64,000 nucleotides of DNA from Bosea vaviloviae. GTDB taxonomy: Bacteria; Pseudomonadota; Alphaproteobacteria; Rhizobiales; Beijerinckiaceae. The DNA is taken from assembly GCF_001741865.1 (NCBI RefSeq), contig NZ_CP017147.1:2409001-2473000 (forward strand), read 5' to 3'. The position numbers were made by a program, and so were the translations under genes. The first letter of the stretch is position 1. Each line of letters begins with the position of its first letter. Below are positions 1 through 64,000 of the stretch, piece by piece. Under the pieces are notes generated by a model, which searched no databases, was not told where the DNA came from, and saw nothing but the letters and a program-made list of their open reading frames with translations.

Positions 1-2
1 AC

Positions 3-1202
3 CTCACTGAGCGCGCGGCAAAGCTCGCCAAGGCCGACCTGCCGACCGAAATGGTCGGCGAGTTCCCGGAATTGCAGGGTTTGATGGGCCGCAAATATGC
101 GGAACTCCAGGGCGAGCATCCCAGCGTCTGCGCCGCGATCGAGGAGCACTACAAGCCGCTCGGCCCCTCCGACCGTGTCCCGACCGATCCAGTTTCGGTC
201 GCTGTGGCGCTCGCCGACAAGCTCGACACGCTGGTCGGCTTCTGGGCGATCGACGAGAAGCCGACCGGAAGCAAGGACCCTTATGCGCTGCGCAGAGCGG
301 CGCTGGGGGTGATCCGGCTGGTGGTTGAGAATGGGGTGCGACTCAAGTTGGCCACGGTACTTCTGGGCCCGCTCCGCTTTTCTCGTGTCCACGCGAATGT
401 CGCCGAGCAGAGGAGACACGCGGGCGGGCACGCGAGCGAAAATCGCGAAACGGCGCTGCGCCTCGCTACGCTCGCTTCCGAAGCCACAGAGATTGGCAAT
501 CGACTGAGACTTGGTGCGTCGGCTCAGCCGGACGAGATGGACTCTGTCGTCGACCTCCTCTCCTTCTTCCACGATCGCCTCAAAGTCATGCTGCGCGACC
601 AGGGCGCGCGGCATGATCTGGTCGACGCCGTGCTCGCTGGCTCACCTTCCCCTCTCGGGGGGGAAGGTGGCATCGCGTCAGCGATGACGGATGAGGGGAC
701 GTCAGGCTCGTCCTTCCCTCATCCGTCTGCTTCGCAGACACCTTCTCCCCCAAGGGGAGAAGGAAGCGACGACCTCCTGCTCATCACTCATCGCGTCGCG
801 GCGCTCGCTCGCTTCCTCGAGACGCAGGACGGCAAGAGCCTGCTCGCCGGCTACAAGCGCGCCGCCAATATCCTCAAGGCCGAGGAGAAGAAGGATGGCG
901 AGGGCGCCTTCGCCGGGGCGGCCGACCTGCAGTTGATCGCAGGCGCCGGCCTGATCGAGGAGAAGGCGCTGGCCGTCGCTTTGGCGAACGCCACCCCTGC
1001 AGCCGCCGCTGCCGTGGCGAAGGAAGACTATGAGGGCGCGATGGCGGCGCTGGCCGAATTGCGCCCGGCGGTCGACGCCTTCTTCGACCAGGTCACGGTC
1101 AACGATCCCGACCCGGCGCTGCGCATCAACCGCCTGAAGCTGCTCAACCAGCTCCGCGAAGCAACCCGCGCGGTGGCGGATTTCGGGCGTATTTCGGGAT
1201 AG
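3..1202 (+). CDS. glyS: glycine--tRNA ligase beta subunit, 3' part
   Basis: This is the C-terminal part of the beta subunit of tetrameric glycyl-tRNA synthetase. The frame is open from base 3 and the gene starts outside the window. Recognisable family segments are [45 protein letters not shown] and [12 protein letters not shown], ending in the anticodon-binding-like helical region. Two stretches do not fit the family. About 41 residues at roughly 643-766 are the in-frame translation of a palindromic repeat. Roughly 50 residues at about 340-530 are also poorly conserved and may be a second insertion. Both keep the frame, so the enzyme is probably functional. The stop lies five bases before another repeat copy. 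Confidence 0.93.
643..766. repeat. palindromic repeat pair inside glyS
   Basis: Two palindromic units in opposite orientation sit inside the glyS reading frame. The left one runs CACCTTCCCCTC ... GATGAGGGG and the right one CCCTCATCCG ... CACCTTCTCCC-CCAA-GGGGAGAAGG. The right unit shares the CACCTTCTCCC core with the repeat that hosts the IS110 element near 60.39 kb. Both are read through without a stop codon. Confidence 0.85.
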
Positions 1203-1206
1203 GGCC

Positions 1207-1256
1207 CGGGGAACCCCTCTCCCGGATGGGAGAGGGGCAGGGGTGAGGGTGTGCCG
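1207..1256 (+). repeat. 50-bp palindromic repeat, left copy
   Basis: A stem of CCCCTCTCCC / GGGAGAGGGG is followed by GCAGGGGTGAGGGTGTGCCG. The 50 bases are identical to the reverse complement of 3055-3104, so together they bracket the IS256 element and the DUF559 gene. Weaker similarity continues inwards for about 20 bases. Another relative lies at about 60265-60335. Confidence 0.9.
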
Positions 1257-1300
1257 CTGGTTATTGAGGCGCGACCGCGCCGCTGCGCCTTTTGGTTTGG

Positions 1301-2633
1301 GGTTGTGTGCGTCAAGTTCTGCAAAATGGGTTGGCTGTGACGGCGGTCATGCGGCTTGTCTGAGGGCGGTTTTCTTGTGCTCTCTGAGGTCGTCCATGTT
1401 GAGGTATCGGTTTGCCTCCATCCAGTTTTCGTGGGTTTCGACGGCGAGCGCGCGCACGAGGCGCAGGCAGCTTTCTGTGTTGGGGAAGATGCGCACGACA
1501 TAGGTCCTTCGGCGGATTTCCTCGTTGAGGCGTTCGAGCATGTTGGTGCTCTTGAGGTGCTTGTGGTGCTGCCTCGGCAGCCTGAAGAAGGTCAGGGTCT
1601 GCTCGATGGCATCCTCGGCCCAGCCGGTCAGGCGCGGATAGCGCGACGACCATTTGGCCAGCCATGCGGCGAGATCGGCCTTGGCCTCGGCGAGATCGCG
1701 GCGATCATAGATCCAGCGCAGCTCCTGGAGGCAGTCGTCGGCGTGCTTGCGCGGCAGATGGTCAAGCGCATTGCGCAGGAAGTGGACATAGCAGCGCTGC
1801 CAGGCCGCCTCGGGCAGGACCTCGCCGATCGCCTTGACCAGGCCGGGGTGATCATCGGAGACGACGAACTCGACGCCCTTGAGGCCGCGCGCCTTGAGGC
1901 CGACGAGGAAGTCGCGCCAAGCTGAACGGCTCTCGCGGTTGGCCATCTCGACGGCGAGGATCTGGCGCCGCCCGTCCCAGTCGATGCCGACCGCAATCAG
2001 CACGGCCTGGCTCATGACGACGCCGGCCTCGCGCACCTTCTCGTAGCGTGCGTCGAGGATCAGATAGGGGAAGGGTTCGGCCAGCAGGCGCTCGGCAAAG
2101 GCCTTCAGGCTCTCGTCGAGGCGTTTGTTGATCGCGCTGATCGCCGAGGCCGAGAAGGCGTGGCCGCACAGCTCCTCGGTGATCGCCTTGACCTTCCGCG
2201 TCGAGACGCCCTGCACATACATCTCCGCCAAGGTCGCCACCAAGGCCCGCTCCGAGCGCTGGTAGCGCTCGAACAGCTCGGTCGAGAAACGCCCGTCCCG
2301 ATCCTGCGGCACACGCAGCTCGAGCTTGCCGACACGTGTCACCAGCGTGCGGCCATAGGAGCCCGAACGATAGCCGAGGCGGCCCTCGCTACGCTCGCCC
2401 TTCGCCGCTCCCACGGCCTCGGTCATCTCTGATTCAAGAACCTCCTGCAGCACGGCTCTGACGACATCGCGCAAACCATCAGGGTGCTGCGAGAAAAGCT
2501 CTTTCACGGCGGCAATCGCGGGCTTAGCCTCGCTTCTGGTCATGGTGGGGCTCCGGCTGGAGTGAGGTGACGTCGAACATCACCAACCTGCCATGGCCAA
2601 CCTCAGATTTTGCAGAACTCCCTGCACACTACC
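1301..2633 (-). mobile_element. IS256-family insertion sequence
   Basis: A complete 1333-bp element. The ends are imperfect inverted repeats: GGT-T/A-GTGTGC, four unmatched bases, then AGTTCTGCAAAAT (1301-1327 and 2607-2633). An exact 8-bp duplication, TGGTTTGG, flanks it at 1293-1300 and 2634-2641, as expected for IS256-type transposition, so the insertion is well preserved and likely recent. One transposase gene fills it. It landed between a palindromic repeat and the DUF559 gene. Confidence 0.93.
1347..2543 (-). CDS. IS256-family (mutator-type) transposase
   Basis: A DDE transposase of 398 residues, a normal length for the IS256 / MULE group. Recognisable pieces are the N-terminal MTRSEAKPAIAAVKELF region, VREVLQEVLESEMTE-like and GYRSGSYGRTLVTRVGKLELRVPQDRDGRF segments, the catalytic-core phrase YLILDARYEKVRE, then VVSDDHPGLVKAI, CYVHFLRNALDHLP, and the C-terminal STNMLERLNEEIRRRT with the conserved Glu. 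The frame is intact between both inverted repeats, so the element may still be active. Confidence 0.95.
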   Translation of the reverse strand: MTRSEAKPAIAAVKELFSQHPDGLRDVVRAVLQEVLESEMTEAVGAAKGERSEGRLGYRSGSYGRTLVTRVGKLELRVPQDRDGRFSTELFERYQRSERALVATLAEMYVQGVSTRKVKAITEELCGHAFSASAISAINKRLDESLKAFAERLLAEPFPYLILDARYEKVREAGVVMSQAVLIAVGIDWDGRRQILAVEMANRESRSAWRDFLVGLKARGLKGVEFVVSDDHPGLVKAIGEVLPEAAWQRCYVHFLRNALDHLPRKHADDCLQELRWIYDRRDLAEAKADLAAWLAKWSSRYPRLTGWAEDAIEQTLTFFRLPRQHHKHLKSTNMLERLNEEIRRRTYVVRIFPNTESCLRLVRALAVETHENWMEANRYLNMDDLREHKKTALRQAA

Positions 2634-2680
2634 TGGTTTGGCCGCCAGCCCTCATCAGGGAGAAGAGTAGAACTCTCCGG

Positions 2681-3016
2681 TCAGCTCGTAGCTTGACGGA
2701 TCGCCGCCACAACTGCGTCGCGCTCATCGCAGACCTGTGCATTGCTGAAACGCAGCAGGGTGAAGCCGTGTCGCTCGATCTCCCGCGTGCGGGCAGCATC
2801 GTAGTCACGCTCGAAAGCATGCTGCCGGCCATCGATCTCGACGATCAGCCTGCGCTCCACGCAGAGGAAATCGACGGTGTAGCCCAGCAGCGGTACTTGC
2901 CTACGGAACTTAAGGCCGTCGAGCCGGCGATTGCGCAACAGACCCCAGACGATGTCCTCAGGCTCGGTCGCTTGCGTGCGCAAGCGTCTGGCGAAGTGGC
3001 GTTGCTCGGTTGTCAT
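2681..3016 (-). CDS. DUF559 / Vsr-like endonuclease domain protein
   Basis: This 111-residue protein consists almost entirely of a DUF559 domain, which belongs to the restriction-endonuclease-like fold related to Vsr. The core is seen at LRNRRLDGLKFRRQVPLLGY, then VDFLCVERRLIVEIDGRQH, with the Asp and Glu-x-Asp-Gly residues typical of the active site, and ending GFTLLRFSNAQV. Known members have no settled function. The gene begins 38 bases from a 50-bp palindromic repeat whose exact inverted copy lies beyond the IS256 element on its other side, so it looks like cargo of, or partner to, the repeat. Confidence 0.85.
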   Translation of the reverse strand: MTTEQRHFARRLRTQATEPEDIVWGLLRNRRLDGLKFRRQVPLLGYTVDFLCVERRLIVEIDGRQHAFERDYDAARTREIERHGFTLLRFSNAQVCDERDAVVAAIRQATS

Positions 3017-3054
3017 GGTGGAGGATGATGGACCGCCAGCGCTCGAACAATCAA

Positions 3055-3104
3055 CGGCACACCCTCACCCCTGCCCCTCTCCCATCCGGGAGAGGGGTTC
3101 CCCG
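3055..3104 (-). repeat. 50-bp palindromic repeat, right copy
   Basis: Exact reverse complement of 1207-1256. The stem is CCCCTCTCCC at 3074-3083 with GGGAGAGGGG at 3088-3097. It lies just upstream of the DUF559 gene and forms the right boundary of the enclosed cassette. Confidence 0.9.
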
Positions 3105-3264
3105 CGCTCGGTCGAAACACCGCAGCGGATAGGCGCGCTCCGCCACGCGCTCGGGAACCTATTCCCACCCTGCGACGTTCTGTCATCGGGGCTGACGTGG
3201 CGCGAATGCGTCGTGGCACGGGCCCTGGGGGGCCAGTTTCCGGCCGCGACAAGGGACTTCGCAT

Positions 3265-3426
3265 ATGTCCATCCTGATTTCGCTGCTCATCACGGTGCTC
3301 GTCATCGGCCTCGTGCTCTATCTCGTGCGCATGCTGCCGCTCGATGCTCAGATCAAGAACGTCGTCCAGATCATCGTCATCGTCATCGGTATCATCTCGC
3401 TGCTGCGCTACCTCGCCATTTTCTGA
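3265..3426 (+). CDS. small two-helix membrane protein (Thivi_2564-like)
   Basis: A 53-residue protein, MSILISLLITVLVIGLVLYL..., with two hydrophobic helices (about residues 3-20 and 33-52) joined by a short polar turn, RMLPLDAQIKN. Tiny proteins of this form are annotated in many proteobacteria as Thivi_2564-family membrane proteins of unknown function. No strong Shine-Dalgarno is visible apart from AAGGGA nine bases upstream. A strong hairpin terminator follows about 165 bases downstream, so it is probably monocistronic. Family assignment is from memory of the pattern. Confidence 0.65.
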   Translation: MSILISLLITVLVIGLVLYLVRMLPLDAQIKNVVQIIVIVIGIISLLRYLAIF

Positions 3427-3591
3427 TCGGCTCTGCCCGTCATGCTCGCCCTCGTGGCGAGCATCCACGTCTTGACCACGGAGCTCGACCGGCGAAGGCG
3501 TGGATGGCCGGGACAAACCCGACCATGACGGCAAGCGCGATGGCCCCGATTGACGCCGCGCTTGCGTTGAGCCACATTTTCATAGGTCCAG

Positions 3592-3625
3592 AGGGCCCCG
3601 GACGCATCGCGTCCCGGGGCCCTTT
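3592..3625 (+). terminator. rho-independent terminator before the URC operon
   Basis: A very stable GC stem, AGGGCCCCGGACGC, a three-base loop, then the complement ending GGGGCCCTTT with one bulged C. It separates the small membrane protein gene from the next operon. The T tract is short (TTT). Confidence 0.6.
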
Positions 3626-3649
3626 CCTATTTGCAGGGCGATACCCGCG

Positions 3650-4912
3650 ATGAACTCGCAGAACCGCACGACGCATATCCGCCTGACCTCGCATCCTGAG
3701 CCCGGCAACGCCGCGACGCGCTTTCCCATTCAATGGGGCGCGGCCAGTCCGGCTGAGCGCGGCCCGGTCATCGCCTCGACCACGGCGCCGGGAGACCGCA
3801 ACGTCATCGGCGCCCATGGCGGCTCTTATTCGGTCTATCGCGCGCTCGCCATTTCGGCCCGCGCCATGAACCCCTCGCAGCGCCCAGACCTGACCAACAC
3901 CTATCCGACAGCCGAGATCCCGCCGCAGCCGCAATGGTTCGCACCTGGCCGGATCGTCTCGATGGACCCGTTCGGCCACCGCGTCGCGCAGGATTTCGGC
4001 CAGTGGATCGGCGAGGGCATCGACATCCGCCCGACCATCGCCATCACCAAGGCGAGGCTCAATTTGCCCGAAATCCTCGCCGCGATGGCGGGACACAGGC
4101 TCAGCCCCGATGAGCACATCCTGCACAAATCCGGCGATATCAGCGTCACAAAGATCGCGATCGACCCGGTATGGCATCTGCCGGGCATCGCCGAACGCTT
4201 CGGCACCAGCGAGCAGGAATTGCGTCGCACGCTCTTCGAGCAGACCGGCGGCATGTATCCAGAACTGGTGACACGGCCTGATCTGCGCGTCTTCCTGCCG
4301 CCGATCGGCTCGATCACCTGCTACATCATCGGCGAGGTCTCCGCGATCACCGACCCCAAGCGCAGCGTCGCCTGCCGCGTCCATGACGAGTGCAACGGCT
4401 CGGACGTCTTCGGTTCGGACATCTGCACCTGTCGGCCCTATCTCGTGCATGGCATCGAGGAGGCGGTGAAAGAGGCGCAGGGCGGCGGCGTCGGCCTGAT
4501 CGTCTATAACCGCAAGGAGGGCCGGGCGCTGGGCGAGGTCACGAAATTCCTCGTCTACAACGCCCGCAAGCGCCAGGAGGGCGGCGATTCCGCCGCGACC
4601 TATTTCGAGCGCACCGAATGCGTCGCCGGCGTCCAGGACGCCCGCTTCCAGCAATTGATGCCCGACGTGCTGCACTGGCTCGGCGTCACCAGGATCGACC
4701 GGTTGATGTCGATGTCGAACATGAAATACGATGCCATGGTCGAGAGCGGCATCGAGATCGGCGAGCGCGTCGCGATCCCGCCCGAGCTCGTTCCGCCCGA
4801 CGCCTCGGTCGAGATCGAGGCCAAGAAGGCAGCGGGCTATTACTCGCCCGACGGCGCGCCCGGCGACAACGCCCTGAAGGCGACGGTGGGTCGCGATCTC
4901 GACAAGTTCTGA
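3650..4912 (+). CDS. URC1-type GTP cyclohydrolase II homologue (uracil catabolism)
   Basis: A 420-residue homologue of RibA. It keeps the GTP cyclohydrolase II zinc site: VHDEC, ten residues, then C-T-C (around residue 247). It also keeps the substrate segment YNRKEGRALGEV and a modified SMSNMKYDAM segment where RibA has TNNP. It has a roughly 180-residue N-terminal extension that riboflavin-pathway RibA lacks. The extension and the company of DUF1688 and upp identify it as URC1, needed in the URC pathway of uracil degradation described in yeast and seen in bacterial clusters. The chemical step is not settled. First gene of the operon; the next starts 8 bases on. A riboflavin role is less likely, since no rib genes are nearby. 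Confidence 0.88.
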   Translation: MNSQNRTTHIRLTSHPEPGNAATRFPIQWGAASPAERGPVIASTTAPGDRNVIGAHGGSYSVYRALAISARAMNPSQRPDLTNTYPTAEIPPQPQWFAPGRIVSMDPFGHRVAQDFGQWIGEGIDIRPTIAITKARLNLPEILAAMAGHRLSPDEHILHKSGDISVTKIAIDPVWHLPGIAERFGTSEQELRRTLFEQTGGMYPELVTRPDLRVFLPPIGSITCYIIGEVSAITDPKRSVACRVHDECNGSDVFGSDICTCRPYLVHGIEEAVKEAQGGGVGLIVYNRKEGRALGEVTKFLVYNARKRQEGGDSAATYFERTECVAGVQDARFQQLMPDVLHWLGVTRIDRLMSMSNMKYDAMVESGIEIGERVAIPPELVPPDASVEIEAKKAAGYYSPDGAPGDNALKATVGRDLDKF

Positions 4913-4920
4913 GCCGCTTC

Positions 4921-6138
4921 ATGTCTGACCAGAATACGGACGCCGTCCGCGCCTTGCTCAAGCCTGCCGCCGTCCGCGCCCGCGCGCAGGAGATGCTGGA
5001 GCTCGGCCTGGCCGGCAAGCTCCTGCATTTCAGCGTCGCTGCGACGCGGCTCGACGCCTGCGCCGACTATGTCCTCGACACGATCAAGGCGAATTATCCG
5101 ACGCTCGACATCCCGTTCCACGCCCGCTGGCGGCATTTCAGCGTGGCCGGCGTCGACCGCTGGAGCGTGCTCGACCTGACCGCGCATTTTCCTGACGCCA
5201 TGGCGCGCGGTCGCGCGGCCTATGACCTCGCCGTGGTCAGCGTGCTGCTCGATGCAGGAGCCGGGCCGGATTGGCGTTATCGCGATGCGGTCTCGGGGCA
5301 GTCGATCGGCCGGTCCGAGGGGCTGGCGCTGGCCTCGCTCGACATGTTCGCGGCCGGCCTGTTCTCCAGCGACCAGGCTGAGCCGCTGCGTGTCGATGCG
5401 GCCGCGCTGAAGCGGCTCGATGGCGCAGCACTGGCGCAGGGCTTCCAGGCGGGGCCCGGCAATCCGCTGCTCGCGGTCGAGGGCCGCGCGGCCTTGATGA
5501 ATCGTCTAGGCGAGGAGCTGGAGCGTCAGGGCCTGAAGCGTCCCGGCGATCTGTTCGACCGGCTCGTCAGCGCGGCCGAGACCGGGACATTGCGGGCCGG
5601 GCATATCCTGACGGAGGTTCTCTCCACCTTCGGCGGCATCTGGCCGTCGCGCCTGACGGTCGCCGGCGTCGCGCTGGGCGATACCTGGCGGCATCCGCTG
5701 ATCGCGGAGGCCGAGCCGACAGCCGGGCTCGTGCCCTTCCACAAGCTCTCGCAATGGCTGTCCTATTCGCTGATCGAGCCCTTGCAATGGGCCGGGATCG
5801 CGGTCATCGACATCGATGACCTGACCGGCCTGCCCGAATATCGCAATGGCGGGCTGTTCCTCGATTGCGGCGTGATCGCGCTGAAGGACGCGGGCGATGC
5901 GACGCGCGCCCATGAGGTCGGCTCGGCTCTGGTCGTGGAATGGCGCGCGCTGACCGTGGCGCTGCTCGACGAGATCGGAATGCTGATCCGCAAGCGCTTG
6001 GGGCGCACGGCCGAGGAGCTGCCGCTGGCCAAGGTGCTGGAGGGCGGCACCTGGGCCGCCGGCCGGCGCATCGCCCGCGAGAAGCGCGGGGATGGCGGTC
6101 CGCCCTTGACGATCATCAGCGACGGCACCGTATTTTGA
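4921..6138 (+). CDS. DUF1688 (URC4/urg3) family protein, uracil catabolism
   Basis: A 405-residue protein of the DUF1688 family. The start at 4921 follows the URC1-like stop by 8 bases. Family features include the early AQEMLELGLAGKLLHFSV segment, IPFHARWRHFSVAGVDRW, LDMFAAGLFSSDQAEPLRVDA, GNPLLAVEGRAALMNRLGEEL and LVPFHKLSQWLSYSLIEPLQWAG. In Lachancea kluyveri URC4 is required for uracil use as nitrogen source, acting after UMP formation; its reaction is unresolved. Sitting between URC1 and upp, it supports the operon assignment. No signal peptide or membrane segment is visible, so it should be cytosolic. Confidence 0.88.
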   Translation: MSDQNTDAVRALLKPAAVRARAQEMLELGLAGKLLHFSVAATRLDACADYVLDTIKANYPTLDIPFHARWRHFSVAGVDRWSVLDLTAHFPDAMARGRAAYDLAVVSVLLDAGAGPDWRYRDAVSGQSIGRSEGLALASLDMFAAGLFSSDQAEPLRVDAAALKRLDGAALAQGFQAGPGNPLLAVEGRAALMNRLGEELERQGLKRPGDLFDRLVSAAETGTLRAGHILTEVLSTFGGIWPSRLTVAGVALGDTWRHPLIAEAEPTAGLVPFHKLSQWLSYSLIEPLQWAGIAVIDIDDLTGLPEYRNGGLFLDCGVIALKDAGDATRAHEVGSALVVEWRALTVALLDEIGMLIRKRLGRTAEELPLAKVLEGGTWAAGRRIAREKRGDGGPPLTIISDGTVF

Positions 6139-6148
6139 ACGAGGGAGT

Positions 6149-6229
6149 CGTCATTGCGAGCGTAGCGAAGCAATCCAGGAGTCGTAGAGCACGGCCGCTC
6201 TGGATTGCTTCGCTACGCTCGCAATGACG
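6149..6229. repeat. 29-bp perfect inverted repeat inside the URC operon
   Basis: CGTCATTGCGAGCG... at 6149-6177 is exactly complementary to 6201-6229, with a 23-base spacer. This is a common type of intergenic palindromic element in Hyphomicrobiales. It lies in the 121-base gap between the DUF1688 gene and upp, so in the transcript it would form a long stem that could set relative expression or RNA stability. Confidence 0.85.
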
Positions 6230-6259
6230 GCTTGAGACGAGGCAATAGGGGCACACGGA

Positions 6260-6901
6260 ATGACCACGATCTCGGACGGCGTCACCGTCGTCGACCACCC
6301 GCTGGTGCGGCACAAGCTGACGCTGATGCGGGAGAAGGACCGCTCGACCAAGAGCTTCCGCCAGCTCCTCAACGAGATCGGCATGCTGCTCTGCTACGAG
6401 GTCACGCGCGATCTGCCGATGGAGATGACGGAGATCGAGACGCCGCTGACGAAATCGATGCAGCCGATCATCGCCGGCAAGAAGATGGTCTTCGCGCCGA
6501 TCCTGCGGGCCGGCGTCGGCTTCCTCGACGGCATGCTAGAGCTGGTGCCTGCCGCCCGCGTCGCCCATATCGGGCTCTATCGCGATCCCAACACGCTCCA
6601 GGCGGTCGAGTACTATTTCAAGGCCCCTTCCGACATCGCCGAGCGCATGGTGGTGGTGATGGACCCGATGCTGGCGACGGCCAATTCGGCGGTCGCGGCG
6701 ATCGACCGGTTGAAGGAGCGCGGTGCCAAGGATCTGCGCTTCGTCTGCCTGCTGGCGGCGCCCGAAGGCATCGAACGGTTTCGTGGCGCCCATCCCGATG
6801 TCCGCATCTGGACGGCGGCGATCGATGAGAAGCTGAACGAGCACGGCTATATCGTGCCGGGCCTGGGCGATGCCGGCGACCGGATGTTCGGCACGCGATA
6901 A
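6260..6901 (+). CDS. upp: uracil phosphoribosyltransferase
   Basis: A 213-residue cytosolic enzyme converting uracil and PRPP to UMP. Conserved parts: [18 protein letters not shown] at the N terminus, [25 protein letters not shown], the PRPP-binding loop region [14 protein letters not shown], and [13 protein letters not shown], ending [13 protein letters not shown]. Length matches bacterial Upp. It is normally a salvage enzyme. As the third gene with URC1 and DUF1688 it probably supplies UMP as the first intermediate of the URC degradation route, the role of URC6 in yeast. A hairpin terminator follows at 6930. Confidence 0.96.
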
Positions 6902-6929
6902 AGCCGACGATGCTCTGAGATATGAAAAT

Positions 6930-6955
6930 GGCCCGCCCCGTTTCCGGGGCGGGCC
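6930..6955. terminator. bidirectional hairpin terminator
   Basis: A perfect 11-bp stem, GGCCCGCCCCG at 6930-6940 with its complement at 6945-6955, and loop TTTC. It lies between convergent genes (upp and the DUF1236 gene). On the minus strand it is followed by ATTTTCAT. Confidence 0.6.
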
Positions 6956-7015
6956 GACGATCCGGCATGACGATCAGGCCGGTAATGGCGCGACCGTCCA
7001 GCGGATCGCACTACG

Positions 7016-7447
7016 TTATTCGATGATCTGCACGACGCGGCGGGACCGCGGGTCGACCAGGACAGGGCGCTGGTTCACGACCGTGTAGCGGTAGCCGGTC
7101 TCGGCATATTCACGCGGAATATATTCGCGCGGAACCTCGCGATAGACCACGCCATCGGCCGGGAGGACCGTGCCGACCGTGACCGGTTCCTCATAGGTGT
7201 AGGACGGGACGCGTTGCTCGACGACATATTGCCGGAAGCGAGGCGTCTGATCGCCGATGATCGCGCCGACCACGGCGCCGCCGACACCGCCGACGACCGC
7301 GCCGACCGGGCCGCCGACGATGGCTCCGCCGACCGCACCCGTGGTGCCGCCGCTGACAGCGCCGCCCGTGGCGCCCTGCGGATTTTGGGCAAAAGCGACC
7401 GCGGGAGTGACGGCGATCGCAGCGATAAGAGCAAGTTTCTTAAGCAT
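7016..7447 (-). CDS. exported DUF1236 protein with glycine zipper
   Basis: A 143-residue secreted protein. Residues 1-20 (MLKKLALIAAIAVTPAVAFA) form a signal peptide. A glycine-zipper stretch of GGAVGG/VGGPVGAVVGGVGGAVVG type follows (about 27-65), and the C-terminal half, with YVVEQRVPSYTYEEPVTVGTVLPADGVVYREVP, is the DUF1236 domain. The start was placed at 7447 because AAGGAG lies at the right spacing upstream (7455-7460); the frame extends further. Such proteins are abundant in Hyphomicrobiales envelopes and their function is unknown. It stands alone on the minus strand. Confidence 0.85.
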   Translation of the reverse strand: MLKKLALIAAIAVTPAVAFAQNPQGATGGAVSGGTTGAVGGAIVGGPVGAVVGGVGGAVVGAIIGDQTPRFRQYVVEQRVPSYTYEEPVTVGTVLPADGVVYREVPREYIPREYAETGYRYTVVNQRPVLVDPRSRRVVQIIE

Positions 7448-7665
7448 GGTTTTTCTCCTTCCAAGAGAACGTCCGGGAAGGAAACGGGCTGGCGCTGGCG
7501 CGGGTTCCGAAAAATCTGGGTAACAACATGTGAATATTCGCAACCGGCATGGCGAAAGCGCCATGATATCAATGCGTCCCGGGGTTCACGGGGATTGGCG
7601 GCCCCACGGAATCGGCAGCGCTCAGCGCTCAGGCCCCCCTGCGAGCCGGCGCTGGTCCGAACGAA

Positions 7666-7693
7666 AAACGGCGGATCCGGAGATCCGCCGTTT
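7666..7693 (-). terminator. terminator of the tctBAC operon
   Basis: A 12-bp perfect stem, GATCCGCCGTTT complement pair around loop TCCG, lies 24 bases after the tctC stop. On the minus strand the descending arm runs into TTTTT, so it is a canonical intrinsic terminator. Confidence 0.8.
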
Positions 7694-7716
7694 CGTAGCT
7701 TGCGTGTTCTCGGCCG

Positions 7717-8700
7717 TTATTTCGGCGCGGCTGACAAGGCTGGGCTGAGCTTGTCGGCGTCGCGCTTGATCAGGGCGGCGAAACCGGCCGGGGTGCGCTC
7801 CTCGGCGGTTGGCAGCACGGTGCCCAGTTCGAGCAGGCGCTTCTTGGTGCCTTCGTCGTTCAGCGCCTTGTCGAGGGCGGCGACCAGCCGGTCGACGACG
7901 TCCTTGGGCAGGCCCTTGGGAGCGGCGATGCCGTTCCAGGCCTCGATCTGGTACTCCGGCAGCCCGGCTTCCGCAGTGGTGGGAACGTTGGGCAGGGCCG
8001 GGGAGCGCTGCTTCGAGGCGATCGCATAGGCCTTGATGTTGCCGGCCTTTACCTGTTCGGAGACGCTGACGATCTGGTCGCACATGAAGTCGATCTGGCC
8101 GGAGACGAGATCGTTCAGCGCCGGCCCGGTGCCGCGATAGGCGACGGCGTTGATCTTCGGCACGCCGAGCTGCGCCTTCAGCAGTGTGCAGGTCGTCCAG
8201 GAGACGGAGCCGAGGCCGGCATGGGCCTCGTTCACCTTCTCGGAGTTCGCCTTCACATAGGTCACGAACTCCTTCAGGTCCTTCGGCTCGAAATTCTTGC
8301 GGGCGACGATCAGGATCGGCGTGCCGCCGGCCAGCCCGATGGTCTGCATGCCGTTGATCGGGTCGTATTTCAGGCCGGGATAGGTCGCAGGCGCAGCCGA
8401 GAACGTGCCCAGATGGCCCATCGCGATGGTGTAGCCGTCGGGCGCAGCCGTGACCGCGCGGGTGATGCCGGTGGTGCCGCCGGCGCCGGCGACGTTCTCG
8501 ATCACCAGCTGCTGGCCGAGCGTCTTCGACATGTGGTCGGCGACGATGCGCGCGATGATGTCGGTCGGCCCGCCGGCGGCGAACGGCACGATCATGGTGA
8601 CCGGGCGCGTCGGATAGGTTTGCGCCTGGGCACTGCCGGCGAACGCCATGGTGATGGCGGCCGCCAGGCCAAGTGTCCGGCCAAGTGTCAGTTTCTTCAT
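7717..8700 (-). CDS. tctC: tripartite tricarboxylate transporter substrate-binding protein
   Basis: A 327-residue periplasmic binding protein of the Bug/TctC family. A Sec signal ends at ...FAGSAQAQ (residue 27). The mature part opens with YPTRPVTMIVPFAAGGPTDI, the family signature for the carboxylate-binding site, and continues with GAGGTTG and PDGYTIAMGHLGT. It should capture a di- or tricarboxylate for the TctAB permease encoded just upstream. Start 8700 is supported by GGGAGG upstream. It is the last gene of the operon, 65 bases after tctA, and is followed by an intrinsic terminator. The substrate cannot be read from sequence. Confidence 0.93.
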   Translation of the reverse strand: MKKLTLGRTLGLAAAITMAFAGSAQAQTYPTRPVTMIVPFAAGGPTDIIARIVADHMSKTLGQQLVIENVAGAGGTTGITRAVTAAPDGYTIAMGHLGTFSAAPATYPGLKYDPINGMQTIGLAGGTPILIVARKNFEPKDLKEFVTYVKANSEKVNEAHAGLGSVSWTTCTLLKAQLGVPKINAVAYRGTGPALNDLVSGQIDFMCDQIVSVSEQVKAGNIKAYAIASKQRSPALPNVPTTAEAGLPEYQIEAWNGIAAPKGLPKDVVDRLVAALDKALNDEGTKKRLLELGTVLPTAEERTPAGFAALIKRDADKLSPALSAAPK

Positions 8701-8765
8701 GGATGATCCTCCCTTGGAATGCTTTTTGTGAACGCTGGATGGAAAGCTCCGTTCCAGCAACCCCG

Positions 8766-10265
8766 TCATTCGGTGAAGACCTCGTCGCGCTTCTTCGAGA
8801 TCGAAGGCAGCAGCGCGATCGCCAGGACCACCACGGCGACGATCAGCAGGCCGGCCGAGATCGGCCGCTCGATGAAGGTCATGAACGAGCCGCGCGAGAT
8901 GATCAGCGCCTGGCGCATCTTCTCCTCGAGCAGCTTGCCCAGAACGAAGCCGAGCAGCATCGGCGCCGGCTCGAAGCCGAGCTTGATCAAGAGGTAGCCG
9001 AACAGGCCGAACATCGCGGTGAAGGCGACGTCCACCGGCTGGTTGTTCACCGAGTAGATGCCGATGCAGCAGAAGATCAGGATCGCCGGGAACATCAGGC
9101 GATAGGGAACCTGCAGCAGCTTCACCCAGACGCCGACCAGCGGCAGGTTGATGATGACCAGCATCAGGTTGCCGATCCACATCGAGGCGATCATGCCCCA
9201 GAACAGCTCCGGGTTCTTGGTCATGACCTGCGGGCCGGGAATGATGCCGTGGATGGTCATCGCGCCGACCATCAGCGCCATCACGGCGTTGGGCGGGATG
9301 CCGAGCGTCAGCAGCGGGATGAAGGCGGTCTGCGCGCCGGCGTTATTGGCCGACTCAGGACCAGCGACGCCCTCGATCGCGCCACGCCCGAAGCGCGAGG
9401 GATCCTTGGCGAGCTTCTTCTCGAGCGTGTAGCTCGCGAAGGGGCCAAGCACCGCGCCATTGCCCGGCAGGATGCCGAGGATGCCGCCGATGAAGGTGCC
9501 GCGCAGCACTGGTTTGATCGACTGCTTGATCTCACTCCAGTCCGGTAGCAGCCGGCCGATCTTGGCCTTCACCACGTCGCGCGCCTCGGGGTTCTCCAGA
9601 TTGCGCAGCACCTCGGCGAAGCCGAAGACGCCCATGGCGAGCACGGCGAAGTCGATGCCGTCCGAGAGCGGCGGGAAGCCGAAGGTCAGGCGTTCCTGCC
9701 CGGTTTCGAGGTCGGTGCCGACCGTCGAGAGCAGCAGGCCCAGCATGATCATGCAGAAGGCCTTGAGGATCGAGCCGCGCGCCAGCACGACGGCAAAGCA
9801 CAGGCCCATCACCATCAGCGAGAAATATTCCGCCGGGCCGAAGAGCAAAGCGAGCTTGGTCAAGGGCGCGCCGAGTGCGGCGATGAACAGGGTCGCGACG
9901 CAGCCGGCGAAGAAGGAGCCGAGCGCGGCGACGCCGAGCGCGACGCCGGCGCGGCCCTGCTTGGCCATCTGGTGGCCGTCCAGCGTGGTGACGACGGAGG
10001 TCGCCTCGCCCGGGATGTTGACCAGGATCGCGGTGGTCGAACCGCCATATTGCGCGCCGTAATAGATGCCGGCCAGCATGATCAGCGCGCCGACGGGATC
10101 GACGCCGAAGGTGATCGGCAGCAGGATCGCGATGGTGGCGATCGGCCCGACGCCGGGCAGCACGCCGATCAGCGTGCCGATGAAGCAGCCGGCGAAGCAC
10201 AGGGCCAGATTCTGCAGGGACAGCGCGACGCCGAAGCCGAGCGTGAGATTGGCGATCATGTCCAT
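8766..10265 (-). CDS. tctA: tripartite tricarboxylate transporter large permease
   Basis: A 499-residue inner-membrane protein of the TctA family with about 11-12 hydrophobic helices. Signatures are GTLIGVLPGVGPIATIAILLP near the N terminus, the strongly conserved GIYYGAQYGGSTTAILVNIPGE around residues 66-87, and its internal-repeat counterpart GILGILPGNGAVLGPFASY followed by ESANNAGAQTAFIPLLTLGIP. It forms the ion-driven translocation channel with TctB. It starts four bases after the tctB stop, so the two are translationally coupled. Confidence 0.95.
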   Translation of the reverse strand: MDMIANLTLGFGVALSLQNLALCFAGCFIGTLIGVLPGVGPIATIAILLPITFGVDPVGALIMLAGIYYGAQYGGSTTAILVNIPGEATSVVTTLDGHQMAKQGRAGVALGVAALGSFFAGCVATLFIAALGAPLTKLALLFGPAEYFSLMVMGLCFAVVLARGSILKAFCMIMLGLLLSTVGTDLETGQERLTFGFPPLSDGIDFAVLAMGVFGFAEVLRNLENPEARDVVKAKIGRLLPDWSEIKQSIKPVLRGTFIGGILGILPGNGAVLGPFASYTLEKKLAKDPSRFGRGAIEGVAGPESANNAGAQTAFIPLLTLGIPPNAVMALMVGAMTIHGIIPGPQVMTKNPELFWGMIASMWIGNLMLVIINLPLVGVWVKLLQVPYRLMFPAILIFCCIGIYSVNNQPVDVAFTAMFGLFGYLLIKLGFEPAPMLLGFVLGKLLEEKMRQALIISRGSFMTFIERPISAGLLIVAVVVLAIALLPSISKKRDEVFTE

Positions 10266-10269
10266 CGTG

Positions 10270-10788
10270 TCAGATCCCCAGAAGCCAGGGCGCCAGCGGA
10301 ATAGGCAGGCTGAGCGCGTATTTGAAGAGCAGAGCGCAGGCGGTCGTCATCGCGATGGCGAAGATGATCAGCTCCTTCCATTTCATGTCGTCGGCGGCGA
10401 GGCCGGAGACGAGGATGACCAGTGGCCCTGCGACGAGCAGCCCGAGCTGCGGGATATGGATCGGCCCGATGTCGAAGCCACGAATGGCGAGCCCGAACAG
10501 GCAGGCTCCGCCGAGCACGAGGAAGACGCCACGCCAGGCCCAGCCCGTCAGCTTCTCACCGTTGTAGCGCAGCGAGGCGAGCGAGAGCATCAGGCCCAAC
10601 GCGGCGCAGATCACCGCGAAGGATTTCGGCAGCATGCCCGGCCCGATCTGGCGAAGGCTACCGAGAGGCAGGTCGCCGGACAGGACGAAGGCGAAGACTC
10701 CAAGCGCGACCATGAACAGGCCGGCCGCCATGTCCTGCTGCGAGCGAATGCGCAGACCCTGCGCCCGTTCGATAGGGTTCAAACTCAT
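10270..10788 (-). CDS. tctB: tripartite tricarboxylate transporter small permease
   Basis: A 172-residue membrane protein with four predicted helices (about residues 20-40, 50-70, 85-115 and 125-165), the usual size and layout of TctB. Its start codon overlaps the stop of the upstream LysR gene by one base (TGATG), and a good GGAGGAG site precedes it. The regulator and transporter are therefore coupled in one transcript. TctB assists TctA; its sequence is weakly conserved in general, so the assignment rests on size, topology and context. Confidence 0.87.
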   Translation of the reverse strand: MSLNPIERAQGLRIRSQQDMAAGLFMVALGVFAFVLSGDLPLGSLRQIGPGMLPKSFAVICAALGLMLSLASLRYNGEKLTGWAWRGVFLVLGGACLFGLAIRGFDIGPIHIPQLGLLVAGPLVILVSGLAADDMKWKELIIFAIAMTTACALLFKYALSLPIPLAPWLLGI

Positions 10789-11777
10789 CAGGCTCCTCCG
10801 GTAGACGACCCGACGGCGCGGGCGGTGCGTTTCATCTTGGGTGGCGATATGACGAACGGAAAAACATGCCGTTCGTCGATCAAGGTGACGCTCTCGCGAA
10901 GGATGGCGAGAAAGTCGTCGCGTGGGCTGAGTTTCTGCTGCGGCCGCCAGGCGACGCCGACCAGCGCGCCTGGTGGTGGCGGGTCGAGCAGCGCACCGCG
11001 CAGGCGGCGCATCGTGACGCCGGGAAAGCTCAGGCGCGAGACCCAGTCGGGCGCCAGCGCCATGCCGAGCCCGGCGGCCACGGCCGACATCATCGCGGGC
11101 TTTTCGGTGGCCTCGATCGAGACGTTGGGCACGGCCCCGACGCTCTCGAAATAGGCCATCACCAGATCATAGGCGAAGGGCCGGCTGCGCTTGGAGGGAA
11201 CGATGAAGGGTTCGCCGACGAGGTCGAGCATCGTCAGGTGCTCGCGCGCTGCCAGCGGGTGCTGCTCGTTCAGGACGACGAGCGGCCGCTCGACACGCAG
11301 GATCTCGAAGGCGCAGTCGGTGGGCTTGCGTGGTGGGCGGGTCAGCGCGAGATCGAGCTTGCCGGCCTCCAGCATCTGGATCAGCCCGGCCGTCATCGCT
11401 TCGACGAACTTGATCTCGACGCCGGGATGCTGCTCACGGAAATAGGCGAGCGCCTCGGGCACGAAGCTCGACGAGGCGGCGTCGATCGCGCCGACGCGCA
11501 AGATCTTGCCCGAGGCCAGCGAGGCTCCGCGTACGGCGCGCGAGGCGTGCTCCATCTTGACCAGGATGCCCTTGGCCTCTTCCAGCATGATCAGCCCGGC
11601 GCGCGTCATCGCGACCTGGCGCGTGGTGCGCGTGAACAGGGCGACCCCGAGACCATCTTCCAATGCGCTGATCTGGCGGGAAAGGGCGGGTGGCGCGAGT
11701 CCAAGCCGTTCGGCTGCGCGACCGAAATGCAGCTCCTCCGCCACCGCGATGAAACATCGCAGTTGCCTGACGTCCAT
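10788..11777 (-). CDS. LysR-family regulator of the tct operon
   Basis: A 329-residue LysR-type regulator. The winged helix-turn-helix covers residues 1-60, with MDVRQLRCFIAVAEELHFGRAAERLGLAPPALSRQI, and the ligand-binding domain runs from about 90 to 300. Unusually it is not divergent from its likely target: it is the first gene of the tct transcript and its stop overlaps the tctB start. It probably controls its own expression together with the transporter, responding to the carboxylate or a metabolite. The last 20 residues are basic and not part of the domain. Confidence 0.9.
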   Translation of the reverse strand: MDVRQLRCFIAVAEELHFGRAAERLGLAPPALSRQISALEDGLGVALFTRTTRQVAMTRAGLIMLEEAKGILVKMEHASRAVRGASLASGKILRVGAIDAASSSFVPEALAYFREQHPGVEIKFVEAMTAGLIQMLEAGKLDLALTRPPRKPTDCAFEILRVERPLVVLNEQHPLAAREHLTMLDLVGEPFIVPSKRSRPFAYDLVMAYFESVGAVPNVSIEATEKPAMMSAVAAGLGMALAPDWVSRLSFPGVTMRRLRGALLDPPPPGALVGVAWRPQQKLSPRDDFLAILRESVTLIDERHVFPFVISPPKMKRTARAVGSSTGGA

Positions 11778-11803
11778 GGCGCTCGTCTGCTCCCCCTCTG
11801 GCG

Positions 11804-11820
11804 TATCGTTTTTTTCGATA
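11804..11820 (-). promoter_or_regulatory. candidate LysR operator upstream of lysR-tctBAC
   Basis: TATCG-N7-CGATA is a perfect interrupted dyad that contains a T-N11-A core, the classic LysR box form. It starts 27 bases before the lysR start codon. The spacer is seven Ts, so part of the signal could instead be an AT-rich promoter element. Confidence 0.45.
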
Positions 11821-11916
11821 TCTTCCAGTCCGCGAGATTATGCCTCTAGCGGCTCTGGCCGCTAAAGCGACCCTAGAGCAATTCATAATTTTTTGGCAAT
11901 AAAGCCTCGGCAAAAA

Positions 11917-12852
11917 TCAGCGCGCGGGGCTTATCTCGGGCCTGCGCCGGAATAGCCGGCCGTCGATCAGGGCGAGACCGGCGAAGATCGCAGCCATGCC
12001 GGCGAGATGCCGCGGCAGCAGCGTTTCCCCGAGCAGGCCGACGCCGAGCATGATGGCGCTGACCGGCACCAGGAAGGTGACGAGCATGGCGTTGTTTCCG
12101 CCCGCCCGCCGCATGATCTGGAAGAAGATCACATAGGCGAGCGCGGTCGAGATCAAGGCGAGCCCGACCAGCGCGGCGGCAGCTGTCCAGGATGGCGTGG
12201 GCAGGCTCCAGGGCGGGGTGAAGATCAGGACGAGCGGGAGCGACATCACGGTCGTGGCGCTGAGCTGGCCCGCCGCCGTCACCAGCGGCGGCGTGTCGCG
12301 AAAGCGCCGGCCATAGAGCCCGGCGAAACCATAGGACAAGGCGGCGCCCAGGCAGGCGAGCTGCGGCAGGAGCGCGCCGCCCAGGCCGCTGAGTGCATCA
12401 GGGCCCATCAGGATGCCGACGCCGACGAGCCCGGCCAGCACGCCGGCGAGCTTGAGCGGGGTCGCCTTCTCATTGCTGCCGAACAGATGCGCGACGATGA
12501 CGCCGAATACCGGCGTGGTGGCGTTCAGGATCGCGGAGACGCCGCTCTGGAGCTGGGTCTGGCCCCAGAAGATCAGGCAGAACGGAATGAGATTGTTGAG
12601 CAACCCCATGACGAAGAAGGCAAGCCACATCCGGCGGCCGACCGCCATGTCGAGGCCGCGCAGGCGCAAGACGAGATAGAGCACGGCCGCCGCCAGGCTG
12701 ACGCGGGACAGGACGACGGCAAGAGGCGGCCACTCCGCGACCGCGATCTTGCCGAAGAAGAAGGAGCCGCCCCAGAGCAGCGAGAGCGCCAGCAGCAGGA
12801 GCCATTCGCGCGCGCCCATCACGGGGCCGGAAGAGCTGGGAGCGGTAGTCAT
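11917..12852 (-). CDS. EamA/DMT-family transporter
   Basis: A 311-residue inner-membrane protein with ten hydrophobic helices in two EamA repeats. The first holds LSLLWGGSFFFGKIAV and IPFCLIFWGQTQLQSGVSAILNATTPVF; the second holds LGAALSYGFAGLYGRRF and LISTALAYVIFFQIMRRAG. The latter two phrases are typical of the drug/metabolite exporters. Start 12852 was chosen over an upstream in-frame codon because MTTAPSSSGPVMGAREW leads directly into helix 1 and AAGGGG lies about ten bases before it. Substrate unknown. It stands alone, with the LysR gene transcribed away. Confidence 0.9.
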   Translation of the reverse strand: MTTAPSSSGPVMGAREWLLLLALSLLWGGSFFFGKIAVAEWPPLAVVLSRVSLAAAVLYLVLRLRGLDMAVGRRMWLAFFVMGLLNNLIPFCLIFWGQTQLQSGVSAILNATTPVFGVIVAHLFGSNEKATPLKLAGVLAGLVGVGILMGPDALSGLGGALLPQLACLGAALSYGFAGLYGRRFRDTPPLVTAAGQLSATTVMSLPLVLIFTPPWSLPTPSWTAAAALVGLALISTALAYVIFFQIMRRAGGNNAMLVTFLVPVSAIMLGVGLLGETLLPRHLAGMAAIFAGLALIDGRLFRRRPEISPAR

Positions 12853-12943
12853 CTGGATTGCCCCTTCGCGGGAGCGCACTGGGGCTCCCTTGTCGCGTCC
12901 TCGCAAGAGCAATGCTCTCGGCGTCTGGAATCGATCAGGTTTT

Positions 12944-12973
12944 TCGCATTCGGACGTTTCCGTCCGAATGCGA
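12944..12973. repeat. 13-bp perfect inverted repeat
   Basis: TCGCATTCGGACG, loop TTTC, and its exact complement. It lies between the GST gene and the DMT gene, both on the minus strand. It has no T tract downstream on either strand, so a terminator role is uncertain. Confidence 0.6.
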
Positions 12974-13017
12974 TGCGATCTAGGCGCGTCGGCAGTGTGG
13001 CGCCACCCGTTTTCCGC

Positions 13018-13680
13018 TCAGGCGGCTTCGGCGTCGCGCGCCTGCCACATCGCCTTGAAGGCGGGACGGGCATGGCAGGCCTCGAGCCAGGCCTTGACGT
13101 GCGGCGCAGCCTCGAACAGCGCGGTGGCCGGCCTGGCGTAGCGGATGATCTCAGCGACGTTGATGTCGGCGACGGTGAAGCGCCCGCCCATGACGAAGCC
13201 GCCACCCTGCGCCAGAACGCCGTCGAGGACCGCGAAGGGGGCGGGGAGGGCGGCGAGCGCCGCCTCAGCCAGCTCGGGCTTGCGCTTCTCGGGCGGATAG
13301 GCGGCCATGTGATACTGGATGTTCAGCGCATGGGTCTCGCATTCGGTGGCGGCCCAGAGCGACCACATCACGGCCAGGCCCTCTTCCTGGGCATCGGCGG
13401 GTGCCAGCGGGCCGCCATGCTTGCGGGCGAGATAGAAATTGATCGCGAGCGATTCATGCAGCTTGAAGCCGTCATCGTCGATGCTCGGAATATGGCCGTT
13501 GGGATTGACCTTCAAGAAATCCGGACTGCGCGTGTGCAGCGGCGCATCCGGTGCCGACGGGTCAGGCAGCCGGTAGGCCTGGATCACCGGCACATGGACG
13601 AAGGCGAGGCCGAGTTCGTTGGCGAGCCAGACATTGCGCGTGGCGCGCGAGCGGTAGCAGCCATAGATGGTCAGGGTCAT
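13018..13680 (-). CDS. glutathione S-transferase family protein
   Basis: A 220-residue two-domain GST-type protein. The thioredoxin-like N domain (about 1-85) opens MTLTIYGCYRSRATRNVWLANELGL and includes the glutathione-binding turn VNPNGHIPSIDDDGFKLHESLAI, with the cis-Pro and the E-S pair. The helical C domain holds FTVADINVAEIIRYA, the typical N-capping box region. Probably a cytosolic conjugating or reducing enzyme for an unknown electrophile. It is monocistronic. The catalytic Ser/Cys position is within YRSRAT but cannot be fixed by eye. Confidence 0.88.
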   Translation of the reverse strand: MTLTIYGCYRSRATRNVWLANELGLAFVHVPVIQAYRLPDPSAPDAPLHTRSPDFLKVNPNGHIPSIDDDGFKLHESLAINFYLARKHGGPLAPADAQEEGLAVMWSLWAATECETHALNIQYHMAAYPPEKRKPELAEAALAALPAPFAVLDGVLAQGGGFVMGGRFTVADINVAEIIRYARPATALFEAAPHVKAWLEACHARPAFKAMWQARDAEAA

Positions 13681-13778
13681 GCGGTGAGGCTTTCGGCGAA
13701 GGAGCTTAAGGGCGGGCGCACCATAGGGCGGGCCGCGCGGGCCAACAATCGCCGCTGCGCGGCGAGGGCCTTGTCGTT

Positions 13779-13829
13779 AGAGCAGGATGCGAAAAAGTGG
13801 GCACCGGTTTTTCGCGTCGATCCTGCTCT
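13779..13829 (+). repeat. short copy (51 bp) of the AGAGCAGGATGCG palindromic element
   Basis: Begins AGAGCAGGATGCGAAAAAG and ends TCGATCCTGCTCT, forming a long imperfect palindrome. It matches the first 51 bases of the 125-bp elements at 30468-30592 and 55312-55436 but lacks their second hairpin. It lies in the 400-base gap between the GST gene and mgtE. Confidence 0.85.
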
Positions 13830-14038
13830 CACTTTTAGATGAGGGGCCGATCGAAGCCGCTCATCCTTATGCAGATTTTATTTGACGCGCTCCGTCGCAG
13901 GGTGCACTGCGACCGCGCCGCCGGACCTTCGGGGAAGGCCGCAATCAGGAACCCCAATCGCAATGCCAACCGACAGTCCCAGCCGACAGTCGATGCCGTC
14001 TGCCGCCGCCTCGCGCGCCTGACCGGGTAACCGGCTCG

Positions 14039-14070
14039 CTTGCGACCGGCCGATGACGGCCGATCGCAAG
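14039..14070 (+). promoter_or_regulatory. hairpin abutting the mgtE ribosome binding site
   Basis: CTTGCGA-C-CGGCCG, loop ATGA, CGGCCG-A-TCGCAAG: a 13-bp stem with one internal mismatch whose last bases merge into the purine-rich GGAAGAGAG site before the mgtE start at 14081. It could modulate ribosome access. The rest of the 13830-14038 leader shows no recognised riboswitch. Confidence 0.45.
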
Positions 14071-14080
14071 GAAGAGAGCC

Positions 14081-15484
14081 ATGAATGATATCGTCGCGCA
14101 TGACAGGGGCGCCGCAGCACCCGATTTGCTCGCCAAGACGGATTTGCTTGCGAAGACCCTGACCTGCACATTGGCGCAGGAACACATCGCCGATATCGTC
14201 GAGACGCTGAACGATCAGGACACGGCGACCATCGCCGAGGTCCTCGTCGCTCTGCCGTTCGAACGCGCCGTCGAGGTCCTGGACCAGCCCGAATTGTTCG
14301 ACGCGCCCGCCGCGCTCACGCTCCTCAGCGATGAGCGCGCGGCGGCCTTCCTCTCCGCCATGTCGGCCGACCGCGTCGCCGACATCGTCCGCGTGCTCGA
14401 CGCCCCCGTGCGCGAGCGCCTCACCGCGCGGGTCGACCAGGAGACGCGCACGGCCCTGACGCGGCTGCTCTCCTATCCCGAGCACAGCGCGGGTTCGATC
14501 ATGACGACCGAGTTCGTCAGCGTGCCGGCAAACTGGACCGTGGCGCAGACGCTCGACCATATCCGCCATGTCGAGCGCTCGCGCGAGACGGTCTACGCGA
14601 CCTATGTGCTCGAGCCAGTGACGGGCGCGCTCATTTGCGCGGTGCCGCTGCGCCGGCTGATCAGCAGCGATTCCGATGCCGTGGTCACCTCTGTCGTGCC
14701 GGCGCACAAGCCGATCAGCGTCACGCCGGCGACGGATCGCGAGGACGTCGCCCGGCTGATCTCGAAATACAATCTGCTCGCCGTGCCCGTCGTCGATTCC
14801 GCCAATCGCGTCATCGGCATCGTCACCGTCGACGACGTCATCGACGCGATGATCGAGGAGACGACGGAGGATGTGCAGAAGCTCGGCGGCATGGAAGCGC
14901 TGGACGAGCCCTATAACGAGATCGGCTTCGCACGGATGATCCGCAAGCGCGCCGGCTGGCTCTCGATTCTGCTGCTCGGCGAGATGCTGACGGCCTCGGC
15001 CATGCAGTATTTTCAGGATGAGCTGGAAAAGGCGATCGTGCTGACGCTGTTCATCCCGCTGATCATGAGCTCGGGCGGCAATTCGGGCTCGCAGGCGACC
15101 TCGCTGATCATCCGGGCGCTCGCTTTGCGCGAGATCAGCCTGAAGGATTGGTGGCGGGTCGCACTGCGCGAATTGCCGACTGGGTTGACGCTGGGCGCCA
15201 TCCTCGGCGCCATCGGCGTCGCGCGCATCGTGCTTTGGCAGAAACTCGGCATCTACAATTACGGCGAGCACTGGGCCCTGATCGCGGCAACCGTGGGCGG
15301 CGCGCTCGTCGGCATCGTCACCTTCGGCTCGCTGATGGGCTCGATGCTGCCCTTCGTCCTGAAGCGGCTGGGCTTCGACCCGGCCAGCGCCTCAGCGCCT
15401 TTCGTCGCGACCCTCGTCGATGTCACCGGTCTGGTGATCTATTTCGGCGTGGCGGCGGTGATCCTGAGCGGGACGTTGCTGTAG
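14081..15484 (+). CDS. mgtE: magnesium transporter MgtE
   Basis: A 467-residue MgtE Mg2+ channel. Order of domains: an N-terminal alpha-helical MgtE_N domain (about 35-140, with DIVETLNDQDTATIAEVLVALP), a CBS pair (about 145-275, with AGSIMTTEFVSVPANWTVAQTL and NLLAVPVVDSANRVIGIVTVDDVID), then five membrane helices (about 295-465). The signature PLIMSSGGNSGSQATSL lies near residue 330. The cytosolic domains gate the pore by sensing Mg2+. The leader is 250 bases long, with a repeat and a hairpin at the ribosome binding site. It ends in a convergent region filled by heptamer repeats. Confidence 0.96.
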   Translation: MNDIVAHDRGAAAPDLLAKTDLLAKTLTCTLAQEHIADIVETLNDQDTATIAEVLVALPFERAVEVLDQPELFDAPAALTLLSDERAAAFLSAMSADRVADIVRVLDAPVRERLTARVDQETRTALTRLLSYPEHSAGSIMTTEFVSVPANWTVAQTLDHIRHVERSRETVYATYVLEPVTGALICAVPLRRLISSDSDAVVTSVVPAHKPISVTPATDREDVARLISKYNLLAVPVVDSANRVIGIVTVDDVIDAMIEETTEDVQKLGGMEALDEPYNEIGFARMIRKRAGWLSILLLGEMLTASAMQYFQDELEKAIVLTLFIPLIMSSGGNSGSQATSLIIRALALREISLKDWWRVALRELPTGLTLGAILGAIGVARIVLWQKLGIYNYGEHWALIAATVGGALVGIVTFGSLMGSMLPFVLKRLGFDPASASAPFVATLVDVTGLVIYFGVAAVILSGTLL

Positions 15485-15503
15485 CCCCTGGCTCAAGCGG
15501 AAA

Positions 15504-15567
15504 CGGCGAGTGGCGAGTAGCGAATGGAAGCTTTACCTCGCCACTCGCTATTCGCCACTCGCCAATG
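15504..15567. repeat. heptamer-array hairpin, copy 1
   Basis: Tandem seven-base units of GCGAGTG/GCGAGTA/GCGAATG type on the left arm face complementary units on the right arm (CGCCACTCGCTATTCGCC), so the array folds into a long imperfect hairpin. It occupies the convergent gap between mgtE and the M23 peptidase gene. Other copies are at about 26112-26246 and 46604-46706. Confidence 0.85.
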
Positions 15568-15601
15568 GCGCTCAAACGGCCTTCAAGACGAGGCTCCGCG
15601 A

Positions 15602-17545
15602 TCAAGTCGGATGCCCGCCCGGCGCCACCGCCACGGTCGCGTCGACATGGTGGCGCAAGTCGTCGATCTGCTTCTTGTGCTCCTTGAACTCGGCCAGCGC
15701 CGCGCCCTGAAGGGCGCGGCTGCTGGGCAGCTTCACCTTCATGGGATCGACGAAGTGCCCGTTCGTGGTGACCTCGTAATGGACATGCGGGCCGGTCGAG
15801 AGGCCCGTCGTCCCGACATAACCGATGATCTCGCCCATATGGACGGAGGCGCCCGGCTTGATCCGACCGGCGATGCTGGCCATGTGGTTGTAGGCGCTGG
15901 CATAGCCATTGGCGTGCTCGAGCTCGACCCGGTTGCCGTAGCCGGAGTGAACCCCGGCGGCCGTCACCCTGCCGTCGCCTGCTGCCATGATCGGCGTGCC
16001 GCGCGGGGCGGCCCAGTCGACGCCGTTATGCAGCCGGGAATAGTGCAGGATCGGGTGGTAGCGCATGCCGAAGGGCGAGCTGATCCGCCCCTCCTGCACC
16101 GGCTTTCGCAGCAGCAGTTTCTTGAGCGAGACGCCGTCATCGTCGAGATAGTCGAGCTCGCCCGTTTCCGATGAGACATAGCGGTAGATCTGCTGCGTTT
16201 CGCCGCCGGTGGACAGCGCCGCATAAAGCAGTTCGCGATGGTTTGCCGGTGTGGGCTGGTCGTCGGTGAAGACCAGCTCCAGCCGGTCTCCGCTGCCGGC
16301 ATGCTGCTTGAGGTCGAGGCCGGCAGCGAAGGCGCGGATGAAATCGTCGATGACCTCGCGCGGCACATCGCTCTTCAAGGCGCTGGCATAGGCGCTCTGG
16401 TAGAGCGTGGCGTTGTTGCCGTCATCCTCCTCGTCATCCTGATCCGCCTTGCCCTCAGTGCCGTCATGGCCGCGCGCGGGCAGGGCGACGGTGACGAAGC
16501 GGCCTTGATCGTCCAGGGCTACGACCTGCTGCGGGCCGCTCTCGTCGAACAGGGTGACGCGCTGGATCGTGCGGTCGCCGGCCTCGGGGCCGATCGTGAC
16601 GCGCAGATGCTGGCCATCGGGCAGATCACCCCTGGCCCGTTTGCCGAGCGCGGCGAGGATCGCGGCGACGCGCTCGCTGGAGGCCCCGTTCGAGGCGAGC
16701 GCCGCGGCGAGCGTCTGCCCGCGCTCGAGCGAGATATCGACATCGCCGAAGCGCTCGCGGCTGTCGGCGCCCGCCGAAACGTCGGTGACGTTCTCGGGAA
16801 TGATCCGGACATCGAGCGAGCCGAAACGGCCGGTGTCCTCCGCATCGGCCTCGGCGCTGGCCGATTCGCCGACCATGCGCAGCGTCCGCGACAGGATGCG
16901 CTGATTCGAATAATCGGGCGGCAATTGCGGCGAACCGGCCGAGAGCCGGGCCATCTCGGCGATCTGTTCGTCGATCGCGGCGTCGGACAGGCCGGGAGCA
17001 TCCGGGTCGATGACGAGCCCCGCGAGATCCCGGCGCGTGACGGAGACATCCGCGTCGGCGGGGTCGGTCGCGTCCTGGGGCGGCGCCTCACGCGTCGAGC
17101 CGGCGAGCAACCGGGCGGGATCGAAATCCGGGATGTCGAGATTGGCAATGGGAAGCGGCGACAGGGCGACGGAGACATGCGCGAAGGCATGCACCTTGGT
17201 GATCTCGCGCCCGGCCGCGACTTCCGTCAACGGTGCGCGGAAATGCTGCGTCGTGCTGATCGCGAAGCTGTGCTGGGCCAGGCTGTCGCCCTTGTGGGCC
17301 GTCTTGCCGGTTGCGGCTTCGTCGTTATGCGTGGGTGTGGCCTTCTCCGGCCGCTGCGCCGTGACGTGGTCGCCCTCGGAGACATAAAGCGATGAGCCCA
17401 TCAGGGCGGCACCGAGCAGGCCGATCAAGGCGCAAGCCGAGAGCCAGCGCCAATTGACCGAGCGGTGCTCGGAAACCGGCAACCCAGCCGGGGCGGCGAA
17501 TGGATCGGCAAGAGGCTCGGCGCTGTCGTCGTAGAGGAAGTTCAA
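15602..17545 (-). CDS. M23-family metallopeptidase, membrane-anchored
   Basis: A 647-residue putative cell-wall endopeptidase. Residues about 34-52 (LSACALIGLLGAALMGSSLYV) form a single membrane anchor, so the long remainder is periplasmic. A middle region resembles OapA/LysM-like modules (LERGQTLAAALASNGAS). The C-terminal LytM/M23 domain holds the zinc residues in HNGVDWA (about residue 505) and HVHYE (about 590). With both histidine motifs intact it should cleave peptidoglycan cross-bridges. The start is a TTG at 17545, chosen because GGAG lies six bases upstream and the anchor follows at a normal distance. It is next to a PdhS-like kinase on the same strand. Confidence 0.9.
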   Translation of the reverse strand: MNFLYDDSAEPLADPFAAPAGLPVSEHRSVNWRWLSACALIGLLGAALMGSSLYVSEGDHVTAQRPEKATPTHNDEAATGKTAHKGDSLAQHSFAISTTQHFRAPLTEVAAGREITKVHAFAHVSVALSPLPIANLDIPDFDPARLLAGSTREAPPQDATDPADADVSVTRRDLAGLVIDPDAPGLSDAAIDEQIAEMARLSAGSPQLPPDYSNQRILSRTLRMVGESASAEADAEDTGRFGSLDVRIIPENVTDVSAGADSRERFGDVDISLERGQTLAAALASNGASSERVAAILAALGKRARGDLPDGQHLRVTIGPEAGDRTIQRVTLFDESGPQQVVALDDQGRFVTVALPARGHDGTEGKADQDDEEDDGNNATLYQSAYASALKSDVPREVIDDFIRAFAAGLDLKQHAGSGDRLELVFTDDQPTPANHRELLYAALSTGGETQQIYRYVSSETGELDYLDDDGVSLKKLLLRKPVQEGRISSPFGMRYHPILHYSRLHNGVDWAAPRGTPIMAAGDGRVTAAGVHSGYGNRVELEHANGYASAYNHMASIAGRIKPGASVHMGEIIGYVGTTGLSTGPHVHYEVTTNGHFVDPMKVKLPSSRALQGAALAEFKEHKKQIDDLRHHVDATVAVAPGGHPT

Positions 17546-17651
17546 CTCGGCTCCGCCCGTCCAGCAAGACAGCCGGGCCTATGGGGGCAAGCGCCAGCGC
17601 GATCCGTCTATGAGCCGCCCGAGACGGCGAAACTATGACCGCTCGACTGCC

Positions 17652-20600
17652 TTACCCAGCGAGAACCCGCTGCGGCGGGAAGGTGATCTCGACCAGCGTG
17701 CCTTCCTTCTTGACGCTGGTGATGCTCATCGCCGCGCGGTTGGCCTCGACCAGCGCCTTGGTCAGCGGCAGCCCCAGACCGGTGCCGCCCTTGCGGCGCG
17801 TCGTCGGCACCTGGCGGAAGGGTTCGAGCGCCAGCGCGAGCTCGTTGTCGTCCATGCCGATGCCGGTATCGCGCACCCGCAGGATCGCTTCGCCCTGGTC
17901 GCCGAGCGCCGTCGAGACGATGACCTGGCCGCCGGCATCGGTGAACTTCACCGCGTTGGAGAGCAGGTTGATCACGATCTGGCGAATCGAGCGCTGGTCG
18001 GCGACGACCGGTGGCAGCTTCGGCGCGAGGCCCGAGCGCAGCACCACGCGGCCGCGCTGCGCCTCGGGCTGCAGCAGGGCGACCGTCGAGAGCGCGATCT
18101 CGTTCAGATTGACGCTGACGAAGTCGAGGTCGAGCTTGCCGGCTTCGATCTTGGCGAGGTCGAGCAGGTCGTTGACCAGGCTGATGACGTAGCCGCCCGA
18201 CTGATGGATGTCGCGCAGATATTCCTTGTAGCGATCGTTGCCGATCGGCCCGAAGCGCTCCTCCGCCATCACCTCGGCGAAGCCGATGATGGCGTTGAGC
18301 GGCGTGCGGATCTCGTGGCTGATCTTGGCGAGCACGTCGGATTTCTGGGCGCTCGCCTTCTCGGCCGCCTTGCGCGCCTCGACCAGCTCGCCCTCGGTCT
18401 TCTTCCAGGCGGTGATGTCGCGCAGCACGGCGCAGAAGCGGCGCTCGGAGCCTTCCGTGATCTGGCCCATGGTCATGAACAGCGGGATCTTGCCGCCCTG
18501 GCGCACCCGGCCGACGACCTCGCGCCCGTCATTCATCACCGAGGCGACGCCGCCGCCCTTCAGCCCTTCGAGATAGTCGAGCGCCGGAGCATGGCTCTCG
18601 GCCGCGAAGAGCAGCGTGAACAATTCGCCGGTGACCTCGCGCTGGTCGTAGCCGAACAGCGCCTCGGCGGTCTTGTTGAGCGAGAGCACGCGGCCGCGCT
18701 CATCGACCGTGACGACGCCGTCGGTCGCTGTGTCGAGCATCGCGACGAGTTCGCTGATGCGGGATTCGCGCGCATCGACATCGAGCCGCAAGGCGTTGAC
18801 GCGGGCGGCACTCTCCTCGTCCTCGGCCGCGAACTCCGCCGCAAGCTCGGCTTCCTCGGCCTCCTCCGGCGTCAGCACCTTGACCTCGCCGCCGCCATCC
18901 GCGTGGCGGAAGGCCATCAGCGTCGCCGCTTCGCCCAGCCAGGACACGCTGGAGAGCACGGCGTTGACGCTGACGAGATGGTTGAGCCGGTCGATCAGGA
19001 TCATCGCGCCGCCATCGGTGCGCGAGGCCTCCTTGATCAGGCGGCTGACATTGCCACCGGCCTTGAGATCGTCGAGATCGGCATAGTCGAGCAGGTCGAG
19101 CAGCGTGCGGTTGGCGTAGAGCGCCTCGTCGCCGCGATTGACCAGAACCGCGATCGGCAATTTGTCGAGCACGTCGGCATGGGAGTTGGGCTGCCGCTGC
19201 CGCGCGGTCTCGGAGCCGGACTCCACTGCGGCCTCAGTCGGCACTTGCTTCGGGGCAGGCAGATCGGCTGGCGCCAGTTCGGCCAGGTGGCGGCCAAGGG
19301 CGGCGTCCTGGCCCCGCGGTTCGGCTGCAGGCGCGAGCGGCTGCTCGCCGCTCTCCTTCAGCCGCAACGGCGCGACGGGGGGCAGGCGCGGGCTGGTCTC
19401 GTCGTCGCCGGCGATGCGTGCGCCCAGCGCCTTGGCGATCTCGCGGAAGGCGTTGCGCTCGGCCGAGCTGAGATTGGGTTTTGAGGGCTCCAACACCGGC
19501 CGGACGCTGGCGAGATGACCGTTGCGCAATGGCACGATATTGCCGCCGGGGGCGGGACCCTCGGATACGGCTGGCGAGGCAGCTTCAGCTTCCGGAGCCC
19601 GGGTGTCTTCCGGAGCCAGGGTGTCTTCCGGAGCCAGGCTCGCGTCCTCGGCTGCGGGAACCGGTTCGGGCGCCTCCGCCGCGGCCTCGTTGTCTTCGCC
19701 TTCAAGCGCCGCCTCGTCTGCCTCCAGCGCGGAGCCGAACTCGGCCTCCGCCGGCTCGGCGGCGGGCGCTTCGATCTCTTCGACAGCCTCGGCCTCGGCG
19801 ACAAGCGGGGCAGGGGCCTCGACCGTCACGGGCTCCATGGCCGCGGGGAGCTCCGCCGCGACGACGGGGCCTTGCTCGGCTTCAATTGGCTCGGCTTCAA
19901 CCGGAGCGTTCGCGGCCTCGGGCGCGTCCGCTTCGATCTCGTCTGCGGGTGCGTCCGCGATCGCCGTATCGGGAAACGGCTCGCGTTCCGTCAGGCGCGC
20001 GAGGCCGAAGCCGCGGAAGCCGGCGAACTGGCGTGCCGCATCCAGGAACGGCGCGCCCGACAATTCGACGCGCGCACCCTCCTGCGGCAGCTCGGTGCGC
20101 CACAGCACGTGGTGGCCGCTCCAGGTCGTGTCGCTGGCGAGACGCTGGGCTAGGCCGCCATCCCTGTCGATCAGGTCATGGCCGATGATCTGCTCCCAGT
20201 TCCGCCCGGGCAGAGCCGCCGCGGCTTGGGGCCCGGCGAGCTCGGCGAAATCGGGAGAGACGCTGGTCAGGCGCCCTGCGGCATCGCTGTTCCAGAGAAA
20301 GCGCAGCAGGGCGCGGCGCGGCGCGGCCGGCACGGGAGCCGGCGCAGACGCAGGCGTGGCAATCGCCACGGCCGATTCGGCAGCGGGTAGGTCTTGCGTC
20401 TGGTGCGTGCTCTCGGTCGCAGGCACCGCGACGCCGAGCCGGCGCATCTCGTTGGCCGGGACAGCGATCGCCAGCACCTCGCCGCCATCGGGGCCCGTCA
20501 GCAGCCGGCAGCCGCAGGTGATCATGGTCGCGGAGAAGCCCGAGGTCAGCCGCAGCCGCTCGAGCCTGATGCCGTCGCGCGGCGCAAGGCCTCCAGCCAG

Positions 20601-20810
20601 CAAAGCGAGCCTCTGCCGCGTCGGCGCCGGCAGGTTCGCGGAAAGGCCGTCTGCGCCCAGCAGCGCCCGCGCGCCGGCATTGACGAAACCCGGCCGGCCG
20701 GTCTCGGCATCCCATAGCAGTACGGCCCCGCCGTTCGCGAAGGACACAAGCCCGGCGTCCTGCGCCGCCGCAGCGCCTAGTCGCGCCCAGTCCTGTCCGG
20801 CTTCGCTCAT
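17652..20810 (-). CDS. PAS-domain sensor histidine kinase, PdhS-like
   Basis: A 1052-residue cytosolic-looking hybrid of a long N-terminal sensory part and a histidine kinase. Residues about 330-420 are an Ala/Glu/Pro-rich acidic linker with a tandem LAPEDT repeat. A PAS domain lies at about 690-810 (TDGVVTVDERGRVLSLNKTAEALFGYD). The kinase follows: H-box SHEIRTPLNAIIGF near 832, N-box NLLSNAVKF near 950, G-boxes DTGIGMDD and GGTGLGLPL. Length and architecture resemble Brucella PdhS, a polar kinase of the DivK/CtrA cell-cycle network. That link is an inference from layout. No transmembrane segment is seen. Confidence 0.85.
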   Translation of the reverse strand: MSEAGQDWARLGAAAAQDAGLVSFANGGAVLLWDAETGRPGFVNAGARALLGADGLSANLPAPTRQRLALLAGGLAPRDGIRLERLRLTSGFSATMITCGCRLLTGPDGGEVLAIAVPANEMRRLGVAVPATESTHQTQDLPAAESAVAIATPASAPAPVPAAPRRALLRFLWNSDAAGRLTSVSPDFAELAGPQAAAALPGRNWEQIIGHDLIDRDGGLAQRLASDTTWSGHHVLWRTELPQEGARVELSGAPFLDAARQFAGFRGFGLARLTEREPFPDTAIADAPADEIEADAPEAANAPVEAEPIEAEQGPVVAAELPAAMEPVTVEAPAPLVAEAEAVEEIEAPAAEPAEAEFGSALEADEAALEGEDNEAAAEAPEPVPAAEDASLAPEDTLAPEDTRAPEAEAASPAVSEGPAPGGNIVPLRNGHLASVRPVLEPSKPNLSSAERNAFREIAKALGARIAGDDETSPRLPPVAPLRLKESGEQPLAPAAEPRGQDAALGRHLAELAPADLPAPKQVPTEAAVESGSETARQRQPNSHADVLDKLPIAVLVNRGDEALYANRTLLDLLDYADLDDLKAGGNVSRLIKEASRTDGGAMILIDRLNHLVSVNAVLSSVSWLGEAATLMAFRHADGGGEVKVLTPEEAEEAELAAEFAAEDEESAARVNALRLDVDARESRISELVAMLDTATDGVVTVDERGRVLSLNKTAEALFGYDQREVTGELFTLLFAAESHAPALDYLEGLKGGGVASVMNDGREVVGRVRQGGKIPLFMTMGQITEGSERRFCAVLRDITAWKKTEGELVEARKAAEKASAQKSDVLAKISHEIRTPLNAIIGFAEVMAEERFGPIGNDRYKEYLRDIHQSGGYVISLVNDLLDLAKIEAGKLDLDFVSVNLNEIALSTVALLQPEAQRGRVVLRSGLAPKLPPVVADQRSIRQIVINLLSNAVKFTDAGGQVIVSTALGDQGEAILRVRDTGIGMDDNELALALEPFRQVPTTRRKGGTGLGLPLTKALVEANRAAMSITSVKKEGTLVEITFPPQRVLAG

Positions 20811-21041
20811 GCTTGCCTGCTCGTTTCAGTCCACGCCTTTATGGCTAACAAACCTTTAATAGCGCCCAAATGAAAGCAAAGCCATGGAACTGAGACGGGC
20901 TCTCCCGCGTCTCGTACAAACAGCGTTAACGTGAGCGGCTGGGCAGAGTCGTGTGCCGTTGTCATTGCGGCGCAATAATGATATTGCACTGCACAATGAC
21001 CGCGCCTGCTCATGAGTCATTGCAACAGGAGGATGCCCCCG

Positions 21042-21437
21042 ATGAACGGCAAGACACCTTACGAAGTGCCGACTGAAATGCGCGAATTCGCCGAGAAAAG
21101 CGTCGACCAGGCCCGCAAGGCTTTCGATGGTTTCATCGGCGCGGCGCAGAAGGCCGTGGATACTGCTCACGGTTCGGCCGAGTCAGCCCGCGTCAATGCG
21201 CAGGACGTGACCCGCAAGGCGATGAGCTATGCCGAGACCAATGTCGCGGCCGCCTTCGACCTCGCCCAGAAGCTGGTGAAGTCCAAGGACCTGACCGAGG
21301 TCATGCAGCACCAGTCCGAGTTCATGAAGTCGCAGATGGCCGCGCTCCAGACCCAGCTCAAGGAGATGGGCTCGGCGGCGCAGGATGTCGCGAACAAGGT
21401 TGCCGAAACGGCTGCCAAGGCGACGAAGGCCAAGTGA
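21042..21437 (+). CDS. phasin family protein
   Basis: A 131-residue helical phasin that coats polyhydroxyalkanoate granules. It starts MNGKTPYEVPTEMREFAEKSVDQARKAFDGFIGAAQKAV and continues with amphipathic helices to KVAETAAKATKAK. Start 21042 is set by a strong AGGAGGA at 21028; an in-frame upstream ATG at 21012 lacks such a site. The spacing to the PHA-type gene at 21588 is about 150 bases, which includes a GCCGGGC hairpin at 21515-21533. Confidence 0.92.
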   Translation: MNGKTPYEVPTEMREFAEKSVDQARKAFDGFIGAAQKAVDTAHGSAESARVNAQDVTRKAMSYAETNVAAAFDLAQKLVKSKDLTEVMQHQSEFMKSQMAALQTQLKEMGSAAQDVANKVAETAAKATKAK

Positions 21438-21587
21438 GGGCCTGACTGAAGGCCAAGTAGGCCGCGACGGGCGCCCTGGCGGCGTCCGGAAGCGGACGAG
21501 ATGAAGATCGAGCGGCCGGGCGATGAGCCCGGCATGCGTCGTTTTATCGTTTGCGCGCGTTGTTTTCTCTTTTGATGGAGGATCGCG

Positions 21588-22760
21588 ATGGTCAAATCCG
21601 CCCCGACCAAGTCTGCCTCGACAAAGACGGCTACCCCGACGAAAACGACTGCCCCGACAACGACGACTGCCAAACCGCCGATCAGCCTGGCGCCGGTGAC
21701 GGCGTTGCCCCCTATCCCCGACACGCCGGCCCTCGTCATTGGCAAGCCGGTCGAGGCCAAGCCCGTCGAGGTCAAGCCCGTCGACGCCAAGCCGGTGGCA
21801 GCCGTCGCTCCGGCGACTCCGCTCGCCGCGCCAAAGGTCGAGGCGCCCAAGGAAGCGCTCAAGCCGGTGGGGAGCGCACCCGCCATCGTGCTGAAGCCGG
21901 AAGCTCCCAAGGTAGAGGCTCCCAAGGTCGAGGCTCCCAAGGTTGCCGCTCCCAAGGCGGAGGCTCCGAAGGTCGAGGCTCCCAAACCCGCTGACAGCAA
22001 GGTTGAAGCTCCCAAGGCCGAGACGCCCAAGGTTGCGGCTCCCAAGGTTGATGCTCCCAAGCCGAGCGCTCCGCCGGCGAAGGCCGCGGAGCCGGCCGCA
22101 AAGGCTGCGCCGAGCCCAGCTCTCGCGATCAAGTCGGTTTCCCCGCCGAAGCTCGCCGCGAAGGTGGTGAAGCCGGCTGCGACCCGCATCCCGCCCGCCA
22201 AGATGCGTATCGAGAAGACGCGTATCGAGAAGGCGCCCGCGATCAAGGCGGCGGCCAAGAGCACGGTGAAGAGCACGGCCAAGGTCGTGAGCCCGGTTGC
22301 GCCTCCCAAGGCCGTGGTCCCCGCGATCGTCGCCCCAAAGGTCGTCGCGCCCGAGGCTGCTGCCCCGAAGATCGTCGAGGCGGTGAAGCCCGCCGTCGCC
22401 AGGTCGGCCGAGATCGTGACGTTCACGGGCAAGACTATGCTCGCTCCCGTGGCCGCGCCCGCTCCCGTGACCGCGCCGGTTCCGAAGCCACCTGAATTCG
22501 CCACCGTCACTGCGGCGACCATGGTGACGCAGACACTGGCTCTGGCGCGCACCTTCGGGGCGCTGCAGGCCCGCATGCTGGATTATGCCTGCGCGGAGTT
22601 GAAGGCGACGCTGGGCGCGGCCGAGACGCTGGCGCGCACCGACAGCGCGGCCGACGCCGTAGCGCTTCAGACCAAGGCCATCCGCCGCGGCTATGAGGCC
22701 TATTCGGCCCATCTCAACGACCTCGCGCAGATTGCGAGCACACCCCTGCGCAGGGGTTGA
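21588..22760 (+). CDS. Lys/Ala/Pro-rich repeat protein with C-terminal phasin-like domain
   Basis: A 390-residue protein in two parts. Residues about 1-290 are low-complexity, dominated by tandem (V/A)EAPK and VxAPK units and strongly basic, with KSTVKSTAKVV-like stretches. Residues about 300-390 (FATVTAATMVTQTLALARTFGALQARMLDYACAELKATL...) form a phasin-type helical domain. The layout recalls PhaF of pseudomonads, where a phasin domain is joined to a histone-H1-like DNA-binding tail, but here the order is reversed. It follows a plain phasin gene, supporting a PHA-granule role. DNA binding is a guess from composition. Confidence 0.72.
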   Translation: MVKSAPTKSASTKTATPTKTTAPTTTTAKPPISLAPVTALPPIPDTPALVIGKPVEAKPVEVKPVDAKPVAAVAPATPLAAPKVEAPKEALKPVGSAPAIVLKPEAPKVEAPKVEAPKVAAPKAEAPKVEAPKPADSKVEAPKAETPKVAAPKVDAPKPSAPPAKAAEPAAKAAPSPALAIKSVSPPKLAAKVVKPAATRIPPAKMRIEKTRIEKAPAIKAAAKSTVKSTAKVVSPVAPPKAVVPAIVAPKVVAPEAAAPKIVEAVKPAVARSAEIVTFTGKTMLAPVAAPAPVTAPVPKPPEFATVTAATMVTQTLALARTFGALQARMLDYACAELKATLGAAETLARTDSAADAVALQTKAIRRGYEAYSAHLNDLAQIASTPLRRG

Positions 22761-22909
22761 GGGCAAGGGCTGAGGGACACGCGAAGCGCCGCCCCAAAAT
22801 CCATTGGGCGCGGCGTGAATTCGACGGTTGCAATCGGCTGGCGACCGCACTAGGTTCCGCGCCGCCGCCGATCGTGACTTTGCGACCGATCGCCAAGCGC
22901 CGGGTGCGG

Positions 22910-22986
22910 GCAGCCATAGCTCAGTTGGTTAGAGCGCTAGATTGTGGATCTAGAGGTCCCCCGTTCAAGCCGGGGTGGCTGTACCA
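22910..22986 (+). tRNA. tRNA-His (GTG)
   Basis: A complete 77-base cloverleaf with encoded CCA. Acceptor GCAGCCA pairs with TGGCTGT; D arm GCTC/GAGC; anticodon stem CTAGA/TCTAG around loop TTGTGGA, so the anticodon is GTG; T arm CCCCG/CGGGG with TTCAAGC. Base 73 is A and the first pair is G-U, with no G at -1 paired to C73. That is the alphaproteobacterial form of tRNA-His, in place of the near-universal G-1:C73. Confidence 0.96.
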
Positions 22987-23179
22987 CCCGCACCATTGCC
23001 GGAAGTCCGGTTTCACCGCCGCACTTCGGACCCCACCTGGGACGCGCCGCCCGGCAGGCTCTTGAACCGGTCCGTTTCTCTCGCCATATCCCGGTGGATG
23101 GGAGGGTTCGCCTCCCACCGGTGGGGTGCTGCGACCAGCGGGCCCCGCATGATCCGAGAGGGCGCCTTTCGAGGGCCGT

Positions 23180-23608
23180 ATGACGCGTACGCCAAGTCTG
23201 TCGCATCCGTTCCTGCTGGGGTTCGATGATATCGAACGCGCGCTTGACCGGGTGTCCAAGGGGGGCAGCGAAGGCTACCCGCCTTATAACATCGAGCGCA
23301 TGCCGCGCTGCGACGACGAGCCGGACCGGCTCCGAATCACATTGGCGGTAGCGGGTTTCGCCCGCGAGCAGCTCGAGATCACGCTGGAAGAGAACCAGCT
23401 CACCATCCGGGGTCGCCAGAGCGACGACAAGAACCGGCAATTCCTTCATCGCGGCATCGCGGCGCGCCAGTTTCAGCGCAGCTTTCTGCTGGCGGACGGA
23501 ATGCAGGTGATGGGAGCCGATCTTTCCAACGGACTTCTCGCCATCGACTTGGTGAGGCCGGAACCTGAACGCCTCATCCGGCGTATCGATATTGTGAGCC
23601 GGGATTGA
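23180..23608 (+). CDS. Hsp20/alpha-crystallin family small heat-shock protein
   Basis: A 142-residue small heat-shock protein of the IbpA type. The N-terminal arm, SLSHPFLLGFDDIERALDRV, is typical, followed by PYNIERMPR and the alpha-crystallin domain (about 36-125) with LRITLAVAGFAREQLEITLEENQLTIRGRQ. The C-terminal tail is IDIVSRD, without the usual I-x-I motif. It binds unfolding proteins in the cytosol. The DUF1150 gene follows about 106 bases on, an arrangement I recognise from other Hyphomicrobiales. Confidence 0.93.
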   Translation: MTRTPSLSHPFLLGFDDIERALDRVSKGGSEGYPPYNIERMPRCDDEPDRLRITLAVAGFAREQLEITLEENQLTIRGRQSDDKNRQFLHRGIAARQFQRSFLLADGMQVMGADLSNGLLAIDLVRPEPERLIRRIDIVSRD

Positions 23609-23714
23609 CCGGCAAGGTAACCGGCAAGACGGGTGCAGCGCGGTTTTTGCATCTGTTCATAATCTGAGGCGTATTCTGAAAGCCGCTACTCGCACTGCTC
23701 TGAAGGAGGGCGCG

Positions 23715-23981
23715 ATGAACGAAGATAGAACGATGATCCAGACCACTCCTCTGACCCAGGCCGAATTCGCGGCGCTTGGTACGGGCGAGGTCGCCTATCT
23801 CAAGCCGATGACCTCGGACGAGCTCCTGCGCATCTTCCCGCAGGCGCCCGAGATTCAGCCCGGCCTGCAGCTCTTCGCGCTGCTCTCGGCCGATGGCGCA
23901 CCGATCCTGGTGACCGATTCGCGCGATGCCGCGACCGCCAACGCCTGGGAACACGATCTCAGGATGGTCAGCGTCCATTGA
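23715..23981 (+). CDS. DUF1150 family protein
   Basis: An 88-residue acidic cytosolic protein of the DUF1150 family, with the conserved LGTGEVAYLKPMTSDELLRIFPQAPEIQPGLQLFALLSADGAPILVTDSRDAA core. A strong AAGGAGG lies nine bases before the ATG. In this order of bacteria the family commonly follows hsp20, as here, suggesting a link with proteostasis, but no activity is known to me. Confidence 0.88.
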   Translation: MNEDRTMIQTTPLTQAEFAALGTGEVAYLKPMTSDELLRIFPQAPEIQPGLQLFALLSADGAPILVTDSRDAATANAWEHDLRMVSVH

Positions 23982-24005
23982 CGCTGCTTCAGGCCGGACG
24001 CTGCT

Positions 24006-24782
24006 TCAGGCCGGGGCGGTGACCCCGGCGACTGCCGACGTCAGCCGGGCGATGTCGCCCGGCGTCGAGAGACGGTGATCGCCATCCTTGATCAGCGTCA
24101 GCAGGACGGGATCGCCGGCGAGATGCTCGACGAGCTTGACCGCTTGCCGCCACGGCACATCGGGATCGGCCATCCCTTGCAGGATATGCACCGGGCAGCC
24201 GGTCCGAATCTCGCTTCCAAACATCAGATGCCTGCGGCCGTCCTCGATCAGCGCGCGCGTGATCGGCGTCGGATCGGGCGAATATTCGGACGGCCTCAGC
24301 CAGACGCCGTCGCGCAGGATGGTTTCCCGGATCGCGTCGGGCATCTGCGCCCACATCAGATCCTCGGAGAAATCGACGGCCGGTGCGATCAGCACCAGCC
24401 CGGCCGGCGCGAGCGCCGTACTGAGGAGCTTGCGGGCGGCGAGCAAGGCGATCCAGCCACCCATCGACGAGCCGACCAGGATCGGCGGCCGGCCGCAGCG
24501 AGCGGCGATCATGGCAAGCGCGTCCTCGAGCCAATGCGACAAGGTCCAATGCGCGAAATCGCCGCCGGTCTCGCCATGGCCGGCATAATCGAAGCGCAGG
24601 AAGGCGCGTCCCGTCTGCCGCGCCCATTCCGCCAGCGCCTCGGCCTTGGTCGCGCGCATGTCGGAGCGGAAGCCGCCGAGCCAGAGCACGGGGGCGCCAT
24701 CGCCGGGCTGCGCGAGGTAGGCGAGCTTGCGCCGTTCAGCGCCTTGCCCGAGGTCCAGCCATTGCGGCGCGTCTCGCTCCAC
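24006..24782 (-). CDS. alpha/beta hydrolase
   Basis: A 258-residue alpha/beta hydrolase. The oxyanion segment is LWLGGFRSDM, the conserved strand-turn is FDYAGHGETGG, and the nucleophile elbow is GSSMGGW near residue 105. The acid is probably in GMADPDVPW and the catalytic His in DGDHRLS near the end. The pattern fits the ABHD10/palmitoyl-thioesterase-like branch. The start is a GTG at 24782, preceded by AGGAGA at proper spacing. The open frame runs further upstream but overlaps the divergent glycosyltransferase start. Confidence 0.86.
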   Translation of the reverse strand: MERDAPQWLDLGQGAERRKLAYLAQPGDGAPVLWLGGFRSDMRATKAEALAEWARQTGRAFLRFDYAGHGETGGDFAHWTLSHWLEDALAMIAARCGRPPILVGSSMGGWIALLAARKLLSTALAPAGLVLIAPAVDFSEDLMWAQMPDAIRETILRDGVWLRPSEYSPDPTPITRALIEDGRRHLMFGSEIRTGCPVHILQGMADPDVPWRQAVKLVEHLAGDPVLLTLIKDGDHRLSTPGDIARLTSAVAGVTAPA

Positions 24783-24885
24783 GTCAAATCTCCTGTGACG
24801 AATCTGCTGGGCGAGGCGAATATAGGCTGCGCTCGCGCGGCGCACGTGGTCGTATCGTCGTTTGTAGAAAGAGTTCTCTGAAACT

Positions 24886-26109
24886 GTGAGCATGTCCTTC
24901 CAGCCCGGCGCGCATCTGTCGCTGCCCTCGACCGAGACGCACCCGCTCAGCGGCCGCACCATCTTGCAGATCATTCCCGATCTCGAGGCGGGCGGGGCCG
25001 AGCGGACGGCCGTCGATATCGCCAAGGGCCTGACCGATGTCGGCGCGCGCGCGCTCGTCGCGACCGAGGGCGGCCGCCTTGTCGCCGAGTTGCAGGCCAA
25101 GGGCGGCGTCTGGCTGCCCTTTCCCGCCGCCACGAAGAATCCCTTCGCCATGGCGCTGAATGTCCGCCGCCTGGCGCTGCTCTGCCGGCATGAGGGCGTC
25201 GAGCTCATCCATGCCCGTTCGCGTGCGCCGGCCTGGGTCGCGCTCGCGGCGGCTCGCTCGCTGAAACTGCCTTTTGTGACGACCTATCATGGCTCCTATG
25301 CCAGCCGCTCGGTGGTGAAGACGCTCTATAATTCGGTGATGGCGCGCGGCGACGTGGTGATCGCGAATTCGGGCTATACCGCCGACCTGATCCTGGCCAA
25401 GCACGGCTTTGCGCGCGACCGTATCCGGGTCGTCCATCGCGGCACCAATTTCTCGGCCTTCGCGCCGGCTGCGGTCGGGACGGAGCGCATCCAGGCCCTG
25501 CGCGCGGCCTGGAAGGTCGAGCCGCATCAGCGCATCGTGCTGCTGCCCGGCCGGCTCACCGGCTGGAAGGGGCATCGCATCCTGATCGAGGCCGCCCGCA
25601 TCCTGCGCGATGGTGGCGACGACGAGACCGCCTTCATCTTGGCCGGCGACCCGCAAGGACGCGACGGCTATGTCAAGGAACTCGACCAGCTCATCGCCAA
25701 GGCGGGGCTGGAAGGCCGCGTCAAGCGCGTCGGCCATTGCACGGACATGCCGGCGGCGCTGCTCTCGGCAGCCGTGGTCACCGTGCCCTCGACCGAGCCC
25801 GAGGCCTTCGGGCGCGTCGCGGTCGAGGCGCAGGCGATGGGCGCGCCCGTCGTGGTGGCCGATCTCGGCGCCGTGCCCGAGACCGTCCTGGCGCCGCCGC
25901 AGGTCACGCCGGCCGAGCGCACCGGCTGGCGCGTGCCACCGGGCGATGCAGCGGCGCTCGCCGCCAGCCTCGCCGAGGCGCTGGCCCTGCGCCCTTCCGC
26001 GCGTGATGCCCTGGCGCGGCGTGCGCGCCAGCATGTCGAGCGGCATTTCTCGCTGGAGACGATGGTGGCGGATACGCTGGACGTCTATTGCGCGCTCTTG
26101 GGTCGATGA
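24886..26109 (+). CDS. glycosyltransferase family 4 protein
   Basis: A 407-residue GT-B glycosyltransferase. The N-terminal Rossmann domain starts ILQIIPDLEAGGAERTAVDIAKGL, with the GGAE loop, and contains HARSRAPAWVAL. The C-terminal GT4 domain (about 195-380) has VLLPGRLTGWKGHRILIEA and the nucleotide-sugar site E-P-E-A-F-G-R-V-A-V-E-A. It transfers a sugar from a nucleotide donor, probably in envelope polysaccharide synthesis. The start may be the GTG at 24886 or the ATG six bases later. It is divergent from the hydrolase and followed by heptamer repeats. Confidence 0.92.
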   Translation: MSMSFQPGAHLSLPSTETHPLSGRTILQIIPDLEAGGAERTAVDIAKGLTDVGARALVATEGGRLVAELQAKGGVWLPFPAATKNPFAMALNVRRLALLCRHEGVELIHARSRAPAWVALAAARSLKLPFVTTYHGSYASRSVVKTLYNSVMARGDVVIANSGYTADLILAKHGFARDRIRVVHRGTNFSAFAPAAVGTERIQALRAAWKVEPHQRIVLLPGRLTGWKGHRILIEAARILRDGGDDETAFILAGDPQGRDGYVKELDQLIAKAGLEGRVKRVGHCTDMPAALLSAAVVTVPSTEPEAFGRVAVEAQAMGAPVVVADLGAVPETVLAPPQVTPAERTGWRVPPGDAAALAASLAEALALRPSARDALARRARQHVERHFSLETMVADTLDVYCALLGR

Positions 26110-26111
26110 AG

Positions 26112-26246
26112 GGGCGAATGGTGAGTGGCGAGTGGCGAGTGGGAAAAGTTGCGACCGCCAAGCCCTAGAGACATTCCCTCCATTCGCCACTCGCAACTCG
26201 CCATCTCGCCCCTTCAGTCGCCATTCGCTATTCGCCATCTCGCCTT
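26112..26246. repeat. heptamer-array hairpin, copy 2
   Basis: GCGAATG/GCGAGTG units on the left face ATTCGCC/ACTCGCA units on the right, separated by about 45 unrelated bases. It fills the gap between the glycosyltransferase gene and infC. Confidence 0.85.
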
Positions 26247-26323
26247 TCCATTGACATCGCGCATCTTTGTGCAATGTGTCTGCTCAGCGGCGCTGCTCGC
26301 GCCTGAAACAGGAGAATACCCCC

Positions 26324-26866
26324 ATTCGTCGTCCTTTCCGCGCTGCCCCGACCCCGACCAAAGACGGCCCGCGTTCGAACCGCGACATTCGCGGTGTCCG
26401 CGATGTCCAGCTCATTGACGATACCGGCGCCAATCGTGGCGTGGTGTCGTTCTTCGAGGCCTTGAAGATTGCCGAGGATGCCGGTCTCGACCTGGTCGAG
26501 ATCGCCCCCAACTCCGAGCCTCCGGTCTGCAAGATCCTCGATTATGGCCGCTTCCGCTTTCTTGAACAGAAGAAGGCGGCCGAGGCGCGCAAGAAGCAGC
26601 GCACCATCGAGATCAAGGAGATCAAGCTCCGGCCGGGCATCGACAAGCACGATTACGACGTCAAGATGAAGGCCATGCACGGCTTCTTCGAGGAGGGCGA
26701 CAAGGTCAAGGTGACCCTGCGCTTCCGCGGCCGTGAGATGGCGCACCAGGATCTCGGCGTGAAAGTGCTCGAGCGCGTCAAGGTCGACCTCGTCGACGTC
26801 GCCAAGGTCGAGAGCGACTGGCAGCTCGAAGGCCGCCAGATGGTCATGGTGCTCGCGCCCAAATAA
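26324..26866 (+). CDS. infC: translation initiation factor IF-3, AUU start
   Basis: A 180-residue IF-3. It binds the 30S subunit, blocks premature 50S joining and checks the start codon. N domain: [44 protein letters not shown]; linker rich in Lys; C domain: [23 protein letters not shown] and [16 protein letters not shown]. The start is an ATT at 26324, seven bases after the AGGAGA site, giving [15 protein letters not shown] as the N-terminal sequence; no ATG or GTG fits. The rare AUU start is the known basis of IF-3 autoregulation in E. coli. Here infC is about 23 kb from rpmI-rplT. Confidence 0.95.
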
Positions 26867-26895
26867 CGCGCGGTGTCCGTTATGCGATTTGGCTC

Positions 26896-26937
26896 AGGCC
26901 CGGCCGAACCCTGTCATGTCAGGCTGGCCGGGCCTTG
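26896..26937 (+). terminator. probable infC terminator
   Basis: AGGCCCGGCC at 26896-26905 pairs with GGCCGGGCCT at 26926-26935 around a 20-base loop that itself contains CTG...CAG. It is 30 bases past the infC stop, followed by TTGTCAT, so the T tract is weak. Confidence 0.5.
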
Positions 26938-26999
26938 TCATATCCGGCGCTGCAATGTTTCGATCCGGTTCGCTTCCGATAATCGAGAGATCCTGCTCC

Positions 27000-27743
27000 A
27001 TGTCCTTGCCCATGTCCCTGCCCAGCATCACGAACCAGCGCCGCGACCTTGCCGCCGCGCTCCGCCTTGCCGCGAAGTTCGAGCTGAACGAGGGCATCTG
27101 CAATCATTTCTCGGTCGCCCTGCCCAATGGCCCCGACGGCAAGCCGCGCTATCTGATCAACCCCTATGGCGTGCACTGGTCGGAGATGAAGCCCTCCGAC
27201 CTGCTCTTGATCGACGACAAGGGTGAGGTGCTGGAAGGCGAGGGCGAGGTCGAGGCGACCGCCCGCAACATCCATGTCGCCGCCCACAAGGCCAATCTGC
27301 GCCATGTCGCGGTGCTGCATGTCCACATGCCCTACGCCACCGCTTTGACCATGGTCGAGGGTGGCAGGCTGGAGATGGCGCATCAGACCGCCTGCCGCTT
27401 CCATGGCCGCACGCATTATGTCGACCATTTCGGCGGGCTCGCACTCGATGCGAGCGAGGGTGAGGCCATCATCGCCGCCAGCAAGGCTTACGACCATGTC
27501 GACATCACCTTCCTCGCCCATCACGGCGTGACCATCGGCGGCCCCTCGATCGCGGTCGCCTTCGATGACCTGTATTTCCTGGAGCGCGCCTGCCGACAGC
27601 AGGTGCTGGCAATGTCGACCGGCCGGCCGCTGAAGCTCATTCCGCAGCAGCAGATCGAGGCGACGGCGCGCGACTGGCGCGACGTGCTGGTGTTTCAGTC
27701 GGAGAAGCATTTCGAGGCGCTGCGGCGCATCGAAGGGGCCTGA
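27000..27743 (+). CDS. class II aldolase/adducin family protein
   Basis: A 247-residue protein of the class II aldolase/adducin fold, related to L-fuculose-phosphate aldolase and ribulose-phosphate epimerase. The zinc histidines are seen in VAVLHVHMPYATAL and FLAHHGVTIGG; the N-terminal NEGICNHFSVALP is the phosphate-side loop. The start is at 27000 (or the in-frame ATG 12 bases on). The substrate is unknown. The last 68 bases of the gene recur exactly, bar one base, at 30386-30453, marking the edge of a rearranged segment. Confidence 0.88.
   Translation: MSLPMSLPSITNQRRDLAAALRLAAKFELNEGICNHFSVALPNGPDGKPRYLINPYGVHWSEMKPSDLLLIDDKGEVLEGEGEVEATARNIHVAAHKANLRHVAVLHVHMPYATALTMVEGGRLEMAHQTACRFHGRTHYVDHFGGLALDASEGEAIIAASKAYDHVDITFLAHHGVTIGGPSIAVAFDDLYFLERACRQQVLAMSTGRPLKLIPQQQIEATARDWRDVLVFQSEKHFEALRRIEGA
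27676..27743 (+). repeat. 68-bp direct repeat, copy 1 (aldolase 3' end)
   Basis: Identical to 30386-30453 except for one base before the stop codon. The two copies bracket 2.6 kb containing the IS5-family element, the Spy-like gene and the Crp-like gene. Confidence 0.93.
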
Positions 27744-27757
27744 TCCAGGATAGCTAG

Positions 27758-29085
27758 CAGGCTGCTGAAGAAGTCTGTTCTGGCTCTTGGTTTAGATGGT
27801 CTTTGCTGTTTTGGCAGCGACTGGCGCAGCTGGGAAGCGTCGGCGGCTTGTCTTCTGGTGGATGCTGCTGCCGGAGCGTGGCTTGGTCCGCTTGGCGCTG
27901 CCCTTCATGCGGTCGCCTGGGCTAGAAGCTTGGGGATGCGGACGAGGTTGTAGGCGGCAACTGCGAAGGTGAAGACCGCCTCGGCCTTGGTCCGGGACCG
28001 GACCTTGACCTTGGCCAGCCCGGCCTGGGTCTTGATCCAGCCGAAGACCTCCTCGATGCGCTTGCGGCAACGCTGGCTGATCGCGTAGCCGGGATGGCGG
28101 GTGATGCGGCCGTCGATGGCGGTCTTGCGCACCTTGCCGGTCTTGGACACCGCGCCGTTGATGGCGATGTGCGGCGTCACCTGGCGCGCCCGCAGGTCGC
28201 CCACGAAGGCCTCGACATCGTAGGCCTTGTCGGCTCCCAACGTGATCCGATGTCGGCTTTCGCGCCGGTCGAGCATCGCAAGCGTTGCCTCGCGCTCGGC
28301 CGTGCCGGTGGCGTGGGTCAGCGTCGCGTCCACCACGAGGCCATGGCGGTTCTCCATCAGCGCATGGCCTATGAAGCACAGCCGGCTCTCGTGCCCGTCG
28401 CTCTTGCGATAGAGCCGGGCATCGGGATCGGTGGTCGAGGCATGGGTTACATTCGAGCGCTTTTCCTTGCGGAAGTTGCGCTCGCCGTTGCGGCCAGGCC
28501 CAGGCGGCTCGTCCGAGCCGTCCTTGCGCCGGAAGCTCTTCATCGAGGCCCAGGCATCGATCAGCGTGCCATCGACGGAGAAGTGGTCGCTCGACAGGAG
28601 CTGCTTCACCTGACGCAAAGCCAGCAGCCCCGACAGGAAGGCGTGGGCCACATCCGCTTCCAGAAGCCGGTCGCGGTTGTGCGTGAACACCGTCGGGTGC
28701 CAGACCGCGGCATCCATCTCAAGCCCGACGAACCACCGGAACAGCAGATTGTAGTCGATCTGCTCCATCAGCATCCGCTCGGAGCGAACCGAGAAGAACG
28801 CCTGCAGCAGCGTCGCGCGCAGCAGCATCTCCGGTGGGATCGAGGGCCGACCCATCTGCGAATACAGCGTCTCGAAGCGACCGTTCAGACCCGCCAGAAC
28901 CTCGTCCGCCAAAGCCCGGATCGCTCGCAGCGGATGATCCGCAGGAACCCGCTCTTCCAGCCGGATGTAGCTGAACAGGCTATCCGACCGATCCTCACGT
29001 CCCCGCATCGCAAGACCCCGCATCTGCCTCAGACAGAGTGAATCATCTCCAAGACGATCCCGCCAGAGACTTCTGCAGCAGCCTG
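27758..29085 (-). mobile_element. IS5-family insertion sequence
   Basis: A 1328-bp element with inverted ends beginning CAGGCTGCTG and continuing with near-identical bases to about position 20 (one difference). The tetranucleotide CTAG lies directly outside both ends (27754-27757 and 29086-29089), fitting a 4-bp IS5-type target duplication. CTAG is itself a palindrome, so its duplication is less decisive than for a longer site. It carries one transposase gene. Confidence 0.87.
27905..29023 (-). CDS. IS5-family (DUF772/DDE) transposase
   Basis: A 372-residue DDE transposase. The N-terminal DUF772 region reads SLFSYIRLEERVPADHPLRAIRALADEVL, then GRPSIPPEMLLRATLLQAFFSVRSERMLMEQIDYNLLFRWFVGL. 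Catalytic segments are FSVDGTLIDAW, the LGADKAYD region and RKRIEEVFGWIKT (Y-x-x-R-x-x-I-E-x-x-F type). The chosen start at 29023 gives MRGLAMRGREDRS; an ATG five codons on is equally possible, and the open frame extends past the element end. No frameshift is present. Confidence 0.93.
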   Translation of the reverse strand: MRGLAMRGREDRSDSLFSYIRLEERVPADHPLRAIRALADEVLAGLNGRFETLYSQMGRPSIPPEMLLRATLLQAFFSVRSERMLMEQIDYNLLFRWFVGLEMDAAVWHPTVFTHNRDRLLEADVAHAFLSGLLALRQVKQLLSSDHFSVDGTLIDAWASMKSFRRKDGSDEPPGPGRNGERNFRKEKRSNVTHASTTDPDARLYRKSDGHESRLCFIGHALMENRHGLVVDATLTHATGTAEREATLAMLDRRESRHRITLGADKAYDVEAFVGDLRARQVTPHIAINGAVSKTGKVRKTAIDGRITRHPGYAISQRCRKRIEEVFGWIKTQAGLAKVKVRSRTKAEAVFTFAVAAYNLVRIPKLLAQATA

Positions 29086-29155
29086 CTAGACGGCGGCAGT
29101 TCGTCATTCCCGCTCAGTAATCTCGATGCCGCGCTCGAAGCCCGCGCCGGAATAG

Positions 29156-29686
29156 CTATGGCGTCCGATAGCCGCGCGCTGAGCGGTATTCGGCGATCTG
29201 ATGCGCGTTCAGCATCTTGGCCATGACGAGGTGATAACGCAGATGGGCGGCGCGCAATGCGGCTCGCGCTGCGCCGACCGCCTTCGTTTCGGCCTCTATG
29301 GTCTCAGGCGTCGCCCTGCGCTCCTTGAAAGTACGATCGAGCTGGCTCTCGGTTGCGATCACGGCTTGCCCGATGTCGATCGTCTCCTTGCGCATGGCCG
29401 TGACAAGGGCCTCGGTTCGGCGTGTCTGATCGGGGGTGAGTTGTAGCCTGTCGGCGAGTTCGAGCACATGTAGCGGACCCGGATAACCGTTGAGTTCGGC
29501 TGGAAGCGCCATCGCGAGACCGCGCCCGTTCCACAGGCCATCGAGCTCTTCGGCGGACAGTGAGGGCACGGCGCGCCCGTCCAGGCCGGCATAGGGCTGA
29601 GCGCGAGCCGGCCCGTGGCCGATATGCTGTGCATTTGCGACGCTCGCCAGGGCAAGCAGCATCAATGCGAGAGACAAGGTCTTCAT
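29156..29686 (-). CDS. Spy/CpxP-like periplasmic LTxxQ protein
   Basis: A 176-residue exported protein. The signal peptide is MKTLSLALMLLALASVANAQ. The mature helical part contains LADRLQLTPDQTRRTEALV, matching the LTxxQ motif of the Spy/CpxP family, and ends with a helix ending MAKMLNAHQIAEYRSARGY. Such proteins act as periplasmic chaperones or metal/envelope-stress sensors. It is divergent from the Crp-like regulator, only 44 bases away, so the two likely share control. Confidence 0.83.
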   Translation of the reverse strand: MKTLSLALMLLALASVANAQHIGHGPARAQPYAGLDGRAVPSLSAEELDGLWNGRGLAMALPAELNGYPGPLHVLELADRLQLTPDQTRRTEALVTAMRKETIDIGQAVIATESQLDRTFKERRATPETIEAETKAVGAARAALRAAHLRYHLVMAKMLNAHQIAEYRSARGYRTP

Positions 29687-29730
29687 GTGGAATTCCTCTG
29701 GTGAGGTACGGAGCTTGCCATCACCCGCCG

Positions 29731-30351
29731 ATGCCCCACATGATCGCTGTCATGTCTGACACGGTCGCTGCTTTCGTTCTGAGCCGCCAGGATGCCGCCC
29801 ATCAGCTTGAGCCGGGCCAATCCCTCTTCCGCGAAGGCGACGCCGTGCGCCGCACTTATGTCGTGCTGGAAGGCGAGATGAAGCTCGTCCGATATGCAGC
29901 TTCGGGCACTGAACTGATCCTCCACCGCGTTGGCAGCGACACGCTCCTGGCTGAAGCATCCTGCTTCAGCGATCGCTATCATTGTACGGCCGTGGCGATT
30001 TCAGTGTGCCGCCTCGCCAGTGTCGGCCGTTCTGTTCTGTTTTCCGACGATGCGGCGGCGCCGTTCCTGTTCTCGCTTGCGCGCGACCTGTCGCGCGAAA
30101 TCCAGCGCAGCCGCGCGCGATGCGAGATTCTCGCCTTGAAGACGGTCGATGACCGCCTCGATGCCTGGCTGGCGCTGAATGACGGTGCCATGCCCGGAAA
30201 GGGAGGCTGGGCGCTGCTGGCGGCCGAGCTGGCGGTGAGCCCCGAGGCACTCTACCGCACGCTCGCCGCCAGGCGGAAAACGCCCGGCCTCTCCGTCGTC
30301 AGCGGACCGGATGCGGGTATTGCAACCCGCCCTGCGACGCCAGCGCGTTGA
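29731..30351 (+). CDS. Crp/Fnr-family regulator with altered C terminus
   Basis: About 206 residues. The N-terminal cyclic-nucleotide-binding-like domain reads QLEPGQSLFREGDAVRRTYVVLEGEMKLVRYAASGTELILHRVGSDTLLAEASCF. The DNA-binding helix is LLAAELAVSPEALYRTLAARR. The last 18 or so residues (from VVSGPDAGIATRPATPAR) are encoded by a remnant matching the 3' end of the binding-protein gene at 31238, on the opposite strand, so the natural C terminus has been replaced. Start 29731 is the first of three in-frame ATGs and is uncertain. It may regulate the divergent Spy-like gene. Confidence 0.82.
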   Translation: MPHMIAVMSDTVAAFVLSRQDAAHQLEPGQSLFREGDAVRRTYVVLEGEMKLVRYAASGTELILHRVGSDTLLAEASCFSDRYHCTAVAISVCRLASVGRSVLFSDDAAAPFLFSLARDLSREIQRSRARCEILALKTVDDRLDAWLALNDGAMPGKGGWALLAAELAVSPEALYRTLAARRKTPGLSVVSGPDAGIATRPATPAR

Positions 30352-30381
30352 GGCCGCGCTTGAGTTTGAGTTGCAGTTTCG
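30291..30381 (-). pseudogene. remnant of an amino-acid binding-protein gene 3' end
   Basis: About 90 bases align closely with 31231-31317, the end of the intact binding-protein gene (shared GCGGACCGGATGCGG and CCAGCGCGTTGAGGCCGCG), with small indels. It runs directly into the 68-bp aldolase-end repeat. It now forms the end of the Crp-like reading frame on the other strand. Confidence 0.85.
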
Positions 30382-30385
30382 AGCA

Positions 30386-30453
30386 GGCGCGACGTGCTGG
30401 TGTTTCAGTCGGAGAAGCATTTCGAGGCGCTGCGGCGCATCGAAGGAGCCTGA
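30386..30453 (+). repeat. 68-bp direct repeat, copy 2
   Basis: Second copy of the class II aldolase gene end (27676-27743), including its TGA stop. No aldolase frame precedes it, so it is a fragment left by duplication or recombination. Confidence 0.93.
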
Positions 30454-30467
30454 CCGGCCCTCACGCC

Positions 30468-30592
30468 AGAGCAGGATGCGAAAAAGTGGGAACCGGTTTT
30501 TCGCATCAATCCTGCTCTAACTCTTTGATAAGAGACGGATTCAGATTTCAGGCCGGATCATAGAATGATCCGGCCTGAAATCATCCGGCTCT
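30468..30592 (+). repeat. 125-bp composite palindromic element, copy 1
   Basis: Hairpin A is the AGAGCAGGATGCG...CCTGCTCT palindrome (30468-30518), then a conserved linker with CTCTTTGATAAGAGACGG, then hairpin B: a perfect 17-bp stem, GATTTCAGGCCGGATCA at 30544-30560, five-base loop, and complement to 30582, closing with CATCCGGCTCT. The same 125-base structure lies inverted at 55312-55436. Its right end encodes the tail of the racemase gene. Confidence 0.92.
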
Positions 30593-31215
30593 AGCAGGCG
30601 CCTCAGCTTCCTCACGGCGCTCTCCGGCGTCGTCAGCACCGGCTTGCCGGTCGCGGCCATGACCGCTGCAGCTGATCGCGCCAGGCTGAACTGGGCGAGC
30701 GCGATCACGTCGCAACCGGCGAGATCGCGCGCTGCCTCTGCGGCGAGCCGGTCGTGCTCGGCGCCGTCACCACGGTCGAGGGCGGCGAGCGCCCCTTCCG
30801 CCAGCTTCGGCATGATCGTCAATGCAGGTGGAAACTCCGGCGGCATCGAGGCCAGCGTCGGCGCGAAGCTGGCGAGGAGGCCGATGCGCGCGCCGGCCTT
30901 TTCGGCCTCCTCGATCATCGCCTCGTTCGGCTTCAGCACCGGCAGCGGCGCAAGCTCGCGCTGCACCGCCTCGATGCAGGGCCCGAAGGCCGAGCAGGTG
31001 AACAGGATGCCGTCGGCGCCGGTCGCCTTCGCATAGCGCGCGAGGTCCAGGAAGCGCCCTGTCATCGCCTCCGTGATCTTGCCGTCGCGGGCGAGATCGG
31101 CTGAGAGGCTGTCGTCGAGCAGGTTCATCAGCCTGGCCTGTGGCCAGAGCTCGGCGAACGCCGCCTCGATCGGAGGCGGCGAATGCCGGAGCGCATGGAT
31201 CAGCGCGATCCGCAT
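30541..31215 (-). CDS. Asp/Glu/hydantoin racemase family protein
   Basis: A 224-residue member of the aspartate/glutamate racemase superfamily. The first catalytic Cys is in GILFTCSAFGPCIEAV. The second position, expected as Cys in true racemases, reads CDVIALAQFSLA, so the exact pair is unclear. PVLKPNEAMIEEAEKAGARIGLLASF is typical of the family. Start 31215 has AAGGAG about ten bases upstream. The final 16 residues (EPDDFRPDHSMIRPEI) are encoded by the 125-bp palindromic element. It is last in an RpiR-aminotransferase-binding-protein operon, suggesting amino-acid racemisation or ring opening. Confidence 0.82.
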   Translation of the reverse strand: MRIALIHALRHSPPPIEAAFAELWPQARLMNLLDDSLSADLARDGKITEAMTGRFLDLARYAKATGADGILFTCSAFGPCIEAVQRELAPLPVLKPNEAMIEEAEKAGARIGLLASFAPTLASMPPEFPPALTIMPKLAEGALAALDRGDGAEHDRLAAEAARDLAGCDVIALAQFSLARSAAAVMAATGKPVLTTPESAVRKLRRLLEPDDFRPDHSMIRPEI

Positions 31216-31237
31216 GGATGGGTCTCCTTCCTCCGCG

Positions 31238-32266
31238 TCAGCGGACCGGATGCGGATATTGCAGCCCGCCCTGCGAGGCCAGCGCGTTGAGGCCGCGCTT
31301 GAGCTGCAGCCTCGAGCCCATGCCGACATTGCGCTCGAAGCTCTCGCCGTAATTGCCGACATGCTTGACGATGCGATAGGCCCAGTCCGTGGTCAGGCCG
31401 AGGCCCTCTCCGAACTTGCCCTCGACGCCGAGCAGGCGCTTGATCTCGGGGTTCGAGGATTTCAGCATCTCGTCGAGATTGGCCTTGGTCACGCCGAACT
31501 CCTCGGCGTTAAGCATGGCGTAGTGCACCCATTTCACCAGGGCGAACCAGCTCTCGTCGCCGCGCTTGACGGCGGGGCCGAGCGGCTCGCGCGAGATCAG
31601 CGTCGGCAGGATGACGAAATCGTCCGGCTTGGAGAATTTCAGGCGCTCGGCGGCAAGCCCCGAGGAATCGGTGGTGAAGGCGTCGCAGCGCCCGGCCTCC
31701 AGCGCCTTGACGCCCTCTTCATTGGTGGAAAAGCCGATGATCTCGTATTTCAGGTTATTGGAGCGGAAGAAGTCGGCAAGGTTGAGCTCGGTCGTCGTGC
31801 CTTGCGTCACGCAGATCGAGGCGCCGTTCAGCCCCTTCGCCTCGGTGACGCCGAGCGCCTTCTTCACCATGAAGCCCTGGCCGTCGAAATAATTGATGAT
31901 CGGCCAGGACATGCCCTGCGAGGTGTCGCGCGACATCGTGTAGGTGGCATTGCGGGCGAGCATGTCGACCTCGCCGGACTGCACCACGACGAAGCGCATC
32001 TGCGGCGTCGTCGGCACGAAGCGGACCTTGTTGGGGTCGTTGAAGATCGCGGCCGCGACCGCGCGGCAGAGATCGATGTCGAGCCCGTCCCAGCGCCCGT
32101 CCGGCCCTTGCAGGCCGAAGCCGGGCAGGGCGATGTGGTTGCCGCAGATCAGTTCGCCGCGCGCCTTGACGCGCTCCAGCGTCGAGGTCTGGGCGTTCGC
32201 CGCGGTTACGGTGAATGTGCCGGCGAGGCTGAGGCCCGCGCCGATGAGCCATCGTTTCAGTGTCAT
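31238..32266 (-). CDS. general amino-acid ABC transporter substrate-binding protein (AapJ-like)
   Basis: A 342-residue periplasmic binding protein of the SBP_bac_3/AapJ type. The signal peptide ends at TAANAQ (residue 26). The mature protein starts TLERVKARGELICGNHIALPGFGLQGPDGRWDGLDIDLCRAVAAAIF and contains GQGFMVKK, ASICVTQGTTTELNLADFF and GRCDAFTTDSSGLA, with the family ending GNYGESFERNVG. No permease or ATPase gene is nearby, so it must serve a transporter encoded elsewhere. It is co-directional with an aminotransferase and a racemase. A paralogue lies at 46708-47730. Confidence 0.93.
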   Translation of the reverse strand: MTLKRWLIGAGLSLAGTFTVTAANAQTSTLERVKARGELICGNHIALPGFGLQGPDGRWDGLDIDLCRAVAAAIFNDPNKVRFVPTTPQMRFVVVQSGEVDMLARNATYTMSRDTSQGMSWPIINYFDGQGFMVKKALGVTEAKGLNGASICVTQGTTTELNLADFFRSNNLKYEIIGFSTNEEGVKALEAGRCDAFTTDSSGLAAERLKFSKPDDFVILPTLISREPLGPAVKRGDESWFALVKWVHYAMLNAEEFGVTKANLDEMLKSSNPEIKRLLGVEGKFGEGLGLTTDWAYRIVKHVGNYGESFERNVGMGSRLQLKRGLNALASQGGLQYPHPVR

Positions 32267-32308
32267 GGATAGTCCCCTGTTTATGGTTCTTGGTGGTTTC
32301 GCGGGGCG

Positions 32309-33640
32309 CTAGAGCGCATCCGCAATCGCGGCGTCGACGGCTTCTCCGAGCCGTTCGACGATGGTGTCCATCACCGCTGCGTCAGCGATGAAGGGCGGCG
32401 CCAGCAGCACATGGTCGCCGGAGACGCCGTCGGCGGTTCCTCCCATCGGATAGACCATCAGGCCGCGCGCCATCGCCGCCTGCTTGATCCTGGCGTTGAG
32501 CTTGAGGCTGGCCTCGAAGGGCGTCTTCGAGGCGCGGTCGGCGACGAGTTCGATGCCCCAGAAATGGCCGCGCCCGCGCACATCGCCGACATGATGGTGG
32601 TTGCCAAAGCGCTCCTTCAACCGGCGCTCGAGATGGGCGCCCTGGAGGCGGACATTGGCGAGCAGGTCGTCGCGCTCGATCACCTTCTGCACCGCGAGCG
32701 CGGTCGCGCAGGCGAGCGGGTGGCCGTTATAGGTCTGGCTGTGCGGGAAGGCGCCGGAGCCCTGCCGGATCGCCGCGACGATCTTGCCGGCGACCAGCAT
32801 CGCGCCGATCGGCGCATAGCCGGCGCCCAGCCCCTTGGCGATCGCCATCAGGTCGGGTGCGATGCCTTCCTGCTCGCAGGCATGCAGCGTGCCGGTGCGG
32901 CCCATGCCGCACATCACCTCGTCGAGGATCAGGAGCACGCCATGGCGGTCGCAGATCTCGCGGATGCGCTTGAAATAGCCGGGCGCCGGCGTGGCGGCCC
33001 CGAGCGTCGCGCCGACGACCGTCTCGGCGACGAAGGCCGCGACAGTGTCGGCTCCCAGCTCCAGGATCTTGGCCTCCAGCTCGTCGGCGACGCGCAGCCC
33101 ATATTGCTCCGGCGTCTCGTCGGTGCGCTGGTCGCGATAGGCGTAGCAGGGCGCGATATGGTGGCCGGTGAGCAGCATCTCCTTGAACGGTGCGCGGTCC
33201 TTCATCCGGCCGCCGACCGAGAGCGCCCCGACCGTGATGCCGTGATAGCTCTGCCGGCGCGAGATGAAGTTGGTCCGCCGGCTCTCGCCTTTTTCGATGA
33301 AATAATGCCGTGCCAGCTTCAGGCAGGCCTCGATCGCCTCGGAGCCGCTGCTGCAGATGAAGACGGTGCTCAGCCCCTTTGGTGCGCGGGCGATCAGATG
33401 CTCCGCCAGCTCCTCGGCCGGCTCAGAGGTGAAGAAGCTGGTATGGGCGTAGGCCAGCTTGTCGATCTGGGCATGCATCGCGGCAACGATGTCGGGATGG
33501 CCATGGCCGAGGCAGGACACCGCCGCGCCGCCGCTGGCGTCGATATAGCTCTTGCCCTCGGCGTCGAAGAGCATGACGCCCTTGCCGCCGACGGCGACGG
33601 GATAGGCGCCGTTGACGCTGCGATGAAGCAGATGGCTCAT
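32309..33640 (-). CDS. class III PLP-dependent aminotransferase
   Basis: A 443-residue fold-type I aminotransferase of class III (omega-transaminase/ornithine-aminotransferase-like). PLP contacts: FICSSGSEAIEACLKLARHY, SRRQSYHGITVGALSVGG, LLILDEVMCGMGRTGTLHACEQEGIAPDLMAIAKGLGAGYAPIGAML with the Schiff-base Lys in AKGLG near residue 270. Its start overlaps the stop of the rpiR-type gene by four bases, so they are coupled. It likely moves the amino group of an amine or amino acid imported by the linked binding protein. Confidence 0.93.
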   Translation of the reverse strand: MSHLLHRSVNGAYPVAVGGKGVMLFDAEGKSYIDASGGAAVSCLGHGHPDIVAAMHAQIDKLAYAHTSFFTSEPAEELAEHLIARAPKGLSTVFICSSGSEAIEACLKLARHYFIEKGESRRTNFISRRQSYHGITVGALSVGGRMKDRAPFKEMLLTGHHIAPCYAYRDQRTDETPEQYGLRVADELEAKILELGADTVAAFVAETVVGATLGAATPAPGYFKRIREICDRHGVLLILDEVMCGMGRTGTLHACEQEGIAPDLMAIAKGLGAGYAPIGAMLVAGKIVAAIRQGSGAFPHSQTYNGHPLACATALAVQKVIERDDLLANVRLQGAHLERRLKERFGNHHHVGDVRGRGHFWGIELVADRASKTPFEASLKLNARIKQAAMARGLMVYPMGGTADGVSGDHVLLAPPFIADAAVMDTIVERLGEAVDAAIADAL

Positions 33641-34530
33641 GATGGTCTCCGTTTGGCGCGGCGAGGGGTCTCGAAGGTCGAGAAGGCGTCGAGCTGGGCT
33701 TCAGAGGCGGCGATGGCGTCGAGCGCCGGCTTGCCGCGCCGCGCCGTCATCAGCGCCGCCAGGCATTCCACCGCCGCAAAGGCCGGCGTCATGCTGTGGA
33801 AGAAGGAGGGCGTCTCGGTGCGCACCAGCACGGTCTCGTCGGCCAGCGCGGCGAGCGGCGAATGCGCGCTGTCGGTCAGGGCGACGATGGCAGCGCCCTT
33901 GTCGCGCGCATAGGCGGCGGCCTGGAGCGTCAGGCGCGTATAGGGCGAGACCGAGATGACGAAGAGCGCGTCGCCCGGGCCGATCCGGCGCAGGGCATCG
34001 ATGCCGCGCCCGCCGGCCGTGTCGGCGAGGACCGACTCCGCGCCGATCAGCGTGCGGATATAGTCGAGCATATAGACGGCCGGAAAGGCCGACCGCAGCC
34101 CGAAGCAGAAGACGCTGCGCGCATTCGCCAGCAATGCGGCCGCGCGTTCGAGGCAGGCGACGGATTGAGGTTCCCGCAAGGCCCGGACATGCTCGGCCAA
34201 GGCCGCGAACATGTCCTGCGCGATGGCGCTGTCGCCCTCGTCGCCATGGCGTTCGAGCAATTCGGTTGCGCGGTTGGCGAAGCCGTCGGGGCGCTGGCGC
34301 AGCGAGGCCGCATAAGCCGTTCGCAGGGCGTCGTAACCGGGAAGGCCAAGGCGCTGCGCCAGTCGCGTGAAGGTCGCGGGCGCCAGGCCCGCGCGCCGCG
34401 CCTGCTCGCGCGTCGTCAGCAACGCGACATCGGCGGGGTGGTCGAGCACCCAGCGCGCGACCGCCTGCAGCTGCGGAGGCAAGTCATCGAATTGCGCATC
34501 CAGGGCGGTGGCGACGCCGATCTGATCCAT
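33637..34530 (-). CDS. MurR/RpiR-family transcriptional regulator
   Basis: A 297-residue regulator. The N-terminal RpiR helix-turn-helix (about 1-80) has LPPQLQAVARWVLDHPADVALLTTREQARRAGLAPATFTRLAQRLGLPGYDALR. The C-terminal SIS domain (about 125-270) has VFCFGLRSAFPAVYMLDYI and ALFVISVSPYTRLTLQAAAYARDKGAAIVALTDSAHSPL, a sugar-phosphate-binding fold also used for amino-acid-related ligands. It is first in the operon and overlaps the aminotransferase gene. Direct repeats upstream are candidate operators. Confidence 0.92.
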   Translation of the reverse strand: MDQIGVATALDAQFDDLPPQLQAVARWVLDHPADVALLTTREQARRAGLAPATFTRLAQRLGLPGYDALRTAYAASLRQRPDGFANRATELLERHGDEGDSAIAQDMFAALAEHVRALREPQSVACLERAAALLANARSVFCFGLRSAFPAVYMLDYIRTLIGAESVLADTAGGRGIDALRRIGPGDALFVISVSPYTRLTLQAAAYARDKGAAIVALTDSAHSPLAALADETVLVRTETPSFFHSMTPAFAAVECLAALMTARRGKPALDAIAASEAQLDAFSTFETPRRAKRRPS

Positions 34531-34560
34531 GGCGGGATCATAGCGGGACTCGCGGTGGAG

Positions 34561-34602
34561 TGAAACAGATGATCCTTAAATTATTTTATGAAACAAATGA
34601 TG
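34561..34602 (-). promoter_or_regulatory. direct-repeat candidate operators for the RpiR-type regulator
   Basis: TGAAACA-G/A-ATGAT occurs at 34561-34573 and 34589-34601, spaced 28 bases, in an AT-rich patch 31-72 bases upstream of the regulator start. The second copy extends into GCATTTC, giving a GAAA...TTTC dyad as in several RpiR-family sites. The rest of the 280-base gap to 34812 shows no other feature. Confidence 0.55.
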
Positions 34603-34811
34603 CATTTCGATGCAGGCCGCGGCGTATTTTTGGCCTGAGGCGGGAGCCTGGCGGTGGCTGCTTCTTTGACGTTGCGGCGCGCTTTGCGCCCGGCCAATCC
34701 TGCATCCTGTGAATGATCGTTGCATTTGCCGCAAATTTGAGCGCTGCGGGCAGGGTGACCTTGGTGCGAATCAGCCGCTCAGGTGATTTGGTTCGATTTT
34801 GAGCGGTTGCG

Positions 34812-37478
34812 TTGAGTTCAGCCTTTTCTCGGCCGCCGGGTCCTCGCCCAGGCGGCCATTGGCGCGAATGGAAGAGCCCAACCTTGCAGACGCTTCACAA
34901 GGGAATCGCGATTGATCCTTCGCTGGCGGGCATCATCCGCCATATGCACGCGATCGACGACTATCGGCAGGTTTTCGATCGCTTGCAGGCGTCGTGGGAT
35001 ACGCTGACCCTGCTCGGCCAGCTCTCGGGCAATGCGACCGAGATGTCGGGCACACGCTCCGCTTTTGAGGAATTGACGGCGAGCCTGCTCAACCATCTCG
35101 CCATCGAGACGCGCGACAAGGTCGTCAGCGATCTCAGGACCAAGGCGCAGAACGCGATCGACGTGCTGGTGCGCAATCTCTTCGAGCGCACGGCCGATAT
35201 CGGCTTCCTCGCGGCCGACACCGACATCCGCGAAATGCTGGAGGAGACGACGCCGACGCCGGCCGCGCGCGAGGCGATCGAGGCGCGCTTCCGCGACTAT
35301 GTCGCGAAATATTCGGTCTATTCCGACATCGTCCTGGTCGATCGCGAGGGCGCGGTCCGGGCCAGGCTCCAGGCCCATCCGGCAGAGACGGCGCGGCACG
35401 CCATCATCGACGAGGCGCTGAGTTCAAGCGGCGCCTATGTCGAGCATTACGGCGTGGTCGATTTCGTCTCGGAGGCGCAGTCGCTGGTCTATGCCTGGCG
35501 CGTCGAGGATCGCGCCAAGCGCCCGCTCGGCGTGCTCGTGCTGGTCTTCCGCCTCGCCGACGAGATGGCGGGGATCTTCCGCAAGCTGCTGCCGGAGGAT
35601 GACTGGACGATCCTGGGCTGCGCCACGCCGCAGGGCGAGGTCATCGCCGGCTCCTGTGCCATTCAACTGCCGGCGGGGCTTGCCCTGTCGCCGGCAGCGC
35701 TGCAGGGCCGCGACCCCGTGCTCAAGCTCGGTGGCCGGCAATATCTCACAGTTGCCTGTCGCAGCTCCGGCTATCAGGGCTATATGGGGCCGGGCTGGAT
35801 CGGGCTCGGGCTGCTGCCGCTGGAGGCTGCTTTCGCTCAGGGCGATGGCGCGCTCAGTGCGCGGATCGACGCTGGCCTGCTCGCGGCGGTGACCGGCCGT
35901 TCCGGGCTGTTCTCGGAGGACCTGCTCACGGTCTCGCGCCAGGCCGCGATGATCCAGCGCGACCTCAACCGCTCGGTCTGGAACGGCTCGATCCGCCAGG
36001 CCGGATCGACGGCGGCCAATGCAGCCTTCTCGAAGATACTGCTCTGGGAAATCTCCAATGCCGGTCGCAGGACGCAGGCCGTCTTCGACGCCTCGATCGG
36101 CGACCTCCACCGTACCGTGGTCGCGGCGATCATGGAGAAATGCCGTTCACGCGCGGCCTTCGCCATCGATGTGATGGACCGCAATCTCTATGAGCGCGCC
36201 AATGATTGCCGCTGGTGGGCGCTGAACGCGACCTTCGCGCGCGTGCTGTCGGAGCCGACGCCGGAGGGGGCGCGGCATTGCGGCGAGATCCTGGCGACGA
36301 TCAATTCGCTCTACACGGTCTACAGCAACCTGATCCTGTTCGACGCCAAGGGCGTCGTCGTCGCGATCTCGCAGCCGGGCGAGGCGCATCTCGTGGGCGA
36401 GACCCTTGCGGCGGAATGGGTGCAGCGGACTCTGGCGCTGCGCCTGGACCAGCATTATGCCGTGTCGGGCTTCGAGCCTTCGCCGCTTTATGCGCAGGCA
36501 TCGACCCTGATCTATACGGCCGCCGTCCAGGCGCCGGGTGGGGGCAAAACGGTCGGCGGAAAGACGGTCGGCGGCATCGCGATCGTCTTCGATTCGACAC
36601 CGCAATTCGGCGCGATCCTGCAGGATTCCCTGCCGGCCGATGAAGCCGGCGCGGCGCTGCCCGGGGCCTTCACGCTGCTCGTCGCGGGTGATGGCAGCAT
36701 CATCTCCTCGACCGATCCGCGCTTCGCCGTGGGCGCACCGAGCCCGATCGTCATCGACCCGCAGGGTTTGGCCAATGAGGGCGATCTCGCCGGCATCCGC
36801 ACATTCGAGGGCAAGCATGTCGCGGTCGGCGCGGCGCTGTCGAAGGGCTATCGCGAATACAAGACCAGCGATGGGCACCATGCCGATGTGGTGGCGCTCT
36901 GCGTCGTGCCGCTCGGCGATGTCGCCACTGATGCCGGAGCGCGGCCGTCGAGCGCAGCGGCCAACGCCATCGCGGCGCGCAGGCTGCCCGAGGGCGTCGA
37001 GGCCTTCGAGGCCGCGACCTTCCATATCGGCCGGCATTGGCTCGGCGTGAAGGCGCGCGATGTCGTCGAGGCCGTCGATCTTGCCGGCCTGAAGCCCTCG
37101 GCCAAGCAGGCGGGAGACGGTTTGCTCGCCGGCTACAAGCTGCATCAGGGCGACCCTGTGCCGGTGCTGCGCCTGGCGCGATTGCTCGGCATTCCCGACG
37201 GCCTGGCCGAGGATCAGCAGATCGTCATCGTGCGCGCGGCCGGCCGGACGCTCGGGCTCGTCGTCGATTCGCTCGGCCCGATACCGGAAATCCCGCTCGC
37301 GGAACTGCAGCCCCTGCGGGACCTGACCGCGAAGCTGGAAGTCCCCGCGCTCGGCGTCGTCGCGGCGCGCGATGCGCAAGGGGCGCCGGCGGGCATGCTG
37401 ATGCTGCTCGATGTCGACAGGCTCGGCGCCCGGCTCGACGGCGAACCGGCTCCGCCGCAGCTGCGCGCCGCCGAATAG
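34812..37478 (+). CDS. soluble double-Cache protein with C-terminal CheW domain
   Basis: An 888-residue protein with no membrane helix, HAMP or methyl-accepting hairpin. Two similar sensory halves start with helical segments (ETRDKVVSDLRTKAQNAIDVLVRNLFERTADIGFLAADTDIREML and EKCRSRAAFAIDVMDRNLYERANDCRWWALNATFARVL), each followed by a Cache-like YSVYSDIVLVDREG / YTVYSNLILFDAKG core. Residues about 735-880 form a CheW domain (HWLGVKARDVVEAVDL, VPVLRLARLLGI, LGLVVDSLGPI). It looks like a cytosolic sensor that joins a chemotaxis array through CheW. The start is a TTG at 34812; a TTG at about 34883 with GGAAGAG before it is an alternative. Confidence 0.8.
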   Translation: MSSAFSRPPGPRPGGHWREWKSPTLQTLHKGIAIDPSLAGIIRHMHAIDDYRQVFDRLQASWDTLTLLGQLSGNATEMSGTRSAFEELTASLLNHLAIETRDKVVSDLRTKAQNAIDVLVRNLFERTADIGFLAADTDIREMLEETTPTPAAREAIEARFRDYVAKYSVYSDIVLVDREGAVRARLQAHPAETARHAIIDEALSSSGAYVEHYGVVDFVSEAQSLVYAWRVEDRAKRPLGVLVLVFRLADEMAGIFRKLLPEDDWTILGCATPQGEVIAGSCAIQLPAGLALSPAALQGRDPVLKLGGRQYLTVACRSSGYQGYMGPGWIGLGLLPLEAAFAQGDGALSARIDAGLLAAVTGRSGLFSEDLLTVSRQAAMIQRDLNRSVWNGSIRQAGSTAANAAFSKILLWEISNAGRRTQAVFDASIGDLHRTVVAAIMEKCRSRAAFAIDVMDRNLYERANDCRWWALNATFARVLSEPTPEGARHCGEILATINSLYTVYSNLILFDAKGVVVAISQPGEAHLVGETLAAEWVQRTLALRLDQHYAVSGFEPSPLYAQASTLIYTAAVQAPGGGKTVGGKTVGGIAIVFDSTPQFGAILQDSLPADEAGAALPGAFTLLVAGDGSIISSTDPRFAVGAPSPIVIDPQGLANEGDLAGIRTFEGKHVAVGAALSKGYREYKTSDGHHADVVALCVVPLGDVATDAGARPSSAAANAIAARRLPEGVEAFEAATFHIGRHWLGVKARDVVEAVDLAGLKPSAKQAGDGLLAGYKLHQGDPVPVLRLARLLGIPDGLAEDQQIVIVRAAGRTLGLVVDSLGPIPEIPLAELQPLRDLTAKLEVPALGVVAARDAQGAPAGMLMLLDVDRLGARLDGEPAPPQLRAAE

Positions 37479-37629
37479 CCGGGGAACGGCTTTCGACTGA
37501 AACACGTCGTCATCCCTACCGGGTTCGGCTTCCAGCCGGACTCAGAAAACGCTCCGGGGGACCCCCTCAGACCCGCATCTGGCTCAAAATGAAGCCGACG
37601 ATTTCAGTGGCTCTGTCCAGACCACCTGC

Positions 37630-37742
37630 GCGACGTCATTCCGGACGCAGCGAAGCGGAGAGGAATCCATCGTAGAGTTCGGTGGCCTCCGATGGATTCC
37701 GGATCTGCGCCGCTGACGCGGCTTGTCCGGAATGACGGCGCG
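37630..37742. repeat. intergenic palindromic repeat (GTCATTCCGGA type)
   Basis: GACGTCATTCCGGA at the left is answered by TCCGGAATGACG at the right, with nested ATCCATCG/CGATGGAT arms, so the segment folds into a long branched hairpin. It belongs to the same broad class as the element in the URC operon. It is the only feature I see in the 359-base gap 37479-37837, which separates convergent genes. Confidence 0.75.
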
Positions 37743-37837
37743 GGTAATGACGAGCGATCAGGGGTCCTTGATATCGCTCGATTCATTACAGACCTGGCTC
37801 CTCAGGATGAGGGCCCAGGGTGTTTCCAAACCGTCTC

Positions 37838-40537
37838 TCAGAACCTCACCGCCAGCACGCCCTTGAAGGCGTGGTCCTGCGTGTCCTGGGCGAGCTGGCC
37901 GGTATAGGCCAGGCCGAGCGTGGCGCTTTTGCCGATGGCGAGGTCGAGCCCGGCCTCGACGATGGCGGCGTCCCGGGCGATCGGGATGCCGGCGATGCTG
38001 AAGGCGCCCGAGCCGGCGAAGGCGAGCGTCGTGGTCGGATCGACGTCGCCGAAGGCATGGCGCCAAGCGAGCCCGCCGCGCAGGGTCAGGTCCATGCCGT
38101 GCAATGCGAAATTGGTGGAGGCGCGCAGGCCCAGCGTGGAATAGCCGAGGCTGGTGTCGTCACCGCGAGCGGTCAAGGCGGCCGCCCCGCCGGTCTCGTT
38201 GAACCCGTCGGTGTGCAGGTTGACATAGGCCAGGCCGGCGAAGGGCTCGAATGCGACCCGGCCAAGGTCGATGCGGTAGCCGAGCTCGCCGAAAAGCTGG
38301 GCCGTGCCGGCGTCGTAACCGGCGCGCAGATTGCTGCCGAAAGCCGAGGAGATGACGGTGCGGCTGGTCTCGACATCATGCCAGCTATAGCTCGCCCCGG
38401 TCCGCAGGCTCAGCGCGCCCCAACGCCCGCCGGCGTAGAGGCCGAGATGGTAGTTGTCGCTCTCGCCTGACGAGAACCGGCTGTTCACGTCGAACACGCT
38501 GCGGCTGTAGCCGGCGACTGCGCCGACGCGCAGGGTGTCGAACACAGCGGCGTCCGCGCCGAGCAGGAAGCCACCGGTCGAGCGCGTCAGCCTGGCGGCG
38601 TTGCCGTCGCTGTCGCTGCGGCCCCAGGAGCCATAGCCCTGGCCCCAGACCGCGAAGCGGTCGGCGTTCAGCGTCGGCATCGGCCCCTTCACGCTCGGGG
38701 CGAGATCGGCGCTGAAGCCGTAATTCAGCGTCGCCATCGGCGCCGCGCCGACGCCTCCGAAGGCTGCGCGCAGCCGGTCGTTGACGGCAGCGCGCAGGAG
38801 CCAGCTCTCGTCGATCAGCGCGGTTTTGGCCGAGGCATGGATCTCGCCGGAGATCTGGTCGAGCGCGGTGCGGGCGGCGTCCAGCGTCGGCTGGTTGATC
38901 ATGCTGGTCTGGATGGAATTGCTGCTGGGCAGACTGTCGACGCCCCGGCCGACCTCGGCCTGGTTGCCCGTCGAGCCGGCGGAGGCGACGGTGCGGGTCT
39001 GGATCACCGTGAGATAGGCGTTGTTGGCGTCGTAGGCGTCGCGCAGGGTGAGGAAGGGCGACAGAACCTGCTCGCTAAAGCCGTAACTGCCCGTCAGCCC
39101 GGTCGAGGTCAGGATCGTGAAGCGCTGCCCGGCGACATAAGCCGCGCCGGTATAATTGACGACGGAGATGGCGGCGCCGCTCGCCAGCGTCGCCGTGCCG
39201 TTCACCCGGATCAGGTCGGAGGTCGTCGTCGCCGGATCGACTTCCACCTGATAGGTCGAGCCGGCCGCCTGCGCAAAGGCGCCGTTGACGGTGAGCGTGC
39301 CGATCGAGTTGCCGGGCGCGATCCGGCTTCCGGTCAGGAGCGTGGTCGCTCCGACCGCGCCGCTGCCGGCGAGCGCCGCGCCGGACTGGACCGTCACCGC
39401 CGACCCGGCGAGCGAGCCGTTCACCACCAGCGTGCCGCTGGCGATGTTCGTCGGGCCGGAGAAATCGCCGCTGCCGGTCAGGGTCCAGGTGCCGGTGCCG
39501 GTCTTCTCCAGGCGGTCGAAATTGCGATACTGGCTCGCACTGCCAAGACCGCCGTCGAGCGTCCAGTTGCTTGAGCCGCCGAGGCGCAGGAGGTCGTTGC
39601 CGGCGTTCGGATTGGCGACGACATTGCCAGCGATCACCGAGCCGGCCTGAAGTTCGAGGGTGAGGGAGCCCGTTGTCGGCGTCGTGATCGGGCTCCACCC
39701 GATTGCGGTGGTCTGACCGGTACCAGCCCGGATCGTGCCGCTGTTGGCGATGCTGAAATCCTGCGTCGCAGAATTCGCCGCGAGCCCCAGCGCTCCGTTT
39801 CCACCCTCGATCGTACCGGTGTTGACGACCTGGCCGGAGGCGGCGCGCACAAAGACACCATGGTTTCCGGTAACACCACCGGTGCTTGTTCCTCCACGGA
39901 TGATTCCATGGTTGGTCAATGTGGAATCGGCGCCGAGGCCGCCCAGATCGACGCCCGCGCCGCTACCACCTGACCCATTTCCGCCCTGGATTACGCCGTT
40001 ATTGGTCAGCGAGGAGCCGCGCCTGGCCACGGTGCCCACTCCGCCCGCCCCGGCGCTGGCCGAACCGCCCGTGATCGTTCCGTTGTTGACGAAGGTCGTC
40101 GCATTCAGATTGACGCCATTGCTCGCTGTCGCGCCGGAACCGCCCGTGATCGAGCCGTTATTGATGATCGACGAGGGAAGGATAGTGTGCGTCACGGCCA
40201 AACCGGGCGCTGCGGTAGTGCCAACCATGGTGCCCGACAGCGTCAGGAGATTGCCGCCGGTGTTCGATATCCGCGAGGAGGTGAGCGTGAAGCCCTGCGT
40301 ATCGATCGTCACCGGTTTGGTGATCGTTGGGAGGTCTGTTCCTCCGACCGTAACGTTGCCAGTCATAATGATGGTCGCGCTGGCGTCGCCATCGCCATTC
40401 GCCGCGGTCATGGCAGCGCGCAGCTGGCCGTCGGTGCTGACGAAATAGGTCGCGGCCGAGGCCGGCGTCAGGCAGGCGAGGGCCAGCGCGGCGCAGGAGA
40501 CTCCGGCGAAAAGCCTCGCTTTTCCCATATATTTCAT
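37838..40537 (-). CDS. autotransporter (type Va secretion)
   Basis: An 899-residue autotransporter. The signal peptide is MKYMGKARLFAGVSCAALALACLTPASA. The passenger (about 30-560) is Gly/Asn/Thr-rich beta-helix-like sequence, with many INNGSITGG-type repeats and a PATR-like GTLVVNGSLAGSAVTV segment. The translocator barrel (about 630-899) has FAVWGQGYGSWGRSDSDGNAARL and ends in the outer-membrane signature with C-terminal Phe (GVLAVRF). The product is an exposed or released surface protein of unknown target. The frame extends upstream to 40654; 40537 was chosen because the signal peptide begins there. Confidence 0.9.
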   Translation of the reverse strand: MKYMGKARLFAGVSCAALALACLTPASAATYFVSTDGQLRAAMTAANGDGDASATIIMTGNVTVGGTDLPTITKPVTIDTQGFTLTSSRISNTGGNLLTLSGTMVGTTAAPGLAVTHTILPSSIINNGSITGGSGATASNGVNLNATTFVNNGTITGGSASAGAGGVGTVARRGSSLTNNGVIQGGNGSGGSGAGVDLGGLGADSTLTNHGIIRGGTSTGGVTGNHGVFVRAASGQVVNTGTIEGGNGALGLAANSATQDFSIANSGTIRAGTGQTTAIGWSPITTPTTGSLTLELQAGSVIAGNVVANPNAGNDLLRLGGSSNWTLDGGLGSASQYRNFDRLEKTGTGTWTLTGSGDFSGPTNIASGTLVVNGSLAGSAVTVQSGAALAGSGAVGATTLLTGSRIAPGNSIGTLTVNGAFAQAAGSTYQVEVDPATTTSDLIRVNGTATLASGAAISVVNYTGAAYVAGQRFTILTSTGLTGSYGFSEQVLSPFLTLRDAYDANNAYLTVIQTRTVASAGSTGNQAEVGRGVDSLPSSNSIQTSMINQPTLDAARTALDQISGEIHASAKTALIDESWLLRAAVNDRLRAAFGGVGAAPMATLNYGFSADLAPSVKGPMPTLNADRFAVWGQGYGSWGRSDSDGNAARLTRSTGGFLLGADAAVFDTLRVGAVAGYSRSVFDVNSRFSSGESDNYHLGLYAGGRWGALSLRTGASYSWHDVETSRTVISSAFGSNLRAGYDAGTAQLFGELGYRIDLGRVAFEPFAGLAYVNLHTDGFNETGGAAALTARGDDTSLGYSTLGLRASTNFALHGMDLTLRGGLAWRHAFGDVDPTTTLAFAGSGAFSIAGIPIARDAAIVEAGLDLAIGKSATLGLAYTGQLAQDTQDHAFKGVLAVRF

Positions 40538-40807
40538 GCCTGCAGCCCCGCCCACGCTCGTCTCCATCGCGAATCTCGAGAGAAAATTGGGAAATATCCC
40601 AGGTTGCAAGAATTCTCGGATTCGGCCGTTGCGGCAAGGCCGCATCGGCAACACGACGAACAGAGCGTTTACAAAGCAGCAAATATATCACAGCGCTGCG
40701 ACAGGCGGCCGAAGGCTGGAAAATGAGGGAGGATGTGCGACGCGCACGCAAGGCGAAAGTCAGGTTCGCCCTTTCCCGCCGGCCGTCGGACCTCCGCGTT
40801 GCCCAGG

Positions 40808-41188
40808 CTATACATCGTCGCCGACCCTACGCCGCCGCTCGAATGGCGCCGGCTCGACGGGGAGCAGGTCGTCCTTGCCGCCGTCGATCAAGCTCAGACC
40901 GGCCAAGCTAGGCGGCAGGTCCGGCGGGCGGGTGTTGCCAAGGTCAGGGCAATAACCGCCGCAAGGCGTATCGCGAAGCGCGACGCGACCGTTCCGCTTC
41001 TGCGGCCGATGGGGGCAGTTTCGCTGGAACATCTCGATCAGTCTGCCGACGGTCTCTGTCGCTCCAAACCGCTCGGCCAGCACGGCCAGCCTGACGTTCG
41101 AATACGCGCGGCAACGCGTGCAAGCGAAGCGGACCACGATCCATGGATAGCGCTGCAACTTGGTATGGAGGTCCGGAGGACCGCTCAC
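40808..41188 (-). CDS. small cysteine-rich protein, second gene of a LexA-box unit
   Basis: A 126-residue protein of no family I can name. Residues 20-65 hold FACTRCRAYSNVRLAVLAERFG and FQRNCPHRPQKRNGRVALRD, then DTPCGGYCPDL, giving C-x2-C, C-P-H and C-x3-C groups that look like zinc-ribbon ligands. Such short zinc proteins recur in alphaproteobacterial genomes. Its start overlaps the stop of the upstream 73-residue gene by four bases, so the two are translated together under one promoter with a LexA-type box. Confidence 0.6.
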   Translation of the reverse strand: MSGPPDLHTKLQRYPWIVVRFACTRCRAYSNVRLAVLAERFGATETVGRLIEMFQRNCPHRPQKRNGRVALRDTPCGGYCPDLGNTRPPDLPPSLAGLSLIDGGKDDLLPVEPAPFERRRRVGDDV

Positions 41189-41406
41189 GGCTCATCATCG
41201 CCCGCCATGGGTCGCGCGCCATAGGAAAACAGCCCGCGCAGAAACCCGCGTGAGACCGGGCGGTCGGCATCCCGTGCGAACTCCGCCAGGTCATGCAGAA
41301 GCGCCCGGATCGCCGCCCGCTCACTGCCGTGCTCGGCGATCAAATCGTCGATTTCGCACTCGATCTCGGTCGCCGGGTTGGTGTCCTCCAGCCTTTCCGC
41401 TGCCAT
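41185..41406 (-). CDS. 73-residue protein, first gene of a LexA-box unit
   Basis: An acidic 73-residue protein, with the central helix IDDLIAEHGSERAAIRALLHDLAEFARDADRPVSRGFLRGLFSYG. The form AIRALL...L...VSxGF/YxRG recalls small SOS-associated hypotheticals of Hyphomicrobiales. No enzyme motif or membrane segment is seen. A GAAC-N7-GAAC site lies 23-37 bases upstream of the start, so DNA damage probably induces it. The next gene overlaps its stop. Confidence 0.65.
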   Translation of the reverse strand: MAAERLEDTNPATEIECEIDDLIAEHGSERAAIRALLHDLAEFARDADRPVSRGFLRGLFSYGARPMAGDDEP

Positions 41407-41428
41407 CGCGCCCGCCCTCCGGAAATGA

Positions 41429-41443
41429 GAACATACTCAGAAC
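41429..41443 (-). promoter_or_regulatory. LexA-type SOS box
   Basis: GAAC-ATACTCA-GAAC, on the minus strand GTTC-N7-GTTC, exactly the alphaproteobacterial LexA consensus, in a GAGAACAT...CAGAACAAA context. It is 23 bases upstream of the 73-residue gene. No other feature is seen in the 325-base stretch 41407-41731. Confidence 0.75.
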
Positions 41444-41731
41444 AAATGTCCGGATCGAGTCAAGTCGGTGGGGAGCATGTCGGCTACCCCCGCGCGCACC
41501 ATGTCGACATGCCGTCGACCATCTTTCCGACGAGATCGAGGTGCCGGCGATCGATGCGGCCTATATCGACTCGCGGTGTGGGTGGGCGCTCAGCCCTGAG
41601 CCGACCGGCCTGGCATCTGGGGAATGACGCCCGCAGGGAACCGCACAACTGCGACTGCGGTTGACGCTACGCAGGAGGCTACCTCGATAATCTACGACTG
41701 AGCCCAAACTTCCGGGCGACAGGGGACTAAC

Positions 41732-41878
41732 ATGACAACGGCAATGTCCTTCGGAATCTTGGCCGCGGTGCCGGTCCTGATCTCGGTCTATTTGTTGCTC
41801 CTCTGGAGAGTGACAAGCACAGAGGCAGCGATGCCTCGAGAATGGCGGGAGGAGCAGGAGCCCCCGCCGAAGCAGTAA
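41732..41878 (+). CDS. small single-helix membrane protein
   Basis: A 48-residue reading frame. MTTAMSFGILAAVPVLISVYLLLLWRV is one membrane helix, followed by a charged tail REWREEQEPPPKQ. AGGGG precedes the ATG by nine bases. It resembles small membrane peptides but no family is recognised, and it could be a chance frame. Confidence 0.4.
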   Translation: MTTAMSFGILAAVPVLISVYLLLLWRVTSTEAAMPREWREEQEPPPKQ

Positions 41879-41960
41879 CTTCCACCGGCCAAGGAGATTC
41901 GATCGTACCGGCCCGCGATACCGCCAATAATAAGCTTGCCGCTCGGAATTCACCGGCGAC

Positions 41961-42170
41961 ATGATCTCGACATGGTCGGAGGAGTGGAAGCGCGAATGCG
42001 AGGTCGCCTATCTGCTGAGCCTGCCATTGCCCCAGCGCAATGCCCTACTCGATGGCGTGACCGGCGGCAGCCATGACGAGCGCGGTATTAAGCGCACCCG
42101 TGGCGTGGCAGAGGTTGCGGCGCTGCGGGCGCAGATCGCGCGGCTCGCCGAGATCCAGAAGCGCGGCTGA
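41961..42170 (+). CDS. small hypothetical protein with WSEEWRxECEA-like start
   Basis: A 69-residue protein starting MISTWSEEWKRECEVAYLLSLPLPQRNALLDGV, ending in a basic helix AALRAQIARLAEIQKRG. The opening resembles short alphaproteobacterial proteins (DUF7696-like, a tentative comparison) often near phage or accessory genes. No clear ribosome binding site. Confidence 0.5.
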   Translation: MISTWSEEWKRECEVAYLLSLPLPQRNALLDGVTGGSHDERGIKRTRGVAEVAALRAQIARLAEIQKRG

Positions 42171-42375
42171 AGCTTCCTCACCGCAGAGCAAAACTGCAAG
42201 TCCACGCCAGCAGAACGAAGATCGCGGACCAAAGCCAGCCATCAACACTTGGCCAGATCGAGCGTCTCTTCGGCAGGTTCTCTGAGTGACGATCATAGAG
42301 CATTCGAACTGGCCTGTTGCCAATATCAAGGAACACTCTGCAACAAGAAAGGTTCAGAACCGATTACCAACGTAA

Positions 42376-42693
42376 TCAGCCAGAGGGCTTAGGGTCGACT
42401 CGTGCTGCGGGGCGTTCCCTTGGTCTTTCGAGATCGCGAGGCTTGGCGAACTCCTGAAGCGGCGATAGCGAAACCGCCGTTGCGTCGAACCGCTGGACAG
42501 CCAATTCAACCAATTGTTCGGAGTTAGGAGCGCCCCAAAGCCCGGCCACGATGTAGCCGAGACGTTCGCGCTGGGCCGCCACGTCCAGAGGGGCGACCTG
42601 TCCTCGTGCTAAAATCTGCTCCCAGGCCTTCTCGAACGCTACGCAGATCTGCGCGAGCTCCTCGGGGGGCGCGACGATTGATCGAAAGGGCAT
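42376..42693 (-). CDS. small hypothetical protein
   Basis: A 105-residue protein, MPFRSIVAPPEELAQICVAFEKAWEQILARG..., with a helical core (LGYIVAGLWGAPNSEQLVELAVQRF) and a Pro/Arg-rich tail. The PPEELAxIxxAFExAW opening is common among unnamed Hyphomicrobiales proteins. The frame runs upstream to 42759 but the family-like start is at 42693. Function unknown. Confidence 0.6.
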   Translation of the reverse strand: MPFRSIVAPPEELAQICVAFEKAWEQILARGQVAPLDVAAQRERLGYIVAGLWGAPNSEQLVELAVQRFDATAVSLSPLQEFAKPRDLERPRERPAARVDPKPSG

Positions 42694-42920
42694 TAAGTCC
42701 TGAGGGGTGCTAACGGGGCAGCCATGGTGGCCGCTTGCCCGCAACCGACCATAGCACACGGCGCAGGCTTCCCCGAATCAGCGAGGACACCCGAAACTCG
42801 GGTCGGTGCGAAGCCGGAAGACGATGATCTGGCTTCGCAGGAACCTGACCTCGATCCTTCGGATCGCCCCGGAATGACGGCGCAAGCTCGGCGATGAACC
42901 GGCGTCGAAGCCCGTTGCTG

Positions 42921-43784
42921 TCAGGCGACGAGTCCCAGCAGCGCCCGCGCTTCGGCGGCCGTTGCCGGACGGCGGTCATATTCGGGGCAGAGATCGACCA
43001 CGCGCTTGACCAGAGCGGCGTTGGACGGCGCGAGCCTGTCGCGGTCGAGCCGGACATTGTCCTCCAGCCCGGTGCGGCAATGGCCGCCGAGTTCGAGCGA
43101 CCAGCGGTTGAGCGTGATCTGGTCGCGGCCGATGCCGGCGCCGGTCCAGGTCGCATCGGGCGCCAGCCGCTTCAGCGTCGCGATGTAGAATTCGAAGGCG
43201 GCGCGGTCGACCGGCATGGCGTTCTTCACGCCCATGACGAACTGCATATGCAGCGGGCCCTTGATCGCGCCGGCGACACCCATCTCGACCGCCTTGAAGA
43301 TCATCGAGAGGTCGAAGGCCTCGATCTCGGGCTTGACGCCATGCTCGAGCATCTCGCTCGCCAGCCAATCGACCAGCTCGGGGCTGTTCTCATAGACCCG
43401 CGTCGGGAAATTGCAGGAGCCGGTCGAGAGCGAGGCCATGTCAGGCTTCAGCGAGAGCATGCCGCCGCGCTCACGCCCCGCGCCGGAGCGCCCACCGGTC
43501 GAGAACTGCACGATCATGCCGGGGCAATGCTGGCGCAACCCCTCCAGCAAACGGCGGAAGCGCTCGGGGTCGGAGCTCGGCGCGCCCTCGTCATTGCGGA
43601 CATGGCAATGCGCCAGGGTCGCGCCGGCCTCAAATGCGGCCTGCGTGGACTCGACCTGCTCGGCAAGCGAGATCGGCACGGCCGGATTGTCGCGCTTGGT
43701 CGGCAGCGAGCCGGTGATGGCGACGGTGATGATGCAAGGACTGGTCATGCTTGAAGCCGTTGCCATGATTGAAGCCGTGGTCAT
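42921..43784 (-). CDS. beta-keto acid cleavage enzyme (BKACE, DUF849)
   Basis: About 287 residues of the BKACE family, which condenses a beta-keto acid with acetyl-CoA, as in 3-keto-5-aminohexanoate cleavage of lysine fermentation. The metal site is ATLAHCHVRND. The family core PCIITVAITGSLPTK and the later FSTGGRSGAGRERGGMLSLKPDMASLSTGSCNF and WTGAGIGRDQ are clear. The start is 43784, or the ATG at 43748 that begins MTSPCIITV; the extra 12 residues come from a small duplication of an ACGGCTTCAA-CATG unit. The natural substrate cannot be told. Confidence 0.9.
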   Translation of the reverse strand: MTTASIMATASSMTSPCIITVAITGSLPTKRDNPAVPISLAEQVESTQAAFEAGATLAHCHVRNDEGAPSSDPERFRRLLEGLRQHCPGMIVQFSTGGRSGAGRERGGMLSLKPDMASLSTGSCNFPTRVYENSPELVDWLASEMLEHGVKPEIEAFDLSMIFKAVEMGVAGAIKGPLHMQFVMGVKNAMPVDRAAFEFYIATLKRLAPDATWTGAGIGRDQITLNRWSLELGGHCRTGLEDNVRLDRDRLAPSNAALVKRVVDLCPEYDRRPATAAEARALLGLVA

Positions 43785-43821
43785 GAAGGTTCCGGGCCTG
43801 AAGCGTTACAATCTCGACGGT

Positions 43822-44496
43822 TCACCCGAAGAGGGCCAAGCGCAGGCCAAGCGCAATCAAGACGACGCCCATGATCACGTCCAGCCCCGATTTGGCGCGT
43901 ATATAGGCGCGGCTCACCGCAGGCACGGTAAAGAACAGCGTCACCGCGATCCACCAGGCCGCCGAGACCACGACGACGACCGCCACGGCCGACCAGAACA
44001 GCCAGCCTGGCGCGCCGGCCGGGATCATCACGCCGAACAGGCTGGCATAGTAGGCGACGACCTTGGGATTGGTGATGTTGGTGATGAAGCCGGCGCGGAT
44101 CGCCTCCTGCCCCGACACCGGCTCGGAGGCGGCGTGAGGGGCGCCCTGAGAACCGGCATGCGAGGCGGCATGAGAGGCGGCATGAGAGGCGGCCTGGCCC
44201 TTGGCCCGGATGATTGCGATCAGCAGCTTCGCGCCGAGATAGATCAGATAGGCTGCGCCGGCGATCTGGAGACCGCGATAGGCCAGCGGAAAGCTCGCCA
44301 GCAAGCTGCCGAGACCGGCCGCGGCGGCGAGCGCCCAGGTCAGCGTCGCCAGCACGACACCGAAGCTCAGCAGCAGCCCGGCGCGGCGATCCCCCTTCAC
44401 CGCATAGCTCATGACGACCGCGAAGGTCGGGCCGGGGCTGGCGATCGCGAGCGCATGGATCGCCGCGATGCCCGCCAGAATGGTGACTTGATTCAT
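43822..44496 (-). CDS. LysE/RhtB-family amino-acid exporter with a His-rich repeat loop
   Basis: A 224-residue inner-membrane exporter. N-terminal AIHALAIASPGPTFAVVMSYAVKGDRRAG is the LysE/RhtB signature; about six helices follow, ending IMGVVLIALGLRLALFG. Between helices 3 and 4 is an unusual insert of about 25 residues with tandem AASH units, encoded by a 12-base tandem repeat at about 44159-44195. The insert faces one side of the membrane and adds several His. Start 44496 has a G-rich site before it. It probably exports an amino acid or related compound. Confidence 0.88.
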   Translation of the reverse strand: MNQVTILAGIAAIHALAIASPGPTFAVVMSYAVKGDRRAGLLLSFGVVLATLTWALAAAAGLGSLLASFPLAYRGLQIAGAAYLIYLGAKLLIAIIRAKGQAASHAASHAASHAGSQGAPHAASEPVSGQEAIRAGFITNITNPKVVAYYASLFGVMIPAGAPGWLFWSAVAVVVVVSAAWWIAVTLFFTVPAVSRAYIRAKSGLDVIMGVVLIALGLRLALFG

Positions 44497-44629
44497 CGAC
44501 GTTTCCCCCCACGAGAGTGGGGTGCCGTCCGCGTTCTTCGCCGCGAAACGGCCCCCCCTGCTCATCGATGGATGTGGCGTCATGCGTGTCAAGCGCCGCG
44601 GCTCGGCCTCGCCGGTCGGCGCATCCGCC

Positions 44630-45628
<999 letters not shown>

Positions 45629-45721
45629 GGGCTCCTCTGCTGTGATGATGGTGAGATAGCGCCGCTGGCTTCGTTCGATAATCGGCTTGAGTCTGCACGG
45701 CTTGATCTATTAAATAGAGCA

Positions 45722-46618
45722 ATGAACCGTGGTCATCTCTCGCAATTGGCCGTCCTGGCGGCGGTTGCCCGCAATGGCGGCTTTCGCGACGCGGCGAAGG
45801 AACTCGGCATCGCCCCCTCCGCCGTCAGCCATGCGGTATCGGCGCTGGAGGCCGGCTTGGGCGTTCGCCTGCTGGCGCGCAGCACACGTAGCGTCGCGCC
45901 CACGGAAGCTGGAGCCCAGTTGCTGGAGCGGCTGCGCCCGGCGCTGCTGGAAATCGATCTCGCGCTGGAGGCGGCGGTCGCGTCCCGGGATGTGCCCGCC
46001 GGCAATCTCCGGCTGACCGTGCCGCGCACGGCGGCCCATACCGTGCTGGCGCCGAAGCTCGGCGCCTTCACCGTCGCTTTTCCCGAGATCGTGCTGGAGA
46101 TCGTCATCGAGGACCGGTTTTCCGACGTCGTCGAGGGTGGTTTCGACGCGGGCATCAGGCTCGGCGAAAGCCTGCAGCGCGATATGATCGCGGTTCGCAT
46201 CGGGCCTTCGATGCGGGGGGCGGCGGTCGCTGCGCCCTCCTATTTCGAAGGCAGGCCGCGGCCGGAGCGACCGCAGGACCTGTCCGCTCATCGCTGCATC
46301 CGCTTCCGCTTCTCCAGCGGCGTGATCTATCGCTGGGAGTTCGAGAAGGCGGGCGTCGTCGTCGAGCCGCCGGTCGAGGGGCCCTTGATCCTGGGCGAGG
46401 ATCACCTGATCGCGCAGGCTGCCATCGATGGGGCTGGCATCGCTTTCGTATTCGAGGACTATGTTCGCGATGCCCTCGCCGACGGCCGGCTGGTGCGTGT
46501 GCTGGAGGATTGGTGCCCGCCTTTCGACGGCTTCCACCTCTACTATCCCAGCCGCCGCCAGATGCGGCCGGCACTCAGGGCTTTCATCGATTTCTTTCGA
46601 GTGGCGAGTAGCGAGTAG
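45722..46618 (+). CDS. LysR-family transcriptional regulator
   Basis: A 298-residue LysR regulator with N-terminal winged helix (LAAVARNGGFRDAAKELGIAPSAVSHAVSALEAGLGVRLLARSTRSVAPTEAG) and a CrgA-like ligand domain. It probably controls the divergent aldo/keto reductase. The last few residues, VASSE, and the stop codon lie in the first units of a heptamer repeat array, so the native C terminus has been replaced by repeat sequence. Confidence 0.92.
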   Translation: MNRGHLSQLAVLAAVARNGGFRDAAKELGIAPSAVSHAVSALEAGLGVRLLARSTRSVAPTEAGAQLLERLRPALLEIDLALEAAVASRDVPAGNLRLTVPRTAAHTVLAPKLGAFTVAFPEIVLEIVIEDRFSDVVEGGFDAGIRLGESLQRDMIAVRIGPSMRGAAVAAPSYFEGRPRPERPQDLSAHRCIRFRFSSGVIYRWEFEKAGVVVEPPVEGPLILGEDHLIAQAAIDGAGIAFVFEDYVRDALADGRLVRVLEDWCPPFDGFHLYYPSRRQMRPALRAFIDFFRVASSE

Positions 46619-46706
46619 TGAGTGGCGAATAGCGAGTAGCGAATGGCGAATGGCAAGGTTAGCTTCCATTCGCCATTCGCCATTCGCCACTCGCCATTCG
46701 CTATTC
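46604..46706. repeat. heptamer-array hairpin, copy 3
   Basis: Eight tandem heptamers (GAGTGGC, GAGTAGC, GAATAGC, GAATGGC types) are followed by about 15 bases and six complementary heptamers (ATTCGCC, ACTCGCC). It fills the whole convergent gap between a LysR gene and a binding-protein gene and overlaps the LysR coding end. Confidence 0.9.
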
Positions 46707-46707
46707 C

Positions 46708-47730
46708 TCAGCGAACCGGCGGCGCGAATTGCAGCCCGCCATTGGTCCAGAGCTTGTTGACGCCGCGCGGCAGGTTGATGCCCGATTTCGCTCCGAAATT
46801 GCGCTCGAAGCTCTCGCCGTAATTGCCGACGGCCTTGACGATGCGCGCGACCCAGTCGTTGCTGAGGCCGAGCCCCTCGCCGAATTTGCCCTCGACTCCG
46901 AGCAGGCGGCGGATTTCCGGGTTCTTCGAGTTGGCCATCTCGGCGACATTGGCCTGGGTGACGCCGAGTTCTTCGGCGTTCACCAGGGCAAACACCGTCC
47001 AGCGCACGATATCGAACCAGGCCTGATCGTTCTTGCGGACCCAGGGGCCGAGCGGCTCCTTCGAGATCACCTCGCCGAGCAGGACGTGCTCGTCGGGAGC
47101 CTTCAGGCGGCTGCGCGTTCCAGCCAGCGCCGAGAGGTCGGTGGTATAGGCGTCGCAGCGCCCCGCCTCATAGGCCTGCACGGTGTCTTCCAGCGTCGCG
47201 AAGGCGACGGTTTCGAACTTGATGCCGTGGGTGCGGCCGTAATCGGCGAGGTTGAGCTCGGTCGTCGTGCCCTGGGAGACGCAGATCGAAGCGCCGTTGA
47301 GGTCCTTGACGCTGGCGAGGTTCAGCTTCTTGCGCAGGATGAAGCCCTGGCCGTCATAGTAATTGACGGCGGTGAAGGTCAGGCCCTGGCCGACATCGCG
47401 CCCGAGGGTCCAGGTCGTGGTGCGCGCCAGCACGTCGATCTCGCCGCTCTGCAAGGCCACCAGCCGGTTCTTGCTCGAGAGCGAGAGATAGGAGGCCTTG
47501 TCAGGGTCGTTGAAGATGGCGGCTGCGAGCGCGCGGCAGATATCGGTATCGAAGCCCTTCCAGGCGCCGTTGCCGTCTTGCAGCGAAAAGCCGGGAACGC
47601 CTTCGCTGGCGCCGCAGATGATCTGCCCGCGGGCCTTGATCTTGTCGAGGGTAGACTGGGCAAAAGCAGGCGCGCTGGCTGCCGCGCTCAGGACGAGGCC
47701 GGCTAGCATTGCGGCAAATGAAGATCGCAT
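46708..47730 (-). CDS. amino-acid ABC transporter substrate-binding protein, paralogue of 31238
   Basis: A 340-residue periplasmic SBP_bac_3 protein. The signal peptide ends ASAPAFAQ. Shared with the copy at 31238-32266: LDKIKARGQIICGASEGVPGFSLQDGNGAWKGFDTDICRALAAAIFNDP, GQGFILRKK, GASICVSQGTTTELNLAD, GRCDAYTTDLSALAG, GVEGKFGEGLGL and GNYGESFERNFG. There is no permease beside it either. Its stop is adjacent to the heptamer array. It likely feeds a general amino-acid permease encoded elsewhere. Confidence 0.93.
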   Translation of the reverse strand: MRSSFAAMLAGLVLSAAASAPAFAQSTLDKIKARGQIICGASEGVPGFSLQDGNGAWKGFDTDICRALAAAIFNDPDKASYLSLSSKNRLVALQSGEIDVLARTTTWTLGRDVGQGLTFTAVNYYDGQGFILRKKLNLASVKDLNGASICVSQGTTTELNLADYGRTHGIKFETVAFATLEDTVQAYEAGRCDAYTTDLSALAGTRSRLKAPDEHVLLGEVISKEPLGPWVRKNDQAWFDIVRWTVFALVNAEELGVTQANVAEMANSKNPEIRRLLGVEGKFGEGLGLSNDWVARIVKAVGNYGESFERNFGAKSGINLPRGVNKLWTNGGLQFAPPVR

Positions 47731-47813
47731 GGGTTTCCTCTCAGGGCAGCGCCGGCTCTTTGCGGCCCGCGTAAAACGCTTTCACGACGTCCTGGCAGGT
47801 TTCGCGTTTCTCG

Positions 47814-48407
47814 TCAGCCCCGCACCAGCAAGCCGTCCAGCATCGCGTCGAAGGCCTCGATCGCCTTGCGCGACGCCTGCGGTGCATCGGGCGCATGCGC
47901 GATCCATTGTGCGGCGTGCAGGGTCGCTCCCGCGATCAGCCGTGCTGCCGCTTCGGCATCGACGGCGAGGATCACGCCTGCCTCGCGGAGCCTGCCGAGG
48001 CTGTCGGTCATCGAGAGGATGCAGGCGCTCTGCGTCGGCCAGGTCCAGGGGTCGCCGAGCACGGCAGGCCCGTCGCGCAGCACCACGCGTTGAATCTCAG
48101 GTTCGAGTGCCATCTCGATGTAGGCAGTGCATTCGTCGCGGAAGCCGGCCCAGGGGTCGGTTGCCCGGTCCGATACGATGCGCAGGCGCTCGTTCATCTC
48201 GGCGTCGATCTCGGCGATTACCGCCGCGAGCAGGCCCTTCTTGTCGCCGAAATGGTGGTAGAGCGCGCCGCGCGTCAGCCCGGCGGTAGCCGTCAGCTCG
48301 TCCATCGACGTCTCCGCATAGCCGACGGTCCCGAACGCGGCGCGAGCGGCCCCGATCAGCTTGGCGCGCGTCTCGGCGATCATCTCCTTGCGTGGTCTGC
48401 GCGTCAT
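47814..48407 (-). CDS. TetR-family repressor
   Basis: A 197-residue TetR regulator. The N-terminal helix-turn-helix is TRAKLIGAARAAFGTVGYAETSMDELTATAGLTRGALYHHFGDKKGLLAAVI, with the canonical YHHFGDK. The C-terminal ligand domain is all-helical. It is divergent from an MFS exporter gene. Three near-identical palindromes in the shared 118-base control region are probably its operators, so it should repress both genes until a ligand binds. Confidence 0.95.
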   Translation of the reverse strand: MTRRPRKEMIAETRAKLIGAARAAFGTVGYAETSMDELTATAGLTRGALYHHFGDKKGLLAAVIAEIDAEMNERLRIVSDRATDPWAGFRDECTAYIEMALEPEIQRVVLRDGPAVLGDPWTWPTQSACILSMTDSLGRLREAGVILAVDAEAAARLIAGATLHAAQWIAHAPDAPQASRKAIEAFDAMLDGLLVRG

Positions 48408-48421
48408 CCATGCCTCTTTCG

Positions 48422-48489
48422 CATACGGGCCGTATGTTAATTGACATACGAGTTGTATGCAATTACCTAATTCTCATACGCGCCGTATG
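48422..48489. promoter_or_regulatory. three CATACG-N3-CGTATG operators
   Basis: Palindromes CATACG-GGC-CGTATG (48422-48436), CATACG-AGT-TGTATG (48445-48459) and CATACG-CGC-CGTATG (48475-48489) lie 23 and 30 bases apart between the divergent TetR and MFS genes. The centres are variable while the arms are kept, as expected for TetR-type half-sites. Confidence 0.87.
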
Positions 48490-48525
48490 CAAGCGGCGCT
48501 CATGTGACCACGGAGACGATTGTCC

Positions 48526-49734
48526 ATGCCTAACCCCTATCGCGAGATTTTCCGTGCGCCCGGTTCGGTCGCCTTCTCCGCGGCGGGTTTCATCGCCCGC
48601 TTGCCGTTTTCCATGGTGACGCTCGGCATTGTCACCATGCTCTCGCAGACGCGTGGCGAATACTGGCTGGCCGGCGCGGTTGCTGCGACCTTTGCGCTCG
48701 CCAATGCCGTGATGGCGCCGCAGATCTCGCGGCTGGTCGACCGCCATGGCCAGAGCCGGGTGCTCATCCCCGCGACGCTGGCAACCCTCGTCGCGTTCGC
48801 CGGGCTGCTGCTGGCGACGCGCTTGCAGGCGCCGGCGTGGATGCTCTTCCTCTTTGCCGCGCTCGCCGGGATGGAGCCGAGCATGATGGCGATGGTGCGG
48901 GCGCGCTGGACCGAAATCTATCGCGACACGCCGCAGCTTCGCACCGCATTCGCCTTCGAATCGGTGGTCGACGAGATGGTCTTCATGGTCGGACCGGTAA
49001 TCGCCATCGGCCTCAGTGTCGTCTGGTTCCCGGAGGCCGGCCCGCTCGCAGCGGCAATCCTGCTCGCCGTCGGCATGGCGCTGTTCGTGGCCCAGCGTAG
49101 CACCGAACCGCCAGTCCACGCGCCTGAGACGAGCGGTAGCGACTCCGTCATCCGGTTGTTGCCGGTGCAGATCATCGCGCTGCTGATGGTCGCGCTCGGC
49201 ACGATTTTCGGTACGGCGGAGGTCACCGCGGTGGCATTTGCCGAGGCGCAGGGGAACAAGGCGGCGGCGAGCCTGGTGCTCGCGGCCTATGCCGCCGGCT
49301 CCTTCGTCACCGGTCTCGTCTTCGGTGCGCTGCGGGTTCGCCTGCCGCTGTCCTGCCAGCTGCTGTTCGCGATCGGGCTCGCTGCCGCGACGACCCTGCC
49401 GCTGCTGATCGCCAGCTCGCTTTGGATGCTCGGCTTCGTGCTCTTTATCGCCGGTGCCTCGATCTCGCCGACGGTCATCGTCGCCATGGCGCTGGTCGAG
49501 CGCCATGTCCCGGCCTCGAAGCTGACCGAGGGCATCACCTGGGTGATGACAGGCATGGGTATCGGCATGGCGGCGGGCTCGGCCGCCTCGGGTTGGCTGA
49601 TCGATGTCTATGGCGCCAGGAGCGGCTTCTACGTCTCCGTCGCCGGCGGCTTCACGGCGCTCGCGATCGCCGCGCTCGGTTTCCGCGCGCTGGCCGAGAT
49701 GCCGGCCGGTCGGCGCGAGGGTGCGCCGGCCTGA
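48526..49734 (+). CDS. MFS transporter
   Basis: A 402-residue major facilitator protein with 12 hydrophobic helices. The A-loop between helices 2 and 3 reads PQISRLVDRHGQSRVLIPA, the usual D-R-x-G-x-R/K motif. It starts YREIFRAPGSVAFSAAGFIARLPFSM, a pattern of small-molecule exporters. The ATG at 48526 was preferred to the TTG six bases before because GGAG is well placed. It is controlled by the divergent TetR and probably exports that regulator's ligand. Confidence 0.93.
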   Translation: MPNPYREIFRAPGSVAFSAAGFIARLPFSMVTLGIVTMLSQTRGEYWLAGAVAATFALANAVMAPQISRLVDRHGQSRVLIPATLATLVAFAGLLLATRLQAPAWMLFLFAALAGMEPSMMAMVRARWTEIYRDTPQLRTAFAFESVVDEMVFMVGPVIAIGLSVVWFPEAGPLAAAILLAVGMALFVAQRSTEPPVHAPETSGSDSVIRLLPVQIIALLMVALGTIFGTAEVTAVAFAEAQGNKAAASLVLAAYAAGSFVTGLVFGALRVRLPLSCQLLFAIGLAAATTLPLLIASSLWMLGFVLFIAGASISPTVIVAMALVERHVPASKLTEGITWVMTGMGIGMAAGSAASGWLIDVYGARSGFYVSVAGGFTALAIAALGFRALAEMPAGRREGAPA

Positions 49735-49744
49735 CCGGCAGGGC

Positions 49745-49770
49745 AGGGCGCTTGCCACGCTCGCCCTTTT
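49745..49770 (+). terminator. probable terminator after the MFS gene
   Basis: AGGGCG pairs with CGCCCT around an 11-base loop, followed by TTTT. It is 11 bases past the MFS stop. Confidence 0.6.
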
Positions 49771-49910
49771 CTGTCATACGCGCGGCCTTCGATCGCCCGG
49801 CTGATAAGGGCTGCCGTGGCTATCGATCTTTGCTTCCCCAAGAGCACTTCTTGAAAGAGCAAAACTGAAAGCGGCGCAATTCGCGCGTCCGCGACCAATG
49901 AGGAGTTGAA

Positions 49911-50111
49911 ATGCCCAAGATCAAGACGAAGTCGAGCGCCAAGAAGCGCTTCAAGATCACCGGAACCGGCAAGGTGCTTTACGCCCAGGCTGGCAAGCGT
50001 CACGGGATGATCAAGCGGACCAACAAGCAGCTCCGCAATCACCGCGGCACCAACGTCCTTTTCGAGGGCGATGCGGCCAACGTGAAGAAGTATTTCCTCC
50101 CCAACGGCTGA
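49911..50111 (+). CDS. rpmI: 50S ribosomal protein L35
   Basis: A 66-residue basic protein, [36 protein letters not shown]..., matching bacterial L35 along its full length. GAGGAG precedes the ATG. rplT follows 29 bases on. In many bacteria infC precedes this pair; here it does not, and the upstream neighbour is the MFS gene with its own terminator, so the pair has its own promoter in 49771-49910. Confidence 0.98.
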
Positions 50112-50140
50112 CGCCACCCTAACCTTCCGGAGATCATCAC

Positions 50141-50530
50141 ATGGCTCGCGTGAAACGGGGCGTAACGTCCCATGCCAAGCACAAGAAGACACTCAAGGCC
50201 GCCAAGGGTTTCTATGGCCGCCGCAAGAACACGATCCGCGCCGCCAAGGCGGCCGTCGATCGCTCGATGCAGTACGCCTATCGCGACCGCAAGAACCGGA
50301 AGCGCTCGTTCCGCGCGCTCTGGATCCAGCGCCTGAACGCGGCGGTGCGTGAGCACGGCCTGGTCTACTCGATGTTCATCAACGGCCTGACCAAGGCCGG
50401 CATCGAGCTCGACCGCAAGACCCTCTCGGCCATGGCGATCGACGATGCGGCCTCGTTCACGGCCGTCGTCGAGCAGGTCAAGGCTGCTCTGGCCGCCGAG
50501 CCCAACGCCGGCGAGCGCAAGGCCGCGTGA
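50141..50530 (+). CDS. rplT: 50S ribosomal protein L20
   Basis: A 129-residue L20, [36 protein letters not shown]..., full length, with the conserved [21 protein letters not shown]. It binds 23S rRNA early in 50S assembly and in other bacteria also represses its own operon. It is followed by a classic terminator, so it is not co-transcribed with pheST. Confidence 0.98.
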
Positions 50531-50556
50531 GCGGTTTTGCCTGACTGATTTGGAAG

Positions 50557-50583
50557 AGGCCGGCAGCGATGCCGGCCTTTTTC
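50557..50583 (+). terminator. rpmI-rplT terminator
   Basis: AGGCCGGCA, loop GCGA, TGCCGGCCT, then TTTTTC: a textbook intrinsic terminator 26 bases after the rplT stop. Confidence 0.93.
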
Positions 50584-50743
50584 TTTGCTCAGCGATGCCC
50601 CGGAAGCCGAGCAACGAGCGCGCGTCATTTGCTCTCCGATCGTCATAAAAGCAGATCGGATGTTCGCCACGAGCCATTGCGCTGTACCGAAGCTGACGGC
50701 ACAGCTTGCGCCGTAGCAAGGCCACCGACCGCATGATGAGAGA

Positions 50744-51973
50744 ATGCCAGTGCAGCGCGACCACGCCTCCGAAATCGCCGCGATCACCAGCCACCCGACA
50801 TTCAAGGCGGCGGTCGAAGTGCTCGACGCCGATCACGACCGCACCGTTGCCGACATCATCACGCTGACCGAGATTCCATCCCCGCCCTTCAAGGAAGACA
50901 GGCGCGCTGCCGCTTATCTGGAGATGCTGCGCGCGCATGGTCTCGAGGATGTCGAGCAGGACGAGATCGGTAATGTCATGGGCGTCAGGCGCGGCACCGG
51001 CAATGGTGGGCTGATCGTGGTCGCCGCACATCTCGACACGGTCTTCCCGGAAGGAACCGACGTCACCGTGCGCCGCGAGGGCACCAGGCTCCATGCGCCG
51101 GGGATTGGCGATGACACCCGCAGCCTTGCCGTGCTGCTTGCCTTCATTCGCGCGCTGGACGCCGCCGGTATCCGAACCCGCAACGATATTCTGTTCGTCG
51201 GCGATGTCGGCGAGGAAGGGCTCGGCGACCTGCGCGGCGTCCGCCATCTCTTCAGCAAGGGTCGGTATCGCGACCAGATCGAGGCCTTCATAACCGTCGA
51301 CAGTCCGCAGGTGGACAAGATCGTCGTCGGTGGCGTCGGCTCGAAACGCTATTCTGTCCGGTTCAAAGGGCCGGGCGGTCACAGCTTCAAGGCGTTCGGG
51401 ATCGTGAACCCGATTTATGCCATGGCGCAGGCGATCGTCGAACTCGGCCGCATCGAGGTGCCGGAAACGCCTCGCACCACATTCTGCGCCTCCATCGTCG
51501 GCGGCGGCACGTCGGTGAATGCGATTCCCGAGGAGGCGTGGATCGACATCGACCTCCGGTCGGAAGCGGCGGAGCAGCTTGCCAGGCTGGATGCGCGTTG
51601 CCGCGAGATCGTGGCCGCAGCGGTGGAGCAGGAGAACGCGATCCGTTCGACCAGCGAGGGGGGCATCACCGTCGACATCAGGACATTGGGCGATCGCCCC
51701 GCCGGCAACACGGCCATGGACACAGATATCGTCCAGTTCGCGACAGCAGCGCTTCAGGCACATGGCTTTGCGCCCACGCACGAGGCGTCCTCGACCGATG
51801 CGAATATTCCGATGAGCCTCGGTATCCCCGCGATCAAGATCGGTTCGGGCGGCACCGGCGGCCGGGCGCATTCTCTCGCCGAGTGGATCGATGTCGAGAA
51901 AGCCGCCAGCGTATCGGGCATGACAGCCAGCCTTACAACCATCCTCGCCGTAGCCGGCTTCGTCGGCGAATAA
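50744..51973 (+). CDS. M20-family zinc peptidase/amidohydrolase
   Basis: A 409-residue dizinc hydrolase of family M20, closest in pattern to peptidase T/tripeptidase-like enzymes. Metal ligands: His and Asp in VVAAHLDTVFP, the bridging Asp in APGIGDDTRSLA, Glu pair in FVGDVGEEGLGDLRG, Asp in FITVDS and His in GRAHSLAEW near the end. The dimerisation domain lies between (GVGSKRYSVRFKGPGGHSFKAFG). No signal peptide is seen, so it acts in the cytosol on small peptides or amides. Upstream 50584-50743 shows no other feature. Confidence 0.92.
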   Translation: MPVQRDHASEIAAITSHPTFKAAVEVLDADHDRTVADIITLTEIPSPPFKEDRRAAAYLEMLRAHGLEDVEQDEIGNVMGVRRGTGNGGLIVVAAHLDTVFPEGTDVTVRREGTRLHAPGIGDDTRSLAVLLAFIRALDAAGIRTRNDILFVGDVGEEGLGDLRGVRHLFSKGRYRDQIEAFITVDSPQVDKIVVGGVGSKRYSVRFKGPGGHSFKAFGIVNPIYAMAQAIVELGRIEVPETPRTTFCASIVGGGTSVNAIPEEAWIDIDLRSEAAEQLARLDARCREIVAAAVEQENAIRSTSEGGITVDIRTLGDRPAGNTAMDTDIVQFATAALQAHGFAPTHEASSTDANIPMSLGIPAIKIGSGGTGGRAHSLAEWIDVEKAASVSGMTASLTTILAVAGFVGE

Positions 51974-52037
51974 ACGGTCTTATTGACCGGGGGGTGCTCA
52001 TGGCTTCCGACCGATGTTGGCCTTTTCTTTGCCTTGA

Positions 52038-52090
52038 TATCCACGCCGGCATTCCGGGGTATCGCGCAGCGATGAGCGCCGGAATGACGG
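52038..52090. repeat. imperfect palindromic repeat (CATTCCGG type)
   Basis: CGCCGGCATTCCGG faces GCGCCGGAATGACGG across about 20 bases with a nested GCGCAGCGATG segment. It is a shorter relative of the element at 37630. It lies after the M20 gene. Confidence 0.6.
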
Positions 52091-52150
52091 GTAGTGGGTC
52101 TGTTTGAATTTCTGCTCCGGGTGGATCGCGGACGTTGGGCCTTTTGCCCT

Positions 52151-52554
52151 CTAAAGGCCGACCGGACTAATCCGCACAAACACCGCTTTCACCACGTCCC
52201 TCTGCGAGCCGGTCAGTTCAACATAGAGACGCGCATCAACGATAGCTAAATAAATGCGGAAAAATTGCCGGCACGGGGTTCTCCAGCAGTCGGTTTCCAG
52301 CGGCCTATCCCGGAAGCGGCAAGCACAGTACTTTCGGTCTCTAAATGGATGCGACCTGCCCAACCATTGTTAGCAGTCACGCTTAAATGGTCATCTTCGC
52401 GTGCAAGGCGAACTTGGCAGGATTGGCATTCACCTGCGTTCGACTGCACTTGCTGCCAAGTGCCAAGCATCAGGTTCTCTTGTGACCAAGCCGGCCAGAA
52501 TGTGAGCAATACGCCAACCGCGGAAACGAAAGGTAGTGAGGCAAGCCGGATCAT
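52151..52554 (-). pseudogene. exported small protein gene with a frameshift
   Basis: The N-terminal part (52246-52554) has a signal peptide (LASLPFVSAVGVLLTFWPAWSQ) and a domain ending GRWKPTAGEPRAGNFSAFI before a stop. The C-terminal part continues in another frame as FRIYLAIVDARLYVELTGSQRDVVKAVFVRI, a convincing beta-strand end. One extra T in the run of five (minus strand, near 52260) would join them as GNF-FRIYLAIVDARLYVEL. It is therefore a pseudogene, or a homopolymer error in the assembly. The protein family is not named. Confidence 0.65.
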
Positions 52555-52782
52555 TGGAGAACTGCTCTCTCGCGCTCCGCTGGCGGCCGCCAGCTATTTC
52601 GATCACTAATGTCTGCAGAATGGCACGATTGGGAAGTTGTCAGCAAAGCGCCAAATACCCGCCCGCCATTTTCTCGCACCAGCCCGAATGCCGACCTTCC
52701 TGATGTCGCCATTGGGTCGGAACCGGCCCCCAAACTGACCGACTACCGAATGACGGCGGTGCATCGCGACGAAACGCGCGCC

Positions 52783-53544
52783 TCACGTCTGCACGCTGTC
52801 CTTTGCAGCCGGCTCCCAGGCGTCGCCGGCACCAGTGACGATGCGGGCATAGGCCTCTTCGGGCGTGTCGGCATAGGCAAACAGCGAGAGATCCTCCGGC
52901 CGGATGAAGCCGGCTTCGCGCAGCGTGTCGAGATTGAGCAGGCTTTTCCAGAAGGCGCTGTCATAGAGCACGATCGGCACCGGCGGCATCTTGCCGGTCT
53001 GGACCAGCGTCATCACCTCGAACAATTCGTCCAGCGTGCCGAAGCCGCCGGGGAAGGCGACAAGCGCGGCTGCCCGCATGGCGAAATGCATCTTGCGCAT
53101 CGCGAAATAATGGAAACGGAAGGTCAGGTCCGGCGTCGACCAGGCATTGGGCTCCTGCTCATGCGGCAAGGTGATGTTGAGGCCGATCGAGAGCGCCCCG
53201 GCCTCCGTCGCGCCGCGATTGGCCGCCTCCATGATGCCCGGCCCGCCGCCGGTGGCAATGACGTGGTTGCGGCCGGCCTCGCGCTCGGCCAACGCGCCGC
53301 CGCGCTCCGAGGCGATCCGGGCGAAGGCCCGCGCCGCCTCGTACCAGGGATTGCCCTCCCGCACCCGCGCCGAGCCGAAGACGACGATGGTCGAGACGAT
53401 GCCGCGCGCCCGCAGGCTGTCCTCGGCCTTCTGGTATTCGAGCATGAAGCGCGCCCCGCGTGTGGAATCGCCGAGGATGAAGTCGGTGTCGAGGGCAGCG
53501 ATACGATAAGAGGGGGAGGTTTTCTGGGCGGTGTTGTCAGGCAT
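52783..53544 (-). CDS. LOG-family Rossmann protein
   Basis: A 253-residue protein of the LOG/TIGR00730 family, with nucleotide-binding Rossmann fold. Both family motifs are present: ATGGGPGIMEAANRGA and FPGGFGTLDELFEVMTLVQTGK. Related enzymes release cytokinin-type bases from nucleoside monophosphates or act as phosphoribohydrolases; many are mis-annotated as lysine decarboxylases. The start was placed at 53544 (MPDNTAQK); the frame allows 53580. It follows the SCO gene on the same strand by 55 bases. Confidence 0.9.
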   Translation of the reverse strand: MPDNTAQKTSPSYRIAALDTDFILGDSTRGARFMLEYQKAEDSLRARGIVSTIVVFGSARVREGNPWYEAARAFARIASERGGALAEREAGRNHVIATGGGPGIMEAANRGATEAGALSIGLNITLPHEQEPNAWSTPDLTFRFHYFAMRKMHFAMRAAALVAFPGGFGTLDELFEVMTLVQTGKMPPVPIVLYDSAFWKSLLNLDTLREAGFIRPEDLSLFAYADTPEEAYARIVTGAGDAWEPAAKDSVQT

Positions 53545-53599
53545 GGCATCGGTCCTGTGGGGTATGCCTTGCATAGCCATGCAGGCGCGGCCTGTCGCC

Positions 53600-54238
53600 T
53601 CAGGCGAGATATTTCCGCAGGATCGCGGCCAGCCGCTCGGCTCCCGAATTATGCGGCAGCAACGTCACGAAGCGCCCGTCCGGCCCTATCAGATAGATCA
53701 GCGAGCCGTGATCGACGGCATATTCGCCGGCGCCATGATGCGGTTGTGTCAGCTTGCGGCGATGGACCTTGTAGGCTTTGGCCGTTGCCGCGATCTCCGC
53801 TTCGCTACCGGTGAGCCCGATCAGGCGCGGGTGGAAAGCGGCGACATAGGTCGCCATGACTGGCGGCGTGTCGTTGGCGGGATCGACCGTGACGAAGAGC
53901 GGCACGAGCTTGTCCGCGAGCGGGCCAACCGCATCGAGCGCCTGCGCGATGACCGGCAAATCAACCGGACAGGTATCGGTGCAGCGGGTGAACCCGAAAT
54001 AGACCAGCATGAAGCGGTCGCGAAAGTCCCGATCGCTGACGCGCCGGCCGTTATGGTCGGTCAGCGTGAACGGCCCGCCGAACTGCGTCGCCAAGCGATC
54101 AGGGGAGGTGCCAGCAGGAGCGGTATGGGAATGGCCGCGATGAGCTTGCGCGAATGCATGGTCTTGCACGAAAGCCGGAGAACAAGAGAAAGCGGCGAGT
54201 CCCGCCAGGAAGCGCCTCCGGGCGGTCTCATTCGTCAT
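53600..54238 (-). CDS. SCO1/SenC-family protein
   Basis: A 212-residue exported thioredoxin-fold protein. The N terminus has RRRFLAGLAAFSCSPAFVQDHAFAQA, with a twin-Arg-like signal. The copper/thiol motif is FGFTRCTDTCPVDLP (C-x3-C) and the conserved His is in YAVDHGSLIYLIGPDG. SCO proteins deliver copper to cytochrome oxidase or act as thiol reductases. It ends an operon with two exported cysteine-containing proteins, so the three may form one periplasmic redox or metal system. Confidence 0.92.
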   Translation of the reverse strand: MTNETARRRFLAGLAAFSCSPAFVQDHAFAQAHRGHSHTAPAGTSPDRLATQFGGPFTLTDHNGRRVSDRDFRDRFMLVYFGFTRCTDTCPVDLPVIAQALDAVGPLADKLVPLFVTVDPANDTPPVMATYVAAFHPRLIGLTGSEAEIAATAKAYKVHRRKLTQPHHGAGEYAVDHGSLIYLIGPDGRFVTLLPHNSGAERLAAILRKYLA

Positions 54239-54246
54239 GCCCGGCC

Positions 54247-54771
54247 TCACGGCTTCGGCTTGGGCAGCAGGCCCTTGATACCGAGGGGGCCGTCCTCGGC
54301 GATGATCCGGTTCGCTTCCGGATCGGCGCGCCACCACTCTTCGGCCTTGCCGTTGCGCGCCTCCCAATCCGCCTTGAAGCGCTCGGCGGGCGTGAAGGGT
54401 CCAGCCGCATCGATCCTGATGCCCTGCACGAAGAACAAGGTTATGGCCGGGTTCTCGATCAGGAGCCCGTCGGCCTCGATTTCCTTGCCGCAGAAGCCGA
54501 TCAGATCGGGGATTGATCCGGCGAAATCGATGTTCGACTTGGCCACGAGCCTGAACGTGCCATCCGTCAGCAGCAGGCCGAGCTGGCGCTTGCCGGCACC
54601 GCAATCGGGCGCGCAGCGGCCCTTGAGCTGGCACAGCGCGTCGACGACGCGTCCCTTCAGGACGACTGCCTTCTCATGCGGGATATTCCAGGCTTCGGCG
54701 GCCAGGGAGGAGGTGGCGCTGGACACTGTAAAAATCATCAGCGCGAGGCGTATCGTGGCGAGAGCTTTCAT
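54247..54771 (-). CDS. exported cysteine-containing protein in the SCO cluster
   Basis: A 174-residue exported protein of unknown family. The signal is MKALATIRLALMIFTVSSATSSLA. The mature part has VVLKGRVVDALCQLKGRCAPDCGAGKRQLGLLLTDGTFRLVAKS, with three Cys, and later GFCGKEIEADGLLIENPAITLFFVQGI. It resembles the next protein upstream (VHGEISDTWCSISG... QCAVWCALGGIPVSIRD), so the two are likely ancient paralogues of an OB-like fold. It lies three bases after that gene and eight before the SCO gene. Confidence 0.75.
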   Translation of the reverse strand: MKALATIRLALMIFTVSSATSSLAAEAWNIPHEKAVVLKGRVVDALCQLKGRCAPDCGAGKRQLGLLLTDGTFRLVAKSNIDFAGSIPDLIGFCGKEIEADGLLIENPAITLFFVQGIRIDAAGPFTPAERFKADWEARNGKAEEWWRADPEANRIIAEDGPLGIKGLLPKPKP

Positions 54772-54774
54772 CGC

Positions 54775-55215
54775 TCAGTTTCCGAACGGCTGGATGCCGT
54801 ATTCCTCATGCGTCATGGTGATGACGCCCTTGTCGTCGGCGATGCGGTCGACCAGCAGGTAGTTCACCCCGTCGCGCTCGAGCAATTCGCCATCGACCGC
54901 AACCTCATGCGTTGCCATGCGCGCGATGCGGGGATTGGCGGCGCTGTCCTCGTCGTCGCCGATCTTCAGGATCAGATAGAGTTCGCCCTTGGCGTCGCGG
55001 ATGCTGACCGGGATGCCGCCGAGCGCGCACCAGACCGCGCATTGGTGATGAGCGGTGCCCTTGGCGAACATCAGCCCGCTGATCGAGCACCAGGTGTCGC
55101 TGATCTCGCCGTGGACAGTGACGCGCCTGCCATCCTGTGCGGCGGCGGATGCGAGGGGGAGGGCGGAGAGCGCCGCCGCCAGCACCATCGTCTGCCAGTG
55201 AGACATGATTGTCAT
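54775..55215 (-). CDS. exported cysteine-containing protein, first gene of the SCO cluster
   Basis: A 146-residue exported protein. The signal peptide is MSHWQTMVLAAALSALPLASAAAQ. The mature part reads VTVHGEISDTWCSISGLMFAKGTAHHQCAVWCALGGIPVSIRDAKGELYLILKIGDDED, with three Cys and a His pair that could bind metal. No family is recognised. The start is 55215 or 55206; the frame runs on to 55308 but the signal begins here. It opens a three-gene operon with SCO, divergent from pheS. Confidence 0.75.
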   Translation of the reverse strand: MTIMSHWQTMVLAAALSALPLASAAAQDGRRVTVHGEISDTWCSISGLMFAKGTAHHQCAVWCALGGIPVSIRDAKGELYLILKIGDDEDSAANPRIARMATHEVAVDGELLERDGVNYLLVDRIADDKGVITMTHEEYGIQPFGN

Positions 55216-55311
55216 GCAACTGCGCCCATAGCCGTGCAACTGCCCGGATTTCGCGTTCCAGCGCTGCTTTGCCGGCATGATTGCCTCTAGCATCGGCGCT
55301 GGCGACACCCG

Positions 55312-55436
55312 AGAGCCGGATGATTTCCAATGGAATCACAAAGTGATCCCATTGGAAATCTGAATCCGTCTCTCATCAAAGAGTTAGAGCAGGATTTATG
55401 CGAAAAACCGGTTTCCACTTTTTCGCATCCTGCTCT
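55312..55436 (-). repeat. 125-bp composite palindromic element, copy 2
   Basis: Same length and order as 30468-30592 but in the opposite orientation. Hairpin B is GATTTCCAATGGAATCA with TGATCCCATTGGAAATC (55322-55360, one G-T pair). Hairpin A ends at CCTGCTCT (55436). It occupies the promoter/leader region 33 bases before the pheS start. Confidence 0.92.
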
Positions 55437-55468
55437 AGAAGATGCCTCGCAAATGGACCAGAGCAGGC

Positions 55469-56551
55469 ATGAACGAGATCGATAACTTAGGCGCGAGCCT
55501 CCTTGCCGACATCGCCGGCGCGCAGGACGAGACCGCCCTGGAGCAGGTCAGGATCGCGGCGCTGGGCAAGGCCGGCTCGATCTCGGCGCTGCTCAAGACG
55601 CTGGGCGCCATGACGCCCGAGGAGCGCAAGGAAAAGGGGCCGCTGATCAACGGCCTGCGCGACACGGTGCAAGGCGCGCTCTCCGCCCGCAAGGAGGCGC
55701 TGGGCGAGGCCGCGCTCGACGCCAGGCTCGCCTCCGAGACGGTCGACATCACCTTGCCGGTCCGCGAGGGGCCCGAGGCGCGCGGCCGCATCCACCCGAT
55801 CAGCCAGGTCATCGACGAGATCACCGCGATCTTCGGCGATATGGGCTTCTCGGTGGCGGAAGGTCCGGATGTCGAGACCGACGACCTCAACTTCACCAAG
55901 CTGAACTTCCCCATCGGCCATCCCGCCCGCGAGATGCACGACACCTTCTTCTTCGCGCCCGACGCCAATGGCGAGCGCAAGCTGCTGCGCACCCATACCT
56001 CGCCGGTCCAGGTCCGCACCATGATGGCGCAGGAGCCGCCGATCCGGGTGATCTGCCCCGGCCGCACCTACCGGATGGATTCCGACCAGACCCACACCCC
56101 GATGTTCCATCAGGTCGAGGGGCTCGTGATCGACAAGAAGGCCCATATGGGCCACATGAAATGGGTGCTTGAGGAGTTCTGCAAGGCGTTCTTCGAGATC
56201 GACAACGTCAAGATGCGCTTTCGCCCCTCCTTCTTCCCCTTCACCGAGCCTTCGGTCGAGGTCGATATCCAATGCTCGCGCAAGGGCGGCGAGATCCGCT
56301 TCGGCGAGGGCGAGGACTGGCTCGAGATTCTCGGCTGCGGCATGGTCCACCCCAATGTGCTGCGCAATTGCGGGCTCGATCCGGATGTCTATCAGGGCTT
56401 CGCCTGGGGCATGGGCATCGACCGCATCGCCATGCTGAAATACGGCATGCCGGATCTGCGCCCCTTCTTCGAGGCGGATCTGCGCTGGCTCGCCCATTAC
56501 GGCTTCCGGCCGCTCGACCTGCCGACCTTGACGGGTGGGCTGTCGTCATGA
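55469..56551 (+). CDS. pheS: phenylalanine--tRNA ligase alpha subunit
   Basis: A 360-residue alpha subunit, the catalytic chain of the (alpha-beta)2 enzyme. The N-terminal coiled coil is followed by the class II core: motif region [90 protein letters not shown], and motif 3 [17 protein letters not shown]. Start 55469 gives the standard length and has a GAGCAGG site. The open frame begins 27 bases earlier. Its stop overlaps a short 11-codon frame leading into the next gene. Confidence 0.97.
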
Positions 56552-56583
56552 GCGCGCGGCGGCATCAGGGGAGGGTGCGGTGA
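56548..56583 (+). other. 11-codon bridging reading frame between pheS and the glycosyltransferase
   Basis: An ATG overlaps the pheS stop (ATGA) and opens [11 protein letters not shown], whose TGA stop overlaps the GTG start of the next gene (GTGA at 56580-56583). Ribosomes finishing pheS could be handed on through it. It may also be a chance arrangement. Confidence 0.4.
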
Positions 56584-57767
56584 GCCTGGCGGCATCTGCT
56601 GGCCTGTTCGCGGCGCTCGCCCTCGCGATCAACCTGCTCTGCCAGGTGATCGCCCTGGTGCGCCTGCGCCGCAAGGATGCCGGCTGCGCCCTGCTCGATG
56701 CGCAGCCCCCGGTGACCATCGTGCGCCCGGTGCGCGGCATCGAGGCCTTCAGCAGGGAGACGGCGACCTCCGGTCTCCTGCTCGACTATCCCCACTACCA
56801 GACGATCTTCTGCGTTGCCGATGCCGATGATCCGATCGTGCCGTTGATCGCCGAGCTGATCGGCCGCTTCGGCTCCGAGCGGGTCAGCCTGATCACCGGC
56901 GATGTCGCCGTCAGCGCCAATCCCAAGCTCAACAACTGCGTCAAGGGCTGGGAAGCGGCGACGACCGAATGGGCCATCCTGGCCGATTCCAACGTGCTGA
57001 TGCCGAGGGACTACATCCAGCGCATGCTGGCCTCCTGGCGCCCCGACACCGGGCTCGTCTGCTCGACGCCGGCAGGCTCGCGCCCGCAGGGCTTCTGGGC
57101 CGAGCTCGAATGCGCCTTCCTCAATACCTTCCAGGCGCGCTGGCAATATGCCGGCGAGGCGCTCGGCTTCGGCTTCGCGCAGGGCAAGTCGATGCTCTGG
57201 AACAAGCCTTTCCTCGACGCCAATGGCGGTATCGCGGTGCTGGGCGAGGAAATCGCCGAGGACGCCGCCGCCACCAAGCTGGTGCGCCGGGCCGGCAAGC
57301 ATGTCCATCTCGTCGGCCAGCCCTTCGAGCAGCCCTTGGGCGAGCGCTCCCTGTATGACGTCGTGCAGCGGCAGTTCCGCTGGGCGCGCCTGCGCCGGGT
57401 GACCTTCCTGCCCTTCTTCGCGCCCGAGATCCTGTCCGGCCCGCTGCTGCCGGCGCTGTGCGCGGCTTTCGCTGCCGCGGTCTACGGATACTCCGCATGG
57501 CTTGGCCCGGCACTCGTGCTGCTGCCCTGGTATGTGGCGGAGATGGCGCTGGCCTATGGCGTCGGCTGGTATCTCTCCTGGCGCATGCCGCTGGCGCTGT
57601 TGCTGCGGGATCTGATCTTCCCGGGCGTCTGGGCCTATGCCTTCATCGCCGGCGAGGTTACCTGGCGCGGCAATTCCATGAAGATCCGGACGGATGGGGA
57701 CGACCAGCTCAACGCTGCGTCGCCCGCGATGTCCCATGCCAATCTGAGAAGTGACGGACACTCATGA
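56580..57767 (+). CDS. ceramide-glucosyltransferase-like GT2/GT21 protein
   Basis: A 395-residue membrane glycosyltransferase. One N-terminal helix, then a GT-A domain with the D-D-D-(Q/R)xxRW pattern: [33 protein letters not shown], and [10 protein letters not shown], followed by three C-terminal helices. It matches GT21 ceramide glucosyltransferases and hopanoid HpnI-type enzymes, so its acceptor is probably a lipid. The start is a GTG at 56580 with GGGGAGGG before it. It lies between pheS and pheT and its stop overlaps the pheT ATG (ATGA). Confidence 0.9.
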
Positions 57768-60187
57768 AGTTCTCTCTGTCCTGGTTGAAGGACCATCTCG
57801 ACACTACGGATTCGCTCGACACCGTCACGGAGACGCTGACCCGCGTCGGGCTCGAGGTCGAGGCCGTCGAAGACAAGGCGAAGGCTCTCCAGGCCTTCAC
57901 CATCGCCTATGTGATCGAGGCCAAGCAGCACCCGAACGCCGACCGGCTGCGCGTCTGCATGGTCGACACCGGCGCGGGCGAACCCGTGCAGGTCGTCTGC
58001 GGCGCGCCCAATGCCCGCACCGGCATGAAGAGCGTCTTCTCAGCCCCCGGCACCTACATCCCCGGCAAGGACATCACGCTCGGCAAGGGCGTCATTCGCG
58101 GCGTCGAGTCGAACGGCATGCTCTGCTCGGCCGCCGAGTTGCAGCTCTCCGAGGATCATGACGGCATCATCGACCTGCCTGACGACGCACCTGTCGGCCA
58201 GCCCTATGCCACCTATGCCGGGCTCGACGATGCCGTGATCGAGATCGCGGTGACGCCCAACCGCGCCGATGCGCTCGGCGTCGCCGGCGTCGCGCGCGAC
58301 CTCGCCGCCGCCGGGCTTGGTGGCCTCAAGACGACGCAGGCCCAGCCTGTGCGCGGGACTTATCCTTGCCCGGTCAAGGTGACGCTCGATTTCGCCGGGG
58401 CGGACAAGGCCCTCTGCCCGGTCTTCGCTTTGCGGCTGGTGCGCGGCGTCAAGAACGGGCCTTCGCCGGAATGGCTGCAGGCGAGGCTGCGCGCCATCGG
58501 GCTCAGGCCGATCAACGCGCTGGTCGACATCACCAATTTCATGACCTTCGACCGCAACCGGCCGCTGCACGTCTTCGACGCCAACAAGGTCAAGGGCAAT
58601 CTCACGGTGCGCCGCGCCAAGGAGGGCGAGACGATCCTGGCGCTCGACGGCAAGAGCTACACGCTGACCGGCGAGCAGGTCGTCATCGCCGATGAGCATG
58701 GCGTCGAGTCGCTTGCCGGCATCATGGGCGGCGAGGCCTCCGGCTGCGACGAGACCACCACCGATGTGCTGGTCGAGAGCGCGCTCTGGGACCCGCTCAA
58801 CATTGCCCGCTCCGGCCGCGCGCTCGGCATCAACTCCGATGCGCGCTATCGCTTCGAGCGCGGCGTCGATCCCGATTTCACCCGTCCGGGCCTCGATCTC
58901 GCCACCGCGATGATCCTCGATCTCTGCGGCGGCGAAGCCTCCGAGATGGTCTTCGAGGGTGATCTGCCCGAGAGCGCCCATGCGATCGATTTTCCCTGGT
59001 CCGAGGTCAGGCGCCTGACCGGGCTCGATCTGCCGCAGATCGAGATGAAGGTCGCGCTGACCTCGCTCGGCTTCCACGTCTCGGGCGCCGGCGAGCGCGT
59101 CAAGGTCGCCGCTCCGTCCTGGCGCGGCGATGTCGTGGGGAAGGCCGATCTCGTCGAGGAGATCGTGCGTATCGCCGGGCTCGACCGCGTCGTCTCGACG
59201 CCATTGCCGCGCATCAAGGGCGAGGTGGTGAAGCCGGTCCTCACCGTGCTGCAGAAGCGCACCCGTGCCGCCAAGCGCCTGCTCGCCAGCCGCGGCCTCG
59301 TCGAGGCGGTGACCTGGTCCTTCATCTCGCATGACGCCGCGATTGTGTTCGGCGGCGGCTCGCGCCAGCTCGTGCTCGCCAATCCGATCGCGGCCGATCT
59401 CTCCGACATGCGCCCCTCGCTGCTGCCGGGGCTGATCCGCGCGGGCCAGCTCAACGTCGATCGCGGCCTCGGCGACGTCGCGCTGTTCGAGGTCGGGCAG
59501 GTCTTCAAGGACGATACGCCCGAGGGCCAGTTCATCGCCGCGTCCGGCCTGCGCCGGGGCACGGCGAGGCCGGAAGGCGTCGGCCGCCATTGGGACGGCG
59601 CCGCCAGGCCCGTCGATACCTTCGACGCCAAGGCCGATCTCATGGGCCTGCTGACGGGGCTCGGCGTCCCGGTCGGCGGCCTGCAGATCGTCGCGGGCGG
59701 CCCGGCTTGGGCCCATCCCGGCCGTTCGGCCACGCTCCAGTTTGGCCCCAAGGGCGTCATCGGCGCTTTCGGCGAGGTGCACCCCAAGGTGCTGAAGGCG
59801 CTCGACGTCAAGGGCCCGCTCTTCGCCTTCGAGATCCATCTCGATGCGCTGCCGCTGCCGAAATACAAGCCGACCAAGGTCAAGCCGAAGCTGGCGCTCT
59901 CGGGCTTCCAGCCGGTGACGCGCGATTTCGCCTTCATCGTCGAAAAGACGATCGCGGCCGGCGAGATGATGAAGACCGCGCAGAACGCCGACCGGGCTTT
60001 GATCGCGGATGTCTCGGTTTTCGACCTCTATGAAGGGCAAGGCGTCGATGCCGGCAAGAAGTCGGTCGCGCTGGCTGTGACCCTGCAGCCGGTCGACAAG
60101 ACGCTGACCGAGGCCGAGATCGAGGCGGTCGGCGCCAAGATCGTCGCCGAGATGGCCAAGCGCTATGGGGCGGCGCTGCGGGGGTAG
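57764..60187 (+). CDS. pheT: phenylalanine--tRNA ligase beta subunit
   Basis: An 807-residue beta subunit of normal length. Domains in order: N-terminal ([17 protein letters not shown]), the EMAP-like tRNA-binding domain (about 40-150: [20 protein letters not shown]), B3/B4 editing domain ([25 protein letters not shown]), B5, the catalytic-like core ([32 protein letters not shown]) and the C-terminal ferredoxin-like anticodon domain ([13 protein letters not shown]). It is coupled by ATGA to the glycosyltransferase gene. A hairpin follows at 60208. Confidence 0.97.
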
Positions 60188-60207
60188 GGCACGGGAAACC
60201 CCTTCCG

Positions 60208-60237
60208 CATCGAAGTCGGCTGTTGCCGACTTCGATG
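60208..60237 (+). repeat. 13-bp perfect hairpin after pheT
   Basis: CATCGAAGTCGGC, loop TGTT, and exact complement, 21 bases after the pheT stop. It has no T tract, so it may be a repeat rather than a terminator. Confidence 0.6.
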
Positions 60238-60264
60238 AAGCCGTCGCGGCACGCTGCGAAGGGC

Positions 60265-60390
60265 GCGGGGAACCCTTCTCCCGGATGGGAGAAGGGCAGG
60301 GATGAGGGCCTGCCGCTGATTGTTGAGGTTCGGCGGAGCCGCAACGCCTTCTATTGAGAGGGCACACCCTCATCCGGCCCTCCGGGCCAC
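60265..60390. repeat. inverted pair of palindromic repeats, interrupted by the IS110 element
   Basis: A plus-oriented unit (GGGGAACCCTTCTCCCGG-ATGGGAGAAGGG... at about 60265-60335) is followed by a minus-oriented unit starting GCACACCCTCATCCGG at 60362. The latter is cut at CCAC-CT (60391); its other half, TCTCCCATCCGGGAGAAGG, resumes at 61559. Rejoining gives CACCTTCTCCC, as in the glyS repeat. Confidence 0.85.
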
Positions 60391-60437
60391 CTTGCAACAT
60401 GGATCTGTGCTGAACTGCTGGTGTTCCGTGAGGAATG

Positions 60438-60596
60438 CCCTGCTCCAGGTGGCCGCCTGGAGCAGGGCGGTCGTCGGACGGATCGACGCCACCCGAGCCG
60501 CGAGGCTGTGGAGAAGCAGGATCGCCGTCGGCTCTTCATCGAACCCGGATTGGTTGCCGGAACCTCGTGTTCGTTTGCAAGGCAGGGTCGACGAAG
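60438..60596 (+). ncRNA. candidate bridge RNA of the IS110 element
   Basis: The noncoding leader folds by eye into three parts. A 12-bp hairpin (60438-60449/60456-60467). A first internal loop: stem GACGG/CCGTC (60477-60481/60525-60529), 5' strand with GCCACC (60488-60493, equal to the left target 60386-60391), apical hairpin AGCC-GCGA-GGCT, 3' strand with GGAGAAG (60510-60516, complementary to core plus right target CTTCTCC at 61557-61563). A second loop: stem TCGA-CCC/GGG-TCGA, 5' strand with GTTGC (60553-60557, equal to the right IS end plus core), hairpin GAAC/GTTC, 3' strand TTGCAAG (60575-60581, complementary to core plus left IS end). This is the described bridge RNA plan. Exact ends are unknown. 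Confidence 0.75.
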
Positions 60597-61550
60597 ATGG
60601 AACAGCATAGCACAGGCGGGACGATTTGCGCCGGCATCGATGTCAGCAAGGCCTGGCTCGACATTGCTCTGACACCTGGGCAGGAGGCTTGGCGTGAAGC
60701 CAATACGGCGGAAGGCCACGCCAGGTTGGCGCAAAAGCTGAAGGCCGTCGGCGTCGAGAAGGTCGGCCTCGAAGCCACGGGCGGCTACGAGCTTGCGGTG
60801 ACCGAGGCCTTACGGGCGGAAGGCTTGCCGGTGATCGTGTTCCAGCCGCGCCAGGTGAAGGCCTATGGAGCCTTCAAGCTCCAACGCGCCAAGAGCGATG
60901 GCATCGATGCGCGGCTCATCGCCCAATGCACGCAGGCGCAAGACACGCTGCGTGACGCCCCCTCCCCAGATCTGCTCGCGCTGGCCGAACATCTCACCCG
61001 GATCGAGCAGATCGAAGAGGATCTCGCCCGAGCCCGGATCCGGCGCGAGCGCTTCCGCGACGAACGTCTCCTCGCCCAGCTCGCCGACGAGATCGCCCGG
61101 TTGAAGCGGCTCAAGGCGGCCGAACTTGCCCGGCTCGGCCAAGCCGTCGCCGACCGGGCCGAACTGGCGCACCGGATGAAGCTGCTGCTCTCCATTCCAG
61201 GGCTGGGGAACAGAACCGCGCTCGCCCTTGTCATCCGCATGCCCGAGCTTGGCCGGCTCTCGCGCACGCAAGCTGCAGCCCTCGTCGGCGTCGCCCCCTT
61301 CGTCCATGAATCGGGCCGCTACAAGGGCCAGCGCCGCACCGGCGGCGGCCGCGCCCGGCTGCGAACCAGCCTCTTCGCCGCAGCCCAGGCCGCAGCTCTG
61401 CGCTGGAACCCAGCCCTCGTCGCGCTCTATCGCCGCCTCGCCGAACGCGGCAGGCCTCACGCCCTCGCCATCGTCGCATGCGTCCGAAAGCTCGTCATCT
61501 TCGCTAATGCCGTCATCGCAAAAGACAGGCCCTGGAAAACCCCCGCATGA
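60597..61550 (+). CDS. IS110-family transposase
   Basis: A 317-residue recombinase with a RuvC-like DEDD domain and a C-terminal Tnp domain with the catalytic Ser. Visible: CAGIDVSKAWLDIAL (first Asp), VGLEATGGYELAV (Glu), QRAKSDGIDARLIAQ (Asp pair), then a helical coiled coil (RIEQIEEDLARARIRRERF), LLSIPGLGNRTALALVIRMPELGRLSRTQAAALVGVAPFVHESGRYKGQRRTGGGRARLR. The ATG at 60597 follows the RNA-coding leader; the frame before it belongs to the leader. Intact, so potentially active. Confidence 0.96.
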   Translation: MEQHSTGGTICAGIDVSKAWLDIALTPGQEAWREANTAEGHARLAQKLKAVGVEKVGLEATGGYELAVTEALRAEGLPVIVFQPRQVKAYGAFKLQRAKSDGIDARLIAQCTQAQDTLRDAPSPDLLALAEHLTRIEQIEEDLARARIRRERFRDERLLAQLADEIARLKRLKAAELARLGQAVADRAELAHRMKLLLSIPGLGNRTALALVIRMPELGRLSRTQAAALVGVAPFVHESGRYKGQRRTGGGRARLRTSLFAAAQAAALRWNPALVALYRRLAERGRPHALAIVACVRKLVIFANAVIAKDRPWKTPA

Positions 61551-61702
61551 TAGTTGCTTCTCCCATCCGGGAGAAGGGAAGAGCGCGTGGCGCGTGCTCC
61601 AACCGCCCCCTCACCATTGATCAGGATTGTGTAATAATCGACGCGCGCAATCGCTCGAGAAGCAGGCTATCGGCTACCGATTATTGCAACCATGCGGCCC
61701 TG

Positions 61703-62614
61703 ATGACCGTCACCGAAATCCCTGTCCAGGACAGCCTCTTCCCCGGTTTCCGCCTGCTCGATGTCGCGACATCGGGCGCGCGCATCCGTGTCCGGACGGG
61801 CGGGGAGGGGCCGGCTCTGCTGTTGCTTCATGGCTACCCGCAGACGCATGCGCTCTGGCACAAGCTCGCTGCGCGCTTGAAGGATAGCTTCACTTTGGTC
61901 TGCGCCGATCTGCGCGGCTATGGCGACAGCGACAAGCCGGCCAGCGATGCCGAGCATTTCCCCTATTCCAAGCGCGCCATGGCGCTCGACATGGCGCAGG
62001 TCATGACGGCGCTCGGGCATCAGCGCTTCTTCGTCGGCGCGCATGATCGCGGCGCGCGCGTCGCCCATCGCCTGGCGCTCGACCATGCCGAGCGCGTCAC
62101 CAAGCTCGCGACGCTGGACATCGCGCCGACCCGCGAGATGTACGCCAACACCACCGACGCCTTCGCCCGCGCCTATTGGCACTGGTTCTTCCTGATCCAG
62201 CCCGCGCCCTTCCCGGAGCGGATGATCGGGGCGGATCCCGAGGCTTACTGGCGCAAGAAATGCGGCTCCGGCTCGGCCGGGCTGACGCCCTTCGCACCTG
62301 AGGCCTTGGCGCATTACCTGCGCTGCTTCAGCGATCCGCAGACCATCCATGCGAGTTGCGAGGATTATCGCGCCGCCGCCACCATCGACATCCGCCATGA
62401 CGACGAGGATGGCGGGCGCAAGCTCAATCAGCCGCTGCTCGCGCTCTGGGGCGGCAACGGCATCATCGGCACATGTTTCGAGCCTCTGGCGCTGTGGCGG
62501 CAGCGCGCCGAGAACGTCCAAGGCCGTGCCTTGCCAAGCGGGCATTATCTGGCGGAGGAGATTCCCGATCTCGTCGCCGCCGAATTCACGGCCTTCTTTG
62601 GAGAACACCCATGA
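61703..62614 (+). CDS. haloacetate (fluoroacetate) dehalogenase-like alpha/beta hydrolase
   Basis: A 303-residue alpha/beta hydrolase. HGYPQTHALWHKLA is the oxyanion loop; the nucleophile Asp is in VGAHDRGARVAHRLALDH, with the Arg residues that bind the carboxylate in fluoroacetate dehalogenase; YWHWFFLIQ gives the halide-binding His-Trp; LDIAPTREMY holds the acid region and LPSGHYLAEEIPD the catalytic His. This set matches FAcD enzymes such as RPA1163, which hydrolyse fluoroacetate to glycolate. Epoxide hydrolase is the alternative. It is 19 bases upstream of a dehydrogenase gene, likely one operon. Confidence 0.88.
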   Translation: MTVTEIPVQDSLFPGFRLLDVATSGARIRVRTGGEGPALLLLHGYPQTHALWHKLAARLKDSFTLVCADLRGYGDSDKPASDAEHFPYSKRAMALDMAQVMTALGHQRFFVGAHDRGARVAHRLALDHAERVTKLATLDIAPTREMYANTTDAFARAYWHWFFLIQPAPFPERMIGADPEAYWRKKCGSGSAGLTPFAPEALAHYLRCFSDPQTIHASCEDYRAAATIDIRHDDEDGGRKLNQPLLALWGGNGIIGTCFEPLALWRQRAENVQGRALPSGHYLAEEIPDLVAAEFTAFFGEHP

Positions 62615-62633
62615 GCTTGTTTGGACGAAAACT

Positions 62634-63713
62634 ATGAGTGGGACCAATCGAGTCTATCGTATCGCCGTCATCGCCGGGGACGGCATCGGCAAGGAAGTCA
62701 TGCCCGAGGGCCTGCGCGTACTCGAGGCGGCTTCCAAGAAATACGGCTTCGAACTGCGCCTCGACGAGTTCGATTTCTCGTCCTGCGATTATTACGAGAA
62801 GCACGGCAAGATGCTTCCCGACGACTGGAAGGAGAAGATCGGCGGCCATGACGCGATCTATTTCGGCGCGGTCGGCATGCCGGCGCAGGTGCCCGACCAC
62901 ATCTCGCTCTGGGGCTCGCTGCTGCTCTTCCGGCGTGAATTCGACCAGTATGTGAACCTGCGCCCCGTGCGTCTGATGCCGGGCGTTCCCTGCCCGCTCG
63001 TCGGCCGCAAGCCCGGCGATATCGACTTCTTCGTCGTGCGCGAGAACACCGAGGGCGAATACTCCTCGGTCGGCGGCAAGATGTTCGCCGGCACCGAGCG
63101 CGAGATCGTCATGCAGGAGACGGTGATGAGCCGGGTCGGCGTCGATCGCGTGCTGAAATACGCTTTTGAGTTGGCCCAGCGCCGTCCGCGGAAGAAGCTG
63201 ACCTCGGCGACCAAGTCGAACGGCATCTCGATCACCATGCCGTATTGGGACGAACGGGTGAAGGAGATGGCCAAGAACTATCCCGGCGTCGCCGTCGACC
63301 AGTACCATATCGACATCCTGACCGCGCATTTCGTGCTGAATCCGGACCGTTTCGACGTGGTCGTGGCTTCCAACCTGTTCGGTGACATCCTCTCGGATCT
63401 GGGCCCGGCCTGCACCGGCACGATCGGCATCGCGCCGTCGGGCAACATCAACCCGACCGGCGATCATCCCTCGCTGTTCGAGCCGGTCCATGGCTCGGCG
63501 CCCGACATCGCGGGTAAGGGCATCGCCAACCCGATCGGCCAGATCTGGTCGGGTGCGATGATGCTGGATCATCTCGGCGAGATCGAAGCCGCCAAGGGCA
63601 TCGAGGCTGCGATCGAGCGCGCGCTTGGCGACGCCCGCACCCGCACCCGCGATCTCGGCGGCACGCTGGGAACGGAAGCCGCGGGCAAGGCTGTCGAGCA
63701 GGCGCTGGGCTAA
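62634..63713 (+). CDS. tartrate/isopropylmalate-type dehydrogenase
   Basis: A 359-residue beta-decarboxylating dehydrogenase of the tartrate dehydrogenase (TtuC/DmlA) branch. IAVIAGDGIGKEVMPEGL starts the Rossmann-like domain; VNLRPVRLMPGVPCPL holds the Arg residues binding the malate moiety; VRENTEGEYSSVGGKMF and SATKSNGISITMPYWDE carry catalytic Tyr and Lys; NLFGDILSDLGPACTGTIGIAPSGNINP binds the metal and NAD. It oxidises tartrate, D-malate or a similar hydroxy-acid. Adjacent to the dehalogenase-like gene, it may process the hydroxy-acid product, though that is speculative. Confidence 0.92.
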   Translation: MSGTNRVYRIAVIAGDGIGKEVMPEGLRVLEAASKKYGFELRLDEFDFSSCDYYEKHGKMLPDDWKEKIGGHDAIYFGAVGMPAQVPDHISLWGSLLLFRREFDQYVNLRPVRLMPGVPCPLVGRKPGDIDFFVVRENTEGEYSSVGGKMFAGTEREIVMQETVMSRVGVDRVLKYAFELAQRRPRKKLTSATKSNGISITMPYWDERVKEMAKNYPGVAVDQYHIDILTAHFVLNPDRFDVVVASNLFGDILSDLGPACTGTIGIAPSGNINPTGDHPSLFEPVHGSAPDIAGKGIANPIGQIWSGAMMLDHLGEIEAAKGIEAAIERALGDARTRTRDLGGTLGTEAAGKAVEQALG

Positions 63714-63748
63714 AGGCCCGGCCTCCAAGACCCTGGTGCTTAATAAGA

Positions 63749-63777
63749 CCCGGTGGCGAGACAAGCGCCGCCGGGTT
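63749..63777 (+). terminator. hairpin between the dehydrogenase and terC genes
   Basis: ACCCGG-TGGCG and CGCCG-CCGGGT pair around AGACAAG. It follows the dehydrogenase stop by 35 bases and lacks a T tract. It might be a terminator or part of the terC leader. Confidence 0.45.
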
Positions 63778-63818
63778 GACTAGAAACTAAGCTGACGCTG
63801 CTGGAAGGGCTGGCCTTG

Positions 63819-64000
63819 ATGGATCTCTCCTCGATCTCCTTCGTCGATCCCCTGATCTGGGGAAAACTGGCGGAGATCATCGCGCTCAACATCGTCCTTT
63901 CCGGCGACAATGCCGTGGTGATCGCGCTCGCCTGCCGGGCGCTGGCGCCGGCGCAAAGAGCCAAGGGCATCGCGCTCGGCGCGGGCGTCGCGGTGGTCCT
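63819..64000 (+). CDS. TerC/YjbE-family membrane protein, 5' part
   Basis: The first 60 residues of a TerC-family integral membrane protein, cut by the window end. MDLSSISFVDPLIWGKLAEIIALNIVLSGDNAVVIALACRALAPAQRAKGIALGAGVAVV includes the family signature SGDNAVVIALA with the acidic pair implicated in metal (manganese) transport. GGAAGGG lies about ten bases upstream. No manganese riboswitch is recognised in the short leader. Confidence 0.9.
   Translation, partial: MDLSSISFVDPLIWGKLAEIIALNIVLSGDNAVVIALACRALAPAQRAKGIALGAGVAVV

Follow-up and report, generated by a model that had tools for sequence, protein, structure and literature searches.

A predicted bridge RNA in the leader of an IS110-group insertion sequence that splits a palindromic repeat in Bosea vaviloviae

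Introduction

How does an insertion sequence find one particular spot inside a palindromic repeat of its host? This question is raised by a locus in the window, the whole stretch of 64,000 nucleotides of the Bosea vaviloviae genome that was analysed. There, a palindromic repeat is interrupted by an element with a long leader and a single recombinase gene, and an earlier note had proposed that the leader reads as a bridge RNA. Judging from the sequence, it is very likely that this is a site-specific IS110-group element, and that its leader encodes a bridge RNA pairing with the element's own ends and with the palindromic repeat. The anatomy of the element, a conserved RNA structure, the co-variation of guides with targets and with donors, and uninterrupted sites in other genomes are established here.

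Anatomy of the element and its recombinase

The element and its parts are as follows.

60391-61558, + strand: IS110-group insertion sequence, bounded by two copies of the CT core
60391-60392, no strand: core CT, left copy (shared letters would permit CTT)
60393..60596, + strand: left end, 204 nt, encodes the predicted bridge RNA
60597..61550, + strand: IS110 recombinase, 317 aa (D15, E59, D101, D104, S239; PF01548, PF02371, NF033542)
61551..61556, + strand: right end, 6 nt past the stop codon
61557-61558, no strand: core CT, right copy

The earlier note had the element running from 60391 to 61563. The start is retained, and the end is moved about five bases to the left because the right core copy occupies 61557-61558. 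The two ends are very unequal, 204 nt on the left and 6 nt on the right, and there are no long subterminal inverted repeats. The only inverted repeat of the ends is five bases long, GTTGC/GCAAC, where the ends join. The left donor, GATAGTTG, runs into the stop codon of the recombinase. By their Pfam domains, the flanking genes encode a phenylalanyl-tRNA synthetase beta subunit on one side and an alpha/beta hydrolase on the other. The recombinase frame is also open across much of the leader (window 60435-60596, giving a 371-aa ORF), which is probably a side effect of high GC content.

The recombinase carries the DEDD RuvC-like domain PF01548 (64 bits, cut-off 29) and the C-terminal domain PF02371 (63.5 bits, cut-off 21.3). 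It also exceeds the cut-off of the NCBIfam model NF033542, 'IS110 family RNA-guided transposase' (164.5 against 140). With phmmer, it matches the IS621 recombinase (PDB 8wt6) at E 1.5e-24 and 90 bits, and it matches the ISCro4 transposase (PDB 9t56) at E 3.5e-24. The residues D15, E59, D101, D104, and S239 are invariant across 38 aligned homologues and fall within conserved blocks of the alignment with IS621, for which D11, E60, D102, D105, and S241 are reported as catalytic (PMC11208158).

The target site and the palindromic repeat of the host

The insertion point is a CT core within the repeat, CAC-CT-TCTCC (hyphens set off the core here and below). The interrupted repeat has two parts.

60262..60390, + strand: palindromic repeat, left part, ending in the left target GGGCCAC (start approximate)
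61559..61592, + strand: palindromic repeat, right part, starting with the right target TCTCCC (end approximate)

The start was set at position 129 of the rebuilt empty site, near which most repeat matches begin, and the end from the many repeat matches that end near position 293.

Four matches to the element were found in its own genome. Two of these are full elements, the window copy included, with 2 differences in 1170 bases; the remaining two are the leader hairpin matched against itself. The second full copy lies in other surroundings at an identical 16-base target, CGGGCCACCT-TCTCCC, as the earlier note had predicted for other copies. The genome has 46 sites with at most one mismatch from this 16-mer, and the backward control pattern has none. 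The rebuilt empty site was searched in 67 genomes of the genus and had matches in 61, many of them repeat copies only or the flanking gene only. In three of these genomes (L281, L282, and L283, 76-79% identical), GCCACCTTCTCCC is read without interruption across the insertion point. These three align with the right flank to its end; on the left they align with the repeat, without the end of the tRNA synthetase gene. The core CT is present at both ends of the element and the uninterrupted sites read CACCTTCTCCC, as expected of a CT core and scarless insertion. The claim that the element splits a palindromic repeat at CT is confirmed.

The second copy is part of a crowded locus (L134, C1:5842700-5846200). 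A second IS110 element and an IS481-like DDE element are found beside it, the latter with rve and LZ_Tnp_IS481 domains and with ends TGTCC/GGACA between copies of CCGG. One copy of the repeat seems to have been struck there by three different insertion sequences.

The predicted bridge RNA

The leader very probably makes a bridge RNA, with the following predicted parts.

60437..60468, + strand: bridge RNA 5' hairpin; among relatives, both sides have changed in 12 of 14 pairs, and 93.6% of cells are paired
60470..60532, + strand: target-binding loop with basal helices and GCC/GGC apical hairpin (helices 2-4 of the co-variation test)
60488-60493, + strand: left target guide GCCACC, matches the left target followed by the core C
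60510-60516, + strand: right target guide GGAGAAG, complementary to CT followed by TCTCC
60544..60587, + strand: donor-binding loop with CCC/GGG basal stem and GAAC/GTTC apical hairpin
60553-60557, + strand: left donor guide GTTGC, matches the right end GTTG followed by the core C
60560-60563 with 60569-60572, + strand: GAAC/GTTC apical hairpin of the donor loop
60575-60581, + strand: right donor guide TTGCAAG, complementary to CT followed by the left end TGCAA
60582, + strand: predicted first donor-loop handshake base G, opposite the last left-target base C

The 5' hairpin and the two looped hairpins are common to 16 or 17 aligned related leaders. In the co-variation test, 82.2% of cells were paired, against 34-51% after sliding by 1-3 columns. 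Both sides had changed in 24 of 32 pairs, and none of 500 shuffles attained any of the five measures. Helix 5 was set one column out of register in this test (36.3% of cells paired there); the donor hairpin is in register in two other consensus alignments, and all four pairs of its GAAC/GUUC helix are present in 17/17 aligned leaders. When the window leader is folded alone, its minimum-energy fold differs from the consensus and the loops are absent (energy z-score -2.22). The loops, basal stems, and apical hairpins described earlier are thus borne out by the alignments of relatives and not by the fold of the single leader.

A fit to a bridge RNA model was another expectation of the earlier note. 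An Rfam search of 59500-62500 gave five matches up to E 10 and none at gathering score (best E 0.12); they included microRNA and CRISPR-repeat models and were rejected, as all were below gathering score. With R2, a covariance model built from 16 related leaders with the window excluded, a fit was obtained at 60460-60590, which scores 96.1 bits (E 1.5e-20). The next best of the seven places listed in its scan of 64 kb scored 12.5 bits.

The four guide matches that had been claimed are all present. The donor guides, GTTGC and TTGCAAG, match the element's own ends, as expected of a bridge RNA. In 200,000 dinucleotide shuffles of the leader, the target pair arose in 212, the donor pair in 316, and both in none, a result that is only indicative since the test was devised after the matches had been seen. 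The first 14 bases of the leader were left out of this test, and the motifs used were GCCAC, GGAGAAG, GTTG, and TTGCAAG, 12-45 bases apart. The left target guide has CC at the core and not CT, so the core T is unpaired in the window and this guide does not pair with both core bases there. Pairing with both core strands is reported to be strongly preferred in IS621 (PMC11208160). CT is found at this position in 19/47 unique RNAs, and pairing of the left guide with both core bases is taken here as a preference and not as a defining feature.

Relatives of the element

Relatives were collected by protein, by alignment, and by RNA model. A single-protein scan of genome contigs found no relatives, and an alignment query of genome contigs found 26 loci. 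Relatives were present in 15 of 72,556 plasmid records. At the E-value limits used in each search, matches were found in 3/397 genomes of the order by single protein and in 13/385 genomes of the class by protein alignment (own genome included in both), in 1/5 and 16/247 genomes of two families by protein alignment, and, by RNA model, in 19 of 20 chosen genomes (own genome included) and in 29/391 genomes of a further family.

Scanning the fetched loci with a motif and removing duplicates by flank left 100 copies that have a left junction; these represent 47 distinct RNAs. The right target is readable in 75 of the 100 copies; the other 25, left out of the right half, are at contig ends, have masked bases, or had no motif found. 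Junctions were set by hand for the window, its second copy, and the Sinorhizobium meliloti rows, and by motif for all others. The counts exclude one gapped alignment row, L139 (which has no left junction), and the model hits missed by the motif, including weaker hits of a second subgroup; L062 stays a row of alignments A2 and A4. The constant AGC and CAAG (47/47) are present by construction, since the motif catches only RNAs that have AGC behind the right target guide as well as CAAG at the donor guide. The base following CAAG is unconstrained.

Some loci are unusual. L139, L062, and L190 are on one MAG contig (L190 is G1020 C233), an inverted duplicate with arms of 1474 bases, and the two head-to-head bridge RNAs of L190 therefore look like an assembly artefact. 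At two loci of G1329 (L220 and L222), a palindrome of about 74 bases has one IS110 left end in each arm, head to head. The bridge RNAs differ between the two sides, and the target is offered in opposite sense by both arms. A subgroup with another loop layout is represented by L070, L083, and L088 (G772) and by L072 (G117). Pieces of its leaders fit their own targets, for example GTCGTC-CT-GACG, and it stands outside the statistics.

Co-variation of guides with targets and donors

When the 47 RNAs are grouped by guide, 36 classes result. For the left half, the match to the own target is 5.47 of 6 against 3.90 for permuted pairs (36 classes), and for the right half it is 3.97 of 5 against 1.96 (31 classes). 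A stricter grouping has one class for each distinct target type, 18 in all. The left half then gives 5.11 of 6 against 3.43 and the right half 4.22 of 5 against 1.73, with none of 20,000 permutations as good in either half; z is about 8 in each half, in permutations that ignore phylogeny. For the left score, the best of four offsets was taken in own as well as in permuted pairs. Judged by both halves, no other target fits better than the own one in 16 of the 18 types. In the other two, L199 and L208, other targets match the guides better than their own. The left-half match is weak in L148, L151, and L177.

The donor side also co-varies. The left-end base after CTTG (base 5) pairs with the donor guide in 47/47 unique RNAs, as T-A in 36, T-G in 5, C-G in 3, and G-C in 3.

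For IS621, it is reported that, once strands have been exchanged, the final bases of the left target pair with the donor-loop bases immediately following the right donor guide (PMC11208158). The corresponding first handshake base pairs with the target in 46/47 RNAs here (G-C in 43, A-T in 3), and 2 of 20,000 permutations do as well. The lone mismatch, G/A, is in L151, whose boundary is doubtful. The three A-T cases form one group in the recombinase tree (94/87), so the switch was likely one event. The second donor-loop handshake base of the window, C, is opposite A and unpaired. For the target loop, the scan motif itself fixes the first handshake base as C. The second was A in 18, G in 12, T in 5, and C in 2 of the 37 RNAs with right-end TG, and it follows no Watson-Crick rule with the T opposite.

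Registers on the repeat and the recombinase tree

Three registers were found on this repeat family. The window and S. meliloti elements are at CAC-CT-TCTCC. Register B is represented by G385 and a Rhizobiales MAG at CACCTT-CT-CCC, three bases beyond the window register, and by G873 at CACCT-CT-CCC, two bases further in its own form of the repeat; in these three relatives the first donor-loop handshake base has changed in step with the target. Register C, CCC-CT-CATCC, is used by Mesorhizobium L-8-3 and G806 and lies 22 bases upstream on the window's repeat. The guides fit in all three registers, with a mismatch in the left half of S. meliloti and G873. In Bradyrhizobium, Rhodopseudomonas, and other genomes of that bacterial family, members are mostly at other sites, such as GCCCACC-CT-ACG, many of them at a repeat end, and their left guides fit. 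In S. kummerowiae (L103), a copy lies at GGCAC-CT-TCTCCTGG; the flanks shown there contain no obvious palindrome, as though matching the guide sufficed.

An apparent grouping of the repeat-targeting elements in a first recombinase tree was lost after the tree was rebuilt. The first tree had two rows of doubtful frame with very long branches (L140 and L072) and long-branch joins; for the rebuilt tree, frames were taken by tblastn and the second subgroup was excluded. In it, register B is one clade (94/87), and register C is one clade (100/100) that adjoins the window element (92/79). The position of S. meliloti is without resolution.

The second, more distant IS110 of the own genome has three copies (L132, L133, and L134). 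Its leader was found by RNA model R1 (E 4.6e-9, 54.2 bits). Its guides, read as CCCC and GGATGAG, fit CCCC-CT-CATCC at two copies and a near form of the site, TTCC-CT-CATCC, at the third. It thus targets the other part of the window element's repeat. On balance, we lean towards a joint reading in which this alphaproteobacterial bridge-RNA clade follows the abundant host repeats through guides that are rewritten naturally, with three registers on one repeat family, and in which the second IS110 also uses register C, so that two bridge RNAs share one repeat.

Proposed mechanism and alternative explanations

The formation of a circle, transcription, RNA-protein binding, cleavage, and strand exchange are proposed by analogy with IS621. 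The element would excise precisely as a circle, and transcription of the leader would yield a bridge RNA made up of a 5' hairpin and two internal loops. In the donor loop, the right end would be the partner of GTTGC, and CT plus the circle's left end that of TTGCAAG. Strands would then be exchanged at CT by the DEDD/serine recombinase, and as a result insertion would go to CAC-CT-TCTCC in the host's palindromic repeat.

The leader could be explained in other ways. The recombinase might read the DNA itself, in which case the leader would serve only in translational control, as a structured part of the mRNA, and its matches to the target would be incidental. The right donor guide ends 15 nt 5' of the start codon, and the donor match could partly be RNA structure because, in the consensus fold of the whole leader, the left end and the donor guide form a closing stem. 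The loop positions, however, follow the target, and the advantage of own guides across target types, which no permutation equalled, makes this explanation very unlikely. The guide-target match might also be a relic of repeat sequence copied from the target into the leader, as the guides do resemble the repeat that is targeted. Such a relic would be hard to reconcile with guide halves that are split between the two arms of a loop and differ in sense, one same-sense and the other opposite, with donor halves arranged likewise, or with register B guides that have shifted with the core and are not the same piece of the repeat. It is considered extremely unlikely.

An IS1111-type element, which would have long subterminal inverted repeats and a long right end holding its RNA, is brought to mind by the short inverted repeat at the junction of the ends. 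Here the right end cannot hold an RNA because it is 6 nt long; the leader carries the predicted RNA, and the bottom-strand match comes before the top-strand match, as reported for the IS110 type (PMC11187229). The chance of this explanation appears vanishingly small. The bridge RNA reading of the earlier note is instead supported by the co-variation of guides with targets, by this guide order, and by the NF033542 match.

Comparison with known systems

IS110 bridge RNAs, insertion into repeated palindromes, and natural redirection have already been published (PMC11208160, PMC11187229). The element resembles IS621 of E. coli, as reported in PMC11208160 and PMC11208158, in its DEDD and serine recombinase, its left-end RNA, its CT core, the order of 5' hairpin, target loop, and donor loop, the strand pattern of the guides, the use of repeated palindromes as targets, and the first donor-loop handshake base. 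It differs in that the recombinase is distant and the target and donor sequences are others. The right target match extends five bases past the core, whereas the right guide described for IS621 has four bases in all, and the left target guide leaves the core T unpaired in many members, unlike that described for IS621. The ISCro4 transposase is a homologous recombinase that was compared by sequence match only.

ISEc21, described with its seekRNA (PMC11187229), is similar in having an IS110-type upstream RNA with the bottom-strand match before the top-strand match, and natural redirection is reported there for a relative of ISEc21. The element and target are different, and the RNA was sequenced there, whereas it is predicted from DNA here.

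Among the titles and abstract openings searched, a body that most subscription journals lie outside of, no paper on guide-target co-variation in this clade was found. What is added is a divergent bridge-RNA clade with 18 natural target types and their guides, three registers, and one natural handshake switch, including guide pairs whose positions on one repeat differ by two to three bases. It offers ready-made tests of the guide rules derived from IS621, and its members are candidates for naturally occurring sources of programmable recombinases.

ISRm19 of Sinorhizobium meliloti 1021 is an IS110-family element reported with 4/4 copies in REP sequences, two of them on pSymB (PMC1525189). The passages on ISRm19 in that 2006 paper name no RNA. 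The S. meliloti relative found here (L099-L101 and L104, with L103 from S. kummerowiae) occurs at two places on pSymB of strain 1021, and its guide letters and target register are identical to those of the window element. Taken together, these facts make it probably ISRm19. Its protein is about 48% identical to the window recombinase. A likely RNA mechanism is also provided for the ISRm19-type insertion into rhizobial repeats that was reported in 2006.
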